Shown here piece after piece: positions 1 through 58,215 of a stretch of DNA of 58,215 bases. This stretch comes from an uncultured bacterium. Its GTDB lineage: Bacteria > Cyanobacteriota > Vampirovibrionia > Gastranaerophilales > Gastranaerophilaceae. Under the pieces are notes generated by a model, which saw nothing but the letters and a program-made list of their open reading frames with translations, searched no databases and was not told the DNA's origin. A program made the position numbers and the translations under genes. The stretch lies in contig CASDOW010000013.1 in the NCBI GenBank assembly GCA_949282195.1, positions 1 through 58,215 on the forward strand, written 5' to 3'. The stretch's first letter is position 1. Each line of letters begins with the position of its first letter.

Positions 1-1
1 T

Positions 2-433
2 TGTGCAAGTGGATATACCTTATCGGAGGGCAGCTGCAAACCGATATGCAATGTAAAATATGGTGAAAATTGTAAAACATGTAATGAAACAAGTTGTACT
101 GCCTGTGTTAGCGGATATTATCCAAATGGAGCTACTTGTAAAACTTGTACATCAAAATATGGAGCAAATTGTAAAACATGTAATGCAAATAAATGTAGCA
201 CATGTAAAAGCGGATATACTGCATATGATTGGGGATGTGCTGCCGGCAGTTGCGGTAGTATAGAAGGGTGCTTGGAGTGTGTGACAGGAGCGGCATCACC
301 AGGAATAATCGCCCCAACATACATAAGGTGTACAACTTGTGCAAAAGGATATACAACTTCTGTTAGTGGTAGTTTTATCAACCTGAATTGTCATCTTTAT
401 GGAGGATCATGCAATTCCTGCATAAAAAACTAA
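2..433 (+). CDS. Cys-rich CxxC-repeat surface protein, 3' end only
   Basis: An open frame runs into the window edge and stops at TAA 431-433, giving 143 codons with no start inside the window. The product is very rich in Cys, mostly as CxxC pairs. It contains two near-identical units (C-x-x-KYG-x-NCKTCN-x-x-x-C-x-x-C-x-SGY), each about 28 residues, followed by more divergent ones. The pattern resembles furin-like/EGF-like or Giardia VSP-type repeats, which usually lie in exposed, disulfide-stabilised proteins. No membrane segment is visible in this part; the N-terminal region is missing. The upstream domain, and so the function, cannot be told from here. Confidence 0.75.
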   Translation, partial: CASGYTLSEGSCKPICNVKYGENCKTCNETSCTACVSGYYPNGATCKTCTSKYGANCKTCNANKCSTCKSGYTAYDWGCAAGSCGSIEGCLECVTGAASPGIIAPTYIRCTTCAKGYTTSVSGSFINLNCHLYGGSCNSCIKN

Positions 434-470
434 AACCCGATTTATGTTATTTTTTGTGTTTTGATATCTT

Positions 471-496
471 AAGGGAGCAATTGCTCCCTTTTTTTT
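471..496 (+). terminator. Intrinsic terminator after the Cys-rich gene
   Basis: A perfect palindrome AGGGAGCAATTGCTCCCT is followed by a run of eight T residues, about 40 bp after the stop codon at 433. Confidence 0.85.
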
Positions 497-529
497 AAGT
501 TTTTTGTTATTTTCTAGTCAGTTCGAGGT

Positions 530-780
530 GGAACTTGTTTCAGCATCTTTTAAGCATGCAGTGTTTACTTTTAACCCTAAAAATAATGGGCTAATTATTT
601 TATACATGGTTATTTAGACCCTGAAACCAGTTCAGGGTGACAAGGTCAGTTCAGGGTGGCAAAGAAAATATCCTCCCAAAACGTCATGCTGAACTTGTTT
701 CAGCATCTTATCAACATGCAAGATTTACTTTTAATCAAAGAGAACAGAAAATTACGCTTACGCATTTTTGCTTTTTTAAA
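530..780. repeat. REP-like palindromic repeats upstream of comF
   Basis: This gene-free stretch holds two direct copies of a roughly 36-bp unit (about 541-577 and 702-737; shared core CAGCATCTT...CATGCA...TTTACTTTTAA). It also has short hairpins such as TGCTGAA-cttgt-TTCAGCA and ACCCTGAA-accag-TTCAGGGT. A third copy of the unit lies at 44451-44485, and 742-765 recurs inverted at 44406-44433. Such small palindromic units are common non-coding dispersed repeats. No reading frame here looks coding. A weak promoter for comF (TTGCTT 768-773, 17 bp, TAATTT 791-796) may lie at its edge. Confidence 0.6.
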
Positions 781-804
781 AAAATTGCCCTAATTTAAAA
801 AACA

Positions 805-1491
805 ATGTTATCATTAACCCAAAATATTATGGAATTGAAAAACACAATACAAAATGTATATAATGGCTTTTTAGACATGATTTACAAGAAAAAATGTCTA
901 ATTTGCGGTTGTTCAAAAACTGATGATTTATTGTGTAAAACCTGTTTAAAAGATGTTCAATTTTTATCTTATTTTGCACATAAAATTTATGAAAAAATTC
1001 CAATTTATTCAGCAACAATTTATGATAAAAACATAAAATCCCTAATTCAAATGTTAAAATTTAAACACAAAAAATCAGCCGCAAAACCCTTATCAGATAT
1101 ACTTTTTAGCTATTTTAAAAAATTAAATTTAAAAGATAACTATATTATAATTTATCCGCCCAGTTTTTTTATTAAATCAGCCCAGAGAGGCTATAATCAT
1201 ATATTTTTAATAGCTAAAGAATTTTCAAAACTAACAGGTTTTAGTATAAATAAAAATATAATTAAAAAAATAAAACCCACAAAACCGCAATACAAAGCAA
1301 AAGACAGAAGAAAGAATATTAAAGGAAGTTTTAAAATAAATCAAAAAGAACTTTCAAAATTAAAAGACAAAAACCTTCTTCTAATAGACGATATAACTAC
1401 ATCAGGAGCTACTTTAGAAGAAATTATCAATTGTTTTTTAGAGCTTAATTTCAACAACATAACTTGCCTTACAATTTCAAAAGCAAAATAA
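805..1491 (+). CDS. comF: ComF family phosphoribosyltransferase-like protein
   Basis: A 228-residue ComF-type protein. Near residues 31-50 is a four-Cys zinc finger (CLICGC...LLCKTC). The C-terminal half has the phosphoribosyltransferase signature LLLIDDITTSGAT, with the ComF-typical QRGYNH and KPQYKAKDRRKN segments before it. ComF proteins support DNA uptake and recombination in naturally competent bacteria, although many carriers are not known to be competent. No clear ribosome binding site precedes the ATG at 805. A later ATG (829, MELKN) is also possible, because the family core begins only at the zinc finger. It stands alone, 8 bp before the DnaA-box cluster. Confidence 0.85.
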   Translation: MLSLTQNIMELKNTIQNVYNGFLDMIYKKKCLICGCSKTDDLLCKTCLKDVQFLSYFAHKIYEKIPIYSATIYDKNIKSLIQMLKFKHKKSAAKPLSDILFSYFKKLNLKDNYIIIYPPSFFIKSAQRGYNHIFLIAKEFSKLTGFSINKNIIKKIKPTKPQYKAKDRRKNIKGSFKINQKELSKLKDKNLLLIDDITTSGATLEEIINCFLELNFNNITCLTISKAK

Positions 1492-1498
1492 AATCTTC

Positions 1499-1665
1499 TT
1501 GTGTATAAGTTGTGGAAAAATTGCACAAATTATGCACAAGAAAAAAATCAAGTATAGTAATAGTTTCAGTAGGTTTTACACAAATATTTTGTCTTTATTA
1601 TAGATTATTAATTTTATATATAAAATATATTATTATATATAATATAAAGTTTTAAAAAATCTTTT
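1499..1665. other. oriC: Candidate chromosomal origin (oriC): DnaA boxes plus AT-rich unwinding region
   Basis: Between comF and dnaN lie two full TTATNCACA boxes: TTATACACA on the minus strand (1500-1508) and TTATGCACA on the plus strand (1530-1538). Two near matches are TTTTCCACA on the minus strand (1511-1519) and TTTTACACA on the plus strand (1574-1582). TAGTAATAG at 1555-1563 resembles DnaA-trio elements. About 1590-1660 is almost pure A/T, as expected of an unwinding element. In cyanobacteria the origin can lie beside dnaN rather than dnaA, which fits here, since dnaA is at 28720. Strand-skew data were not available. Confidence 0.65.
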
Positions 1666-1676
1666 AGAGGGGTGGT

Positions 1677-1706
1677 TTGTATCTTTTTTTGTTTTTATAC
1701 TATAAT
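1677..1706 (+). promoter_or_regulatory. Putative dnaN promoter
   Basis: TTGTAT (1677-1682), an 18-bp spacer and TATAAT (1701-1706) lie 20 bp before the dnaN ATG. A three-codon ORF (ATG GTA AAC TAA, 1713-1724) sits between them. No strong Shine-Dalgarno sequence is present. Confidence 0.5.
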
Positions 1707-1725
1707 TTTAGAATGGTAAACTAAA

Positions 1726-2865
1726 ATGGAGAAATTGCCGGTGGAAATAAATATAAATAAAGAAGATTTTTCAAACGGAATTAAAATTGTTGAAAAAGTT
1801 ACTTCACAAAAAGCAATTCAGCCAATACTTTCAAATATTTTAATTGAAACTGTATCATCAGATAGAATAAGATTTTGTGCAACAGATTTAAATTTGGCAA
1901 TAAACTATAAAATACAAGCAGAAGTTATAAAAGAAGGTTCAACAACCTTGAGTGCAAGGAAAATATCTGAAATTGTTTCAAAATTATCATCAAGTGAAAT
2001 TAATCTTAAAACAATCGAAGATACCGATAATATAAAAATTAAAAGCGGCAAAACGGAATTTGATTTAATTGGGTTAAGCGCTCTTGAATTTCCAAAAGTT
2101 TTAGATGACGTTGAAACAGATGAATTTAAAACAATAGTGTTGAATAAAAATGAATTCGCAAAAGCGGTTAAACAAGTTATTTTTGCTGTATCAATACAAG
2201 AAACACAAGCTGTTTTAACGGGTGTTTGTTTTAATATTGAAAACAATATTCTTGAGCTTGCAGCAACGGACGGAAATCGTTTAACAAGAGTTCAAAAAGA
2301 AATTGAAACACCAATTGATGAACCTTTTAATTTTATTGTTCCCGCTAAAACTTTACAAGAGGTTTTGAGAATTTCTTCAATTATAGATGATGAAAAAATT
2401 ACAATTAAAATTTTAAGAAATAAAATTCTTTTTGAATTTGAAAATTTGGCTTTCCAATCAAGATTAATTGACGGTGTTTATCCTAAATATCAACAATTAA
2501 TTCCTTCCGAAAGCGAGAAAAAAATAATTGTAGATAGAGTTGAATTAATTAATTCTATCGAAAGAGTTTCTGTTATGGTTAATGATAGAACAAATGTTGT
2601 TCGGTTTAATTTTACACAAGGACAATTGGAAATCATGGCAGACACACCTGAAGCAGGGCGTTCTAAAGATTATATTGATATTCAATATGATTTTGATGAT
2701 ATGTTAACTGCATTTAATTATAAGTATGTATTGGATGGTTTAAAAAACATGGATTCTAAAAAAGTTGAAATAGAAATTTCAGATGTTTTAGCTGCTTCAA
2801 TTTTTAAACCGCAAGAAGATAACGGCAATTATATTTGTTTAATTATGCCTGTTAAAGTTCAATAG
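1726..2865 (+). CDS. dnaN: DNA polymerase III subunit beta (sliding clamp)
   Basis: The protein is 379 residues, normal for DnaN, with three clamp-fold repeats. The N-terminus carries the family pattern (EDF...VEKVTSQKAIQPILSNILIE), and the C-terminus ends in YICLIMPVKVQ, matching the usual LIMPMR-type end that forms part of the protein-binding cleft. The dimeric ring tethers polymerase III and other partners to DNA. About eight extra residues precede the canonical start. The gene follows the candidate origin directly and is followed by thrB after 8 bp, so the two may be co-transcribed. Confidence 0.97.
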   Translation: MEKLPVEININKEDFSNGIKIVEKVTSQKAIQPILSNILIETVSSDRIRFCATDLNLAINYKIQAEVIKEGSTTLSARKISEIVSKLSSSEINLKTIEDTDNIKIKSGKTEFDLIGLSALEFPKVLDDVETDEFKTIVLNKNEFAKAVKQVIFAVSIQETQAVLTGVCFNIENNILELAATDGNRLTRVQKEIETPIDEPFNFIVPAKTLQEVLRISSIIDDEKITIKILRNKILFEFENLAFQSRLIDGVYPKYQQLIPSESEKKIIVDRVELINSIERVSVMVNDRTNVVRFNFTQGQLEIMADTPEAGRSKDYIDIQYDFDDMLTAFNYKYVLDGLKNMDSKKVEIEISDVLAASIFKPQEDNGNYICLIMPVKVQ

Positions 2866-2873
2866 GGAATATT

Positions 2874-3806
2874 ATGAAAGTTAGTGTTAAAACTCCGGCT
2901 ACAATAGCAAACCTTGGACCAGGATTTGATTCTTTTGGTTTAGCCTTGCCGTTATATAATGTTGTTTCTGTTGAAGAAACCGTCCTTCCGGGGTCAGGAA
3001 TTGAAATCAACATAATAAATGAAAAAAATAATGAAAAATCAGAATTGGCAGATGTTCCAACTGATAAAACAAATATTGTCTATAAGGCAATAGAATTATT
3101 ATACAATTTTATAGGGCAAGTGCCTAATGAGCTTAAAATTACAATTAAAACCCAAATTCCAATTTCAAGAGGACTGGGCTCATCTTCTTCTGTTATTGTG
3201 GGCGGTTTAATTGCGGCAAATGAGCTTTTAGGCAGACCTGCCGATGAAAAAGTTTTAATGTCTATCGCAACAGAAATTGAAGGACATCCTGATAATATTA
3301 CTCCTGCTTTTGTTGGCGGAATTACAATGTCATCTTGGGAAGATGACGGTTCTGTTGTGTATCGTAAATTACCTTGGAATGATGATTGGAAATTAATGGT
3401 TTGCATTCCTGATTATGAATTAAATACAGAAATTTCTCGTTCAGTTCTACCAAAAGAAGTTCCGATGTCATCTGCTATTCATAATCTGAAAAGAAGTGCA
3501 ATGTTTGTTGATGCACTGTATAGTAAAGATGAAGAGCTTTTAAAATTAGCTCTAAAAGATAAGCTTCATCAGCCTTACAGGGAAAAATTAGTCCCCGGTT
3601 TATCTGATATTATTAACAATCTAAAACACATAAATGGTGTAATCGGTACTGTATTATGTGGCGCAGGACCTGCAATTTTAGTTATTTATAATGGAATTGG
3701 GGTTGGTGAAATAAAAGAAGTTGTTTCTAACAGCTGGAATTATTTTAATGTTGAAACTAACTTTTTAAATTTACCGATTGAAAAACAAGGTGCAGTTATT
3801 TTATAG
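2874..3806 (+). CDS. thrB: Homoserine kinase
   Basis: A 310-residue GHMP kinase. It has the N-terminal PATIANLGPGFDSFGLAL segment, the glycine/serine-rich ATP loop SRGLGSSSSVIVGG (residues 98-111), and a late CGAGPAI motif. This combination is typical of ThrB, which phosphorylates homoserine on the way to threonine. Length is normal. A weak AGGGA ribosome site lies before ATG 2874. No other threonine gene is adjacent; it lies between dnaN and mnmG. Confidence 0.93.
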   Translation: MKVSVKTPATIANLGPGFDSFGLALPLYNVVSVEETVLPGSGIEINIINEKNNEKSELADVPTDKTNIVYKAIELLYNFIGQVPNELKITIKTQIPISRGLGSSSSVIVGGLIAANELLGRPADEKVLMSIATEIEGHPDNITPAFVGGITMSSWEDDGSVVYRKLPWNDDWKLMVCIPDYELNTEISRSVLPKEVPMSSAIHNLKRSAMFVDALYSKDEELLKLALKDKLHQPYREKLVPGLSDIINNLKHINGVIGTVLCGAGPAILVIYNGIGVGEIKEVVSNSWNYFNVETNFLNLPIEKQGAVIL

Positions 3807-3830
3807 TGCGCTAAAGGAATGGTTAAATAA

Positions 3831-5741
3831 ATGTTATATAATCTTTTTAAGTTTGATTGTATTGTCGTGGGCGCAGGTCATGCCGGCGTTGAAGCTGCAA
3901 TAAGTGCTTCAAGATTAGGGCTTAAAACTCTTTTAACTACTTTAAATATTGATAATATTGCACTTATGCCTTGTAACCCCGCTATTGGAGGACCTGCTAA
4001 ATCAAATCTTGTTAGAGAAATAGATGCTCTAGGCGGAGTCATGGGTGAATTGGCAGATTCAACTTATATGCAATTAAAAACTCTTAACTCATCCAAAGGT
4101 CCTGCTGTTAGAGCGCTAAGAGCGCAATCAGATAAAAAAGAGTATAGATACGCCGCAAGACATTTGGTTGAACAACAAGAAAATTTAACCCTTAAACAAA
4201 CTCAAATTGTAGATTTGATTGTTGAAAAAAATGAAATAAAAGGTGTAGTCGATGAACTTGGTATTGAATATTATGCACCAACCGTTATTTTAACTACAGG
4301 AACAAGTCTTGAGGGTCGAATTTTTATTGGTTTAAAATCTTTTCAAGCCGGAAGACTTGGGGAAAGAAGCGCAAATGGTTTATCAAATAAACTAAGAGAG
4401 CTTGGTTTAAACGTTCGAAAATTAAAAACAGGAACTCCTGCAAGAGTTGACGGAAGAACGATTGATTATTCAAAACTTGAGCTTCATCCGGGGGATGAAA
4501 TAATTGACGGAATGCCTCGATTTTTTAGCTACAAACCCAACCGCCCGATAAGAAAACAATATCCTTGTTATTTAACAAAAACAAATGAAAGAACTCATCA
4601 AATAATTAAAGAAAATCTTCAATATTCACCTTTATATCGAGGTTTAATAACAGGAGTCGGTCCCAGATATTGCCCAAGCATTGAAGATAAAGTGGTTAGA
4701 TTTAGCCATAATCCTTCACACCATATTTTTATCGAGCCTGAAGGAGTGGATACTTATGAAGTTTATATTCAAGGGTTTTCAACCTCACTACCGATTGAAG
4801 CACAATTTCAAATGATACATTCGCTTTCAGGTTTAGAAAATGTATCAGTTATAAAACCCGCCTATGCTGTTGAATATGATAGCGTATGTGCGCTTGAATT
4901 AGATAACGGTTTAATGACTAAAAAAAACAAAGGTTTATTTTTGGCAGGTCAAATAAATGGAACCTCAGGTTATGAAGAAGCTGCAGCCCAAGGGCTTGTG
5001 GCAGGAATTAACGCTAAAAATTATCTTGATAAAAAAGAATATATTGAATTAACCCGTTCAAATTCATATATCGGGACTTTAATTGATGATTTAATTACAA
5101 AAGATATTGATGAACCATATAGAATGTTAACATCAAGAAGTGAATACAGATTAATCTTAAGACAAGATAACGCTGATTTAAGATTAATGGAATTAGGATA
5201 CAAAACAGGGCTTGTAAAAGAATCAGATATTCAAAGAAAAAGATTGAAAGAAGCAGAAATTGATAAACTAATTGAAAATTTAAAAGAATTTAAAATTAGT
5301 GCAAATGAAAAAAATAAAGAAATTTTATCAAAATATAATGAAGCATTGGAGCTTGGAACAAATGGCTTTAATATTTTAAAAAGACCGAATGTAGATTTTA
5401 AAATATTAAAAGAATTAGGTTATAAATCAAGAGTTAATTCTCCTGACAATTATTTAACAAGAGATATAGAAGAACAAGCTGAAATTTTAATCAAATATGA
5501 CGGATATATTAAGCGGCAGTTAGATCAAATTGATAAACAAATTAAAACGGATGAAATAAGAATTCCTGATGATATTGATTATAATGCAATTAAACAAATA
5601 TCAACAGAATCAAAAGAAAAGCTGAATAAAATAAGACCTAAAACCATAGGTCAAGCGCTTAGAATAGGCGGAGTTAAACCCGCAGATGTTTCTGTATTAA
5701 TGGTTTTAATAGAACAACATAGAATTTCAAGAGTTAATTAA
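3831..5741 (+). CDS. mnmG: tRNA uridine-5-carboxymethylaminomethyl synthesis enzyme MnmG (GidA)
   Basis: A 636-residue protein with the FAD-binding start [15 protein letters not shown] (residues 9-23) and the MnmG hallmarks [35 protein letters not shown] and [12 protein letters not shown]. The C-terminal domain ends in RVN. With MnmE it modifies the wobble uridine of certain tRNAs. It starts 24 bp after thrB. A tiny ORF (ATG GTT AAA TAA, 3819-3830) abuts the start codon. The stop codon is shared by palindrome with convergent kdsA, an 8-bp overlap. Confidence 0.97.
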
Positions 5742-6549
5742 CAAGCTTAAAGATTTTGTTGCAAATATCAAAAGTTTCTTCGCAACTGTCGAGTTTAAGC
5801 ATGTTATCCCCGTCGCAAAGTGCACAATCGGGGTTTGGATGAATTTCAAAAAACAAACATTTTGCCCCTGCTGCAATAGCTGCTTTAGCTAATAAAGGTA
5901 CAAATTTCCTTTCCCCTGCTGAACTTGCGCCATGACCTCCTGGTATTTGTACGCTATGAGTAGCATCAAAAACTAAAGGATAACCAAGTTCATCTTGAAT
6001 AATTTGAACACCTCTCATATCAACTACAAGATTGTTATAGCCAAATGATGTTCCTCTATCTGTTATTAAGATTTTATCGTTTCCTGAATCTATTACTTTT
6101 TGAGCTATTGATTTCATTTGATAAGGTGATAAAAATTGACCTTTTTTAATGTTTACAATTTTCCCTGTTTTAGCTGCTGCAACAAGCAGGTCTGTTTGTC
6201 TACATAAAAAAGCAGGAATTTGAATAATATCAGCAACTTTAGCTGTAATATCAGCTTGAGAAGCTTCATGGATATCTGTAACTATTGGTAAATCTAATTC
6301 TTTTTTAACTTTAGCTAAGATTTCCAATCCTTTTTCAATTCCTAAACCTCTATATGAATTTAGTGATGAACGGTTTGCTTTATCAAAAGAGGTTTTAAAG
6401 ACAAAATTAATATCTAATTTAGTGCAAATTTCTTTTAATTTTTTAGCAGTGGTTAGTGTTATTTCTTCGCTTTCCATAGCACAAGGACCTGCTAAAATTG
6501 TCAGTTTATCTTTTCCGATTTCAAAATTATTAAGTGTTAGAGTTTTCAT
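5734..6549 (-). CDS. kdsA: 3-deoxy-8-phosphooctulonate (KDO-8-P) synthase
   Basis: The 271-residue protein begins with [14 protein letters not shown] and continues with [64 protein letters not shown] and [11 protein letters not shown]. These are the KdsA motifs that bind PEP and arabinose-5-phosphate. It makes KDO-8-P for LPS inner core, so the organism is expected to have a Gram-negative outer membrane. The gene points against mnmG and overlaps it at the palindrome GTTAATTAAC (5733-5742); both proteins end in Val-Asn. No other kds or lpx genes are adjacent. Confidence 0.96.
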
Positions 6550-6599
6550 AGATTTTATTATATAATAATAATTAATATTAGGGAAGTGAGGAAAAGTTT

Positions 6600-7679
6600 A
6601 TGTGCGCAGCACCGACAAAAGAAATTGACGAAAAAGAGCAAAAAGCCATCCAAGAAGGAAAAAATAAAGCGCTAAAATTAGCATTGGATAAAATTGAGAA
6701 AGATTTTGGAAAAGGTTCAATTATGCGTCTTGGTGACAAATCAAGCGTTAATTGCGAGTGTATTCCGACAGGTTCACTTGCTTTAGATATTGCGCTTGGA
6801 ATTGGCGGTGTACCAAGAGGAAGAATAATTGAAATCTATGGCCCTGAATCATCAGGTAAAACAACTTTAGCACAGCACATTGTTGCAAATGCGCAGAAAA
6901 AAGGTGGAATTGCTGCTTTTATTGATGCTGAGCATGCACTTGACCCTGAATATGCAAGAAACTTAGGAGTTGATGTTGATCAATTATTAATTTCTCAACC
7001 TGATACTGGTGAACAAGCATTAGAAATTGCTGAAGAATTAGTTCGTTCAGGCGCTATTGATGTTATTGTAATAGATTCGGTTGCAGCACTAGTCCCTAAA
7101 GCAGAAATTGAAAAAGCTATGGATGAACAGCAAATGGGTTTACAAGCTCGTTTAATGTCAAAAGCATTAAGAAAATTAACGGGTATTGTAGGTAAAACAA
7201 ATACAACCGTTATTTTCATCAACCAATTAAGACAAAAAATCGGTATAATGTTTGGAAACCCTGAAACTACCACAGGCGGTAATGCACTAAAATATTACGC
7301 TTCAGTTCGTCTTGATATAAGAAGATGTGATAGTGTAAAAAATAAAGATAATGAAGATATAGGTAACAGAGTTCGTGTAAAAGTTGCTAAAAATAAAGTT
7401 GCTCCTCCTTTTAAAGTTGCTGAGTTTGATATTATATATGGCAAGGGAATTTGTGCCTTAGGTAATATAATTGATGTTGCAGTTAATTTTGATATCATTA
7501 AAAAAGCAGGTGCATGGTTTAGCTATAATGATGAAAAATTAGGTCAAGGCAGAGAAAAAGCAAAAGAATTTTTAGAACAAAACCCTGATATTTTAGCTGA
7601 AATTGAAACAAAAGTTAGAGAAAAAATAGCTTCTAAAAATAAACCTCAACAAGAAATTGAAAACAAGGAAGAAAAATAG
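6600..7679 (+). CDS. recA: Recombinase RecA
   Basis: 359 residues. It has Walker [10 protein letters not shown] (residues 80-88), [10 protein letters not shown] for Walker B, the L1/L2 DNA-binding segments ([40 protein letters not shown]), and the C-terminal GKG...[10 protein letters not shown] region. The start at ATG 6600 is supported by a good ribosome site (GTGAGGAAAAG) just upstream. A TATAAT-like hexamer at 6561-6566 may be its -10 element. No LexA-type box was recognised by eye. rfbA starts on the base after its stop, so the two genes are probably co-transcribed. Confidence 0.98.
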
Positions 7680-8549
7680 ATGAAAGGTATTATTCTTGCC
7701 GCAGGTGCAGGCTCTAGGCTGTATCCTGCAAGTTTACCTATTTCAAAAATATTACTGCCTGTATATGATAAACCTATGATTTATTATCCTATCACAACCT
7801 TATTATTGGCAGGTATTAAGGATATTTTAATCATAACAAGTCCTTATGATATTGATAATTTTAAAAAAGTCTTGGGAGACGGAAGTTCAATCGGGGTTAA
7901 ATTTTCTTATGCTATACAAGAAATCCCCAAAGGTATAGCAGAGAGCTTTTTAATAGCTGAAGACTTTATCCAAAATTCTCCTGTGGCTTTGATTTTAGGG
8001 GATAATATATTCCATGGGTTTGGCTTTTCGTCAATGTTGAAAGAAGTAGGTAAAAGGGAAAAAGGTGCAACAGTATTCGGCTATCAGGTTCAAGACCCTG
8101 AGAGGTTTGGTGTTGTTGAATTTGATGAAAATAAAAAAGCTGTTTCAATAGAAGAAAAACCAAAAAATCCTAAATCAAATTATGCTGTTACAGGATTATA
8201 TTTTTATGACAGCAATGTTGTTGAGTATGCTAAAACCTTAACTCCATCAGCAAGAGGGGAATTAGAAATCACTGATTTAAATAAAATTTATCTTGAAAAA
8301 AATGCCCTGAAAGTAGAAATTTTAGGCAGAGGTTTTGCTTGGCTTGATACAGGGACTTTTGAGAGCTTATTGCAAGCAGCAAATTTCGTTCAATCAATGG
8401 AAATTAATACAGGTATGAAAATTGCTTCAATTGAAGAAGTTGCATATCGTATGGGTTATATTTCAAAAGATAATTTGATTGAATTAGCAAAGAAATATAA
8501 ACAAAACGGATACGGAAAATATTTGACAAAAATTGCTGAAACTGTTTAA
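7680..8549 (+). CDS. rfbA: Glucose-1-phosphate thymidylyltransferase
   Basis: A 289-residue nucleotidyltransferase. The N-terminal signature is [15 protein letters not shown]...[16 protein letters not shown], with [11 protein letters not shown] and [14 protein letters not shown] further on. It forms dTDP-glucose, the entry to dTDP-rhamnose and other surface sugars. The usual rfbB, rfbC and rfbD partners are not in this window. ATG 7680 abuts the recA stop codon, so expression probably depends on recA read-through or coupling. Its stop overlaps the end of the opposing gene by 4 bp. Confidence 0.94.
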
Positions 8550-9655
8550 TGAAAAAGACTTTCATCTAATGAATTATATTTTTCATTATATATTTTGCTG
8601 AAATAATCGCTAATAATATTTGCGTTGATAATATTTTCATCTAAACAATTTTTTATAAATGAATATAAGAATGTTGTAATTGAATTCATCTTTGTTCCGC
8701 TTTGGGTTTCTAATTTGGTGCCGTTTTCTTTAAAAATTTGCATTTCGTGATTTATTGATAAAATTAGCGCTTGAAGTTTTAATCTTGTTTCATCGTCTTT
8801 TTTTTTGGACGGTAAATTTTTTGAATTTTTATCTAAATCGTTGTAAATTTGATAAATACTAAAATACAAGGCGGTAGCGGTTTTATTTTCCTCTTTTGGA
8901 TGTAGTTTCAGATATAAGTTTACATATTTTTGAGTTTTTCTTATTATAAAACTTATTTTATCTTTTTGTTCTAGGGAATTTCTGCTGCCTATAAAAGCAG
9001 TGCCGACGCGATTTTTGGATAAATCCTCACCTTGTTGTTTAGCTATTTGAATTATTTCATTGATAATTTTATCAGGCAGACAATTTATGGTGGCGACATT
9101 TATTCCGTCTATATTTTCCGGTCTGATAAAGTCAAGAGTTTTTGCAAAATCCCAGCCTTTTTTCATTGCTGTTGAAAATTTTTCTTTTGCCCAAGTGTTA
9201 ATTTGCCAGAATTGTTTTAACATAGAATTATTTTCTTTTGAAATACTTTCAGGAGATGTTAATTCTCTATCTGAAAGAGATTTTGAGTATTTTTTTTGCA
9301 AATTTAGATAATTGTTTTTTAATTAATTTACCTTCATGGGTTTCATTCCAAGCAAAATCTAAAACATAAGAAAGAACTTCTTTTTCATCAGGATTGTTTT
9401 GATAAAATTCCTTTTGCCTTTTTGTTATGTTGTAGACTGTGTCGGGATTTTCAACAAAATGGTTTATGATATTACTCAAGATATGTTTTTTCTTGAAACA
9501 GGTAAAGAGCCTGAAGGAATAAATACAGGTTCGCCTTCAAGTTCTTGTTGTTTTTCTTCTCTTGTTTCTTTTAATTTTTGAGATAGAGCCTGAGTGAATT
9601 TGTCATTATATTCTTTATTTGATAATTTTAAAACTTTAGCATAACGAACTGACAT
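8546..9655 (-). pseudogene. Frame-broken hypothetical gene, three frames joined at A-runs
   Basis: Three consecutive minus-strand frames read as one protein of about 370 residues. Frame 1 starts at ATG 9655 (MSVRYAKVLKLSNKEYN), with AAAGGA just upstream, and ends at TGA 9476. Frame 2 (9479-9267) follows through a -1 shift at A AAA AAC, placed exactly in frame as AGA AAA AAC. Frame 3 (9301-8546) follows through a +1 shift at a run of eight A. Frames 2 and 3 otherwise begin only with TTG and have no ribosome site. It may be a pseudogene, an assembly error in homopolymers, or a slippage-decoded gene. No known domain was recognised; the product is hydrophilic and probably helical. Confidence 0.6.
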
Positions 9656-9953
9656 TTATTCCTTTATATTTTTCGAAATGAATGTCATAGAGAGTTTTAT
9701 CGGTATTTGTTCTAAGGCAATTTTCAACTTCGGATTTAATTCCTGCAGGATAATCTTCTTGTTCTAAGTGTTGATATGTCTTTTTTAAATCAATACTGTA
9801 GCCGCCTGAAAAAACAGGGTAATTTGTGTTTTGTAAATTTAAATCGGTTGCAGTTGAGGGATTTATGGAGTTAGTTGAATAGATGTTATTATGTTGTTTA
9901 GAATTGTTTAATTTTTGTATTTTGAAAAGATTAAAATTAGGGCTGATTTTCAT
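9636..9953 (-). CDS. Small hypothetical protein with N-terminal F-x-G-type motif
   Basis: A 105-residue protein that I do not recognise. It starts MKISPNFNLFKIQKLNNSK, is rich in Asn and Ser for the first 45 residues, has YPVFSGGYS near residue 46, and then a charged, probably helical part. There is no signal peptide or membrane segment. A similar Asn-rich start leading to a short F-x-G-type motif occurs in other proteins here (10432-10701, 37550-38164, 56469-56942). It overlaps the start of the frame-broken gene by 20 bp and probably shares its transcript. Confidence 0.6.
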   Translation of the reverse strand: MKISPNFNLFKIQKLNNSKQHNNIYSTNSINPSTATDLNLQNTNYPVFSGGYSIDLKKTYQHLEQEDYPAGIKSEVENCLRTNTDKTLYDIHFEKYKGINVSSLC

Positions 9954-10122
9954 ATAAATTGTTCCTGTTTATTTTTCAGACAAAATATATAAAACGTCTA
10001 AAGAAAATCACTTCATCTTACAGAGCTATTATTAAGCAATATTAAGAAAAATAAATAATTACTACAATGGTAAAAATCCAGACACCTACCCGTTTTTCCT
10101 AGTCTTAATGGCTTATTTTTTC

Positions 10123-10160
10123 TTTGTAAGACTTACAAAATATTTTTTTTGTGGTATAAT
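10123..10160 (+). promoter_or_regulatory. Promoter with overlapping palindrome for the 53-residue gene
   Basis: TTACAA (10133-10138), a 16-bp spacer and a consensus TATAAT (10155-10160) form a promoter. The perfect palindrome TTTGTAAGACTTACAAA (10123-10139) overlaps the -35 element and could be a repressor site. The rest of 9954-10122 is AT-rich without recognisable features. Confidence 0.55.
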
Positions 10161-10205
10161 GCTTGCAAAAGTTGTTAGTTGTATTAATATCGTTAGGAGG
10201 TTCTT

Positions 10206-10367
10206 ATGTCACTTTCTACTCAAAAAACGGAAACTAAGATTTCTATTAAATCTAAGTTCAATGATGAATTCCAGCACTATTTGAAAAAACAATGTTTAAA
10301 AACAACATTTAACGGACTAGAATTAGAAACCTTCAGTTGGTACAAAAAAGTTTTAGGGTTGGTTTAA
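10206..10367 (+). CDS. Small hypothetical protein, 53 residues
   Basis: ATG 10206 lies 4 bp after a consensus AGGAGG (10196-10201), with a consensus -10 element about 45 bp upstream and an intrinsic terminator just after the stop at 10367. This makes a complete expression unit. The protein (MSLSTQKTETKISIKSKFND... ending WYKKVLGLV) is basic, has one Cys and no membrane segment. I recognise no family. The strong signals suggest abundant expression. The palindrome over the promoter suggests regulation, and a toxin, antitoxin or small regulatory protein is possible but unsupported. Confidence 0.6.
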   Translation: MSLSTQKTETKISIKSKFNDEFQHYLKKQCLKTTFNGLELETFSWYKKVLGLV

Positions 10368-10387
10368 AACAAAAGATTTTCAAAATT

Positions 10388-10424
10388 AAAAAAAGCGGAG
10401 TTGAGTGAAATCCGCTTTTTTTAT
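10388..10424. terminator. Bidirectional intrinsic terminator
   Basis: AAAAGCGGA (10391-10399) pairs with TCCGCTTTT (10411-10419), with A-runs before and T-runs after. It can serve the 53-residue gene and the opposing gene ending at 10432. Confidence 0.8.
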
Positions 10425-10431
10425 GTTTAAA

Positions 10432-10701
10432 TTATATATTCATATCAAAACTTCTTTTTGTTTCCGCAGCTTTTAAATTCATTCCCACAATCATTGCCTG
10501 ACGAGAATACATATTAATTTCTTTTGCTACATCGCCATTAAAAACATTTTCGTTTTTTATAAAATAATTTGACATAGAATCAAACAAATTAGGAGAGCTT
10601 GGATTAATATCAAGTTCTTTTTTGGGAGTTTGATATGTTTTGGCTGATTGAGTTGAAACATTTAGTCCAAATCTTGAACCTAAGTTGTAATTTTGAGCCA
10701 T
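10432..10701 (-). CDS. Hypothetical protein, 89 residues
   Basis: I do not recognise this protein. It starts MAQNYNLGSRFGLNVSTQ after a good AAAGGAG ribosome site with a 6-bp gap. The first half is polar and the second probably helical (INMYSRQAMIVGMNLKAAETKRSFDM). There is no signal peptide or membrane segment. The short F-G motif near the N-terminus resembles those of other small proteins in the window. It is divergent from hsp20 and may share the palindrome-containing region between them. Confidence 0.6.
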   Translation of the reverse strand: MAQNYNLGSRFGLNVSTQSAKTYQTPKKELDINPSSPNLFDSMSNYFIKNENVFNGDVAKEINMYSRQAMIVGMNLKAAETKRSFDMNI

Positions 10702-10776
10702 GAAAATCTCCTTTATTGTTCGACCTTACATTTTAATTTACGACATTTGAATATTTAAACTTTAATGATTTTGTTT

Positions 10777-10801
10777 ATTTTGTAAAGAATGTTTACAAAA
10801 A
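10777..10801. promoter_or_regulatory. Palindrome between divergent genes, possible operator
   Basis: TTTTGTAAA and TTTACAAAA (9-bp perfect arms) flank GAATG, in the 163-bp spacer between the divergent 89-residue gene and hsp20. The half-site TTTGTAA also forms the palindrome at 10123-10139. It is not a CIRCE element. Confidence 0.45.
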
Positions 10802-10897
10802 TTATATCGATTTTTTAATTTTATAAACAAAAAGGTAATGTTAAATTTTAAAAAATAATTCAAAATGTATTATCGAGTTTATTTAAAGGAGAAAATA

Positions 10898-11362
10898 ATG
10901 CATTTTAGTTTAGTAAAAAGAGAACCTTCTTATTTTTTTGAAAATATCCATGAAGATTTAAACAGATTTTTAAAAGATACTTTTGGCGATATTGAATATT
11001 TAGATAAAACCAATAATTCAATATATAAAGCTTTTCGCCCTGCAATTGAAGTAAAAGAAAAGAAAAATGAATATAAAATAAAAGTTGAATTACCTAATGT
11101 TAATAAAGATGATATTGATGTTGAATTATCGGAAAATTCACTTTCTCTAAAAGCTGAATCAAAGTTTGAGGAGTGCAAAGAAGAAGAAAGTTTAAGAACA
11201 ACGGAATTTAGATATGGCAAATTCGTTAGAACAATTCCTTTAGAGCACGCAATTAACATTGAAGAAGCCAAAAGCGAATTTAAAAATGGTATATTACATA
11301 TTGAATTACCCAAATTACACCAAGATAAAAAAGAAGACACTAAAAAATTGAAAATAGATTAA
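10898..11362 (+). CDS. Hsp20/alpha-crystallin small heat-shock protein
   Basis: The start at ATG 10898 is chosen because AAAGGAG lies 6 bp before it; an upstream in-frame ATG (10865) has no ribosome site. The 154-residue product has the alpha-crystallin domain (FRPAIEVKEKKNEYKIKVELPNV through GILHIELPKL) and ends in a Lys-rich tail. Small heat-shock proteins form oligomers that hold unfolding proteins for ATP-dependent chaperones. It is monocistronic: a terminator follows at 11407. Confidence 0.93.
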   Translation: MHFSLVKREPSYFFENIHEDLNRFLKDTFGDIEYLDKTNNSIYKAFRPAIEVKEKKNEYKIKVELPNVNKDDIDVELSENSLSLKAESKFEECKEEESLRTTEFRYGKFVRTIPLEHAINIEEAKSEFKNGILHIELPKLHQDKKEDTKKLKID

Positions 11363-11406
11363 TTATTGCCTTTCTTTTGGTATCATATTTTCTTTGTTTT
11401 ATATAT

Positions 11407-11456
11407 AAACCACCATAAAAAAAGAACTTATTTTATAAGTCCATGGTGGTTTTTAT
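11407..11456. terminator. Terminator between hsp20 and gmhA
   Basis: AAACCACCAT (11407-11416) pairs with ATGGTGGTTT (11443-11452), with a further inner stem and T-rich flanks on both sides. It sits between convergent genes. Confidence 0.75.
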
Positions 11457-11457
11457 T

Positions 11458-11994
11458 TTATTCTTCCAATATTTCACAAATTATATGCCCTATTGCAATA
11501 TGAAGTTCTTGGATTTCACAGGTAACACAAGAGGGGGCATTAATTTCTACATCAATATCAAGATTTGTTTTATTTTTTCCTGTCATAAAAATTACTTTTA
11601 GGTTATTTTTTTTGGCATATTCTATAGTTTTTAAAATATTTTTGCTTTTTGCGCTTGTCGATATTGCAATTAAAATATCGCTTTCATTTGCCAGACCTTC
11701 CAATTGGCGAATGAAAATATTTTCAAAAGAATAATCGTTTGAAATTGCTGTTATTATTGAATTATTAGAACATAATGAAATAGCAGGCAGAGATTTTCTT
11801 TCTTTTTGAAATTTTGCTATAAATTCGCAAGCTAAATGATTGCAATCAGAAGCTGAACCGCCATTTCCGCAAAAGAAAATCTTATTGCCGTTTTTAATGG
11901 TTTCTTTTATTAAATCAGCTGTTTTTTCAATATCATCTTTGCAGTTTTTCAGAAGTTTAAAATTTTCTACTCTTTTTTCAAATTTTTTATCCAA
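11458..11994 (-). CDS. gmhA: SIS-domain phosphoheptose isomerase-like protein
   Basis: The 178-residue protein has the SIS fold signature IFFCGNGGSASDCNHLACEFIAKF (residues 38-61), then LIAISTSAKSKNILKTIEYA, and a helical C-terminus (EIQELHIAIGHIICEI). This pattern is that of sedoheptulose-7-phosphate isomerase, the first step of ADP-heptose synthesis for LPS core, and fits with kdsA. Later pathway genes (hldE, gmhB) are not in the window. It begins 2 bp after rlmD in the same direction, so they form an operon with the small HTH gene upstream. A GmhA-like SIS protein of other substrate cannot be excluded. Confidence 0.85.
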   Translation of the reverse strand: MDKKFEKRVENFKLLKNCKDDIEKTADLIKETIKNGNKIFFCGNGGSASDCNHLACEFIAKFQKERKSLPAISLCSNNSIITAISNDYSFENIFIRQLEGLANESDILIAISTSAKSKNILKTIEYAKKNNLKVIFMTGKNKTNLDIDVEINAPSCVTCEIQELHIAIGHIICEILEE

Positions 11995-11996
11995 TT

Positions 11997-13358
11997 CTAT
12001 TCCCTCTCTAATAAAACAACTGATTCAATATGGTAAGTATATGGAAATAAGTCTACTCCTTGAATGAATTTTGGTTTGAAATTTTCTTTTTTTAATTCTA
12101 AAATATCTCTTTTTAGGGTTTGAGGATTACAAGAAACATAAATTATTTTATCAGAGGTTTTAGAAATTGCTAAAAGCCCGTCTTTTTCACAGCCCGAGCG
12201 GGGCGGGTCTAAAATTATGTAGTCAAATTTTTTATTTTCTTTTTGAAAATTAATAAAATGTTTTTTAGCGTCCCCTTCTAAAATTTCGTAATTTTCAATA
12301 TTATTTAATTTGAAGTTTTTTTGTGCCATTAAAACTGCATTTTCATTTTCTTCTATAAGGGTTATTTCTTTAGTTTTTTTGCTGCAATAAATTCCTATTG
12401 CGCCTACTCCGCCATAGGCGTCTAAAATTGTTGAATTATCTTGAATTGAATTTTTGACAATGTCAAATAGACAACTTGCGGCAAAGGGGTTAATTTGAAA
12501 GAAAGAAGTTGCACCAATATAATATTTTTTATTTTTTAATGTTTCAATTATGTAATTTTCACCATAAATTTTTATTGTTTCTTTTCCTAAAATATTATTT
12601 GTTTTAAGAGGATTGAAATTAATAAAAATACCTTTTAATTCTCTAAATTGTGTTGAGATTTTTTTGCTGAATTTAAAAATGAGGCTTTCAAAGTTAATAA
12701 AATCATTTTGTGTAGAATTAAATACAAAGGTCAATAAGATTTCATCATTTGCTGAGTTAATTCTGAATAAGACATTTTTTAATATACCCTTGTGTTTTTT
12801 TTCATCATAGCAATCAAGAGGAAAATTTTCTCTGATGAATTGGGTGATAGAGTTAATTATTTCAGGCTGTGTAGGGCAGAATTTAATGTTTGTTAAATCG
12901 TGAGAGTTGTCTTTATAATAACCCAATAAAATTCTTTTAGAATTTTTCGTTTGTCTTGCGCAATATTGAATTTTGTGACGATAATTAAAAGTTTTCGGGC
13001 TTTTTATTATCGGATAAATTAATTTTTCATCAATAATATCCTTGAAAATATCTTTTAAAATCAGGGTTTTTTGTTCAATCAGATAATTATAATCACAAAT
13101 TTGATTTTGACAGCTTCCGCAAGCATTATACAGGGCGCAAAACGGTTTAATTCTATGAGGTGAAGGTTTTAGGATTTCAATAATTTCAGCGCGTGCAAAT
13201 TTTTTATTTAGGGAAGTTATTTTAACTTTTAATTCTTCATCAGGAAGCGCACCTTTTACAAAAATGACAAAATTATTCTCGCCATAGCGGCTAAGTGCGC
13301 AGTCACCATAGGTTAGTTTCTCTATTTTTATATTTATAATGTCGTTTAGCTTAATCAA
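11997..13358 (-). CDS. rlmD: 23S rRNA (uracil-C5)-methyltransferase, RlmD/TrmA family
   Basis: A 453-residue RumA-type methyltransferase. It has an N-terminal TRAM-like domain, the iron-sulfur Cys cluster CALYNACGSCQNQICDY (near residue 92), SAM-binding ILDAYGGVGAIGIYCS, and the catalytic region DYIILDPPRSGCEKDG with IIYVSCNPQTLKRD (nucleophilic Cys). Members methylate U1939 or U747 of 23S rRNA, or tRNA U54; the exact target is not decided by sequence alone. Its start overlaps the stop of the upstream HTH gene by 4 bp (translational coupling), and gmhA follows. Confidence 0.92.
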   Translation of the reverse strand: MIKLNDIINIKIEKLTYGDCALSRYGENNFVIFVKGALPDEELKVKITSLNKKFARAEIIEILKPSPHRIKPFCALYNACGSCQNQICDYNYLIEQKTLILKDIFKDIIDEKLIYPIIKSPKTFNYRHKIQYCARQTKNSKRILLGYYKDNSHDLTNIKFCPTQPEIINSITQFIRENFPLDCYDEKKHKGILKNVLFRINSANDEILLTFVFNSTQNDFINFESLIFKFSKKISTQFRELKGIFINFNPLKTNNILGKETIKIYGENYIIETLKNKKYYIGATSFFQINPFAASCLFDIVKNSIQDNSTILDAYGGVGAIGIYCSKKTKEITLIEENENAVLMAQKNFKLNNIENYEILEGDAKKHFINFQKENKKFDYIILDPPRSGCEKDGLLAISKTSDKIIYVSCNPQTLKRDILELKKENFKPKFIQGVDLFPYTYHIESVVLLERE

Positions 13359-13678
13359 TATGAAAAATACCTGTCAAAATCTACATCATCAAAGGAACAT
13401 AATAATTGATATATTTCATCATCTTCATCAAGCCTTTGATAGTTATATTCATCAAATTTCCAATATTTCGGATTCATTCCGCAACATCTTATTATAGAAT
13501 GTTCAGATAAGATTTTTAATTTTTTCTTTACCGTATCAAGGCTTAAATTAACTCTTTTAGATAGTTCAACAGCGGTTATTCCTTTAGGGTTTGAATATTT
13601 TTCAGGCGTCAAAAACATAAGCTCTAAACCTACGAGCTTAAGTTCTTTATCCTCATTTTCATAATCATATTCAAACAT
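13355..13678 (-). CDS. Small winged-helix-like DNA-binding protein
   Basis: A 107-residue acidic protein. The middle (ITAVELSKRVNLSLDTVKKKLKILSEHSIIRC) reads as a helix-turn-helix with a following wing, as in MarR/GntR-like or sigma-4-like modules. The rest is rich in Asp, Glu and Tyr (DEDDEIYQLLCSFDDVDFDRYF). It is the first gene of a three-gene minus-strand unit with rlmD and gmhA and overlaps rlmD by ATGA, so it may be co-regulated with them. A role as their regulator is only a guess. Confidence 0.6.
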   Translation of the reverse strand: MFEYDYENEDKELKLVGLELMFLTPEKYSNPKGITAVELSKRVNLSLDTVKKKLKILSEHSIIRCCGMNPKYWKFDEYNYQRLDEDDEIYQLLCSFDDVDFDRYFSY

Positions 13679-13715
13679 ACTTCTATAATACCCTAAATTA
13701 TGCTAATATTTAAGT

Positions 13716-13994
13716 ATGAAAAAGATATTTTTAACCTTTTTATTTGTCTTATTTAGCGTCTATCCTGTGTTTGCGGTTAATTTCGGCACATATAAAACCG
13801 AAACTGATTATGGTTTAATAGACGGCTTTAAATGGAATTTCTTTAATCGGGAAAAAGGTCAGCCTTTAGTTGAGATAAAATCGGAAACAAAAGAAGAACA
13901 AATTCGTCTTGAAAAAGAAAAAGATAAACCAAAAGAAGTTCAAGACGATGTTCAATTGTATCGTTTTATGGTTGATGATATGGTCGCATTTTAA
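13716..13994 (+). CDS. Small exported hypothetical protein
   Basis: The 92-residue product starts with a clear signal peptide (MKKIFLTFLFVLFSVYPVFA) likely cut after FAV or VFA. The mature part, of about 70 residues, is strongly charged (KSETKEEQIRLEKEKDKPKE), with no Cys. It would be periplasmic or loosely envelope-bound. I recognise no family. It is divergent from the HTH-rlmD-gmhA unit with only 37 bp between starts. Confidence 0.6.
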   Translation: MKKIFLTFLFVLFSVYPVFAVNFGTYKTETDYGLIDGFKWNFFNREKGQPLVEIKSETKEEQIRLEKEKDKPKEVQDDVQLYRFMVDDMVAF

Positions 13995-14103
13995 ATGCGT
14001 AAGCCAGAGTGCAAGCCGTTAAAAAAATGACAATGTGTGGAAGCCGTGTGTGAAAACAAAGACAAGCAGTGAGCTTGGCTTTGTTGTAATCGTACGATAC
14101 CGC

Positions 14104-14136
14104 CGTAGGATAATTGAGGCTGTTTGGCGACTTTAG
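14104..14136. repeat. Dispersed repeat copy in GC-richer spacer
   Basis: The 13995-14163 spacer is GC-richer than the genes around it. Its segment 14104-14136 (33 bp, CGTAGGATAATTGAGG...) is identical to the reverse complement of 45973-46005. This marks a dispersed repeat family also seen in 44208-46150. No gene was seen in the spacer. Confidence 0.75.
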
Positions 14137-14163
14137 TCAAACTTTATAACCCAATAAACAATT

Positions 14164-15993
14164 TTAACTAAACATGCTATCTTGCGGATTGATTTCTGTA
14201 TCTTGTTGAGGTTCTGTTTCCGTATTTTCAACGGCGATTTCTTCAGTAGGCTCTGGAACCTCTTGTACGTCAATTACTTCTTGTTTTTCTTCGGTTATTT
14301 CTTCATTATTAGGCGTATCATCGATATATTCTATACTTTTATGAGGCGAATAAGGTTCACCCAAAAGCAATTCAATATTATGATTTGCTTCTTTATGTTC
14401 ATTATCAACATCAATTGCTTTTTTGTAAAACTTAATTGCACGCTCAATATCTCCGACAAGCTCATAAGCCAAAGCAAGGTTATATAGTGTATCTGCGTTA
14501 TCGGGAATATATTTTAACACTTCAGAGAATTGTTCAATACTTTGAGCATATTCTAATTCTTTTGTTAAAGAAATTGCATAAGCAATTCTTGCTTTGATGT
14601 TCATAGGGTCAATATTTATTGCGTCAAAGAACGCTTGTTTAGCTGCTTTTACGTTTCCTAATTCATCTTGAGCGCAACCAAGCCCAAAATAATACATTGA
14701 ATTTTGCGGTTTAATTGAAATTGCTCTTTTAAAGTGTGCAATAGCATCTTGGAAACTTTTAATATGATAATTACATCTTCCTAATTCAAAATATACTTCG
14801 TCGTTTTCTTCATTATATTTGAGCGCTTCAAAAAATTTATCAAAAGCTTGATTGTAATCACCTTTTTTAAATAAATCTTGTGCCCATGCGCAAATTAAAT
14901 TTGAGATATATTTTATAATGATATCACTTTGTTCGGGAGGCAAATCTTCCAGTAGTTTATTGTATAGTTGAACTCCGATTTTAAATTCGCCAATCATTGT
15001 GTATGCTTGTGCCAATGTGAAAGCGAAAGAAGTTTCCTTGGGGTTTTGAGCCAATAAATCTTTTAATAAATCAATTGCTTCATCAAATTGTTTGTTTTTA
15101 AGCATTGCATTACACAATTCATTTTGATGATATAAATAATTGGGGTTTTCAGAATCTTCAAGAGAAATTATTTTTTTATAGGCAGATACTGCTTCGCCCC
15201 AATTTTCTAAAGTAACTTGAATTTGGGCGATTTTTTCCAATATTTCAAAATCATCTCCGACAATTGAAATAATTTTTTTATAATATTTAAGACAATCTTG
15301 CCAATAGTTATTTTTGTATGCTAAATCAGCTAAAACAATCATTATTTCAAGATTTTCAGGGTCGCTTTTGTGAATTATTTCGTAAGAATTGAATGCATTT
15401 TCGTTATCACCGATTTTTATATATAAATCAGCCAAAGTATATTCAAGTTCTATTTTCTTTTGTTCGTCAACTTCTGCATCTACAAGCATTTTGTAGGTTT
15501 CAATTGCTTTTTCATAATTTTGCGTTTCTTCATATAATTTTGATAACATTTCAACAGCGTGAACATTTCCGCTATCATACATTAAAATTTGTTCGTAAAG
15601 CTCAATCGCTCTCGTTTTAGGGCCATTTTCACAGTAATACATTGCTAAAAGTTCTTGTGTTTTGATATCATAAGGAGCAATAGATAAAATTGCCTCATAA
15701 TGCATTATTGCCATTTGCTCATTACCCGAAAGCATTAATGATTGAGCTAAAATTCTTCTTAATTCAACGTCGCCGTAGTTTTTAGATAATTCTCTTTGGG
15801 CGTATCGTTGTAATTCTGCATGCATTCCTTGATTGAAAAGTTTTTGGCAACGCTCTAAAGCGTCGTCATAATGAGTTTCTTTTGGTGCTTCTTCTTTTTT
15901 ATTATCATTTATTGTGCTTGTCACAAATAAAACGTAAATCCACGTGATTGTGCAAGCAAATAATACTAATCCTACTATAAGAAGTATATTCAT
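14164..15993 (-). CDS. Membrane-anchored TPR-repeat protein
   Basis: 609 residues. The N-terminus is one membrane helix (MNILLIVGLVLFACTITWIY) that should leave the rest on one side as a single-pass anchor. Residues about 45-520 form at least ten tetratricopeptide repeats (for example DEVYFELGRCNYHIKSFQDA and NSMYYFGLGCAQDELGNVKA). The last 80 residues are acidic and disordered (EEITEEKQEVIDVQEVPEPT). TPR arrays act as scaffolds for protein complexes, often in envelope assembly or secretion. No catalytic domain is visible. The partner is unknown. Confidence 0.85.
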   Translation of the reverse strand: MNILLIVGLVLFACTITWIYVLFVTSTINDNKKEEAPKETHYDDALERCQKLFNQGMHAELQRYAQRELSKNYGDVELRRILAQSLMLSGNEQMAIMHYEAILSIAPYDIKTQELLAMYYCENGPKTRAIELYEQILMYDSGNVHAVEMLSKLYEETQNYEKAIETYKMLVDAEVDEQKKIELEYTLADLYIKIGDNENAFNSYEIIHKSDPENLEIMIVLADLAYKNNYWQDCLKYYKKIISIVGDDFEILEKIAQIQVTLENWGEAVSAYKKIISLEDSENPNYLYHQNELCNAMLKNKQFDEAIDLLKDLLAQNPKETSFAFTLAQAYTMIGEFKIGVQLYNKLLEDLPPEQSDIIIKYISNLICAWAQDLFKKGDYNQAFDKFFEALKYNEENDEVYFELGRCNYHIKSFQDAIAHFKRAISIKPQNSMYYFGLGCAQDELGNVKAAKQAFFDAINIDPMNIKARIAYAISLTKELEYAQSIEQFSEVLKYIPDNADTLYNLALAYELVGDIERAIKFYKKAIDVDNEHKEANHNIELLLGEPYSPHKSIEYIDDTPNNEEITEEKQEVIDVQEVPEPTEEIAVENTETEPQQDTEINPQDSMFS

Positions 15994-16088
15994 AATTCAA
16001 TTATACTATCTCGACTAAAAATAGTAAATATATTGAATAAAAAGCAATTTGTCTTTACATTAAGTACAAAAACATTAATAATTTAATT

Positions 16089-16685
16089 ATGAAAAAGTTT
16101 TTTATTATTTTATTATTATTTATTGCCGTAACATCAACCAAAGCTGAAATGCTTGATGTAGATTATAATTTCATAGACACCGCTTTTGACGGGATAAAGC
16201 CTGTTACAAATAAAGAATTTGATGACACAATTAACAGATTAACTCCTCAGCCCATTGAAGATGGTTTTATGGGCAAAGTAAAGGCGTTTTTGTTTGGAAG
16301 AAAATATGGAGTTGAGCCCCAAGCCAAAGGCCAAGATAAAGAAATTGATTACGGCGGAGAATTAAAAGCAATTCAAGATATTAAAAATGGTGTATATTAC
16401 ATTAAATTAATTGCTTCTGTTGTGGGAAATGACGGAAATATTATTCCTTTAGGCAACTATAAAATCCAAGAAAAAATGGTTAATAATGAGCCTATGCTCT
16501 TATTTAGCCAAGGTAATAGAGAATATGGCATGTTAAAATTAAAAAAATTCAATGATACTCTAAAAAAAGAACACGATTTAACATATTCAAGAGTGGATAT
16601 AATTTCTGATGATGTTATAAGAATAGTTTATTCCACAATTTCAGATACAAAATGTGCTTATGCTAAAGTTTATTTGCAAAACTAA
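16089..16685 (+). CDS. Exported hypothetical protein
   Basis: The 198-residue protein has a signal peptide (MKKFFIILLLFIAVTSTKAE, cleavage near TKA-E). The mature part is mixed alpha/beta with no Cys except one near the C-terminus. Segments such as NGVYYIKLIASVVGNDGNIIPLG and LTYSRVDIISDDVIRIVYS suggest beta strands. I recognise no family. It is divergent from the TPR gene and 48 bp upstream of ssb in the same direction. Confidence 0.65.
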   Translation: MKKFFIILLLFIAVTSTKAEMLDVDYNFIDTAFDGIKPVTNKEFDDTINRLTPQPIEDGFMGKVKAFLFGRKYGVEPQAKGQDKEIDYGGELKAIQDIKNGVYYIKLIASVVGNDGNIIPLGNYKIQEKMVNNEPMLLFSQGNREYGMLKLKKFNDTLKKEHDLTYSRVDIISDDVIRIVYSTISDTKCAYAKVYLQN

Positions 16686-16733
16686 ATTTTACATAATATA
16701 ATCTATTTAGCACTTAAAAAAGGTAATAATAAT

Positions 16734-17072
16734 ATGAACAGCGCAATCTTAGTTGGTCGTGTCGGACAAGACCCCGAAATTAAATATTTTGAAAGCGGAA
16801 AAAGTAAAACAACTTTTTCAATTGCCGTAAACAGATGGAATCCCAAAACAAAAGAAAGAGAAGCAGATTGGTTTAATATTCAGCTTTGGGATAAAAAAGC
16901 AGAATCAGCTGCCGAATGGATTAAAAAGGGAGCTTTAATTTCAGTTGAAGGCAGAATAATGGTTTCAAAATGGCAGGCACCGGACGGCGAAATGGTTGAA
17001 AGATACCTTATTAACGCTACTGATTACAGCTTCATTGGAAGCAAAAAGGATTCACAAGCTCCGGAAGCTTAA
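16734..17072 (+). CDS. ssb: Single-stranded DNA-binding protein
   Basis: The OB-fold protein, 112 residues, starts MNSAILVGRVGQDPEIKYFESGK and contains TTFSIAVNRWNPKTKEREADWFNIQLW and GALISVEGRIMVSKWQ, typical of SSB. It lacks the long Gly/Gln-rich linker and the acidic D-D-x-P-F tail that recruits repair proteins in most bacteria; it ends SQAPEA. A short SSB is common in cyanobacteria, so this may be the only or an extra copy. Ribosome site AAAAAGG precedes the start. The acid-sugar kinase gene begins 2 bp after its stop. Confidence 0.9.
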   Translation: MNSAILVGRVGQDPEIKYFESGKSKTTFSIAVNRWNPKTKEREADWFNIQLWDKKAESAAEWIKKGALISVEGRIMVSKWQAPDGEMVERYLINATDYSFIGSKKDSQAPEA

Positions 17073-17074
17073 TT

Positions 17075-18376
17075 ATGGCAATAATTGATTCAACATTAAT
17101 AGTTGCAGATGATTTGACAGGCGCTAATGATACTGCCCTGCAATATTTTAAAAAGGGTTGTTCTACAAGAATAGTCATTGATTGCGAACATGATTTCACT
17201 GATGAAAACAGTGTTGATATTTGGGCAGTTTCAACGGAAAGTAGAAACATAGATAAGACTAAAGCTGTTGAAAAAGTGGCAGCAGTCAGCGAAAAGCTTT
17301 CTAAGAGTTTAAATATTGAAAATTTCTATAAAAAAATAGATTCAACCCTAAGAGGTAATACAGGTGCTGAAATTATAACTCTTTTAGAGGTTTCCAAAAA
17401 AGACGCCGTTATTGTTGCACCTGCTTATATTGAAGAAGGGCGTTCAACAGTTGGAGGTTATCAGCTTCTAAACGGCATACCTATTGAAAGAACCCAATGT
17501 GCGCTAGATCCTAAAGCTCCAATTTATGAATCTTATATTCCTGATATATTAAAAAAAGATTTAAATTCTCAAATTGCAAGTTTAATTGATACAATTGAAT
17601 TAAATACAGTGACAAAAGGCGCCGGCCCTATTATTTTAAAAATCAATGAACTTATTCAAAAAGGCAAAAAAATCTTAATTTTAGACGCAACTTCAAACAT
17701 TGATTTAGAACAAATCGCTCTTGCTATTGATAAATGCAATTATGATATTCTTCCTTGCGGAAGCGCCGGTTTAGCTAATGCGCTAAACAAAAATATAGGT
17801 GAAGATGTATTAACTCATCCTATTGAACATATTCCTGATATTGCAAGATTAATTATATCAGGCTCAGCAACTCAACTAACCTATAATCAAATTAAAAAAT
17901 TAAAAGAGGCAAATAAAAATATATTTTTTGTTGACCTTAAAACAAAAGATGTGATTTCCGAATTAAATGAAAACACAATCAACGAAATTTGTTCAAAACT
18001 AAACGAAGGAATTGATGTTGTCGTTCATTGTTCAGATATAAAAGATGAAATCAATTACGAAGAAGCTAAAAATGACTTAATTGACGCAGGGATTGCAAAA
18101 TGTGATTTTCCGAGCATTATAACAAATTTCTTAGCAGAATTAACATATGAAATAAATTTAAGAAGCAAATTCATTTTAATCACTATTGGCGGAGAAACCT
18201 CTTTTAAATGTGCAAAGAAAATTGATTGTACATATTTAGAAATTCTTGACGCCATAATGCCTGCTATTCCTTTGTGTATAGATATCCATGGGAAAATTGT
18301 TATTACAAAATCAGGCAATTTTGGCTCTAATACAACTTTAATCGATATTTTAGATTATTTTGATAAATTAAAATAA
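17075..18376 (+). CDS. Four-carbon acid sugar kinase family protein (DUF1537)
   Basis: 433 residues. The N-terminal domain holds LIVADDLTGANDTALQYFKKG and FYKKIDSTLRGNTGAEI, and the C-terminal nucleotide-binding domain ITIGGETSFKCAKK, as in the OtnK/DtnK (DUF1537) family. Characterised members phosphorylate D-threonate, D-erythronate or 3-oxo-tetronate. The next gene encodes a PdxA-type dehydrogenase, the partner of the D-threonate/D-erythronate routes. That pairing suggests use of four-carbon sugar acids. The substrate cannot be read from sequence. Confidence 0.88.
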   Translation: MAIIDSTLIVADDLTGANDTALQYFKKGCSTRIVIDCEHDFTDENSVDIWAVSTESRNIDKTKAVEKVAAVSEKLSKSLNIENFYKKIDSTLRGNTGAEIITLLEVSKKDAVIVAPAYIEEGRSTVGGYQLLNGIPIERTQCALDPKAPIYESYIPDILKKDLNSQIASLIDTIELNTVTKGAGPIILKINELIQKGKKILILDATSNIDLEQIALAIDKCNYDILPCGSAGLANALNKNIGEDVLTHPIEHIPDIARLIISGSATQLTYNQIKKLKEANKNIFFVDLKTKDVISELNENTINEICSKLNEGIDVVVHCSDIKDEINYEEAKNDLIDAGIAKCDFPSIITNFLAELTYEINLRSKFILITIGGETSFKCAKKIDCTYLEILDAIMPAIPLCIDIHGKIVITKSGNFGSNTTLIDILDYFDKLK

Positions 18377-18390
18377 TTAAAAGGATTACA

Positions 18391-19278
18391 ATGAAAAAAT
18401 ATAAAATAGCAATAACAACAGGTGATAAACTTGGAATAGGAAAAGAAATCACCAAAAAAGCTCTTGATAAACTTTCCTTAAATCAAGATGATGTTTTAAT
18501 TATCGGCGAAAAAATTGATGTTAACCACGATTTTTTAGAAATAAATGAAAAAGAAAATGGTGTCTTTTGCTATCAATCCCTAAAAACAGCCTGCGATTTA
18601 GCTAAAAAAGGCATAATCAAAGGGCTTGTAACGGCACCTGTTTCAAAATTGGAGCTTCATAAATCAGGTTATTATTTCAATGGTCAAACAGAAGTTATAG
18701 AAAATTTATTAAAACACGATAATCAAAAAGCGCAGATGATTTTTATAGCAGATGAATTAAAAGTTATGCTCTTAACTCGCCATTGTGCCTTAAAAGATAT
18801 TCACCTATCAATTGATGAAATAATATTTCAAACAAAAATTTTAAATAATTTTCTTATTAAAAAATATAATATTCAATCTCCAAAAATTGCCCTTTGTGCG
18901 CTTAATCCTCATTGTGGCGAAGGGGGAATTTTAGGAAGAGAAGAAATTGAAATCTTAAATCCCGTAGTTGAAATTTTAAACAAGGAAAACATAAATATCA
19001 CATATCCAAAAAGCGCGGACAGTCTTTTTGCAAAAGTTGCAAAAGAATATCTTTCAAAAGAAAAACATAGTTATGACGCAATTTTAGCTTGCTATCATGA
19101 CCAAGGATTGTGTCCAATTAAAGCAATAGCTTTTGATAGTGCAATTAATACAACCATAGGGCTTGATATTATAAGAACATCTCCTTCATCAGGTACAGCC
19201 TATGATATTGCAGGGAAAAATATAGCAAACCCAAATAGCATGGTTGAAGCAATAAAATTAGCCTTAAAATTGGCTTAG
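18391..19278 (+). CDS. PdxA-family 4-phosphate dehydrogenase (PdxA2-like)
   Basis: The 295-residue protein has PdxA features: ITTGDKLGIGKEIT at the start, GLVTAPVSKLEL, LNPHCGEGGILGREE, and ACYHDQGLCPIKAIAFDSAINTTIGLDIIRTSPSSGTAYDIAGKN with metal-binding His residues. It is shorter than typical PdxA (about 330). Next to a DUF1537 kinase, the likely role is oxidation and decarboxylation of 4-phospho-D-threonate or -erythronate to dihydroxyacetone phosphate. A pyridoxal 5'-phosphate role (true PdxA) is the alternative. SD AAAGGA lies before ATG 18391. It overlaps the opposing gene by 4 bp. Confidence 0.87.
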   Translation: MKKYKIAITTGDKLGIGKEITKKALDKLSLNQDDVLIIGEKIDVNHDFLEINEKENGVFCYQSLKTACDLAKKGIIKGLVTAPVSKLELHKSGYYFNGQTEVIENLLKHDNQKAQMIFIADELKVMLLTRHCALKDIHLSIDEIIFQTKILNNFLIKKYNIQSPKIALCALNPHCGEGGILGREEIEILNPVVEILNKENINITYPKSADSLFAKVAKEYLSKEKHSYDAILACYHDQGLCPIKAIAFDSAINTTIGLDIIRTSPSSGTAYDIAGKNIANPNSMVEAIKLALKLA

Positions 19279-19745
19279 TCTTTTAATTTGCAAACGTCAA
19301 TCCAACTGTCAAATTGAGTATATTTTTCAAGCTCTTCAATTGTAAGTTCAATTGCCGAATTTGCACTTCCGCAAGCCGGAAAAACCGTTTCAAAACGTTT
19401 TAAGGAATTATCAAGATAAATTTTAACCTTTTGGTTAACCGCAAAAGGGCAAACTCCGCCAACTTTATGCCCCACTAAAGGCTCAACTTCGTCATATTGA
19501 AGCATTTTAGCTTTTTTATGAAAATTTGATTTATATTTTGAATTATCAATTTTGACATCTCCTGCTGTTACAATTAAAATCACATCTTCATCTGTTTTAA
19601 AAGATAATGTTTTTGCTATTCTTGCTTCATCACATCCTAAGGCTTTGGCTGCAAGCTCAACTGTTGCAGAAGAAACACTAAATTCTTTGATTTTATTTTC
19701 AATATTAAACTTTTTAAAATATTCTCTAACTTTTTCTATTGACAT
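19275..19745 (-). CDS. YbaK/EbsC (prolyl-tRNA editing) family deacylase
   Basis: A 156-residue protein of the YbaK/ProXp domain family. Signatures are SSATVELAAKALGCDEARIAKTLSFK (residues 24-49), the GHKVGGVCPFAV loop near 92-103, and PACGSANSAIELT near the end. Such enzymes hydrolyse mis-acylated tRNA (often Cys- or Ala-tRNA-Pro), though single-domain members can have other specificities. Its promoter region faces trpR, with 109 bp between the two starts that include the twin operators. Confidence 0.88.
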   Translation of the reverse strand: MSIEKVREYFKKFNIENKIKEFSVSSATVELAAKALGCDEARIAKTLSFKTDEDVILIVTAGDVKIDNSKYKSNFHKKAKMLQYDEVEPLVGHKVGGVCPFAVNQKVKIYLDNSLKRFETVFPACGSANSAIELTIEELEKYTQFDSWIDVCKLKD

Positions 19746-19790
19746 GGTTTATCCTTTCAAAAATATTATATAATAAAAAAAATTAACCAT

Positions 19791-19844
19791 GTTTCTATTG
19801 ACAGAAACATTTTTTTATTTTAAAGTGTTTCTATAAATAGAAAC
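19791..19844 (+). promoter_or_regulatory. trpR-trpB promoter with twin palindromic operators
   Basis: Two 18-bp palindromes, GTTTCTATTGACAGAAAC (19791-19808) and GTTTCTATAAATAGAAAC (19827-19844), lie 36 bp apart. The first contains the -35 hexamer TTGACA (19798-19803). After a 17-bp spacer, TAAAGT (19821-19826) is the -10, and the second palindrome sits over the likely transcription start. The arrangement fits direct repression, most simply by the TrpR-like protein encoded next. Confidence 0.75.
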
Positions 19845-19854
19845 AAGGTAAAAA

Positions 19855-20130
19855 ATGGACACATTAAAAGAAATCTCAAATTCAATAGCAAAATTATCAA
19901 ATGAAGAAATTAACGCTTTTTTAACTGAGATTTTAACTGAAAAAGAAATTTCAACTTTATCAAATCGATGGCGCATTTTAAAAATGTTAAACCAAAATTT
20001 TAGCCAAAGAGATATTGCCTCTAAACTCAATGTCAGCTTATGTAAAATCACAAGAGGAGCTAAAATTTTAAAAAATAAAAATGCGATTAGTTTAAGATTG
20101 ATAAAGGAAACAGAAAATGAATATAATTAA
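19855..20130 (+). CDS. trpR: TrpR/YerC-family transcriptional repressor
   Basis: A 91-residue helical protein of the Trp repressor superfamily: [24 protein letters not shown] followed by the helix-turn-helix [25 protein letters not shown]. In the family, tryptophan binding shapes the reading heads. The start follows AAGGT. Twin palindromes lie just upstream, suggesting autoregulation, and the gene overlaps trpB by 14 bp. The binding site differs from the E. coli trp operator. The corepressor is inferred, not shown. Confidence 0.85.
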
Positions 20131-21310
20131 TTTACCTGATAAAGAAGGTTTTTTCGGCTCATACGGCGGTCAATATATTGATAAAGATTTAAAAGAAGAA
20201 TTTGATAAAATAACAAATGAATTTAATAAATTAAAAGAAGATAAAAATTTTATTGATGAATTAAATTATCTTTTAAAACATTATGTAGGCAGACCCAGTC
20301 CTATTTATTTTGCTAAAAATTTATCTAAAAAATATGGTGCTGAAATTTATCTGAAAAGAGAAGATTTAAACCATACAGGCGCACACAAAATTAATCATTC
20401 ATTAGGCGAGGCTCTTTTAGCTAAAAAAATGGGAAAGAAAAAAATAATAGCTGAAACAGGAGCCGGTCAACACGGAGTTGCAACAGCTACAGCGGCAGCC
20501 TTAATGGGGCTTGAATGTGATATTTACATGGGCGAAATTGATGTCATAAAAGAAAAGCCAAACGTAGATAAAATGAAGATTTTGGGCGCAAATATAATTA
20601 GTGTAAAATCAGGACAGAAAACCCTTAAAGAAGCAGTTGATGAAGCTTTTATTGCTTATAAAAAAGAATATAAAACAGCACTTTACGCAATTGGTTCTGT
20701 AGTAGGACCGCATCCATTTCCGATGATTGTTGAATATTTTCAATCAATTGTAGGTAAAGAAGCAAGAAATCAATTTCTTGAACTAACAAATACTTTACCT
20801 GATTGTGTTATAGCTTGCGTTGGCGGAGGGTCAAATTCAATTGGTATATTTGACGGATTTATTAATGATATAAATACAAAGCTTATCGGCGTTGAGCCAT
20901 TGGGCAAAGGTGAAAAATTGGGTCAAAATGCTGCAAGCTTAACCTATGGTCAAGACGGAATTATCCATGGGTTTAAATGTAAACTTTTACAAGATGAAAA
21001 AGGAGAAATAAAAGACGCTTATTCAATTGCAAGCGGATTAGATTACCCCGGAGTCGGCCCTAAACATTGTTATTTAAATGATATTAAAAGAGCGCAATAT
21101 AAGACAATAGATGATAAAGAAGCACTAAGCGTATTTTTTGAATTATCAAAAACAGAAGGAATAATTCCCGCGCTTGAAAGTTCACACGCAATTGCATATG
21201 CAATTAAACTTGCAAAAGAAAATAAAAATACAAAAATTCTTGTAAATCTTTCAGGCAGAGGCGATAAAGATGTTGAATTTGTATTGAATTGTATGAGTAA
21301 TGAATTTTAG
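20117..21310 (+). CDS. trpB: Tryptophan synthase beta chain
   Basis: 397 residues, normal TrpB length. The PLP lysine is in [12 protein letters not shown], the catalytic glutamate region in [14 protein letters not shown], and the phosphate loop in [10 protein letters not shown]. Late segments include [12 protein letters not shown] and LSGRGDKD. TrpB joins indole and serine to make tryptophan. No trpA, trpC, trpD or trpE is present beside it; its only operon partner is trpR. A stand-alone, tryptophan-regulated trpB may serve indole salvage (inference). Terminator structure was not seen directly after it. Confidence 0.96.
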
Positions 21311-21355
21311 GCAAAAAACTTCGTTTACATGTTTTAAATAATTATAAATGCCTGA

Positions 21356-21384
21356 TTGACGTAATTTTTTTACCATGTTAGCAT
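21356..21384 (+). promoter_or_regulatory. Putative rpsU promoter
   Basis: TTGACG (21356-21361), a 17-bp spacer and TAGCAT (21379-21384) lie about 45 bp before the rpsU start codon. Confidence 0.45.
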
Positions 21385-21428
21385 TAAAGATACAAAGTAG
21401 AAAAGTTCCTAAAAAGGAGGTGAAAACA

Positions 21429-21602
21429 ATGCCGGAAGTTCGTGTTCGTGAAAATGAAAGTATCGAATCAGCTCTTAAAAGATTTAAGAAAAAAATCCAA
21501 AAAGCAGGAATTTTATCTGAAATTAAACGTAGAGAAAGATATGAAAAGCCTTCTGTAAAAAGAAAAAGAAAATCAGAAGCCGCTAGAAAAAGAAAAGTAT
21601 AA
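21429..21602 (+). CDS. rpsU: 30S ribosomal protein S21
   Basis: The 57-residue basic protein [27 protein letters not shown]... ending [12 protein letters not shown] is a normal bS21. The start at 21429 is chosen because a near-perfect AAGGAGGTGA lies 6 bp before it; the upstream in-frame ATG (21375) would add 18 unlikely residues. A terminator follows at once, so rpsU is probably monocistronic. Confidence 0.96.
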
Positions 21603-21604
21603 AT

Positions 21605-21632
21605 AAAAAAGAGTCCTTAAGGACTCTTTTTT
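21605..21632. terminator. Intrinsic terminator after rpsU
   Basis: A perfect palindrome with AAAAAAGAGTCC on one arm and GGACTCTTTTTT on the other, centred on TTAA, with a T-run at the end. Confidence 0.9.
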
Positions 21633-21680
21633 ATTATAATATGCTATAATAACAATGTTTAGATGATTTGGAGAAAAAAT

Positions 21681-22181
21681 ATGGCAAAAGACGCTAGTTT
21701 TGATATTGTTTCAGAATTTGATAAACAAGAATTAACAAACGCAATTGACCAAGTTAAAAGAGAATTAACCACAAGGTTTGACCTTAAAGATTCAAATTCT
21801 GACATTAGTTTAGAAGAAGATAAGGCAATTTTAATCACAACAAACGACGAAATGAAATTAAAAAATATTTATGATATTCTTCAATCTAAACTTGTTAAAA
21901 GAAATTTGAGCCTTAAAATTTTAGATCCTCAAAAGGTTGAAAATGCGCTGGGCGGCAATGTTAAACAGCAAATTAAATTAAAAAAAGGTTTATCAACCGA
22001 ACTTGCCAAAAAAATCACAGGTTTTGTTAAAGAAACTAAACTAAAAGTTCAAGCGTCAATTCAAGGTGATAGCGTTAGAGTTACAGGTAAAAACAGAGAT
22101 GACTTACAAGAAGTTATTAAAGCCATTAGGGCAAAAGAAGATGAAATTGACGCACCTTTGCAATTCACAAATTACAGATAA
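21681..22181 (+). CDS. yajQ: YajQ family nucleotide-binding protein
   Basis: A 166-residue UPF0234/YajQ protein (MAKDASFDIVSEFDKQELTNA; KGLSTELAKKITGFVKETKLKVQASIQGDSVRVTGKNRDDLQEVI). It has two ferredoxin-like domains; some homologues bind cyclic di-GMP or nucleotides/RNA. The ATG at 21681 is preferred over one six codons upstream because TTGGAG lies 7 bp before it. Single gene with its own terminator. Confidence 0.92.
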   Translation: MAKDASFDIVSEFDKQELTNAIDQVKRELTTRFDLKDSNSDISLEEDKAILITTNDEMKLKNIYDILQSKLVKRNLSLKILDPQKVENALGGNVKQQIKLKKGLSTELAKKITGFVKETKLKVQASIQGDSVRVTGKNRDDLQEVIKAIRAKEDEIDAPLQFTNYR

Positions 22182-22183
22182 TT

Positions 22184-22208
22184 AAAAGCTCCTAATTTAG
22201 GAGCTTTT
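22184..22208. terminator. Bidirectional terminator between yajQ and rsfS
   Basis: AAAAGCTCCTAA pairs with TTAGGAGCTTTT with almost no loop, flanked by A/T runs on both sides, between convergent genes. Confidence 0.85.
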
Positions 22209-22211
22209 AAT

Positions 22212-22607
22212 TTATTCATATTTTGAATATTCTTTTGATAATTCTTCCCAGGTTTCTCTTTCTAATGTCATTGCATGCGACCAGAATTTTTCTATTTTAT
22301 AATTTTCTCTTTCAACTCCATGCATAATATGAACAACAACTTCGCCATAATCTAATAAATTCCACCTGCTTTGTCTTTGAGTTTCTTCGCCAAGAGGAAT
22401 TCTTTTAAAAATATCTTTAATTTTTTGTCTTACTGCTTCAGTTAAGGCTCTAATATGTGGTGTTGAAGTACCTGTTGCAATAATAAAATAATCAGATAAA
22501 GAACAAACATTAGAAACATTTAAAACAACAATGTCTTGTGCTTTATTATCATCTAATATTCTTGCCATTATTGAAGCTAATTTTTCACTTGTTATATTGT
22601 TTTCCAT
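22212..22607 (-). CDS. rsfS: Ribosomal silencing factor RsfS (Iojap)
   Basis: 131 residues with the RsfS core: AQDIVVLNVSNVCSLSDYFIIATGTSTPHIRALTEAV and WNLLDYGEVVVHIMHGVERENYKIEKFW. RsfS binds uL14 on the 50S subunit and blocks joining when nutrients are low. It follows ricT with 2 bp between them and ends the minus-strand unit. Confidence 0.94.
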   Translation of the reverse strand: MENNITSEKLASIMARILDDNKAQDIVVLNVSNVCSLSDYFIIATGTSTPHIRALTEAVRQKIKDIFKRIPLGEETQRQSRWNLLDYGEVVVHIMHGVERENYKIEKFWSHAMTLERETWEELSKEYSKYE

Positions 22608-22609
22608 TT

Positions 22610-23524
22610 TTAAATATTCCCTGTGGAAGAATTTTTGTCATCTTCCAATGATTTTATATCCACTATTTCTTCATCTTGATAATTTAGGTTGTTATTAATA
22701 TCAATTTCAATATTAACTTCTCCGTCAACCATTTCAATTTCATCTCTTTGATATTCTTTTATTTTGCCGTCTTCTAATTTGACACTGGCTGATTTTTTAA
22801 GAAAATTAACCATAAATACTTTTCCGATACCATCGGGAGTCATAACGCCAGAACCAACAGGGGGAAGTGTTTTAGCTGCTTCAAGATAATTTTTATATTC
22901 ATAATTTAAGCAGCAAAGCAATCTTCCGCAAGCACCGGTAATTTTTCCGGGGGTAATCGGAATACCTTGGTCTTTAGCTAATTTTGTGTTAACCTGTTCA
23001 AATTTCTTTAAAAATTTACAACAGCAATAATCTTGTCCGCATATACCTTGACCTTGCAAGATAGAAGTTTCATCTCTAACACCGATATGTCTTAAATCTA
23101 TTCTTACTCTTTTAAACTCCTGAGTTAAATCTTTTAAAAGTTCTCTAAAATCAACTCTTTCAGGGGCGGTATAGTAAAAAGTAATTTTTTTTCTGTCAAA
23201 AGTATATCTTGCTTGGGTAAATTTCATTACAAGATTTCTTTTTTGAGCTAAATCTCTGCATTTATAAAACGCTTTTACTTCAAGTTCTTTTTGTTCAGAG
23301 TAGGTTTTTAAATCTTCATCGTTTAATATCCGAACGACAGAAAGGGCTTCAGGCTGATGTTTTTCCCATAAACGTTGAATACAAGAATTTACTAAAAAAA
23401 CCTTAAAAACTTCTTCACCTTTATCTGTTCTGACCAAAACAAGCTGCCCATGCTTAATATTGGCATTTTGCGGAACCTTCAAGGGGTGAAATTGATTTTT
23501 TATAACTCTTATTGCAAATTTCAT
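22610..23524 (-). CDS. ricT: RicT/PSP1 family protein (YaaT-like)
   Basis: The 304-residue protein has the PSP1 domain (KFAIRVIKNQFHPL; FTQARYTFDRKKITFYYTAPERVDFRELLKDL; RIDLRHIGVRDETSILQGQGICG). Two Cys clusters (CGQDYCCCKFL and CGRLLCCLNYE) match those that bind iron-sulfur clusters in the RicAFT complex of Bacillus, which directs RNase Y-dependent mRNA maturation. The last 40 residues are acidic. No RicA or RicF gene is nearby. It lies between the coiled-coil gene and rsfS in one unit. Confidence 0.9.
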   Translation of the reverse strand: MKFAIRVIKNQFHPLKVPQNANIKHGQLVLVRTDKGEEVFKVFLVNSCIQRLWEKHQPEALSVVRILNDEDLKTYSEQKELEVKAFYKCRDLAQKRNLVMKFTQARYTFDRKKITFYYTAPERVDFRELLKDLTQEFKRVRIDLRHIGVRDETSILQGQGICGQDYCCCKFLKKFEQVNTKLAKDQGIPITPGKITGACGRLLCCLNYEYKNYLEAAKTLPPVGSGVMTPDGIGKVFMVNFLKKSASVKLEDGKIKEYQRDEIEMVDGEVNIEIDINNNLNYQDEEIVDIKSLEDDKNSSTGNI

Positions 23525-23548
23525 AATCTTAATTATATTTTAAAAATT

Positions 23549-26500
23549 TTATGTTTCAACGTAACTGATTAGCTTTTCTATCGCATTTTGGATTGAATTA
23601 ATTTTATCTTCAATTATTTCAACCCTGTTTGAAAGCATTTTTGTTTGAGTCATACTTTCATAAAAAATATCGATAAATTGGCTCGGATTAAAGTTTTCAT
23701 TTTGGTTTTTAACCAATAAATCAACTTTGTTTGTTAATTGTGCTATTTTTTCATCTTGAAGTTTTGCATTTCTAAGTAATACTTTGATTGCATTTTCAAT
23801 TTTTGCATTAAATTCAATCGTGTTTGTTTTAGATTTTTCGCTTTGAATTAATCTTGTTCTTATATCCTCAAAACCAACGCTTTGTATATCGCCGACTTTT
23901 TCCGCTAAATCATCAATTTTATTAACGGCGTCTTTAAACCAGCCTGAAAGATGACTTAATTCAGATTCAACATCGCGATTAATTTTAACATTTTCAAGAC
24001 CAACTGTTCTTAATTCGATAACTTTTTCAAACAGGTTTTTAAAATCTTCATTATTTGAAGCATGTTTTTCAATATTCAACCTGATTTTTGCTAAATCTGA
24101 TTCAACATCTTCTAAAGTATAAGAATAATTTGAATTATCATCAACTGTTCTTATTCTTTTGATTGCGGTTTCAAGCTTTTGAAATTCGCTTGCAAGATTT
24201 TCTTTAATTTCTTGAGAAATATTACTCTTTAAAAATTCAAAATTAGAAAGATATTCTTGAACTTTATTAGATAAATTATCTATATCGGCATTTTTTGTGT
24301 CGTTGTTTTCAGGGGTTTCTTTTTCTTTATCTAAAAGAATAGAAATTTTTTGAACATTATCTTTTAATTTTTGTTCAATTTGTTCTTTTGTTTGTTCAAT
24401 TTCTTCTGCTAAATCAATATTGAATTCTTCCATGCCTTGAAGTTTTTCAGATATTTTTGATATAGCGTTCATCAAAGAGGCCATGTTTTTGCTTTCTTCA
24501 ATTGTGGATATTTTCATGGCTAAGTTTGATGTGCTTGATTGAATTTCTTCCAAAAGTTCTTTGGCATTATGAATTTGTTGAAGATTAGTTCTGTCGATTT
24601 TTGTTTCAATATCGACAACGGTTTCTCTAAGAGATTTTTTATCAATAATGTTATCTAAATCAGCCCCTATGTAATTATCAAGCAATTTATCCAATTTTAG
24701 TTCAAATTGGTTTAGTGAATTTTTATTTGATTTATCTATAGTTAAAATGCTGTCAATAATATCGCTTTTGATTTCATTTAAGGTGTCTTGATTGTGCGCA
24801 GAATTGATATTAATTGTATCATTTATTCTATCGATTGCATCACGGGAGAAATTCTCCAAACCTACTTCAAGGCTTGATATTTTATCATTAACCCTTTCAA
24901 TGCCGTCTTGTTGTTTAATTTGAAATTCTTGAAAATCTACTTTAAAATTAACAAATTCTTTTTGTATTTTGTCGTTAACCATTTCAACACTATCGACCAA
25001 GTGGTCTGAAAGTCTTTGTAAGTCAACTTTTAGAGTATCAAGAGTTTCAATATTAATTGTTTTGGTATCATCTTGAATTTTATCAATAGCATTTGTTAAA
25101 TTTTCTTTAACTGAAGCAACAACATCTGAAAAAGATGTTTTAATTTGGCTTAAATTCGTAGAATTTTCAGTTACAACATGTGTTCTAAAGATTTCTAATT
25201 TATCAGCGATAGTAGGTATTGCTTCAGAAATTTGTGTTAGAATTTGCATGCTTGAAACAGAATTCATATCATTCAAATTAGCTTGCATATTTTGAATTGA
25301 AGACTGAATTTCAAACGTCACATCTCTTAAATTATCAGCTAAATCTTTAATGTTTCTGCCTAAATCTTGATTTTTCAATTCTGCCATAGCACGCTCAATC
25401 GGCTCTTGGAGAACTTTAATATTTCCTTCGTTAATTGCGTTTAAATCTTTTTTAAATGAAGTTAAACCGATTAACAAAGTTTTTATATCTTCTTTGGCAC
25501 TGTTTAAATATCTTTCATATTCTGCTTGATATTGGTGTGATTTATATAGAATTTCATCATTAATTAAATTGCGAACATCTTTTAATTCATTACCAAGACC
25601 TTGAACGGTTATAGAAAGATTTTTTACTTCATCTTTTGTATTTGATAAATTAGCTCCAAGGTTTTGGATATTATTTGAAACAGTGTTAACATTAGAAGTT
25701 AAATTATATACTTCTGTTTTAACACCTGCATCTCCTGCCGTATTAACAACCTTTTGTATTTCATATTTTACTGTTTCAATTTGATTTCTTATTTCATTAC
25801 TTAGCGCTTGAAGTTCTGCTCTTGAATCAATAGAATTAATATTTTCTTTCATAGAAGTAACTAAACCGCTAAGAGAGCGAACTTCTTTTAGAGCGTCATT
25901 AAAAATATTTTCTCTATGAGAAATGGCGTCAATTAAACCGGTTAAATCTCTGTATTTATTTTCAATAACAGAAATTGCAGATATTACGGAATTAACATTT
26001 CCTAAAACTGTATCAAGGTCGCTTCTTATTGCGCTAAATTCTTCTTTAGAGCTAAATTGTTTAACTTGGCTTAAAAAATCAGCAAAATTTTTATTTAGGG
26101 TTGTGGTGATATTTTCAAAACCTTTAGAAAAAGCAAGGAAATTTTCGCTCAATTTTGTGATTTCAGGGGCAGGATTTTCCCCTCTTTGAAGCTCAATTGT
26201 ATTAAATATTTTTTGAAGCGCTAAATCTTGAGCATTTAATTTTGCATAGGTATTTGATGTGTCATTTAAAAGCTTGGTTATTTCAGCTTGCATTTTGGGA
26301 TTTTGATTATTTTGCGCAGCTTGTAAATTTCTGATTGAAGCTTCTAATTCCTTAACAAGGTCATTAGTTTGACCATATTTTAAATCTATTGTTTTTCTAA
26401 ACTCATTAACTAATACAGATGCTATTTTTTCATTAGAAACATTTGTTAAATTCTCATATCTTTGAGATAAGCTCGTAAGGGCGTTGTAAATCTCCCCTTG

Positions 26501-26578
26501 TGACATTGATGATTTGGCATACAGACCCTTTATAGCTTGAGTTAACTGGTCTAGTCTTACTTCTATATTATCTACCAT
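23549..26578 (-). CDS. Large coiled-coil protein of unknown function
   Basis: 1009 residues, almost wholly predicted helix, with long stretches of heptad-like pattern and no membrane segment, signal peptide or Cys-rich part (for example DTLKVDLQRLSDHLVDSVEM and LAEEIEQTKEQIEQKLKDNV). It is rich in Asn, Glu, Lys, Ile and Leu. Such proteins act as cytoskeletal, polar or scaffold elements. No enzymatic domain is seen. It is the first gene of a unit with ricT and rsfS, 24 bp apart, but a functional link is unproven. Distant resemblance to apolipoprotein- or chemoreceptor-like helices is composition-driven. Confidence 0.8.
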   Translation of the reverse strand: MVDNIEVRLDQLTQAIKGLYAKSSMSQGEIYNALTSLSQRYENLTNVSNEKIASVLVNEFRKTIDLKYGQTNDLVKELEASIRNLQAAQNNQNPKMQAEITKLLNDTSNTYAKLNAQDLALQKIFNTIELQRGENPAPEITKLSENFLAFSKGFENITTTLNKNFADFLSQVKQFSSKEEFSAIRSDLDTVLGNVNSVISAISVIENKYRDLTGLIDAISHRENIFNDALKEVRSLSGLVTSMKENINSIDSRAELQALSNEIRNQIETVKYEIQKVVNTAGDAGVKTEVYNLTSNVNTVSNNIQNLGANLSNTKDEVKNLSITVQGLGNELKDVRNLINDEILYKSHQYQAEYERYLNSAKEDIKTLLIGLTSFKKDLNAINEGNIKVLQEPIERAMAELKNQDLGRNIKDLADNLRDVTFEIQSSIQNMQANLNDMNSVSSMQILTQISEAIPTIADKLEIFRTHVVTENSTNLSQIKTSFSDVVASVKENLTNAIDKIQDDTKTINIETLDTLKVDLQRLSDHLVDSVEMVNDKIQKEFVNFKVDFQEFQIKQQDGIERVNDKISSLEVGLENFSRDAIDRINDTININSAHNQDTLNEIKSDIIDSILTIDKSNKNSLNQFELKLDKLLDNYIGADLDNIIDKKSLRETVVDIETKIDRTNLQQIHNAKELLEEIQSSTSNLAMKISTIEESKNMASLMNAISKISEKLQGMEEFNIDLAEEIEQTKEQIEQKLKDNVQKISILLDKEKETPENNDTKNADIDNLSNKVQEYLSNFEFLKSNISQEIKENLASEFQKLETAIKRIRTVDDNSNYSYTLEDVESDLAKIRLNIEKHASNNEDFKNLFEKVIELRTVGLENVKINRDVESELSHLSGWFKDAVNKIDDLAEKVGDIQSVGFEDIRTRLIQSEKSKTNTIEFNAKIENAIKVLLRNAKLQDEKIAQLTNKVDLLVKNQNENFNPSQFIDIFYESMTQTKMLSNRVEIIEDKINSIQNAIEKLISYVET

Positions 26579-26660
26579 ATATTTTATTTTTTTCCTTAAT
26601 ATCCCCTTATTTTATATTTTAGCAAAAAATCAGGATATAATATCAATTGTAAAGTTTTTT

Positions 26661-28583
26661 TTAGTATGTTTGAGGCTTAAATACACTTGTTTTTAAAACT
26701 TCAAGATAATTTGAACTTAAATGTGCCCAATCAAACAAAACTACGCCTTGTAATTTCAATTTTCTGATTATATGAATTTGTCTTAATAAGTCCTCAGGAT
26801 CTGATTCAATAAAACCTGCAAATAATCCGGGGTAAACTTTTGTATCATCAGAAGTTTTCTTCTTAATTTCTTCAAGCATAGACTTAGCCAAAGCATCATC
26901 AGAAGTCAAAATCAAAGGCGTTAAAACATCAACATATCCTCTTTCGCTCCAGCGAACCCAATCTTGATTTTTTGTTTTTAGACTAACTTTATAATCAGGA
27001 AAAACCACCGCTGAAAATACAACATTTTTACTTCTGACTATAACAGAGGCTCTTTGAACATAATCAGTTATTTTATCTTGACGATATTCACACCATTTAT
27101 CCCACAGTGAATCTTTTGGAGTTATTTCAACAGGGTCAACTTCATATACCTTTTTAAATTCCTCTCTTGCAAAAGGCGTATAACCCCACTGATTTGAAGT
27201 ATTATCTCTTGTTATATTAGGATATCTGACATAGTCAATATTAACTCCGTCTACATTATATCTTGTTATTATTTCAGAGATTAATTTCAATATAAAACTT
27301 GTCACTTCAGGATTGGCAGGGTCCAGAAAATAGCCGTTATGCTCTTGAGGATGAGATACATAACCGTCATAATCGGCTTTTTGTCTTGTCCTGTTTTGCC
27401 AGTCGGGTCTAACTGCTAAAATCGATTTAGGATTTAAATTAGGGGCTCTATTTCCTACATAGAAGCTTTCAAACCAAGTGTGAACTTTTATTCCTCTTTT
27501 GTGTGCTTCTTTAACCCATATCCCTAAAGCGTCAATTCCTCTAAAATCGGGATTTTGTTCTTCAAAACCGTATGATTTCATAACAATGGAAGGATAAATT
27601 GTTCTGCCATGGAAATATGTTTCTAAAAATACATTGTTAATTCCTGTATCTTTAATTATATCCAAAGTTTTTTGAATACCTATTATGGTATTATCTTTGG
27701 GTCTTATCCATACTCCTTTTATTTCATCTTTTAAATAAGGCAGAGTATATCTAAAAGCTATCGAAGCATTTTTAATTGATTCTTTTGCGCAATTTAAACT
27801 AACATCAGAATTATCTTTTAAGGATTTTTTGTATTGTTGTTTTGCTCTTTTTAAATAATAGTAAATATATTTATCATCTCTTGAATCATAATCAGATTTA
27901 GTTGAAACAAGGATATCTTCAACATCATTTATTTTAGATTTTGCGTAATATCTGTAACTGTCTATTGTTGTGTATGCTGTTATTGCTCTGTTTTCAATTT
28001 CAACTTTTGTTCCTATTTTAAGATTGTCGCTAATCCATTTTTTAGCGGTTCCATGACCTGAAATTACAAAGCCGTTTCTTGGAATATTTGAATTAGCACC
28101 TGTTAATTTATCGACAATTCCGTCTACAACAACTGCTTCTTTTCCAAATTCATTTGTTCCTGTTGTTCTTCCGAAATCTCTGGTATAAATAACAAGCTGG
28201 TTAGGTCCTCTATATCCGGGGTATGTGTTAGATAAACTAACTTCATCATTAGGATACATAGCACTGATTGACCTTTGAGAAGTTGAAATTATTCTGTCAT
28301 TTGCTTTTGTTGTATATTTAACTTGAATTCTGTCGGAATTTTTTTTAGAAATTTTTGCATCATCAACTCTGATATTATTTAAATTTTTAGTATTTTTATC
28401 TTGTGTTTTTTGTATGTAATAGGGGTCTTTTTTTTCTTTTTCATAATATAAGATTTTTTTGGAAGAATTTAATAAATCATCAGCGTCGGATTTTTTAATG
28501 GGAACAGCATCTGCTAAAACCAAAGGCATATTTAAAATCAAAAAGAAAATAAAAAAACAAACTGATATATTTTTCTTTAACAT
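26661..28583 (-). CDS. Exported GHL10 (DUF187) family glycoside hydrolase-like protein
   Basis: A 640-residue protein with a signal peptide (MLKKNISVCFFIFFLILNMPLVLA). Residues about 300-640 form a TIM-barrel of the GHL10/YngK family: GVWIRPKDNTIIGIQKTLDIIKDTGINNVFLET, KAHKRGIKVHTWFESFYVGNR-type segments, YFLDPANPEV, and VDGVNIDYVRYP with candidate acidic catalytic residues. Residues 80-290 are a separate N-terminal domain of unknown role. Relatives are thought to cleave envelope or external polysaccharides; the substrate is not known. It is divergent from dnaA. Confidence 0.87.
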   Translation of the reverse strand: MLKKNISVCFFIFFLILNMPLVLADAVPIKKSDADDLLNSSKKILYYEKEKKDPYYIQKTQDKNTKNLNNIRVDDAKISKKNSDRIQVKYTTKANDRIISTSQRSISAMYPNDEVSLSNTYPGYRGPNQLVIYTRDFGRTTGTNEFGKEAVVVDGIVDKLTGANSNIPRNGFVISGHGTAKKWISDNLKIGTKVEIENRAITAYTTIDSYRYYAKSKINDVEDILVSTKSDYDSRDDKYIYYYLKRAKQQYKKSLKDNSDVSLNCAKESIKNASIAFRYTLPYLKDEIKGVWIRPKDNTIIGIQKTLDIIKDTGINNVFLETYFHGRTIYPSIVMKSYGFEEQNPDFRGIDALGIWVKEAHKRGIKVHTWFESFYVGNRAPNLNPKSILAVRPDWQNRTRQKADYDGYVSHPQEHNGYFLDPANPEVTSFILKLISEIITRYNVDGVNIDYVRYPNITRDNTSNQWGYTPFAREEFKKVYEVDPVEITPKDSLWDKWCEYRQDKITDYVQRASVIVRSKNVVFSAVVFPDYKVSLKTKNQDWVRWSERGYVDVLTPLILTSDDALAKSMLEEIKKKTSDDTKVYPGLFAGFIESDPEDLLRQIHIIRKLKLQGVVLFDWAHLSSNYLEVLKTSVFKPQTY

Positions 28584-28719
28584 AATTTTTTTATTAAATT
28601 CCCCTTATAACAATAATAATTTTATAATAAAATCTTTTTAATTGCATTTTATTTATAAAAAATTATAAACAATCTTATTTTACTCATGCTTTTGTTTAGG
28701 GTAAAATAAATAAAAAAGC

Positions 28720-30174
28720 ATGACGCTTTTATCTTTGGTTAGACGTAAGTTATTAGGAATGGTGGCTTTTTTGGCTGGTTTACAAGAACAAAAAGAAAAA
28801 GAAACTTGGGAAAATTTTATTGAAATTTTAAAAAGCAAAGTATCTCCTATGGTTCATACTTGGATTAATTGTTTAGAACCTGCCGGAGATTTATTGGAAG
28901 GTAATGAAGGTGAAATCTTTTTAATTAAAAGCAATCAAAGCTTCGGCATACAAGTTCTTCAACAAAAACATCTAAAAGAAGTGGAACAAGCTCTCTTTGA
29001 AGCAACAAACATAAAAAGAACACCAAGATTTATTTTAGATGAAACAATAAAGCCAAAAAAGAAAACAAAACAAACAAAAGAAGAAAAAGAACACAAAGAC
29101 ATTGCCCAAAAAATGGAAAATTTAGCTCAAATGCACTCTTTTTGCGGGCTTAATTTAAAATATACTTTTGAAAATTTTGTAGAAGGTGAAAACTCTCGTT
29201 TTGCATATAAAATAGCTCAAATTATCGCTGAAAACCCAGGGCAAAAATATAATCCTTTATTTATTTCAGGCTCTGTCGGATTGGGCAAAACCCACCTTAT
29301 GCAAGCAATAGGACATAAAATTTTAAAAAATTTTCCTAATTTAAAAATTCGCTACACTAAAGCAGAAGAATTTGGAAATAAATTGATTGAATCTTTGAAC
29401 ACTTGCAAAAACACAAGTGATTTAAATGAAAAAATGAAAAAATTCAGAGATTTACACAGAAATGTTGACGTTCTTTTGATTGATGATATTCAATGGATAG
29501 ACGGCAAAAAAAGAACAGAAGAAGAAATTTTTAATACATTTGATGCGCTGTATCATGCGGGTAAACAAATTGTCTTTGCTTCAGATAGACCCCTATCAGC
29601 TTTTGAATTAATTCCCGATAGATTAAGAAGCCGATTTGAATGGGGTATTGAAGCAAATATTAAAATTCCCGACCTAGAAACAAGAATTGAAATCGTAAAG
29701 CGTCACGCCGTTTTATCAAATTACCCTATTTCAGACGAAGTTGCGCTATTTTTAGCAAAAGAATTTAATACAAATATAAGAGAACTGGAAGGCGCTTATA
29801 ATAAAGTCAGCGCAAGAGCTTCAATTGAAGGAGTGGAATTAGATGTTGAATTAGCTAAAGAATATCTTGATTTTAATTCTAAAAAGAAAAAAATAACCAT
29901 AGAAAATATTCTTGATACTTGCGCTAAATATTTTTCTGTTGAAAAAGAAGATATCTTATCAACCGCAAGAGCCAAAGAAATAGTAAACGCAAGAAAATAT
30001 GCAATTTATCTGTCAAGAGAACTTCTTGATTTGAGTTATCCTGTTTTAGCTAAGGAATTTAGGAAAAATCACACAACAATAATGTATCAATATGACAGAT
30101 TAAAAGAAGATATAAAAAGAAATAAAGCTATGCAAATTATTTCTGATGAACTTAGTGAATTAATTAAAAAATAA
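28720..30174 (+). CDS. dnaA: Chromosomal replication initiator DnaA
   Basis: 484 residues with all four DnaA parts: domain I (WENFIEILKSKVSPMVHTWINCL), a Lys-rich linker, the AAA+ domain with Walker A GSVGLGKTHLM (usual first residues GGVG) and Walker B VDVLLIDDIQWIDGK, and domain IV ending with KEFRKNHTTIMYQYDRL (usual signature DHTTV). About 13-25 residues precede the usual start; the internal ATG at 28759 is an alternative, but neither has a clear ribosome site. DnaA boxes were seen beside dnaN, not here. thiS follows 3 bp after the stop. Confidence 0.96.
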   Translation: MTLLSLVRRKLLGMVAFLAGLQEQKEKETWENFIEILKSKVSPMVHTWINCLEPAGDLLEGNEGEIFLIKSNQSFGIQVLQQKHLKEVEQALFEATNIKRTPRFILDETIKPKKKTKQTKEEKEHKDIAQKMENLAQMHSFCGLNLKYTFENFVEGENSRFAYKIAQIIAENPGQKYNPLFISGSVGLGKTHLMQAIGHKILKNFPNLKIRYTKAEEFGNKLIESLNTCKNTSDLNEKMKKFRDLHRNVDVLLIDDIQWIDGKKRTEEEIFNTFDALYHAGKQIVFASDRPLSAFELIPDRLRSRFEWGIEANIKIPDLETRIEIVKRHAVLSNYPISDEVALFLAKEFNTNIRELEGAYNKVSARASIEGVELDVELAKEYLDFNSKKKKITIENILDTCAKYFSVEKEDILSTARAKEIVNARKYAIYLSRELLDLSYPVLAKEFRKNHTTIMYQYDRLKEDIKRNKAMQIISDELSELIKK

Positions 30175-30177
30175 ACC

Positions 30178-30378
30178 ATGCAAATAAAAGTTAACGGCGA
30201 AATTCAAATAATTAAAAACAATATGACCTTAAAAGATTTTTTAGAAGGTTTAGAAAATTTACCCAAAGTTTTTGTTGTAGAATTAAATAGAAAAATAATT
30301 AACAAAAATGATTATCAAAATACTGACCTAAAAGAAAATGACAGTCTTGAAATTGTTCATTTTTGCGCGGGCGGTTAA
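30178..30378 (+). CDS. thiS: Sulfur carrier protein ThiS
   Basis: A 66-residue ubiquitin-like protein (MQIKVNGEIQIIKNNMTLKDFLEGL) ending in the Gly-Gly that is adenylated and thiocarboxylated for thiazole synthesis in thiamine formation. It lies 3 bp after dnaA and 15 bp before purH, so expression probably depends on that transcript. thiG, thiF and thiH are absent here. Confidence 0.88.
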   Translation: MQIKVNGEIQIIKNNMTLKDFLEGLENLPKVFVVELNRKIINKNDYQNTDLKENDSLEIVHFCAGG

Positions 30379-30393
30379 TAAAAAGAGGGAAAA

Positions 30394-31878
30394 ATGAGAG
30401 CATATATCAGTGTTAGCGATAAAGAAAATATTGAAATTTTAGCTAAAAATCTTATAGATAAAAACTGGGAAATAATTTCAACAGGAAACACCTATAATTA
30501 TCTTAAAGAAAAAGGAATTAACGCCCTTGAAAGTTCTATTATTACAGGATTTAGCGAACTTTTAGGAGGAAAAGTTAAATCGCTTCATCCTGAAATCTTC
30601 AGTGGAATTTTAGCTAATATAGATGAAAGAACGGATAAGTCAATCAAAACTTTTGATTTGGTAGCCGTTGATTTATATCCTTTTGAAAAATATCTTGATA
30701 AAGATATTGAAGAAGAAACTTTATTGAATAACATTGATATAGGCGGAGTTGCCCTATTAAGAGCGGCAGCAAAAAATTATCATAATGTCATAGTAATTTC
30801 TTCAAAAGATGATTATACAATTAATCTTGATGAAATTGATGAAACAAAAAGACAAGAGCTTGCCTTAAAAGCTTTCAATAAGACTTCAAAATATGATTAT
30901 TTGATTTATAAAAAATTCTCAAAATTATTTAAACAAGAAGAAAATAATAAATTCTATAATTTTAATAAAATTCAAGATTTAAGATATGGCGAAAATCCTC
31001 ACCAAAAAGCAGGATTATATAGCTATAATAAAGAACTTAATTGGGAATTATTAAACGGCAAAATGATGTCATATAATAATATCTTAGATTCAACATCAGC
31101 TCTTGAAATAGCGAGCGAATTTTTCGATGTAGCGGCAGCTGTTATAGTTAAACACACAAACCCATGTGCTGTTGCGCTATCAGCAGATATAGAGTCCGCT
31201 TGGGATAAAGCGCTTGATTCTGACCCGATTAGTCCTTTTGGCGGTGTTGTTGCACTAACAAAAGAAGTAACATTATCTTTAGCTAAAAAGTTAAGCTCAA
31301 TGTTTTTAGAAGTGATTTTGGCGCCGTCATATTCTATTGAAGCTCTTGAAGAATTAAAGAAAAAGAAAAATTTAAGAATTATTAAAATAAATACTCCTTA
31401 TGAAAAAATCTTAAATTTTTGCGATGAAGAAATAAAATTAACTCCCTTTGGCGCTTTAATTCAACAAAAAGACGCTAAAGACCTTGATGTTTCAACATTT
31501 AAAGTGATTACAAAGAAAAAACCGACTCAACAAGAAATTGAGGATATGATTTTTGCTTTTAAAGTAGTTAAACACGTTAAATCTAACGCCATTGTTGTTG
31601 CAAAAGATTTAAGAACCCTTGGTATCTGTGGAGGACAAACAAACAGAGTTTCAAGTGTTGAAATAGCGCTAAATCGAGTTTGCGATTCAACAAAAGATAC
31701 GATTATTGCAAGTGACGGATTTTTCCCTGCGATTGATAATATTCAAGTTGCAGCTCAAAACAGGGTTAGCGCAATAATTCAACCTGCAGGCAGCATAAAA
31801 GATAAAGATGTTATTGAAACAGCGGATAAATACAATATTTCTATGATAGCAACAGGTATAAGGCATTTTAAACACTAA
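30394..31878 (+). CDS. purH: Bifunctional AICAR transformylase/IMP cyclohydrolase
   Basis: 494 residues. The N-terminal MGS-like cyclohydrolase domain has ISVSDKENIEILAKNL, GGKVKSLHPEIFSGIL and DLVAVDLYPFEKY. The transformylase domain has LRYGENPHQKAGLY, VKHTNPCAVALS, SPFGGVVAL and the late NAIVVAKDLRTLGICGGQTNRV. It catalyses the last two steps of IMP synthesis. GAGGG ribosome site precedes the start. Its stop overlaps the next start as TAATG. Confidence 0.96.
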   Translation: MRAYISVSDKENIEILAKNLIDKNWEIISTGNTYNYLKEKGINALESSIITGFSELLGGKVKSLHPEIFSGILANIDERTDKSIKTFDLVAVDLYPFEKYLDKDIEEETLLNNIDIGGVALLRAAAKNYHNVIVISSKDDYTINLDEIDETKRQELALKAFNKTSKYDYLIYKKFSKLFKQEENNKFYNFNKIQDLRYGENPHQKAGLYSYNKELNWELLNGKMMSYNNILDSTSALEIASEFFDVAAAVIVKHTNPCAVALSADIESAWDKALDSDPISPFGGVVALTKEVTLSLAKKLSSMFLEVILAPSYSIEALEELKKKKNLRIIKINTPYEKILNFCDEEIKLTPFGALIQQKDAKDLDVSTFKVITKKKPTQQEIEDMIFAFKVVKHVKSNAIVVAKDLRTLGICGGQTNRVSSVEIALNRVCDSTKDTIIASDGFFPAIDNIQVAAQNRVSAIIQPAGSIKDKDVIETADKYNISMIATGIRHFKH

Positions 31879-33047
31879 TGAAAAACATGCTTTCAAAAGA
31901 ATCAAGAGCAATTTTCGGATTAAGCTTCGGGCATTTTAATATTGACCTTTATGCAGCTTTATTGGTTCCTTTGTACCCTTTAATAACATCAAACCTTGGA
32001 ATAACTCTTGCTTCAATCAGCTCTATTATTGCTTTTGGGCATCTTGTTTCATCTATGATGCAGCCTATATTTGGCTTTTTTTCCGATAAGCTTCGTCATA
32101 GAGTGTTTATGGTTTGGGGATTGGTTGTAACATCAATTTTTATTCCTCTTGCAATAAAAGCAAATAGCGTTTATCTCTTTTTGATTTGCCTTTTATTGGG
32201 GATGTTGGGTAACGCCTTTTTTCATCCGCAGGTTAGCGCATTGGTTAAAGATTTTAATAAAAATAATCCCGATTTATCCCGTGCTATGGGAATATTTTTG
32301 GGTTTAGGAACAATAGGTTATGCCTTAGGGCCATATTTATCAACATTTTTAGTAGATAACTACGGTGAAAATTCTTTATTATATACATCAATCTTAGGGC
32401 TTTTAAGCGCCTTATTTATGTACTTTTTTGTGCCTAAAAAACCTTCAAGCGATTGTTATAATAAAGAAAATTTCTTCTTTATCATGAAAGAAATTTTAAA
32501 AAACAAAGTTTGTATGTTTTTGATGTTTATTTCTGTTATTAAATCAGCTCTTAGCATTTCTTTTGGGACATATATCCCGTTTTTACTTAAAAATCAAGGT
32601 TTTAGCCTTGAAATAACGGGTTTAATTGTTACCTTATTTTTTATTTCAGGCGGTCTGGCTACAATTTTCAGCTCAAAAATAGAGAAAAAAATCGGCACAA
32701 GAGGCGTTATAATCGTTTCATTTGTTAGTGTATTACCTTTAATTTTATTATTTTTGCATTTTATTAATTCAAATAAGTTTTTGGCTTGTTTTTTGTTTAT
32801 TTTAACAGGATTTTTCATTTTACTTTCAGTAGGTGTCATTTTAGTTAACGCTCAAAAAGCAATGCCAAAATATACAGGTGTTATAAGCGGGGTTATGCAA
32901 GGATTTAGCTGGGGTTTAGGAGCATTATTTTTATCTCCCTTGGGATTTTTAGGTCAAAACTTCGGAATAGATAAAATATTAATTTTAATGAGCTCAATTG
33001 CCTTTTTGGTCGGTTTATACACAATTAAAAATAAAGAACTTATTTAG
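31878..33047 (+). CDS. MFS transporter, Fsr-like
   Basis: A 389-residue major facilitator with about 12 membrane helices. The N-terminal half carries FGHFNIDLYAALLVPLYPLI, a loop DKLRHR in the second-third helix loop and NAFFHPQVSALV, which resemble the fosmidomycin-resistance (Fsr) subfamily of drug exporters. The actual substrate is unknown. It overlaps purH by one base and the opposing permease gene by 8 bp. Confidence 0.82.
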   Translation: MKNMLSKESRAIFGLSFGHFNIDLYAALLVPLYPLITSNLGITLASISSIIAFGHLVSSMMQPIFGFFSDKLRHRVFMVWGLVVTSIFIPLAIKANSVYLFLICLLLGMLGNAFFHPQVSALVKDFNKNNPDLSRAMGIFLGLGTIGYALGPYLSTFLVDNYGENSLLYTSILGLLSALFMYFFVPKKPSSDCYNKENFFFIMKEILKNKVCMFLMFISVIKSALSISFGTYIPFLLKNQGFSLEITGLIVTLFFISGGLATIFSSKIEKKIGTRGVIIVSFVSVLPLILLFLHFINSNKFLACFLFILTGFFILLSVGVILVNAQKAMPKYTGVISGVMQGFSWGLGALFLSPLGFLGQNFGIDKILILMSSIAFLVGLYTIKNKELI

Positions 33048-34410
33048 CAATTTTTCTTTTCTTTTGCCAAAAAAGATAAACAGGTATGCCGACCAATGTA
33101 ACTAAAAGCCCCGGAACTGTATAATGAGGTTTAAAAACAGTTAAGGTGATAATAATAAAACTCACTAAAATAACAAATAATATAGGCACAAAACAGGGCA
33201 CTCTATATGTATGGCGCTGACGAGGGAATAATTTTCTCATTCTAAATATACCAAAAATTGTTATGGTATAAAAAATTAATGATGAATAAATAACATAATC
33301 TAATAGTTGAGCGTAATTTCCCCACAAAATCAAAACACAAATCCAAAAGCATTGAAGCCACAAGGAATTTTGAGGTACTTTTGTTTTTCTATCTATATAA
33401 GCTAATTTTCTAAAGAAAATTTTATCTTTTGCCATTTTATAATAAACCCTTGACCCTGTTAAAATCATGCCGTTAGCAGACCCGAATGCAGACATAACAA
33501 TAATTAAAGCAATTACAATTAAAGCTTTTTGACCGAAAATGTTGCTCATTAATTGTGCAACAACAATATTTTCAGGTGCATTTTTTATAAGCTCCAAGGG
33601 TAAATTTGTTAAATAAATCATATTTAAAAGAAAATATAAAGATATAACAAGCATTGTGCCTATAAATAGGGCTTTTTTGATATTTTTTTCAGGCTTTTTA
33701 ATTTCAGATGAAATAAAAGTTACGTTATTCCAAGTAATTGAAGCAAATAAAGCCCCAACTACACTCATACCTATTATTTTAATTGTATTAAAATCAAAGC
33801 TTATAGGATTATTTATCAAAGTAAAGTTTAATTTTGTCGTTTCTAAATTAAAACCGAAAAATATTCCACAGATAATTATTGCTAAAATCGATAAAACTTT
33901 TGCAACCGTAAATATATTTTGAGTAAAAACCCCTGCTTTTATACCTCTTGAGTTAATATAGGTTATAAAAAGAACAGTTAAAATTGCGAAAATTTGCTGG
34001 GTATTTAAGCTAAAACCGCCAAAAGAAAAAATATTGTATGCTGAACTTATAAAAGGGAAAACAAGCCCGAAAAACTTTGCCATAGCAATGCTAACAGCTG
34101 CAAGTGTTCCTGTTTGAATAACCAAAAACAGCGTCCAGCCATACAAAAAAGCAATTTCTTCATTGAAAATCTTTTTTAAATAGATATATTGTCCGCCCTC
34201 AGAAGGAATTGTTGAAGACAATTCTCCATAGCTTAGGGCACCCAAAAGCGTGATAATTCCTGCTAAAATCCAGATAATTATCAGTAATATAGCAGAATTT
34301 GTTTCTTTTGCAATATGCGATGAAACAATAAATATCCCGCTCCCAATCATAGACCCTGCTACAATTGAAATTGCGTCTTTAAGGGAAAGTACTCTTTTTA
34401 GTTCAGACAT
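33040..34410 (-). CDS. APC superfamily amino acid permease
   Basis: 456 residues with about 12 membrane helices. The first helix has the APC motif IVAGSMIGSGIFIVSS; the unwound sixth-helix region and the EGGQYIYLKKIF loop also fit the LAT/SteT-like amino acid exchanger or uptake group. The substrate cannot be decided. The end of the gene overlaps the MFS gene by 8 bp, and no intrinsic terminator is visible there. Confidence 0.87.
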   Translation of the reverse strand: MSELKRVLSLKDAISIVAGSMIGSGIFIVSSHIAKETNSAILLIIIWILAGIITLLGALSYGELSSTIPSEGGQYIYLKKIFNEEIAFLYGWTLFLVIQTGTLAAVSIAMAKFFGLVFPFISSAYNIFSFGGFSLNTQQIFAILTVLFITYINSRGIKAGVFTQNIFTVAKVLSILAIIICGIFFGFNLETTKLNFTLINNPISFDFNTIKIIGMSVVGALFASITWNNVTFISSEIKKPEKNIKKALFIGTMLVISLYFLLNMIYLTNLPLELIKNAPENIVVAQLMSNIFGQKALIVIALIIVMSAFGSANGMILTGSRVYYKMAKDKIFFRKLAYIDRKTKVPQNSLWLQCFWICVLILWGNYAQLLDYVIYSSLIFYTITIFGIFRMRKLFPRQRHTYRVPCFVPILFVILVSFIIITLTVFKPHYTVPGLLVTLVGIPVYLFWQKKRKIAK

Positions 34411-34433
34411 ATAAAAATCATATCATAAAAATT

Positions 34434-35846
34434 TTATTGTTGTTTATTTGGGGGATTATCTTTCTTAGACAGCGCTTTTACAATCATATATTGCACCTTT
34501 GGAATTAAATATCCAAGGGCAAAAATTGAAACAAAAATGCCCAAAGAATATCTGGCAAAATTTCTGAAAATATTTTTGTTTGCCAATTTTTGAAGAAAAT
34601 CTTTATTAAATTCATTTTCTTTTAAATTAGAATTAATTTGATTTATATAATCAACAACAGATTGCCTTATAGAATCCAGTTTTTTAGCTGAAACATATTT
34701 AAATTGGTTAGATGAAGCCCCGTCTGTGGCTTTTTCAAAAACTGATTTTAAGAATTTCGGGTCGGTTATAAGTCCGCTTGATAGAATATCTTTTGCTTCA
34801 TTTTTATCTAAAATCGGATTTTCTTTAAAAAATGGTTGTAATTGAGTCATTAATTTTGCTTTTTCAATTTTAGAAGGAAAAATTTTAGAAAATTCATTTA
34901 ATGAAACAGTTTTTTTATTTTTAAATAAATCGTCTAATTTTTCTAAATCTTCTTTTGAGATTTCGCCTATTGTTGATTTTAGAAAATCATCGAAATTAAT
35001 TTTATCTTTGTTTTGAATAAGCATTTGATTAATCGTATCTAAGATTTTAGGGTCAATATCGGCATTTTTTGCTAAAAACGGTAATTTATTCAACAATTTT
35101 ACAGTGTGTTTTGTAGCACATAAATAAAAATACATTGAAGTAATATCCCTAAAAAGATTACCCACCTTCATTTGCGGAGTTTTAGCATTTATACATCTGC
35201 CTGAAATTACGCCAAAATCAGTTATAAACAGTCTTGCTGTTGAATTGTTTTCTAAAATGTGCGCAGCTGTAGCTGTTTTATCTATTAAAGAAGTAAATTT
35301 TATTTCATTATTTTTTTGTTTTAAATTGTTTTTAAAATCTTCAATAGAATAATTTTTCAAAAGTGTATCTTTTTTATTTTCTTGTTTTTCTTTTGCAGCT
35401 TTTTTGCTTAATTTATAGCTGATTTTAGGCAAAACAAAACCTATAAAATAAGTTGCTAAAGCTGTACTTATTAAAATATTCGCTCCTTTAAAGCCATAGG
35501 CTTTCGGGTTTATTTTATTATTTTTAACGGGATTTCTTAAATAATCAAAACCAATATCAAAATCAGCTTGCGGAATTTTTAGGATATTCTTGCCTATAAA
35601 ATCTCCGATTTTTTTAAGCATTTGAACACCGTAAATCCATATTACGGCACTTACACCCTGTTCAATTAGTCTGTCAAAGGCTTCTTGCTTGCCGAATGTT
35701 TTATTTGCAACATTGGCTCTGCCTAAAGTTACCCCTGTTTCAATAATTAAAGTGGGAATTGTGGCATTGGCATTATAAAAAGCATTAAGAGGCCTTGATA
35801 GTGCCGAAATATTTTTAAAATTTTGGTTTTGATTGTTAATGCGCAT
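34434..35846 (-). CDS. Hypothetical protein with two related membrane segments
   Basis: A 470-residue protein not recognised. The start MRINNQNQNFKNISALSRPL is Asn-rich, as in several other proteins here. Two membrane segments carry a similar motif, one near residue 135 (TYFIGFVLPKISYKLSKK) and one near the C-terminus (FALGYLIPKVQYMIVKAL), which suggests an internal duplication. Between them lies a long soluble helical part with Leu/Lys-rich repeats that include short pseudo-EF-hand-like Asp/Lys stretches. It is probably an inner-membrane protein of a lineage-specific family. No ribosome site is clear. Confidence 0.6.
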   Translation of the reverse strand: MRINNQNQNFKNISALSRPLNAFYNANATIPTLIIETGVTLGRANVANKTFGKQEAFDRLIEQGVSAVIWIYGVQMLKKIGDFIGKNILKIPQADFDIGFDYLRNPVKNNKINPKAYGFKGANILISTALATYFIGFVLPKISYKLSKKAAKEKQENKKDTLLKNYSIEDFKNNLKQKNNEIKFTSLIDKTATAAHILENNSTARLFITDFGVISGRCINAKTPQMKVGNLFRDITSMYFYLCATKHTVKLLNKLPFLAKNADIDPKILDTINQMLIQNKDKINFDDFLKSTIGEISKEDLEKLDDLFKNKKTVSLNEFSKIFPSKIEKAKLMTQLQPFFKENPILDKNEAKDILSSGLITDPKFLKSVFEKATDGASSNQFKYVSAKKLDSIRQSVVDYINQINSNLKENEFNKDFLQKLANKNIFRNFARYSLGIFVSIFALGYLIPKVQYMIVKALSKKDNPPNKQQ

Positions 35847-35897
35847 AACTTTTTATTTAAAACATATGAAATAAAAAGTTTGCTAGATTATTGGCTT

Positions 35898-35926
35898 TTG
35901 ACAGTATTAATTATAAATCATAAAAT
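35898..35926 (+). promoter_or_regulatory. Promoter of the AlbA_2 regulator gene
   Basis: TTGACA (35898-35903), a 17-bp spacer and TAAAAT (35921-35926) give a near-consensus promoter with a start expected near 35933, 30 bp before the ATG at 35963. Confidence 0.65.
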
Positions 35927-35962
35927 ATATGAAATTCGCTAAAAGTATTGTATAATGGAACC

Positions 35963-37486
35963 ATGCCAGAGCGTATTAAGAAATTAATTGAACAAGGGGA
36001 AAATTCAAAAGTAGAATTAAAGCAGGCTTTATTTGAGTTTCCAAGCGATGCTTATGAAACAATTTGTGCCTTTTTAAATTCTCAAGGCGGTACTTTAATT
36101 TTGGGTGTTAATGATAATTCGGAAATCATCGGTATTTCTCCTGACTGTGTGAATAATATTAAAAGCACTTTTACATCTGCTATGAATAATCCAAATATTA
36201 TAAATCCCACTGTGTGCATAGAATTAAAAGAAAAAAATATCGAAAACAAAATAATTTTATATGTAAATATACCAGAATCATCGGTCGTTCATAGGCATAA
36301 TAACAAGGTTTTTATTAGAAATGATAAGTCGGACGTCAATGTTACTAACAACAATAAAATAGTTTCTGATTTATATCGTTTAAAGGATACAACATATACA
36401 GAAAATGAAATTTATCCATATTTAAAAATTACAGATTTGAGAAAGGATTTAATCCAAAGAGTTAAAAAACTAGCTAAACTTAATAATGAACAAAATGATT
36501 GGGCAGAGTTAGACGATGAGCAATTTTTAAAGCGTACTTCTTTATATAGAAGTGATTTTGTTACCGGAAAACAAGGCATTACTCTTGCTGGAATTTTATT
36601 TTTCGGCACTGATGAACAAATTGCTTCTGTTGTCCCTGCTTTTAAGTTTGATTTGATAAAACAAGTTGAAGATACTGAAAGATATGATGATAGATTAACT
36701 TTAAGAACAAATCTTTTAGACTGTTTTGATTCTGCAATGAAATTTATTTCCAATAATTTGCCGGCTCCGTTTTACATGGATGGCACAAGGCGAATAAATC
36801 TTAGAGAAAACATATTTCGCGAACTGATTGCTAATATGCTTGTACATAAAGAATATATTGGCGGTGAACCAACAAGGCTTGTTATTGGTCGAAATAAAAT
36901 TATAGCTGAAAATACAAGTAAGCCATATAGAATAGGATATATTACTCCTGATAACGTTACAAATCATCCTAAAAATCCAAATATAATAAAAATTTTTAGA
37001 GGAATTGGATATGTTGAAGAACTGGGTTCCGGAATTTCTAAAATATTCAAATATTGTCATGAATATGCTAAGTACAATCCAATAATCAAGGATGATACGC
37101 TTTTTACATTTGAATTAAAACATAATTTATTTCCTGTTAATACGTCCTCAAGTTATTCTCAGAAAACAATTTTTGAGTTGGGTGAGCAAGTAAGTGAAAA
37201 AAATGAGCAAGTAAGTGAGCAAGTAAATCAAAAAAATGAGCAAGTAAGTGAGCAAGTAAGTGAAAAAGCATATTTTGAAAAAACAATTTTGGAATTTTGC
37301 GTAGAGCCTAAATCTTTGAAAGAAATTTTAATCCGTACAGGTTATACGAGCAGATATCATTTTAAAAATGCAGTATTAAATCCTCTGATTGATAAAGGGT
37401 TAATTCAACTCACTCAACCAGAAAGCATAAATAGTCCTACGCAAAAATATATAACGATAATTAAAAATGAAAACAATGAAGAGTAA
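35963..37486 (+). CDS. AlbA_2/Schlafen-type ATP-binding transcriptional regulator
   Basis: 507 residues from ATG 35963; the frame also opens at a TTG 15 bp earlier, but that would be too near the promoter. Residues about 10-120 form an AlbA_2 (divergent AAA_4) domain (ENSKVELKQALFEF...FLNSQGGTLILGVND), the middle has an HATPase_c_4-like part (LRENIFRELIANMLVHKEY, GIGYVEELGSGISKIF), and the C-terminal 80 residues look like a winged helix. The linker has a repeated EQVSEKNEQVSEQV element. Such proteins are often regulators or toxin/abortive-infection components. The function here is unknown. Confidence 0.82.
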   Translation: MPERIKKLIEQGENSKVELKQALFEFPSDAYETICAFLNSQGGTLILGVNDNSEIIGISPDCVNNIKSTFTSAMNNPNIINPTVCIELKEKNIENKIILYVNIPESSVVHRHNNKVFIRNDKSDVNVTNNNKIVSDLYRLKDTTYTENEIYPYLKITDLRKDLIQRVKKLAKLNNEQNDWAELDDEQFLKRTSLYRSDFVTGKQGITLAGILFFGTDEQIASVVPAFKFDLIKQVEDTERYDDRLTLRTNLLDCFDSAMKFISNNLPAPFYMDGTRRINLRENIFRELIANMLVHKEYIGGEPTRLVIGRNKIIAENTSKPYRIGYITPDNVTNHPKNPNIIKIFRGIGYVEELGSGISKIFKYCHEYAKYNPIIKDDTLFTFELKHNLFPVNTSSSYSQKTIFELGEQVSEKNEQVSEQVNQKNEQVSEQVSEKAYFEKTILEFCVEPKSLKEILIRTGYTSRYHFKNAVLNPLIDKGLIQLTQPESINSPTQKYITIIKNENNEE

Positions 37487-37549
37487 AGATTTGGTTTTTC
37501 GGATTAATTAAAATTATTATTTTTTGTTGTATAAAAATTATTTGATTAA

Positions 37550-38164
37550 CTATTCAATAGCTTTTTTTAATTCATCCAAGCTATCAACTATTTTATACAA
37601 TTCATCCGTTGATTGAACTTTATTTAAATATCCGTTTTTTAGCATATTTTGATATTGCAAATCAATACCTTTAAAAAATTCTCTACCAACTAAAATAATA
37701 GGTTTTTTATCTTTTGAATAATAATTTTGAAAAACCAAAGTGGTTAGTTCTTGCATTGTTCCGCATGACCCCGGAAAAATAACCATAGCATCGGAATTTT
37801 CTCTGAATTTTTCTATTCTTTCAGCTTCGCTTGTTGTATAGCCCAAAATCTTACAATGCTCTTTATCTTCATCACCCCACTCAGGCTGCATTATATAAAC
37901 TTTATTTTGCTCTTTTGAACCGTTATTATAAGCACTATAATATGCAGCACCCATAATACCCTTGTTCCCGCAGCCTGTTATAATACTGTCTTGATTTTGT
38001 ACAAGATATTTTGTAAAATCTGACGCCATTTGCATATAATCTAAAAGCTCGGCTTCCCCCCTTTCATCTTTAGGAACGCTTGAAGCACCTAAAATTGAAT
38101 AGGTTTTATTTGTGCCAAATATGGGTTTATTAAAATTAAAGTTTTGAATATTTTGTATTTTCAT
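37550..38164 (-). CDS. LOG-family (lysine decarboxylase-like) Rossmann protein
   Basis: 204 residues. After an Asn-rich start with NKPIFGTNK, the Rossmann-type body has YSILGASS, ITGCGNKGIMGAAYYSA and the family motif PGSCGTMQELTTLVF (usual PGGxGTxxE). LOG proteins hydrolyse the N-glycosidic bond of nucleotide-5'-monophosphates (cytokinin-type or AMP/CMP). The Gly-to-Ser and Gly-to-Cys changes in PGG-x-GT are modest. The gene is convergent with the AlbA_2 gene and separate from neighbours. Confidence 0.8.
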   Translation of the reverse strand: MKIQNIQNFNFNKPIFGTNKTYSILGASSVPKDERGEAELLDYMQMASDFTKYLVQNQDSIITGCGNKGIMGAAYYSAYNNGSKEQNKVYIMQPEWGDEDKEHCKILGYTTSEAERIEKFRENSDAMVIFPGSCGTMQELTTLVFQNYYSKDKKPIILVGREFFKGIDLQYQNMLKNGYLNKVQSTDELYKIVDSLDELKKAIE

Positions 38165-38209
38165 ATGTTAATCCTCGTTTTTATAATATTAGAAAAAACA
38201 TAAAGATTT

Positions 38210-38431
38210 TTATTTGTTAAACTCAAACAAATCTTTTTCTAAAATACCTAAAACATCGCAAAGTTTAAATAATAATCCTAAGCTTATTTTCCTTTTAGCG
38301 GTTTCTAATTTTGCCAAATGTTCTCTTGAAATAGAAAGTTTTTCTGCTAATTCATTTTGAGATAAATTTTTTAATTTTCTATAATGTTGAATATTTTGAC
38401 TAAGTTTATAAAGTTTTAATTTTTCATTCAT
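38210..38431 (-). CDS. XRE-family helix-turn-helix protein
   Basis: A 73-residue single-domain HTH_3 protein (LSQNIQHYRKLKNLSQNELAEKLSISREHLAKLETAKRKISLGLLFKLCDVL). Such proteins usually repress nearby genes. No operator was recognised. It lies between the LOG gene and the kor operon, with a terminator on its upstream side. Confidence 0.88.
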   Translation of the reverse strand: MNEKLKLYKLSQNIQHYRKLKNLSQNELAEKLSISREHLAKLETAKRKISLGLLFKLCDVLGILEKDLFEFNK

Positions 38432-38442
38432 AATAAATTTAA

Positions 38443-38468
38443 AAACGCCGATTGCTCGGCGTTTTTAT
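38443..38468. terminator. Intrinsic terminator after the kor operon
   Basis: ACGCCGA-ttgc-TCGGCGT flanked by AAAAA and TTTTT, 16 bp from the end of the ferredoxin-like subunit gene. Confidence 0.85.
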
Positions 38469-38483
38469 GATATTTTATTTATC

Positions 38484-38741
38484 TTATTTTTTAACTACTT
38501 TAATTGCGCTATCAGGACAAACCATAGCACATGTTCCGCATCCTATGCATAATTCCGGATCAGGTTCAACACAGGGAGTTTGATATAAACCAACTTCTTT
38601 TGACCATTTTAAGCATTTTTTAGGACATTTAACCATGCAAAGACCGCAACCTTTGCAAAGGTCTGTAAACATATACCAATCAGCTTTTCCTTTAGCAACA
38701 TCGGCTACTTTATAGCCTTTATATTGAATTTCTTCTGCCAT
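38484..38741 (-). CDS. 2-oxoacid:ferredoxin oxidoreductase, ferredoxin-like delta subunit
   Basis: The 85-residue protein has two [4Fe-4S] motifs, CKGCGLCMVKCPKKCL and CIGCGTCAMVCPDSA. It passes electrons from the TPP subunit to ferredoxin. It ends a tight operon of four minus-strand genes in the order alpha, beta, gamma, delta, with almost no gaps. Confidence 0.92.
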   Translation of the reverse strand: MAEEIQYKGYKVADVAKGKADWYMFTDLCKGCGLCMVKCPKKCLKWSKEVGLYQTPCVEPDPELCIGCGTCAMVCPDSAIKVVKK

Positions 38742-39302
38742 TTATACACCAACTTTCTCTACCATAGCCATGCCCATTTCAAGAGCTTTATAATTTAATT
38801 CTCTTAACTCGGGTTTAGCGTCAAATTTCTTACCAAGAGCAATTTCCATAGCATTTTTAATATCTTCAAGTTTTAGTACGTTTGTTGCTTTTAATAATAC
38901 GCCTAAAATCATGATATTAAATACGCGTGCGCTTAATTGTTCGTTTGCAATTTTGTTTGCTTCAACAGCAATTACTTCCTTACATTTTGCAGTCGGTTTA
39001 GTTGTACAAACAGATGAATCATAAACTACAACAGAATTTTCTGAAGTATATGTTTCACATCTTGCAATTGCTCTATCTGAAAGAGCAATTATAATATCGC
39101 CTTTCGCGAAGCGAGGCTCACCGATTTTTTCATCAGCAATTTGACAAAAAGCAACTGAAACGCCGCCGCGTTGCTCTACACCAAAGTTTGGAATATATAG
39201 AATTTCTTTTCCGGCTTCATAACCTGCTTCAACAAGGATTTTTGCAACTGATTGAACGCCTTGTCCGCCTTCGCCTGCTAAAACTATTTTTGTTCTTGCC
39301 AT
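38742..39302 (-). CDS. 2-oxoacid:ferredoxin oxidoreductase, gamma subunit
   Basis: 186 residues. It begins ARTKIVLAGEGGQGVQSVAKILVEAG and contains NFGVEQRGGVSVAFCQIADEKIG, typical of the gamma domain of 2-oxoglutarate- or 2-oxoisovalerate-ferredoxin oxidoreductases. Its start codon lies 3 bp after the beta gene and its end adjoins the delta gene. Confidence 0.92.
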   Translation of the reverse strand: MARTKIVLAGEGGQGVQSVAKILVEAGYEAGKEILYIPNFGVEQRGGVSVAFCQIADEKIGEPRFAKGDIIIALSDRAIARCETYTSENSVVVYDSSVCTTKPTAKCKEVIAVEANKIANEQLSARVFNIMILGVLLKATNVLKLEDIKNAMEIALGKKFDAKPELRELNYKALEMGMAMVEKVGV

Positions 39303-39305
39303 AAT

Positions 39306-40061
39306 TTACTCCAATCCTTCTTTAACAAGAAATTCTTTAACTTCAAAACATTCTTCCATTGTTTTTAATCTTTCCCAAGTACCTTCGTTATTTGTTCTCC
39401 AGTTCAAAGGACAAACAGATAATACTTCAACAAAAGAATATCCGCCATCGGCTACATTTTTAAGAGCTTTTTTGAATACTGTGTTTAATTTTCTTAAGTT
39501 TGAAACAGAAGCTCTTGCAACATATGATTTATTAGGATCAGCAATAGAAGCAACCAGTTCTGCTGCTTTAGCAGGTCTGCCTGTTACTTCGCAATCACGA
39601 CCGTATGGCGTTGTTTCTGTTTTTTGACCCGGCATTGTTGTAGGGCTCATTTGACCGCCTGTCATGCCGTAGTTAGTATTATTTGCAACAATTACAAGAA
39701 GATTTTCGCTTCTTGTTGCAGCGTTAACAAGGTGTTGAGCACCAATTGCAAGACCGCCGCCGTCACCCATATAGGCAATACCAACTGTTCCGGGGTTAGC
39801 TCTTGTAACACCATATATAACAGGAGTTGTTCTGCCGTGGTGTGTTTGAACAGTATCTAGGTTCATATAGTTCCAAGATAACAATGAACAACCGATATCA
39901 CAGCCAAAAACAGCTCTTTCATTTAATTCTAATTCATCTATTGTTTTAGCTAAAGTTTTTAAAATCATACCATGACCGCAGCCCGGGCAAAATTTAGAAG
40001 CACCAGCAGCAGCATTTTGTGCTTTAGCTAAATCAGGTTTTACATCCAATGTTGTAATCAT
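39306..40061 (-). CDS. 2-oxoacid:ferredoxin oxidoreductase, TPP-binding beta subunit
   Basis: 251 residues with FCPGCGHGMILKTLAKTI, FGCDIGCSLLSWNYMNLDTVQTHHGRTTPV, and the TPP/magnesium motif YMGDGGGLAIGAQHLVNAATRSEN...NNTNYGMTGGQ. It binds thiamine diphosphate and carries out decarboxylation with CoA. It lies 20 bp after the alpha gene. Confidence 0.94.
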   Translation of the reverse strand: MITTLDVKPDLAKAQNAAAGASKFCPGCGHGMILKTLAKTIDELELNERAVFGCDIGCSLLSWNYMNLDTVQTHHGRTTPVIYGVTRANPGTVGIAYMGDGGGLAIGAQHLVNAATRSENLLVIVANNTNYGMTGGQMSPTTMPGQKTETTPYGRDCEVTGRPAKAAELVASIADPNKSYVARASVSNLRKLNTVFKKALKNVADGGYSFVEVLSVCPLNWRTNNEGTWERLKTMEECFEVKEFLVKEGLE

Positions 40062-40081
40062 TTTATTTCCTCACTAATTAT

Positions 40082-41185
40082 TTACACGTTTGCCATTTCT
40101 TGAACCATTGTTTCAACTTTAGCAACAATGTCGTCACCTGTAACACCAACGCCCATTTTGAATAAAGTTTGATATGGTGTTGTAAGTCCGTATAATTTTT
40201 CTAAGCACATTTGAGCAAGTTGTCCGTTTGCTGATTCTGTAAACAGAACTTGTTTTGCTCTTTTAACTGCTTTTCTCATAGGTTCTACAGGTAATGGTCT
40301 AATTGTAATTGGTCTGAACAAACCTGCTTTTATACCTTTTGCTCTTAATTCATCAACTGCTGTCATAGCTGAACGAGCAACAATACCATGAGCAATAATA
40401 AGAACTTCAGCATCTTCTGCTTTATATTCAAGATATTCTTCAACTTCTTTGCTCATTTTGTCATAATCAATTTGATATTTATCAAGTTGTTCCATTAATT
40501 CTTCTTCAAGATTAAATGTATTTCTTAAATGAGTTGCCTCTCTATCCACTCCGATTACCCCAGGGGCTCTAAGGGCAGCTGGAGTTGGTTCCATTGTAAT
40601 ACCGCGAGATTTTGGATCATACAATGTAACAGGTTCTCTCATTTTTCCTTGGTAGCCGTCAGCTAACATAAATGTCGGGAAACGATATTTCCAAGCAGTA
40701 TTAAATGATTTAATCATATAGTCATATAAATCTTGGTGACCTGCTGTTGAATAAACAATTCTAAAACCTTCGCCATTTCCGCCAAAGCAGGTTAAACGGG
40801 TTTCTTGTTGAGCATAAATTACGGTAGCGGTAGAAGGTCCGCCTCTTTGCATAACTGCACAAACAAAAGGTATTCTCATCATTTCTGCCATTGATTGAGC
40901 ATCTTGCATAATAACATTACCGGGGCCTGCTGTAGCTGTAAATGCGCGTTTACCTGCTAAAATACCGCCAATTGTAGAAAAGCCCGCTGAAATTTCATCT
41001 TCTGTTTGTAAAAAACCTGCTTCTGTTTTAGGAAGCAATTTACACCAAGTATGCATAATTTCGTTTTGAGGTGTAATTGGGTAGCCATACATAAATTCTG
41101 CTTCAGCTGCGTTTGCCGCATAAGCAATAACTTCATTACCCGTCAAGAACATTCTGGTGTCTTGAGTGATAAGTTTTTTTACCAT
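40082..41185 (-). CDS. 2-oxoacid:ferredoxin oxidoreductase, alpha subunit (KorA/VorB-like)
   Basis: 367 residues. The start has FLTGNEVIAYAANAAEAEFMYGYPITPQNEIMHTW and later TEDEISAGFSTIGGILAGKRAFTATAGPGNVIMQDAQSMAEMMRIPFVC. This subunit fits the KOR/VOR type (alpha and beta separate), acting on 2-oxoglutarate or branched-chain 2-oxoacids. The presence of the complex indicates anaerobic, ferredoxin-linked metabolism. A strong AAGGA precedes the start, and a hairpin terminator lies in the leader about 115 bp upstream. Confidence 0.93.
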   Translation of the reverse strand: MVKKLITQDTRMFLTGNEVIAYAANAAEAEFMYGYPITPQNEIMHTWCKLLPKTEAGFLQTEDEISAGFSTIGGILAGKRAFTATAGPGNVIMQDAQSMAEMMRIPFVCAVMQRGGPSTATVIYAQQETRLTCFGGNGEGFRIVYSTAGHQDLYDYMIKSFNTAWKYRFPTFMLADGYQGKMREPVTLYDPKSRGITMEPTPAALRAPGVIGVDREATHLRNTFNLEEELMEQLDKYQIDYDKMSKEVEEYLEYKAEDAEVLIIAHGIVARSAMTAVDELRAKGIKAGLFRPITIRPLPVEPMRKAVKRAKQVLFTESANGQLAQMCLEKLYGLTTPYQTLFKMGVGVTGDDIVAKVETMVQEMANV

Positions 41186-41300
41186 AATTAATCCTTAACC
41201 CTTATTTTGTAAACTGTATACACTTTAAAAATACTACAAAGCTTGCGTTTCTTCAAGAAATTTTTTATTTATATTTGTATACACCAAGTTTTAAACAATA

Positions 41301-41326
41301 AAAAACCCTTTCGTTTTCTGAAAGGG
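41301..41326 (-). terminator. Leader terminator upstream of the kor operon
   Basis: CCCTTTC-gttttct-GAAAGGG at 41306-41326, with five A residues before it on the plus strand, is a U-tailed terminator on the minus strand, 115 bp upstream of the first kor gene. No minus-strand gene lies between it and 41600, so it may be an attenuator. The 9-bp element TGTATACAC occurs at 41215-41223 and 41276-41284. Confidence 0.5.
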
Positions 41327-41543
41327 GGATTTTAGATATCGGTTTATCCTCGTTATGTTTTACTTTCTCTCTTATATATATAAAGTATATATAGTGTATA
41401 GAATTGCTTAACATGTAATATCTTGTTACATTTCTTAATAAAAATCTCTAAAAACAAGCTATATTTAATTTCTATCAATATTAAGATATATTAAGAATAC
41501 CCTCAAAAAACAAACTTCAACTTAACATGTCTTAATAAACCTC

Positions 41544-41572
41544 TTGAAAAACATGATTTTGAATGATATATT
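41544..41572 (+). promoter_or_regulatory. Promoter of the sigma-factor gene
   Basis: TTGAAA (41544-41549), a 17-bp spacer and TATATT (41567-41572). Several CTTAATA/TATTAAG heptamers lie around 41432-41572, at the -10 and upstream. The rest of 41186-41627 is AT-rich with no gene. Confidence 0.5.
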
Positions 41573-41684
41573 AAGTATATAAAGTTTATATCTTATTTTA
41601 AATTTGTCGGCGTAGAAAATTTATTTAATGGTTAGACTAAGATTTATTAGTGTAGTTTCTTTGTGTTGCAAAGGGGTATTTATC

Positions 41685-42482
41685 ATGCAAAATTTTAAAA
41701 ATAATTATGAATTTTCTGAAACGGAATTAATTTTAAAAGCAAAACAAAATGATATCTGGGCAAGAAATCAGTTAATTGAAAAAAATATTCCTCTTATTCA
41801 AAAAATTGCTCAAAAATCAATTCAATCAAGCTCTTTATCAACTTCTGATTTAATTCAAGAAGGAATTTTCGGGCTTGTTGTTGCAATTGAAAAATTTAAT
41901 CCTTCGTTGGGTTTTAAATTTGCAACTTATGCAACTTGGTGGATTAAACAGGCAATGTTTAAAGCAATTTCAGAACAAACTTATGCCTATAATATCCCTG
42001 TTTACATTCAAGAAACATTATCTCGCTACAAAAAAACAAAACAACAAATGGAGCAAAAAGAAAATAGAGAAGTATCTAAAAAAGATGTTGCAAAGAAATT
42101 AAATTTAACCGAAGAAAAAATTGATTTATTTTTAAACGCTTATACAAAAGCGCTTTCAATTGAATCAGGTGTAAAATTAACTGAAAATAAAGAGTTAACG
42201 CTTAATGAAATAATTGAGGATGAAAAGCAAAATGTTGAGCGTGAAGTTATAGATAATGAACTTAAAAAAGACATTAAAAAAGCCCTTGAAAATTTAAAAG
42301 AAAAAGAAAAAAATGTTATAGTTTTGCGTTTCGGTCTTGAAGATAAAAATAAAAAGACCCTTGAAGAAATAGGAAATTCTTATGGCGTAACTAAAGAATG
42401 CATAAGGCAAATTGAAAAACGGGCACTTAACAAATTAGCGCAAAGTGAATTTGCTAAAAACAATTTGATTTATTATATATAG
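41685..42482 (+). CDS. RNA polymerase sigma-70 family factor
   Basis: Start at ATG 41685, with AAAGGGG 8 bp before it; an ATG 57 bp earlier has no such site. The 265-residue protein has region 2 (DLIQEGIFGLVVAIEKFNPSLGFKFATYATWWIKQAMFKAI), region 3 (YIQETLSRYKKT...KKLNLTEEKIDLFL) and region 4 (VLRFGLEDKNKKTLEEIGNSYGVTKECIRQIEKRALNKL). It lacks the long N-terminal region 1.1 of housekeeping sigma factors and fits group 2 or 3, so it probably serves a condition-specific regulon. Confidence 0.92.
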   Translation: MQNFKNNYEFSETELILKAKQNDIWARNQLIEKNIPLIQKIAQKSIQSSSLSTSDLIQEGIFGLVVAIEKFNPSLGFKFATYATWWIKQAMFKAISEQTYAYNIPVYIQETLSRYKKTKQQMEQKENREVSKKDVAKKLNLTEEKIDLFLNAYTKALSIESGVKLTENKELTLNEIIEDEKQNVEREVIDNELKKDIKKALENLKEKEKNVIVLRFGLEDKNKKTLEEIGNSYGVTKECIRQIEKRALNKLAQSEFAKNNLIYYI

Positions 42483-42539
42483 ATATAATTTTCTTTTGTT
42501 GAGTTGAAATGGCTTTAAGTAACAAATAATTAACCACGT

Positions 42540-42567
42540 TTGCTAGGTTGCTGTGGCAACCTAGCAA
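42540..42567. promoter_or_regulatory. Strong 12-bp hairpin between the sigma-factor and HTH genes
   Basis: TTGCTAGGTTGC pairs perfectly with GCAACCTAGCAA around a TGTG loop. It is not followed by a T-run, so it is either a stem-only terminator or an operator/RNA element. It is 26 bp before the next start. Confidence 0.55.
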
Positions 42568-42593
42568 TATTAATTTACACCTAAAATTAAAAT

Positions 42594-42872
42594 ATGCAAC
42601 ACAAGTCTAAAAATAATATTATATTAATTAAGACGCTTGGAGATATTATTAAAACCCATAGAAAACTAACCAAAAAATCTATTTATAAAATTTCTGCCGA
42701 GATTTTTATGTCTAAATCCACATGGAGAGAGGCAGAATTGGGTGTTTGTAAAGATATAAATTTAACAACGCTCTGGAAAATTGCAGAGGGTTTAGATATT
42801 ACACCATATCAATTATTAAAAGAAGTGCAGGAAAAATTAGGAAAAGATTTTTCATTGGTAGAATTAGATTAA
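42594..42872 (+). CDS. XRE-like helix-turn-helix protein
   Basis: A 92-residue protein with an HTH_3-like core (LGDIIKTHRKLTKKSIYKISAEIFMSKSTWREAELG...LTTLWKIAEGLDITPYQLLKEV). No ribosome site precedes the ATG. The neighbours are a sigma factor and a PLP enzyme; a regulatory link is not shown. Confidence 0.75.
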   Translation: MQHKSKNNIILIKTLGDIIKTHRKLTKKSIYKISAEIFMSKSTWREAELGVCKDINLTTLWKIAEGLDITPYQLLKEVQEKLGKDFSLVELD

Positions 42873-42947
42873 AACCTTAAACCCCCCTACTTAATAGCAT
42901 AAAATTTTTTTAATGCTAAAATTGTCTTATTGAAAAGGAATAAGACA

Positions 42948-44207
42948 ATGGAAGATTTAAAACAAGAAGCAAATGAAATTGTTGAAAATGCACAAAATTC
43001 AATTAAAGATATTTTTGAATATATTGATAACATAACAGAATACAATCAAAAAAAGGTTTTAGACGCTTTTTATAATAATAAAATCGGCGAAGAACATTTT
43101 TACACAGTAACAGGTTACGGTCATGATGATATGGGAAGAGAAGCTCTGGATAGGGTTTTTGCTGATACTTTTAAAACAGAAGCCGCAATTGTAAGACCTC
43201 ATTTTGTTTCAGGTTCTCACACTATAGCTTGCGCTTTATTTGGCGTTTTAAGATATGGCGATAGGCTTGTTTCTATTGCAGGAGAACCCTATGACACCAT
43301 GCAGCAAATTATAGGATGTAGAAAAAATTGTGATGATTTTGATACAAGCTTAATGGGTCATGGGGTAAAATATTCTGAAATTCCTTTAAAAGACGGGCTG
43401 GATGTAGATTATGAAAATATTGAAAAATATCTTTTACCTGATACAAAAATGGTCCTAATTCAACGCTCAAGAGGCTATTCACTTAGAAAACCTTTATCTA
43501 TAGCTGATATTGAAAAAATAATTAAAATTGTCAAAGCTAAAAACCCTGAAATATGCTGTTTTGTTGATAATTGCTATGGAGAATTTATTGAAAAACAAGA
43601 ACCAACTGAAATTGGAGTAGATTTAATTGCAGGGAGCTTAATCAAAAACCCAGGCGGCGGCATTGTTGAAGCAGGAGGATATATTGCAGGTAAGAAAAAA
43701 TATGTTGATATGGCTGCAAGACGATTAACTGCCCCCGGAATTGGAGCAGAAGGCGGTGCTATGCACAATCAAACAAGAATAATGCTTCAAGGGTTTTTTA
43801 TGGCGCCTTCTATTACTTCAAATGCTCATAAAGGCGCAATTTTGGCGGCAAAAGTCTTTGAAGATATGGGTTTTGTCACTTTCCCGTCATCAAAAACAAA
43901 AAGAACGGATATTATTCAAACTATTCAATTTAATAATGAAAAAGAACAACAGGCATTTTGCGCTATGGTACAAAGATATTCGCCTGTTGAAAGTTATTTA
44001 ACACCAATCCCTGATACGGTTCCGGGGTATGATTGTAATCTTTTAATGGCAGGGGGTAGTTTTATTGAAGGTTCAACCATTGAATTATCAGCAGACGGCC
44101 CCACAAGAGAGCCTTGGGCAATATATATGCAGGGCGGATTAAGTTATTTTCACGTTAAAATTGCCCTAAAAGGCATAGTAGAAAACCTTTTGAAGCTTGA
44201 GCTTTAG
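42948..44207 (+). CDS. Alum_res/methionine gamma-lyase-like PLP enzyme
   Basis: The 419-residue protein starts at ATG 42948 because AAAAGGA is 8 bp before it; a TTG six codons earlier lacks support. It is a fold-type I PLP protein of the aluminium-resistance (YnbB) family: YTVTGYGHDDMGREALDRVFADTF, VRPHFVSGSHTIACALFGVLRYGD, and GSLIKNPGGG with the likely PLP lysine. Relatives are listed as cystathionine/methionine gamma-lyase-like. The true reaction is not established. It is the last ordinary gene before the accessory region. Confidence 0.87.
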   Translation: MEDLKQEANEIVENAQNSIKDIFEYIDNITEYNQKKVLDAFYNNKIGEEHFYTVTGYGHDDMGREALDRVFADTFKTEAAIVRPHFVSGSHTIACALFGVLRYGDRLVSIAGEPYDTMQQIIGCRKNCDDFDTSLMGHGVKYSEIPLKDGLDVDYENIEKYLLPDTKMVLIQRSRGYSLRKPLSIADIEKIIKIVKAKNPEICCFVDNCYGEFIEKQEPTEIGVDLIAGSLIKNPGGGIVEAGGYIAGKKKYVDMAARRLTAPGIGAEGGAMHNQTRIMLQGFFMAPSITSNAHKGAILAAKVFEDMGFVTFPSSKTKRTDIIQTIQFNNEKEQQAFCAMVQRYSPVESYLTPIPDTVPGYDCNLLMAGGSFIEGSTIELSADGPTREPWAIYMQGGLSYFHVKIALKGIVENLLKLEL

Positions 44208-44303
44208 TCCGACGGACTTAGCGAAAGCAAAAAAGGCGCAAGGATGTGAGGGCGTGATGTCAAAACGTTGAGTTTTGACAGACAGCCCGACACTGGACTA
44301 AAG

Positions 44304-44400
44304 CGATGCCCACAATCCCTTAGCGAACTTGTGAGCTTTAGGGATTGGAAACACCCTTGGGGTGCGTTTCAAATTTTTGCCGTAGGCGAATTTGACAGGA
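44304..44400. repeat. Left arm of a 97-bp inverted repeat in GC-richer spacer
   Basis: 44304-44400 (starts CGATGCCCACAATCCC) matches the reverse complement of 45738-45834 with 3 mismatches in 97. The spacer 44208-44500 is GC-richer and also holds palindromic pieces seen elsewhere in the window: 44406-44433 is the reverse of 742-765, and 44451-44485 is a copy of 702-737. The frame running through this DNA (44268-44681) seems to be repeat DNA, not a gene. Confidence 0.85.
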
Positions 44401-44503
44401 ACAAAAAGCGTAAGCATAATTTTCTGTTCTCTTTGAGCGGTTCAGAGTCTTACCAACATGCAAGGTTTACTTGTAACCTTATAAAAAAGTTTAATTATAC
44501 AAA

Positions 44504-44842
44504 TTATTTTAAAGCTAAAATAGATTTTATAACATTTGCAATTATAGTTTGTTCTTTTTCGGTTGCGGTTTTTACAAGTTCACAAATCACATTAGGATTA
44601 TTTTCCATTTCCACAAAAACAAATAATTTATATATTTCTATTCCCAAAGCCTCAGCCAGTGAAGGTATTTTTGAAAAATGAATTGAATTTTTACCTCTTT
44701 CAATATAGCCTATGGTGTTTGGAGCAACACCTGCCTTTTCAGCCAATTGTTCTTGGGTTAATTTAGCCAATTTTCTATAATATTTAACATTTTGACCAAA
44801 TTTCTTTTTAAAATCATTCATATAGTAATTATGCAATATCAA
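44504..44842 (-). CDS. XRE-family helix-turn-helix regulator (second gene of pair)
   Basis: 112 residues, or 105 from ATG 44821 (MNDFKKKFGQNVKYYRKLAKLTQEQLAEKAGVAPNTIGYIERG...FSKIPSLAEALGIEIYKLFVF). The TTG 44842 start overlaps the stop of the upstream XRE gene as TTGA. The C-terminal half is a short helical part of unknown role. Paired XRE genes suggest a repressor/antirepressor or an antitoxin-like arrangement with the divergent gene at 45265. Confidence 0.83.
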   Translation of the reverse strand: MILHNYYMNDFKKKFGQNVKYYRKLAKLTQEQLAEKAGVAPNTIGYIERGKNSIHFSKIPSLAEALGIEIYKLFVFVEMENNPNVICELVKTATEKEQTIIANVIKSILALK

Positions 44843-45198
44843 TCAACTTTAGTAATATCGAGCATTTTGCTTAACATTTCATATATTAAACCCAATTGAG
44901 TACGACTAGCAGATTTCAGAAGATTATTAATAGAATTAATTGTTTTTTCATCAGTTTTTGCTTCACGAGCTATAAAGAATTTATATAGTTCTATTTCTAA
45001 TGTATCGGCTATTTTACTCAATAAAGTCAACGATATTCTATCTTTGCCAATCTCACAATGTCCTATTGTAGATGTTTCGCAACCAACTTTTTCGGCAAGT
45101 TCTGCTTGTGTATATCCGGCGTTCACTCTTAATTCTCTAAGTCTTGCACCTATTTGTTTATCTAATTTTGTTCCCATATAAATTATTATCCTTTTCAT
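44839..45198 (-). CDS. XRE-family helix-turn-helix regulator (first gene of pair)
   Basis: 119 residues, with the more probable start at ATG 45177 (MGTKLDKQIGARLRELRVNAGYTQAELAEKVGCETSTIGHCEIGKDRISLTLLSKIADTLEIELYKFFIA). The C-terminal part is helical. It is divergent from the secreted-protein gene by 66 bp, so it is placed to control it. It overlaps the second XRE gene by 4 bp. Confidence 0.85.
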   Translation of the reverse strand: MKRIIIYMGTKLDKQIGARLRELRVNAGYTQAELAEKVGCETSTIGHCEIGKDRISLTLLSKIADTLEIELYKFFIAREAKTDEKTINSINNLLKSASRTQLGLIYEMLSKMLDITKVD

Positions 45199-45264
45199 TT
45201 AAAGCTAATTAAATGTTAAATATACTAATTAATATGGGTATATTTTCATGATATAATTATCTGT

Positions 45265-45720
45265 ATGAAAAAGATATTAATAATTATTTTCATTATTCTA
45301 TTAACTACATGTGTATTTGCTTATGAAAACTACACTACAATTAAAATCCTCTCTCATAAACACAATGAAATGAGCTATCAAATAGCTTGGTGTAGGGCGC
45401 ATAATGGAATAATAGAATATGAAAATTTTGATAAGACAAGAGTTGATTGTTTAACAGAATTACACGCTGTTGAATTTGATTTTTATAATAAATGGGCAGA
45501 AAGTATAGGACAAGCTCTTTATTATGGTTTTATGACAGGTAAAAGACCAAAAGTTGTGTTAATTTTAGAAAATCCAAAAATGCAAATAATTTACTATAAT
45601 AGAATTTCAAAGTTATCTGAAATTTATAATTTTGATGTTGAATATGTAACAAATGATATTTTAAATCTTGATAAAAATGGAAAGTGTTTTAATAAAAAAT
45701 GTAAGTGTTATAGACTCTAA
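45265..45720 (+). CDS. Secreted small protein with nuclease-like residues
   Basis: A 151-residue protein with a signal peptide (MKKILIIIFIILLTTCVFA). The mature part has HNEMSYQIAWCRAHNGIIEYENFDKTRVDCLTELHAVEFDFYNKWAESIGQALYYGF. The spacing of RVD, AVEFD, NKW and IGQ resembles PD-(D/E)xK nuclease-like proteins found in mobile DNA of other bacteria, but exact catalytic residues are not certain. It ends in a Cys-rich tail (CFNKKCKCYRL). It is preceded by a divergent XRE gene. Base composition is AT-rich like the genes nearby. The function is unknown. Confidence 0.65.
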   Translation: MKKILIIIFIILLTTCVFAYENYTTIKILSHKHNEMSYQIAWCRAHNGIIEYENFDKTRVDCLTELHAVEFDFYNKWAESIGQALYYGFMTGKRPKVVLILENPKMQIIYYNRISKLSEIYNFDVEYVTNDILNLDKNGKCFNKKCKCYRL

Positions 45721-45737
45721 ACTTCGCTTAATATTGC

Positions 45738-45834
45738 TCCTGTAAAATTTGCCTACGGCAAGAATTTGAAACGCACCCCAAGGGTGTTTCCAATCCCTAA
45801 AGCTCACAAGTTCGCTAAGGGATTGTGGGCATCG
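45738..45834. repeat. Right arm of the 97-bp inverted repeat and following repeat-rich spacer
   Basis: It matches the reverse complement of 44304-44400 at 94 of 97 positions. The spacer through 46150 is GC-richer and rich in hairpins; 45973-46005 is the reverse complement of 14104-14136, and about 46087-46152 is a diverged relative of 58014-58079. No gene is seen between 45721 and 46200. Confidence 0.85.
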
Positions 45835-46200
45835 CCATAGTACGGTTTCCGCACTTGGCACGAGCTCAACGCTCCTGCCTACGTGCTCCACACACTTAAG
45901 CCTTTTTTGTTTTCGCTAAGTCGAGTTTAGCTATCGCTTTCTTCCGGCTGTGGGTATTTCGGCTCTGTTTGGCTAAAGTCGCCAAACAGCCTCAATTATC
46001 CTACGCCGGCTATCAATAGTTACGACCAAAACTCATCGTTTTGGTCTTCACTCTGGCTATCGCTTTCAAACTTCAAAAGGTTCTTCACACACCTGTGCCC
46101 CAAACTTCGCTCACTAAGTTTGCCCTGCAAACTAAGGTTCGCTCGTTTGGGGATATTAACAAATGTTAAAATTTTTTAAAAAAATAAGCAAATTTCCCTA

Positions 46201-46229
46201 TTGTAGTTTTTTTTGATATATTGTATATT
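46201..46229 (+). promoter_or_regulatory. speD promoter
   Basis: TTGTAG (46201-46206), a 17-bp spacer and TATATT (46224-46229). The start is expected near 46236, which rules out the first TTG at 46229 as a start codon. Confidence 0.55.
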
Positions 46230-46273
46230 TGTCTTGGACAAAAATTATAGTTAATTATAAGGGGGAATATGAA

Positions 46274-46717
46274 TTGGCAATAATGACACCTATTGGAAAT
46301 ATGACAGCTCCTCAAAAACAGCAATATCTTGGTAGACACATACTGGCTGAATTTTTTGAATGTGATCCGAATGTTTTAAACAATCCTAAGTTGGTTGAAA
46401 AATATATGTTAGAAGCTGCTCTTGAATGTGGCGCAACGATAGTTAATAAATGTTTTCATTTATTCGCTCCGCATGGTGTATCGGGCGTTGTTATTATTTC
46501 TGAAAGTCATTTAGCTATTCATACATGGCCTGAATATGGTTATGCAGCAGTTGATTTATTTACTTGCGGCGAACAATGTGACCCAAAAGTTTCTTATGAA
46601 TTTTTAAAAGCTAAATTTAACTCTAAAGACGCTAAATATTCTCAATTAAATCGAGGTTTAATGGATTTTGATGAGCATGTTGAACATCAAGCTTTTAAAT
46701 TATCTGAAACATTTTAA
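46274..46717 (+). CDS. speD: S-adenosylmethionine decarboxylase proenzyme
   Basis: 147 residues from TTG 46274, chosen since AAGGGGG lies 8 bp before it; ATG 46283 (17 bp away) is less likely. It has [28 protein letters not shown]: the self-cleavage occurs before the Ser of ESH, giving a pyruvoyl enzyme. It makes decarboxylated SAM, the aminopropyl donor for spermidine. speE is not adjacent. It lies after the repeat-rich accessory region and is followed by rimI. Confidence 0.94.
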
Positions 46718-46748
46718 TTAAATTGCCTTTTTATGTTAACATAATGGC

Positions 46749-47279
46749 ATGACAAAATTTAAAATCAAAAAAATGACTCACGAAAATATTGATGATATTC
46801 TTCAAATTGAAGAATTATGCTACGGCGAACATCATTGGTCTCGTGAGTCTTTTTTGACCGAATTAAATAATAAAATCTCATCATATAAATGTATTTTAAC
46901 TCAGCAAGATAAATGCGTGGGCTATATGGGCATATGGAAAATAATGGATGAAGCACATGTGACAAATTTATCCGTACATCCAAATTTCCAAAATAGAAAA
47001 CTCGCCCATATATTACTTTTATCTGCAATAGACGAGTGCTACAAAAATAAAATAAAATATATTACTCTTGAAGTCCGCGTTTCAAATAAAAAAGCTATAC
47101 ATCTTTATGAGAAATTCGGCTTTAAGTCATTGGGTGTTAGAAAAAAATATTATCAAGACAACAATGAAGATGCATTAATAATGTGGAGTGAAAATATTTT
47201 TGATAAAAAATATAAAGAATTATATGATAGAATTAGTAAAGATATAATAGAAGCAAAAAATGATAAACAAACGCTATAA
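46749..47279 (+). CDS. rimI: Ribosomal-protein-alanine N-acetyltransferase (GNAT)
   Basis: A 176-residue GNAT protein: ILQIEELCYGEHHWSRESFLTELNN, AHVTNLSVHPNFQNRKLAHILLLSAIDEC and LEVRVSNKKAIHLYEKFGFKSLGVRKKYYQDNNEDALIMW. These fit RimI, which acetylates the N-terminus of S18. The normal acetyl-CoA loop R/Q-x-x-G/A appears as QNRKLA. It overlaps the following membrane-protein gene by 20 bp. Confidence 0.87.
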   Translation: MTKFKIKKMTHENIDDILQIEELCYGEHHWSRESFLTELNNKISSYKCILTQQDKCVGYMGIWKIMDEAHVTNLSVHPNFQNRKLAHILLLSAIDECYKNKIKYITLEVRVSNKKAIHLYEKFGFKSLGVRKKYYQDNNEDALIMWSENIFDKKYKELYDRISKDIIEAKNDKQTL

Positions 47280-48006
47280 GGACATATTTAATCAATATAT
47301 TTATAAAGGTGAGCCTACTCCCCTTACTATTGGTACGCTTGTTGTGTGTGCATTGTGTTTTTTATTATTAATAATAGCAACATTTACACAAATTACAATA
47401 AGCCACCCTTGGCTAAAAGTTGTTCCTGATGAAGGTCTTAATTTATATACAAAAACGCTTTTATATACTCCGCAAATTCCAATTATGATATTAATAATCT
47501 ACATTTTAGGTAAATATTATTCTCTTATTATGTTTGCTTTTTATCTTATGGTAGGTTTTTTTATCTGGCCTATATTTGTTTTTGGTGGTGGTCTTGAATA
47601 TATTCAAAATTATCTTTTTGGATATTTTGCAGGTTTTATTATAGCTATTTTTATCGCAGGAACAATCTTACAGTTAAATAATTCTCTTAAAAATAGGCTT
47701 TTAGCGGCTGTTTTTGGAGTAATTTCAATACATGTCTGCGGTTTTATTTATTGCATTATTTTAGCTTTATTTAAAGTTATAGATTTTAATCTTATTTTTC
47801 CTATTGTAAATATTGTAACTGTTAATAAAATTATCTATGACATTATTTTTTCAATGATAATATTACTGATTGCGCCATATATTAAAAATGTTCTATGGAC
47901 TTGCATGAAACCAAAACCGGATACAAGAAAGAAATTAAAAAATTCCCGCAAAAGAAACCAAATAATCAGTGATAACATTAATCAACATAGGCAAAATGAC
48001 GATTAA
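47260..48006 (+). CDS. BioY-like membrane protein (biotin ECF substrate-binding component)
   Basis: 248 residues, about six membrane helices. The segment TPQIPIMILIIYILGKYYSLIMFAFYLMVGFFIWPIFVFGGGLEYIQNYLFGYFAGFI matches the BioY layout (P-x-Q..., G-x-P-x-F-x-G-G, G-Y-x-x-G-F). BioY binds biotin and works with ECF module proteins, none of which is adjacent. The basic C-terminal tail (KLKNSRKRNQIISDNINQHR) is encoded opposite the end of fliR. I am only moderately sure of the family. Confidence 0.6.
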   Translation: MINKRYKDIFNQYIYKGEPTPLTIGTLVVCALCFLLLIIATFTQITISHPWLKVVPDEGLNLYTKTLLYTPQIPIMILIIYILGKYYSLIMFAFYLMVGFFIWPIFVFGGGLEYIQNYLFGYFAGFIIAIFIAGTILQLNNSLKNRLLAAVFGVISIHVCGFIYCIILALFKVIDFNLIFPIVNIVTVNKIIYDIIFSMIILLIAPYIKNVLWTCMKPKPDTRKKLKNSRKRNQIISDNINQHRQNDD

Positions 48007-48714
48007 TATAAAAGCTCCCATAACAGGCTTAAATAAGAAACTCAAAGAAAATACGTTAACTTGAGGAGCTGTTTTAGATATTATCCCTAAAATTAAATCT
48101 TGTCCTAATGTTGCAAGCAAAATCGGTCCTGCAATATGAAGCCCCATAAATAAAATATTACCTGTGATTTCGCTTAAATATTGCACGTTGATTATATTTT
48201 CAAAATGAAAATTTACGCTATACATAGGGTATAATTCGAAGCTCTTTATAAAAGCATTAAAAAGCCAATATAAACCACCTGAATACATAAAAATTATAAT
48301 AGATAAAACTGAAAAAAAGTTTGCCATAACGCTAACTTGGCTTTTTGTGCTTGGGTCCATAATCATAGCTGAAGATAAACCCATTTGCGTATTTATCATA
48401 TCTCCGCCTGTTAAGATTGCTGCTAAAATGCAATTTGCTACAAAGCCAATAATTGCACCAAAAAGGAAATTCAAAGCCATACAAAGGAATATCGGAGTTC
48501 CATCTGGCGGTGCGGTTGGCTTTAAAACACCTGTTATAATAATCGTACAAATAATTGCAAAAGACAACCTCACAAGCGAAGGGATTTCGCTTTTTGATAG
48601 AACAGGTGCAAGGCGCATTAATCCCACAAGGCGCAAAAATATCATTATACCTGCACCAAAAACTCCGTTGATTTCAGGAAAAAGAGTTGCAAATTGTTTT
48701 AAAATTTCATCCAA
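47935..48714 (-). CDS. fliR: Flagellar export protein FliR (SctT-like)
   Basis: A 259-residue membrane protein. It has the FliR pattern GIMIFLRLVGLMRLAPVLSKSEIPSLVRLSFAIICTIII near the start, GGDMINTQMGLSSAMIMDPSTKSQVSVMANF, and GLHIAGPILLATLGQDLILGIISKTAPQVNVF. It forms part of the core export gate with FliP and FliQ. It is the last gene of the fliN-O-P-Q-R set. Its 3' end overlaps the opposite bioY-like gene by 72 bp. Confidence 0.9.
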   Translation of the reverse strand: MDEILKQFATLFPEINGVFGAGIMIFLRLVGLMRLAPVLSKSEIPSLVRLSFAIICTIIITGVLKPTAPPDGTPIFLCMALNFLFGAIIGFVANCILAAILTGGDMINTQMGLSSAMIMDPSTKSQVSVMANFFSVLSIIIFMYSGGLYWLFNAFIKSFELYPMYSVNFHFENIINVQYLSEITGNILFMGLHIAGPILLATLGQDLILGIISKTAPQVNVFSLSFLFKPVMGAFILIVILPMLINVITDYLVSFAGIF

Positions 48715-48726
48715 TTTTTACTCCCT

Positions 48727-49221
48727 TTAATTTCTATTTTGTATTTTTATTTTTTCAATAAAATTAGGTTCGCTTGCGGGTGTTTGTTTAGATTTTACAT
48801 ATATGGAATGCTTTGTTGCTTTTTTATCCCAAGGTATATTACCTTGATTTATTAAAGCTTTATTCAAACTTCCGTCTGAGTTGATTTTATCTTGCATTTC
48901 CGCGCTAAAAGGGCGAGTGTATTTATAGTAATCAGAAGGAAGCACATAAGTTTCATTTTTTGGAACAACTTCAAATGCAAGGTGTGTTCCTTCATATATA
49001 TAATTAGTTAAAATTTTTAAAAAATATCCGCCTAAAATAACTATGGATAAAAATACAAGCACAATCTTGGGAGCTGCCGCAATTGTTTGCTCTTGAACTT
49101 GTGTAACAGCTTGCAAAATTCCGACAACAAGCCCTACTGCCGCTGCAACCAATACACATGGCATGCTTATAGAAAGCATTACCATAAAACCTTTTGCTAA
49201 AAATTCTACCAATAATTCCAT
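48727..49221 (-). CDS. fliQ: Flagellar export protein FliQ with long C-terminal tail
   Basis: 164 residues, almost twice the usual 85-90. Residues 1-85 are a normal FliQ with two membrane helices (MVMLSISMPCVLVAAAVGLVVGILQAVTQVQEQTIAAAPKIVLVFLSIVILGGYF). The remaining roughly 75 residues are hydrophilic and unlike any FliQ tail I know (YVLPSDYYKYTRPFSAEMQDKINSDG...). There is no frameshift sign; the tail stays in frame to a proper stop. It overlaps fliP by one base. Confidence 0.88.
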   Translation of the reverse strand: MELLVEFLAKGFMVMLSISMPCVLVAAAVGLVVGILQAVTQVQEQTIAAAPKIVLVFLSIVILGGYFLKILTNYIYEGTHLAFEVVPKNETYVLPSDYYKYTRPFSAEMQDKINSDGSLNKALINQGNIPWDKKATKHSIYVKSKQTPASEPNFIEKIKIQNRN

Positions 49222-49862
49222 TAGTTAAAACTCTCCACAAGACCTTTAACAATTAAACTCCAACCGTCCACCGCAATAAATATCAATAGTTTAAACGGAG
49301 TTGATACAATTTGCGGAGATAACATAAACATACCTAAAGCCAGTAAAATGTTTGCTACAACTAAATCTAACACAATAAAAGGTACATAAATTATAAAACC
49401 TATTTCAAAAGCTGTTTTAAGTTCTGAAATGATATAAGCAGGTGCAACTTCCCACAAAGTTAATTCATCAGGGCTTTTAGGTGCAATACCTCTTGTTTTT
49501 TCAACAAAAAAGGCTAAATCTGATTGGCGGGTTTGTTTGAGCATAAACTCTTTTAAAGGCTTAGAGCTGGCGTTTAGCGCTTCAATTACATTTTGATTTT
49601 TTTGATAGGGAACTTGATATGCCTTATACATATTATCAAATACCGGCGCCATAGTGTATATTGTTAAAATCAAAGATAATCCGATTAAAGTAATAGCAGG
49701 TGGTACAGAGTTTGTTCCCATGGCTGTTTTAAGCATTGAAAAAACGACCGTAAATCTTAAAAAAGGAGTCATTGAAACAAAAACAAACGGTAATAGCGAA
49801 AATGACGCCATTACAACCAATAATTGAATAACAGGATTTAAATCTTTTAATAAATTATCCAT
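49221..49862 (-). CDS. fliP: Flagellar export protein FliP (SctR-like)
   Basis: 213 residues. It carries FVSMTPFLRFTVVFSMLKTAMGTNSVPPAITLIGLSLILTIYTMAPVF and FEIGFIIYVPFIVLDLVVANILLALGMFMLSPQIVSTPFKLLIF, typical of FliP/SctR. It lacks the cleavable signal peptide of many flagellar FliP proteins (about 245 residues), so it resembles SctR in length. With fliO beside it, a flagellar or flagellum-like system is most likely. It overlaps fliO by 8 bp. Confidence 0.92.
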   Translation of the reverse strand: MDNLLKDLNPVIQLLVVMASFSLLPFVFVSMTPFLRFTVVFSMLKTAMGTNSVPPAITLIGLSLILTIYTMAPVFDNMYKAYQVPYQKNQNVIEALNASSKPLKEFMLKQTRQSDLAFFVEKTRGIAPKSPDELTLWEVAPAYIISELKTAFEIGFIIYVPFIVLDLVVANILLALGMFMLSPQIVSTPFKLLIFIAVDGWSLIVKGLVESFN

Positions 49863-50430
49863 TAAAATTTGCCTCTTTTGTATTTAAATCGTTTAATAAT
49901 TCTCTTAAAATTTCTTTTCTTTGAGAACCTCTGTGAAATTCGCTTATATCATTTGCGGGAGGACTTTGTGTTGCTTTTGCATATAGTTGATTAAATTGTT
50001 TTTGTAATTTTTCTAATTTAAGTCTTTCAAAATCATCAAATCTTTCTTTTGGTTTTTCTTTTATTTCTTCAAATTGAGTATTTGAAAAGTTTTCATATTC
50101 TTGTTTTTTAGGAATAAAGTCAATATTTTTATCGGCATTTTGCATTGCTTGTCTGATGATTTTTGAATTTTGTTTATTATCATCTTCATCAAGTTTTGCT
50201 AAAAATGTTGTGTGTTCTACTCCTGAAGCAATTAAAAATTTTTCATTTTTAATTTTTACTACAAGCAAGGTTTTTTTAGGACCGATAGGTAATGAATCAA
50301 TTACTTTTATCAGGCCTTTATTGTCTTTTTTTGAAGTTAAAATTGTTTTTTTATAGACAATATAGCCGACAATTAAGATGCCTATCATTGCAAGTGTGTA
50401 AAATATAAAAGCTGTAATGTATGTTATCAT
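49855..50430 (-). CDS. fliO: FliO-like membrane protein
   Basis: 191 residues. One N-terminal membrane helix (ITYITAFIFYTLAMIGILIVGYIVY) is followed by a small beta domain (IKVIDSLPIGPKKTLLVVKIKNEKFLIASGVEHTTFLAKL) that is the FliO hallmark. The remaining part is charged and disordered. FliO helps to assemble the FliP ring. The position between the SpoA gene and fliP supports this. Confidence 0.87.
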   Translation of the reverse strand: MITYITAFIFYTLAMIGILIVGYIVYKKTILTSKKDNKGLIKVIDSLPIGPKKTLLVVKIKNEKFLIASGVEHTTFLAKLDEDDNKQNSKIIRQAMQNADKNIDFIPKKQEYENFSNTQFEEIKEKPKERFDDFERLKLEKLQKQFNQLYAKATQSPPANDISEFHRGSQRKEILRELLNDLNTKEANFNG

Positions 50431-50445
50431 TTTTTATTCCCTTTT

Positions 50446-51669
50446 TTATTTTTCAAAGTCTGAATAGTCAAATTCTTCGTCTACTGTTTGAGTTTTTACC
50501 GGTTGCGGTTGAGTTGGCGGTTTTGCCTGTTGTGGCTGCGGCTGCGTCTTTGCTTGAGGTTTTGCTTGTTGCGGCTGAGGTTTTGCTTGAGGTTTTGCTT
50601 GTTGCGGCTGCGGTTTTTGTTCGACTTTTGCTTTTGGAGCGCTCATGACCTCATTTAATCTAACTGCATACCTATCATTAATAATAATCAAATCCCCTTT
50701 TGCAACCTTTTTTTCTTCAACATATAAAGAAATTTCATTGTCAAAAACAGAGCCTAAATCAACAATTTGACCTTGGGTAATTTGTTTTAGTTCCCCTATT
50801 GTCATCTTAACTTTATCAAATTCGGCATTTATTTCTACCTGAATATCATCCCAGAGATTTTTTTCCATTGTTACCTCATTATTAATTTCATTGTTTATTT
50901 CTTCATTTTCTTCCTGATTTAGATTAATTATCATATCGGAGTTAACTTTTACTTTAAATTCTTTTTCAAAATTTCCTGAAATTAAAGTTAATTTGTCATA
51001 TTTACTGTTTTCTAACAGGATTATGTCTTCATTTGTCAGATTTTTTAATTCTTCCAAGGTTAATTTTGAGCTGCCTGCTCTTAATCTGACTGTTGCTTGT
51101 TGTTTAATGAAATCGTTATCATCAAATGATGTTACTTTTTTTAATTCTGCAAACGGCACTCTATCTAATGGGACAGAAACCATGATTAATGAAACATCAG
51201 AATTATTTGACATCACATAAAATATGAAATTGATATTTTTTTCGCTTTTTTCGCTGAGCTTTGCTTCCTTTACAGGTATTAGCGAGGGTTTTAATTTTTT
51301 ATAAATAAATTCACAAAAACTGTTTAAAATTTTGATTTCAAGCGTGGTTAAATTTTTTAAATCAAAACTGTTTTTTGAATTATCCAAGGTTAAATCTAAG
51401 AAATTCTCGATATAATTTTTAGAAAGCCTTACTATAACGGGTTTATGGTTTTCAACTTTTATTTGACCCGAAAAAAAATCAACATTATTTACAAGAAATT
51501 CATCTCTAATGTTTCTGAAATCATTGATAGCTAATAACGAGACTTCGCAGTCCAATTCCCAATATGCTTGCAGAGCAGACTTAATCGCTTCGGTTAATGT
51601 CAAAACAAGCATACTAATATTTTTATTATAAAAAATATCTTTTTTCTTATAATCCACGCTAATGTCCAT
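50446..51669 (-). CDS. FliN/SctQ-type protein with two SpoA domains
   Basis: 407 residues. Residues 1-185 are an N-terminal domain of alpha/beta type; a first SpoA-like domain lies near 190-250 (RLRAGSSKLTLEELKNLTNEDIILLENSK) and a second, clear FliN-type SpoA near 295-345 (MTIGELKQITQGQIVDLGSVFDNEISLYVEEKKVAKGDLIIINDRYAVRLNEVM). A low-complexity Pro/Gln/Ala/Lys tail follows, ending in EEFDYSDFEK. Two SpoA modules in one chain resemble SctQ or a FliM-FliN fusion. It is the first gene of the fli set, 15 bp before fliO. Confidence 0.8.
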   Translation of the reverse strand: MDISVDYKKKDIFYNKNISMLVLTLTEAIKSALQAYWELDCEVSLLAINDFRNIRDEFLVNNVDFFSGQIKVENHKPVIVRLSKNYIENFLDLTLDNSKNSFDLKNLTTLEIKILNSFCEFIYKKLKPSLIPVKEAKLSEKSEKNINFIFYVMSNNSDVSLIMVSVPLDRVPFAELKKVTSFDDNDFIKQQATVRLRAGSSKLTLEELKNLTNEDIILLENSKYDKLTLISGNFEKEFKVKVNSDMIINLNQEENEEINNEINNEVTMEKNLWDDIQVEINAEFDKVKMTIGELKQITQGQIVDLGSVFDNEISLYVEEKKVAKGDLIIINDRYAVRLNEVMSAPKAKVEQKPQPQQAKPQAKPQPQQAKPQAKTQPQPQQAKPPTQPQPVKTQTVDEEFDYSDFEK

Positions 51670-51762
51670 TTTTGGCTATAAAAACCCACAAATATTATAT
51701 AATTTTATTTTTCATCAAGGCAATTTATTAAAAAAATGTAATATGAAAATTAAATTTAGCTC

Positions 51763-51791
51763 TTGCAAAAATAAAAATTGAAAGGTAGAAT
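51763..51791 (+). promoter_or_regulatory. Promoter with long leader before the 120-residue gene
   Basis: TTGCAA (51763-51768), 17-bp spacer, TAGAAT (51786-51791). The leader to ATG 51934 would be about 136 nt and includes A/T tracts near 51830-51850. No riboswitch was recognised. Confidence 0.5.
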
Positions 51792-51933
51792 ATTAAGAAA
51801 TATAAAATTCATGATGGAAGTAAAATTTTTAAAAAATTTTTAAAATTAATAGCAAATTTTTTTAATTACATGTTTTGTATAAGAAATGCTGTTATTGCGT
51901 TTAACTCAAGAGAAACAAACCGGAGAGTAATTA

Positions 51934-52296
51934 ATGAATAATGACATCAGAAATGGTTATCCGAAATACATAGGTTCGCAAAGTGCCAATCAAAGGTCCT
52001 CTGTTAATAAAAGTGTGCCTAATTCGCCTGCGATTGAACCTGAAATTCGTAAACCCATGGCTGATTCTATGGAAATTTTAGGTGCATTAGGTCATGCTCA
52101 AGTGAACATGGAAAATTTATGTGCCGATAAAAATGTCAGACATTCTGTTGACCAATATATCAAGGACCCTTTTTTTGCTCAAAGCTGGGTAAATTATTGC
52201 GATAACCTTATAGAAAGAGGTCACAATCTTGAAGATGCACTAAACAAAACAGATGAATTTTTCTCCGTATTGAAGGATAAAAACATATACAGTTAA
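51934..52296 (+). CDS. Hypothetical protein, 120 residues
   Basis: I do not recognise this protein. It starts MNNDIRNGYPKYIGSQSANQ after CCGGAGAG, is polar for about 45 residues, and then is helical (MADSMEILGALGHAQVNMENL, FAQSWVNYCDNLIERGHNLEDALNKTDEFF). No membrane segment or signal. It may be co-transcribed with upp, 11 bp after it, and lies divergent from the fli set. Confidence 0.65.
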   Translation: MNNDIRNGYPKYIGSQSANQRSSVNKSVPNSPAIEPEIRKPMADSMEILGALGHAQVNMENLCADKNVRHSVDQYIKDPFFAQSWVNYCDNLIERGHNLEDALNKTDEFFSVLKDKNIYS

Positions 52297-52307
52297 AGGA
52301 AACACAA

Positions 52308-52970
52308 ATGGAAACATTGGCAAAAAATATAGTTATTCTAAATCATCCTATTATAAGTCAAAATTTATCAATTATAAGAAATAAAAATACGGATTGCGAA
52401 AGATTTAAAAATGCCCTAAGAAGAATAACTTATTCATTGATTTATGAAGCAACAAAAGATTTGCCAATGGTAAAAAAAGAGATTGAAACACCGCTCGAAA
52501 CGACAGTTTGTGATGTTTTTGATGATGAAGCACAATTGATTATAGCTCCGATTTTAAGAGCGGGCATGATTTTTTGTGAAGTAGCTCAGGACTTACTGCC
52601 TTTTGCAAATGTACATCATATTGGTATGTATAGAGATGAAGAAACTCTTGAACCTGTTTGGTATTATGATAAAAGAAAAGAAATAAAAGAAGATAAACAA
52701 AAGGTTAAAGTTATAATCTTAGATCCTATGCTTGCAACAGGAAACAGCGCTGTTGATTCAATTAAAAACTTTATTTCAAAAGGCGTTTTAGAAGAAAATA
52801 TTGTATTTATGAGTTTGATTTCATCTCCTGAAGGAATTAAAAAAGTAAACACAAGATTTCCTAAAGTTAAAATCATAACTTCAGCGCTGGATAGAGCATT
52901 AAATTCAAAAGGTTATATTCTTCCGGGGTTAGGGGATGCCGGAGATAGAATTTATAATACTATTGATTAA
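52308..52970 (+). CDS. upp: Uracil phosphoribosyltransferase
   Basis: A 220-residue UPRTase: APILRAGMIFCEVAQDLLP for the phosphate/PRPP region, VIILDPMLATGNSAVDSIKNF for the PRPP loop, and LNSKGYILPGLGDAGDRIYNT at the C-terminus binding uracil. It salvages uracil to UMP. AAAGGA ribosome site. Its stop overlaps the opposing amidohydrolase by 4 bp. Confidence 0.96.
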   Translation: METLAKNIVILNHPIISQNLSIIRNKNTDCERFKNALRRITYSLIYEATKDLPMVKKEIETPLETTVCDVFDDEAQLIIAPILRAGMIFCEVAQDLLPFANVHHIGMYRDEETLEPVWYYDKRKEIKEDKQKVKVIILDPMLATGNSAVDSIKNFISKGVLEENIVFMSLISSPEGIKKVNTRFPKVKIITSALDRALNSKGYILPGLGDAGDRIYNTID

Positions 52971-54280
52971 TTTTTTATATTAAGCTCGCCTCTCTTAACA
53001 ACGCGTCTACCGTTAATATAGACGTGGCTGGGTTTTTGTTTGTTTAATAGTGCGTTATAGTCTTCATTTTCTTCCAGTTCAAAAACATTAAAGTCTGCAT
53101 CTTTGTCTGTCTCTAATGAGCCTATGATATTGTTTAATCTTAAAATTTTTGCAGGGATTATTGTTAAATATTTTAGTGCTTCAACGGTATTTAATAGTCC
53201 GTTATTAACATATTTTAGTTCGTTTAATAAAGATAAATCTTCATTAAATGCCATCGAATTAACCCCAAAGCCAAACCTGTTGGGGAAATATTCTAAAACC
53301 GTATCAAGACTTAATTTTTTATTGTGTAAATTATCGCTAATTCTAGGACAATATGCTAAAGATACCTTGTTTTTAAATAATAAGTCTAAATCAAAAGCGG
53401 ATAAAAAGTTTCCATATGAAATAATCAACTGTTTTGATAAAACGCCCAGAGCTTCAAGATATTGAGCCGGAGATAAATCTTTAAAAACAGGTTCCATTTT
53501 TTTATTTCCGCTAAATTCATTTAACAGGTCGATATCTGAAAACCCATGTTTTAGCCAATCAATTTCTTCTTGTGATTCTGCTAATCTTATGGTCATTAGA
53601 ATGTTATTTTTCTTGCAATATTTAACAAGAATTTTGAACAATCTTTTATGCACGCAGCAAATACTGTGTGGTGCAATTCCGACAAAAGTATTTTGAGATT
53701 TTTGTTTAAGAAGTTTATCTATTTTCTTTTTTATGTTTCTAAATTCATCTTTACTTGAGTCAACGGAATCTGAAAATAATTCAAAAAATAAATAAGTTTT
53801 TAAGGGCATTTCGTTTAAAATATCAAAATACTTACTTTCTTTTGAAAGTTGAGCAACACAAGTTGTACCGTTTAAAAGGCTCAATTCTACCCCTTTTTTG
53901 AAAGAGGCAATTTTTTCTTCTCTTGTCATGCAAAAATAATCAGATAACAAATTTGCAAGACGATATACGAAAGATTTTTTAGAAATTCCCGCTAAGAAAT
54001 AATGCTTTTTAAAAATAGTATAGAGTCTTTTTAATCTTGCTCTAAGGTTTTTGGCTCGGCCTTTTTGCAAGTCGCTATATTGCAGGTGATTATGCAGATT
54101 TACAAACCCTGGAGTAATAACTGCATTATTAAAATCTTTGACGTGGGAATAATTTTTTTCATCAAGATTTTCTGCTTTAATGATTTCTTGAACTTTTCCT
54201 TCGTCAACTATTAAAGCGCAATTTTCATATATATTGCCGTCTGAGGGTATAATCCATTTCGCTTTATATGCTCTAGCCAT
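52967..54280 (-). CDS. Amidohydrolase-fold protein with altered metal ligands
   Basis: 437 residues of the MtaD/SsnA-like deaminase family. N-terminal HNH is in PGFVNLHNHLQYSDLQKG, and GIAPHSICCVHKRLFKILVKY fits too. But the metal His in IHLxE reads IRLAES, the His in the AHCVH position reads SYGNF, SHNPxSN reads AYCPRISD, and the Asp of LGTDG reads GVNSM. At least three metal ligands are missing. It may be a pseudoenzyme, or bind metal differently. A deaminase of adenosine- or futalosine-type substrates would be the usual call. The gene is single. Confidence 0.8.
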   Translation of the reverse strand: MARAYKAKWIIPSDGNIYENCALIVDEGKVQEIIKAENLDEKNYSHVKDFNNAVITPGFVNLHNHLQYSDLQKGRAKNLRARLKRLYTIFKKHYFLAGISKKSFVYRLANLLSDYFCMTREEKIASFKKGVELSLLNGTTCVAQLSKESKYFDILNEMPLKTYLFFELFSDSVDSSKDEFRNIKKKIDKLLKQKSQNTFVGIAPHSICCVHKRLFKILVKYCKKNNILMTIRLAESQEEIDWLKHGFSDIDLLNEFSGNKKMEPVFKDLSPAQYLEALGVLSKQLIISYGNFLSAFDLDLLFKNKVSLAYCPRISDNLHNKKLSLDTVLEYFPNRFGFGVNSMAFNEDLSLLNELKYVNNGLLNTVEALKYLTIIPAKILRLNNIIGSLETDKDADFNVFELEENEDYNALLNKQKPSHVYINGRRVVKRGELNIKN

Positions 54281-54380
54281 TTAAACACCTTTAAAAATAT
54301 TATAGAAAAGATTATAACAATTATTTAAATTAAATTCAATCAAAGGGCAATAAGTTTTTAATTTTTGTTTTTATTTAGAT

Positions 54381-54683
54381 ATGGATGCAGCAAATAACAT
54401 AACTCAACCGCTACCCGAGATAACGGGTTTTAAAAAGATTAAAAGGCTTAACACCCAGCCGGGGAGGAAAATTAACCGCCCTTGTGTTGGTGTTGTTCAA
54501 GTGCCGTATATTTCTAAAACTCCTTTAGCGGATACGTTAAGCATAAAAGAAAAAGAAAATCCGCATATGAAATATAAAATAGTTTTGAATAAAAAGAAAT
54601 CCGATGTGAGATTTAGCAGTTTTGTATCTTTATCTGTGATAGGCTGCGCGTTTTATTCATTGATGAAAATATTTAAAAAATAA
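54381..54683 (+). CDS. Hypothetical protein with C-terminal membrane helix
   Basis: The 100-residue protein starts MDAANNITQPLPEITGFKKIKR, has a basic and Pro-containing middle, and ends in one possible membrane helix (FSSFVSLSVIGCAFYSLMKIFKK), so it may be tail-anchored. No family recognised. It is divergent from the amidohydrolase gene by 100 bp and ends at a terminator. Confidence 0.55.
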   Translation: MDAANNITQPLPEITGFKKIKRLNTQPGRKINRPCVGVVQVPYISKTPLADTLSIKEKENPHMKYKIVLNKKKSDVRFSSFVSLSVIGCAFYSLMKIFKK

Positions 54684-54712
54684 AACCCTTTAAGAAGTCT
54701 TAAAGGGTTTTA
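54682..54712. terminator. Bidirectional terminator
   Basis: AAAACCCTTTAAGA pairs with TCTTAAAGGGTTTT across a 2-nt loop, with A/T flanks, between convergent genes. Confidence 0.85.
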
Positions 54713-54717
54713 TTTGG

Positions 54718-55926
54718 TTAAATGTCATTATCTTCAACATTGAAGATTTTTACTCTCAGAGGTTCTAAAAGAACAAAGTCTACTCTTTGACCCTGGTGAA
54801 TATATTCATTTTGACCTTGAATTATGTTATATCTTGTTCTTGTTAAATATGGGTCGTTTCTTATTATTCTCATATCTGCATCACGTTCGCCTACTGCGGG
54901 AATAATTTTTAAATCATCCATTCCTTTGTTATCAATAACGTTTGATGTGGTTAGGGCAAAATATCCGTTTTTAATAAATCTGAAAGGTCTTGTAACTTTT
55001 TGGATTTTGCCGTCGATTTGAACCCCGACAGGTATTACAACATATTTTTCCCTTGTAACAAAGTTAAAAGGAGCTCTGGCAACAAACGGTTCGCCTTCTT
55101 TATTCTTTTTGGCATTAATGCATCTGTCTACTGTTAAAGGTAATACCGTTCCTTTGGGAATAACTGCATATTCTTCGTCATAATATACATTATCTAAAAT
55201 ATAGCCGTCGGCTTTTCTTGGTTCAGGAGGCGGTGTCGGTTGAATTTCTTCTTTAAGTTTTTCGCTTGGAATAACTTTAACAGCTTCCATCATATTAAAA
55301 ATAAATCTTGCCAATTCACCGCGAGTTGCAGGGCGCATTGGTTCAAGAGTTGTTTCATGTCCTGGGGTATTATATACTAATCCAAGCATTTGCGCTTGTC
55401 CTGCTTGAATTAAAGCCCAATTTGGAATGTCGGAATAATCTTTATATATTGATACAAAGTGTTTAGCTTGTTCAGAATCAATATTTTCAGGTGAAAGCGC
55501 ATTTAAAACAACGCTTAGTGCTTCCATTCTTGTTACATCATTATTAGGATAGAAATATCCTCCGGGGTATCCCTTAACTAAACCATAGTATGAGGCAACT
55601 TGTATGTTTCTGTTTGCCCAGTGGTTTGTTATGTCTTTATAGTCAAAAATTTCAGGTGTATCTTTTTCGTATAAGCCGAGAGCTTTAATAACCATGGTTG
55701 AAAATTCTGCCCTTGTAACTTTTTGGTCAGGTCTATATAAGCCGTCGGGATAACCTACTACAATTTTTTTGTCTGTTAAAAATGTTACAGCCTCATATGC
55801 CCAGTGATCTGAAGGTAAATCAGGATAACTTTCAGGTCCTTGTTCCAGTTCATATGCAGCCATTACCGGAGCTGCCATAAAAAATAAGGCAACAATGGTG
55901 ATGATGTTTAATAATGCTTTTTTCAT
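54718..55926 (-). CDS. S-layer homology (SLH) envelope protein
   Basis: 402 residues with a signal peptide (MKKALLNIITIVALFFMAAPVMAA). Three SLH repeats follow: SYPDLPSDHWAYEAVTFLTDKKIVVGYPDGLYRPDQKVTRAEFS, DITNHWANRNIQVASYYGLVKGYPGG, and IPNWALIQAGQAQMLGLVYN with a less regular end. Residues 240-402 form a beta-rich C-terminal domain of unknown role. SLH domains bind cell-wall sugars; in cyanobacteria they anchor the outer membrane. Two weak repeats are possible alternatives at the boundaries. Confidence 0.9.
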   Translation of the reverse strand: MKKALLNIITIVALFFMAAPVMAAYELEQGPESYPDLPSDHWAYEAVTFLTDKKIVVGYPDGLYRPDQKVTRAEFSTMVIKALGLYEKDTPEIFDYKDITNHWANRNIQVASYYGLVKGYPGGYFYPNNDVTRMEALSVVLNALSPENIDSEQAKHFVSIYKDYSDIPNWALIQAGQAQMLGLVYNTPGHETTLEPMRPATRGELARFIFNMMEAVKVIPSEKLKEEIQPTPPPEPRKADGYILDNVYYDEEYAVIPKGTVLPLTVDRCINAKKNKEGEPFVARAPFNFVTREKYVVIPVGVQIDGKIQKVTRPFRFIKNGYFALTTSNVIDNKGMDDLKIIPAVGERDADMRIIRNDPYLTRTRYNIIQGQNEYIHQGQRVDFVLLEPLRVKIFNVEDNDI

Positions 55927-56060
55927 TTACTATTGCTCCATTCTTAATAAGATAATTTTACATATAAAAGACACTACATGCAAGATTTTTGTTTATTTTT
56001 CCTCTATACAAAGCATGTGAAAATTATTTTTGAACCATACTTAATAAAAATTTAAACTAA

Positions 56061-56088
56061 AAAAGCCCTAAAATACTTTAGGGCTTTT
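56061..56088. terminator. Terminator downstream of the HEAT-like gene
   Basis: AAAAGCCCTAAA pairs with TTTAGGGCTTTT around ATAC, 26 bp from the stop codon of the gene ending at 56114. Confidence 0.85.
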
Positions 56089-56113
56089 GAATAAATATAT
56101 TATCCTTATGGCT

Positions 56114-56476
56114 TTATGAGCTAAAAGACATAAGAGCTTTTACAGAGCGTGCTGTATCTTGCACTTCTTTTTCTGAATGCATGTTAATAGTATCATCTAA
56201 GATTTTAATGGCTTCTTGTTTATCTTTTAAAGCCAAAAGTTCATTAATAGCACACATTGCAACTCTTGCAGAAAGGTCATTAATTCCTTTGCCTTTATTT
56301 ACAATCATAATTTCAAGAGCTTCATGTGTATTTTTTCTGATTAAAGCTTTGCTTGTTAATTCTCTGATTTCATCAATCGGGCAATTAGTTCCCAATTCAT
56401 TTAAAACTTGTATTGATTCAGCGTCTTTGTGTTTGCCTAGAGCTTCAATAATGTTTTTCACCCTTCTGTTATTCAT
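56114..56476 (-). CDS. HEAT-like alpha-helical repeat protein
   Basis: 120 residues (MNNRRVKNIIEALGKHKDAESIQVLNELGTNCPIDEIRELTSKALIRKNTHEALEIMIVNKG...). Helix pairs of about 35-40 residues repeat three times, with Leu/Ala spacing like HEAT repeats. This is a protein-binding scaffold. It overlaps the upstream gene by 8 bp, so the two are co-translated. Partner unknown. Confidence 0.65.
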   Translation of the reverse strand: MNNRRVKNIIEALGKHKDAESIQVLNELGTNCPIDEIRELTSKALIRKNTHEALEIMIVNKGKGINDLSARVAMCAINELLALKDKQEAIKILDDTINMHSEKEVQDTARSVKALMSFSS

Positions 56477-56942
56477 TTGTAACTCCTTGTAATTCGTTAG
56501 ATAACATTGATCTTAATTCGCTAACCGGCTGATTTTGCAGTCTTGAAACGTTGTATTTGAAAATGTCAAATTCAACTTTTGTATTGCCGATTTCTTGGAT
56601 TTTCTTAGCTGCTGCAATTGTGTTTTCTTTTATTTTATTTCCAAATGCAATTGCGTTAGTTTTTAAAGATGAAAATTTATTAATAGTTCCAACCCAGGCA
56701 CTTGCTAACAATTTGCCTGTATTTTGCATTCTTTCTTTCAAAGACATTGAATTTTGTTTGGCTTCTTGTGTTTTTTCTGTTTTTTCAAAAACATCCATTT
56801 GAATTACTGTACCTTTGAATGTAATTCCGAACGGATTTGTTGCTTGATTTGATTTTTCAGCTTTAGAAGCCTTGTTTGCTCTAAGCGCTTTAAATTTGTT
56901 AAAAGCTTCGATACTTGACCTTAGAGGGGAAATCTTTTGCAT
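56469..56942 (-). CDS. Hypothetical protein with F-x-G-type N-terminal motif
   Basis: 157 residues from ATG 56942, with AAAGGTG before it; the longer frame (to 57002) begins without a ribosome site. It starts MQKISPLRSSIEAFNKFKAL, has FGITFKGTVIQ near 45, and then is a mostly helical, basic region (SLKERMQNTGKLLASAWVGTI). No known domain. It forms a two-gene unit with the HEAT-like gene. Confidence 0.6.
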   Translation of the reverse strand: MQKISPLRSSIEAFNKFKALRANKASKAEKSNQATNPFGITFKGTVIQMDVFEKTEKTQEAKQNSMSLKERMQNTGKLLASAWVGTINKFSSLKTNAIAFGNKIKENTIAAAKKIQEIGNTKVEFDIFKYNVSRLQNQPVSELRSMLSNELQGVTNE

Positions 56943-57040
56943 CTTTTTGCACCTTTCTCTGTAATTCCTGATAATACATTTATTCTTTTTAAAAGTTATC
57001 ATAGAATTAAGACTAAAAAATCAATCTTTTGATTGAAAAA

Positions 57041-57550
57041 TTATAATTTTATCATTCCGCTTAATTCTATGTTGTTAGTATTATAAATTATAATGTATGC
57101 TTTTTCTTCCTCAATATAATGTATTTGCACATTTTTATAATCTATTTCATCAGGATTTAACCCTCTAAAATATTCACGTTGTTTTTTTTCCATAAATCTT
57201 TGATATGCCCTATAGCTCATCTTTTTGGGTTTTTCCTGTTTTGGATTTAATGATTCAAAAACTTCCATATGAACAACAGGAACTTTGGCTTTCAATTGAC
57301 CTTTTTGGTAAATCAATAGAAAATCCATGTATTTATCGGGTATGACATTATAAAAACCTTTTTTCAGACCCTTGCCGTCTTTTGAGATGATATCATCTTC
57401 TAAAATTAAAACAGGTAGTTCGGTTTTATTAAAAGAATATTTATCAATTAATTTCGTTTCGTCTTTTTCTCCGCTCGGATAAACTTCTTTTGGTACAAAT
57501 TGGTCTTTATAATATTCGTAAGCTATTAAATTGTTGTCAAAACTAATCAC
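57041..57550 (-). CDS. Hypothetical protein, 169 residues
   Basis: I do not recognise this protein. Residues 1-100 are mixed beta (MISFDNNLIAYEYYKDQF; FYNVIPDKYMDFLLIYQKGQLKAKVPVVHMEVFESL); then follows a basic helical segment (SYRAYQRFMEKKQREYFRGL) and a short beta end. No signal peptide or membrane segment. It sits 38 bp from the neighbour on the same strand and could be co-transcribed. Confidence 0.6.
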   Translation of the reverse strand: MISFDNNLIAYEYYKDQFVPKEVYPSGEKDETKLIDKYSFNKTELPVLILEDDIISKDGKGLKKGFYNVIPDKYMDFLLIYQKGQLKAKVPVVHMEVFESLNPKQEKPKKMSYRAYQRFMEKKQREYFRGLNPDEIDYKNVQIHYIEEEKAYIIIYNTNNIELSGMIKL

Positions 57551-57609
57551 AGTTATATTATAAGGTGGTTTTTAATTAATGCAAAATTGTAAGAAATATT
57601 GAACTTTGC

Positions 57610-57638
57610 TTGAAATTTATTTTTGTACGTTGTAGAAT
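57610..57638 (+). promoter_or_regulatory. tRNA-Arg promoter
   Basis: TTGAAA (57610-57615), 17-bp spacer, TAGAAT (57633-57638), about 36 bp before the tRNA. Confidence 0.7.
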
Positions 57639-57674
57639 TTATTTGCGGTTGTGTTTAACTGGACAATTGAATAT

Positions 57675-57751
57675 GCGCTTGTAGCTCAGTTGGATAGAGT
57701 GTTTGGCTACGAACCAAAAGGTCGGGGGTTCGAATCCCTCCAAGCGCGCCA
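57675..57751 (+). tRNA. tRNA-Arg, anticodon ACG
   Basis: 77 nt. The acceptor stem GCGCTTG pairs with CAAGCGC; the D arm starts TAGCTCAGTTGGA; the anticodon stem TTTGG pairs with CCAAA around CTACGAA (anticodon ACG); the T arm is GGGGGTTCGAATCCCTC; encoded CCA ends at 57751. The A34 is expected to be changed to inosine by TadA. A copy of the last 14 bases occurs at 57910-57923. Confidence 0.95.
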
Positions 57752-57755
57752 TATA

Positions 57756-57778
57756 AAGACCCTCATGGGTCTTTTTTG
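57756..57778 (+). terminator. Terminator after tRNA-Arg
   Basis: AAAGACCC pairs with GGGTCTTT around TCAT and is followed by T residues. Confidence 0.85.
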
Positions 57779-57787
57779 ATTTTTAAA

Positions 57788-58131
57788 GCGCTTGGCGGGT
57801 ACGGTTTCTCAAACGCCAAAGCTCAACGCTTCGGCGTTCTCGGCACACACCTTGTGCCTTTTTTGCTCTCATTAAGTGCAGTCGCACTAAATTCGAGCTT
57901 CAAAAGGTTTCCAAGCGCGCCATAAAGGACTCTTTTATAGAGTCTTTTATTGTATTTACGGTACGGACTCCGTGCTTTGCGCCAAGCTCCACGCTTGTCG
58001 CATGCGCACTTCGCACACCTATGCCTTAAACTTCGTTCACTAAGTTCACCCTGTGAACTATGGTTCACTTGTTTAAGGGCGCTTGGCGGGTACGGTTTCT
58101 CAAACGCCAAAGCTCAACGCTTCGGCGTTCT
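57788..58131. repeat. GC-richer repeats downstream of tRNA-Arg, including a copy of its 3' end
   Basis: Two identical 53-bp copies (57788-57840 and 58079-58131, starting GCGCTTGGCGGGTACGG) flank a copy of the tRNA 3' end (TCCAAGCGCGCCAT, 57910-57923) and a second terminator-like hairpin (GACTC...GAGTC, 57928-57944). The rest, through 58215, is hairpin-rich, with segments related to 46087-46152. Reading frames here are not genes. Confidence 0.85.
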
Positions 58132-58215
58132 TAAATGTTCCTGTGAAATTTGCTTTAGCAAATTTCTACGTCACCTTAGTCCAGTTTCACAATAGCCCAC
58201 CAAGCTCAACGCTTG

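What the first reader, a model, noticed from the sequence alone, without database searches (positions are those of the whole stretch)
44304..45834. Cassette bounded by 97-bp inverted repeats: two XRE genes and a secreted nuclease-like protein
Seen: arms 94/97 identical in reverse, with GC-richer flanks around three AT-rich genes. The two XRE genes overlap (TTGA), the third gene is divergent with a 66-bp control spacer, and its product has a signal peptide. No transposase is visible. Inferred: a small, possibly non-autonomous mobile element or a defence/competition cassette. The exact function is open.
Basis: partly seen in the sequence, partly recalled or inferred. Interest (0 to 1): 0.72.

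Follow-up and report, generated by a model that had tools for sequence, protein, structure and literature searches.

The report
Swappable repressor and exported nuclease-like gene pair
The "inverted repeat arms" are just two copies of a common intergenic repeat, but the genes between them belong to a real, previously unnamed accessory module of gut Gastranaerophilales and their Mu-like phages: an exported nuclease-fold protein transcribed away from a DNA-binding repressor that is frequently exchanged for a different one.

Summary
Observation confirmed: 97/101-bp inverted arms (44304-44404 / 45734-45834) enclose two XRE genes and a divergent exported protein. The mobile-element reading of the arms is wrong. 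The arm is a mosaic of short GC-rich palindromic modules scattered through the genus (21/28 genomes) without these genes. The same XRE1+gene-3 pair sits at another site in a sister species without the arms, and no target duplication was seen. The genes are the interesting part. Gene 3 belongs to a large family with no Pfam, NCBIfam or PADLOC match. It has a signal-peptide-like N-terminus and a predicted PD-(D/E)XK fold (AlphaFold pLDDT 94; closest NucS, Z 8.8) with invariant E..D..ExD..QxxxY and two cysteines. One clade of this family is linked to a divergent XRE/HTH gene (50 of 79 sampled loci; about 1 in control windows). The XRE is exchanged together with its operator: the window carries an XRE2+operator block in a G009-type cassette, and near-identical Mu-like phages carry unrelated XREs before the same gene, in a spot shared with Old/HKD-Snf2 defence-like genes. 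Most likely: an XRE-repressed exported nuclease acting on incoming DNA. Fold, linkage and swapping are shown by computation; nuclease activity and defence are inferred.

The parts
44304..44404 (.). left arm: copy of a dispersed palindromic mosaic repeat (modules A 44304-44367, B 44365-44416, C 44404-44440)
   Evidence: 97/101 identity to right arm; 17 matches to the arm query in own genome and matches in 21/28 congeneric genomes
45734..45834 (.). right arm: same repeat, inverted; reads away from gene 3's 3' end just as the left arm reads away from XRE1's 3' end
   Evidence: orientation preference across copies weak
44504..44842 (-). XRE1, Cro/C1-type HTH regulator (likely true start ATG near 44821); 93% DNA identity to the only XRE of the G009 cassette
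   Evidence: HTH_3 3e-14
44839..45198 (-). XRE2, second HTH regulator (possible start at 45177); absent from the G009 cassette, paired with diverged gene 3 in G008, G015, G027
   Evidence: HTH_3 2.5e-13
45204..45258 (.). putative XRE2 operator and gene-3 promoter: AAATATAC (45218-45225) / GTATATTT (45238-45245), TATAAT 45252-45257
   Evidence: block conserved in 5 XRE2-type spacers, absent from the G009 XRE1-type spacer; inverted repeat alone p 0.08
45265..45720 (+). gene 3: exported protein with predicted PD-(D/E)XK (RecB/NucS-like) fold; conserved E35, D61, E70, D72, K76, Q83, Y87, C43, C62; C-terminal Cys tail
42594..42872 (+). orphan 92-aa HTH gene of the type that pairs with gene 3 elsewhere: relic of a second module between sigma factor and lyase
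   Evidence: G007 has the same HTH plus divergent gene 3 at this site; G018 and G020 have a clean empty site

Best explanation
The unit is the gene pair, not the armed cassette. An XRE-family repressor controls a divergently transcribed gene for an exported PD-(D/E)XK-fold protein. The repressor binds an operator in the shared spacer and holds the gene down until a signal (infection, DNA entry or damage) relieves it. The protein leaves the cytoplasm, is stabilised by a C43-C62 disulfide, and cuts DNA in or beyond the periplasm, lowering phage superinfection or uptake of foreign DNA. Mu-like prophages and other accessory sites spread the module. Repressor and operator are swapped as a block, which keeps co-resident copies from silencing one another. 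The arms are bystander copies of an intergenic palindromic mosaic repeat. Shown by computation: fold, invariant site, XRE linkage, operator co-inheritance, swapping, presence/absence and phage carriage. Inferred: repression, export, nuclease activity, disulfide, defence role, reason for swapping.
For: Linkage: 50/79 loci have an XRE divergent within 300 bp upstream, none on the same strand, and about 1 in control windows; all XRE-linked members of the tree fall in one clade of 86 (SH-aLRT 96, quick tree). Fold: pLDDT 93.7; best VIA-align matches NucS 2vld Z 8.8 rmsd 2.2 over 89, AF1548 8.1, PaqCI 7.1, CdiA-CT 6.0, SfsA, YaeQ. Site: E35, D61, E70, Q83, Y87 invariant where aligned in about 140 members from bacteria and phages. 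Export: hydrophobic N-terminus in 121/141 members against about 16% of other ORFs. Swapping: window vs G009 gene 3 83% but adjacent XRE 32%; about 25 locus pairs have gene 3 at least 70% identical with unrelated or distant XRE, and 7 show the reverse. Phages L190/L191: flanks 93%, mature gene 3 95%, XRE and signal peptide unrelated. Operator travels with XRE2. Phage cargo neighbours: Old-like, HKD+Snf2 C3a139, PDC-S14, near Mu transposase and GemA. Empty sites.
Against: The catalytic lysine position carries D (E in 3 phage members), so activity is not assured, although BamHI has E there (PMC4081073). Foldseek alone gave no significant PDB hit (best E 0.08). 29 clade members with the Cys tail have no adjacent XRE. 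No direct evidence of repression or of anti-phage activity. Phage members outside the clade are not XRE-linked. The family is not in PADLOC.
Confidence: 0.42

Rival explanations
1. Small non-autonomous transposable cassette whose ends are the 97-101-bp arms, moved in trans.
For: Arms near-identical and inverted; cassette sits at a different site in G009.
Against: Arm modules are dispersed genus-wide without these genes; G009 cassette lacks the arms and its homology ends at the gene ends; no target duplication; lyase and speD are on different contigs in G009, G018, G020 and G007.
Confidence: 0.04
2. Exported nuclease for competition or scavenging: degrades extracellular DNA of neighbours, biofilm or food, under XRE control.
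For: Same fold and export evidence; VIA-align also matches the CdiA-CT nuclease toxin at Z 6.0; no immunity gene would be needed if it never enters the cytoplasm.
Against: Widespread carriage by phages and placement in a spot with defence genes fit defence better; XRE swapping is not obviously explained.
Confidence: 0.2
3. Catalytically dead PD-(D/E)XK-fold protein that binds DNA or a partner in the envelope.
For: Lysine replaced by D; YaeQ and SfsA, also matched at fold level, are not established nucleases (own knowledge).
Against: E, D, E, Q and Y of the RecB-like site conserved across about 140 members; nearly invariant K76 lies four residues after D72.
Confidence: 0.2
4. Toxin-antitoxin-like addiction module: XRE antitoxin with a toxin that kills when the XRE is lost.
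For: XRE1 resembles the Y4mF/HipB-type antitoxin model (TIGR03070, 60 bits, below its 71.65-bit cut-off).
Against: Divergent, not an operon; product carries an export-type N-terminus; XRE partners are often unrelated to one another; members without adjacent XRE exist.
Confidence: 0.1

Closest known systems
PD-(D/E)XK nucleases, RecB-like branch (EndoMS/NucS C-terminal domain)
   Same: core fold (Z 8.8, rmsd 2.2); E..D..E..QxxxY arrangement (NucS site residues from own knowledge)
   Different: no N-terminal DNA-binding domain; has an export signal and conserved cysteines; D in place of the catalytic K
REP/BIME-type palindromic mosaic repeats (for the arms)
   Same: short GC-rich hairpin modules, mostly intergenic, recombined in mosaics, many copies
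   Different: no RAYT (PF01797) in this genome and in 27/28 of the genus; no sequence relation claimed
Restriction-modification control proteins (C proteins) and XRE-controlled defence modules
   Same: small XRE regulator next to a nuclease-fold gene, with a spacer palindrome
   Different: no methyltransferase between the neighbours seen; effector exported; divergent arrangement; regulator not conserved
Prophage accessory defence cargo (superinfection exclusion, Old, Gabija-like loci)
   Same: in Mu-like phages the pair lies in a variable spot shared with Old-like and HKD+Snf2 genes
   Different: effector exported; family absent from PADLOC

Membership tests
TIR-bounded transposable element (MITE-like) | terminal repeats travel with the cargo | tested here: not met
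   G009 cassette lacks arms; arms occur alone
TIR-bounded transposable element (MITE-like) | target-site duplication | tested here: not met
   no duplication outside 44304/45834
REP/BIME-like palindromic repeat (arms) | dispersed, mostly intergenic, palindromic, mosaic | tested here: met
REP/BIME-like palindromic repeat (arms) | associated RAYT transposase | tested here: not met
   no PF01797 in G000
PD-(D/E)XK superfamily | alpha-beta-beta-beta-alpha-beta core | tested here: met
   AF2 order and VIA-align matches to several members of the fold; model only
PD-(D/E)XK superfamily | D and (D/E)xK catalytic motif | tested here: inconclusive
   D61 and E70 invariant but the K position is D72 (E in 3 phage members); replacement of K is tolerated in the superfamily (BamHI E, PMC4081073)
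PD-(D/E)XK superfamily | metal-dependent nuclease activity | not testable with these tools
   needs assay
NucS/EndoMS | N-terminal DNA-binding domain and clamp-binding PIP motif | tested here: not met
   151 aa: signal-like segment plus one domain; two-domain architecture and PIP motif per PMC8228993
Type II toxin-antitoxin | two-gene operon with cytoplasmic toxin | tested here: not met
   divergent genes; export-type N-terminus
Anti-phage defence system | protects against phage | not testable with these tools
   only context: Mu-like phage cargo in a spot with Old and HKD+Snf2

The most novel reading that the evidence does not exclude
A previously unnamed, phage-borne immune layer outside the cytoplasm: an exported RecB-like nuclease that destroys DNA entering through the envelope, with plug-in repressors exchanged as XRE-operator(-signal peptide) blocks.
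Probability: 0.33. Interest if true: 0.8.

Novelty: new variant of a known kind. Interest (0 to 1): 0.56.

Why it matters
It points to a widespread exported nuclease-fold family (178 matching stretches in viral contigs, 514 in bacterial genome contigs) with no entry in the protein-family or defence libraries searched. It also gives a clean natural series in which one effector keeps its sequence while its repressor and operator are replaced, so the question of why accessory genes change repressors can be tested. It further warns that near-identical inverted repeats in repeat-rich genomes need not be element ends.

Tried and rejected
Arms as transposon ends: rejected. RAYT mobilisation of the repeats: no RAYT in the genome. 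Arms as 3'-end signals with fixed orientation: only weak bias (21 vs 9, p 0.04 on one side, not significant on the other). Third gene by sequence in PDB, Pfam, PHROGs, NCBIfam: no credible hit; scorpion-toxin matches are chance Cys patterns in the tail. Foldseek PDB alone: no significant hit. Plasmids: no match. A remembered NucS fragment used as a PDB query matched nothing and was dropped. XRE single-linkage clustering merged all 51 adjacent XREs and was uninformative. The careful tree did not finish; the quick tree was used. Literature searches returned no paper on this family or on Gastranaerophilales prophages.

Full report
OBSERVATION. The arms are real. 44304-44404 and the reverse complement of 45734-45834 agree at 97 of 101 bases (the tool extends them to 116 nt at 92%). 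They are GC-richer (0.475) than the genes between them (0.265) and the window (0.305). Between them lie XRE1 (44504-44842 -), XRE2 (44839-45198 -) and gene 3 (45265-45720 +). The TTGA overlap of the XRE genes rests on a TTG start that the G009 relative does not share; the shared ATG is near 44821.

WHAT THE ARMS ARE. The arm query matches 17 places in the own genome and 21 of 28 congeneric genomes. The matches fall into modules (about 1-64, 62-112, 100-136) that occur alone or in other combinations, mostly between genes and often at contig ends. The arm folds as a chain of short hairpins. This is the anatomy of REP/BIME-type palindromic mosaics, but with no RAYT in this genome. Closest orthologue of the cassette: G009:C5, with XRE1 at 93% and gene 3 at 88% DNA identity. 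It has neither XRE2 nor the arms, and homology ends at the gene ends. G020 has that site without the cassette. So the pair is accessory, and the arms are not its ends. The inverted look may arise because each of two divergent transcription units is followed by the same repeat; an orientation test over 47 copies was only weakly supportive.

ASSEMBLY CAVEAT. The genome is a 73-contig assembly. In the four nearest relatives the lyase (42930-44207) and the speD block (46229-) are on different contigs, and contigs often break at these repeats. A mis-join at a 101-bp repeat cannot be excluded. It would change the neighbours, not the module.

GENE 3. Relatives occur in 23 of 28 congeneric genomes, one to four copies each, at varying places, in many sampled members of the same GTDB family, in 514 matching stretches of bacterial genome contigs (the best 80 are mostly Gastranaerophilales, with a few bins labelled otherwise), in 178 viral-contig stretches and in Nitratiruptor, Rhizobium, Salicola and Dulem phages. 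No Pfam, NCBIfam or PADLOC family fits. AlphaFold2 gives pLDDT 93.7 with order H-E-E-E-H-E-H-E after the signal helix. VIA-align ranks NucS (Z 8.8, rmsd 2.2, 89 residues), AF1548 (8.1), PaqCI (7.1), CdiA-CT (6.0), SfsA and YaeQ, all of the PD-(D/E)XK fold (own knowledge). Foldseek alone was not significant, so the assignment rests on the consistency of this list plus the site. Over about 140 members E35, E51, D56, R59, D61, E70, Q83 and Y87 are invariant where aligned; D72 is D or E, and C43 and C62 are nearly invariant. Q83-Y87 gives the QxxxY of RecB-like nucleases. The lysine two after E70 is D, with an almost invariant K76 following. Superfamily precedent: BamHI has E there (PMC4081073). 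A hydrophobic N-terminus is present in 121 of 141 members against about 16% of other ORFs, so export is likely.

THE PAIR. Of 79 loci with a gene-3 ORF, 50 have an HTH/XRE gene divergent within 300 bp upstream; control windows hold about one. In a quick ML tree of 171 members, all XRE-linked and Cys-tailed members fall in one clade of 86 (SH-aLRT 96), while phage members outside it and the other Gastranaerophilales copies are unlinked. Within the clade XREs are unrelated in many cases: 40% of XRE pairs have no BLAST match at 1e-3, while gene 3 has median 59% identity.

REGULATOR EXCHANGE. (a) The window's gene 3 is 83% identical to G009's, but the adjacent XRE is XRE2, 32% identical to XRE1. 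XRE2 and the spacer block TATATACTAATTTGCATGGGTATATTTT recur in G008, G015 and G027 with gene 3 proteins only about 50% identical to the window's. The G009 spacer lacks the block and becomes alignable only about 10 bp before the start codon. So XRE2 plus operator entered a G009-type cassette between XRE1 and gene 3, or were lost in G009; linkage to the operator favours the first. (b) Mu-like phages L190 and L191 are 93% identical through transposase, MuB-like and early genes, then diverge over XRE, spacer and signal peptide, and rejoin at codon 23 of gene 3 (95% in the mature part). (c) In the reverse direction, L115 shares XRE (91-94%) with five loci whose gene 3 is only 56-60% identical; seven such pairs in all. 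Spacer palindromes are enriched overall (combined p 0.001 over 22 spacers; window alone p 0.08).

A SECOND MODULE IN THE WINDOW. 42594-42872 is a 92-aa HTH gene of the type paired with gene 3 in G007, G008, G012 and phage L191. Between sigma factor and lyase G018 and G020 are empty, G007 has HTH plus gene 3, G009 has an unrelated gene, and the window keeps the HTH and its palindromic spacer but not gene 3.

FUNCTION. Phage carriage, location in a spot shared with Old-like, HKD+Snf2 (C3a139) and PDC-S14 genes in the Mu-like phages, patchy presence, nuclease fold, export signal and divergent repressor together make an inducible exported nuclease acting on incoming DNA the best reading. The steps repression, export, cleavage and protection are not shown. 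A scavenging or competition nuclease and a dead binding protein remain live rivals.

KNOWN OR NEW. Parts are of known kinds (PD-(D/E)XK fold, XRE repressors, palindromic mosaics). The exported RecB-like family without the canonical lysine, its clade-specific XRE coupling and the block exchange of regulators were not found described in the libraries and papers searched, which cover only open-licence papers.

Noticed in passing
42594-42872 and 42515-42593: Orphan HTH gene with palindromic spacer, relic of a second XRE+gene-3 module; presence/absence series among G000, G007, G009, G018, G020.
   Followed up: yes
L190, L191, L192 about 3600-7000: Mu-like phages of Gastranaerophilales have a variable cargo spot after the early genes, holding Old-like, HKD+Snf2, PDC-S14/DUF4357-type and XRE+gene-3 cargo: a likely defence hotspot.
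   Followed up: partly
45252-45265: TATAAT ends 7 bp before the gene-3 ATG with no visible Shine-Dalgarno: possible leaderless mRNA.
   Followed up: no
G000:C27:9403-9834 (L085) and G018 orthologue (L086): Second gene-3 paralogue of this genome without an adjacent divergent XRE.
   Followed up: partly
G020:C11:51088-51211, G007:C50:1867-2046: Decayed gene-3 fragments with stop codons, suggesting turnover of the module.
   Followed up: no
L107 (PP511318.1): Dulem virus 31 is filed under Microviridae although the record is a 35.8-kb circular genome with a CI-type repressor; its taxonomy line looks wrong.
   Followed up: no
viral fold search hits Q6XM53, A0A6G6ADR0: Giant-virus KilA-N proteins and FirrV-1-A34 carry a domain matching the gene-3 model (TM 0.54-0.58): possible eukaryotic-virus relatives of this fold.
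   Followed up: no
G000:C26:463-948, G000:C44:9323-9838: Two Mu-type transposase genes in the window's own genome, so Mu-like elements are resident.
   Followed up: no
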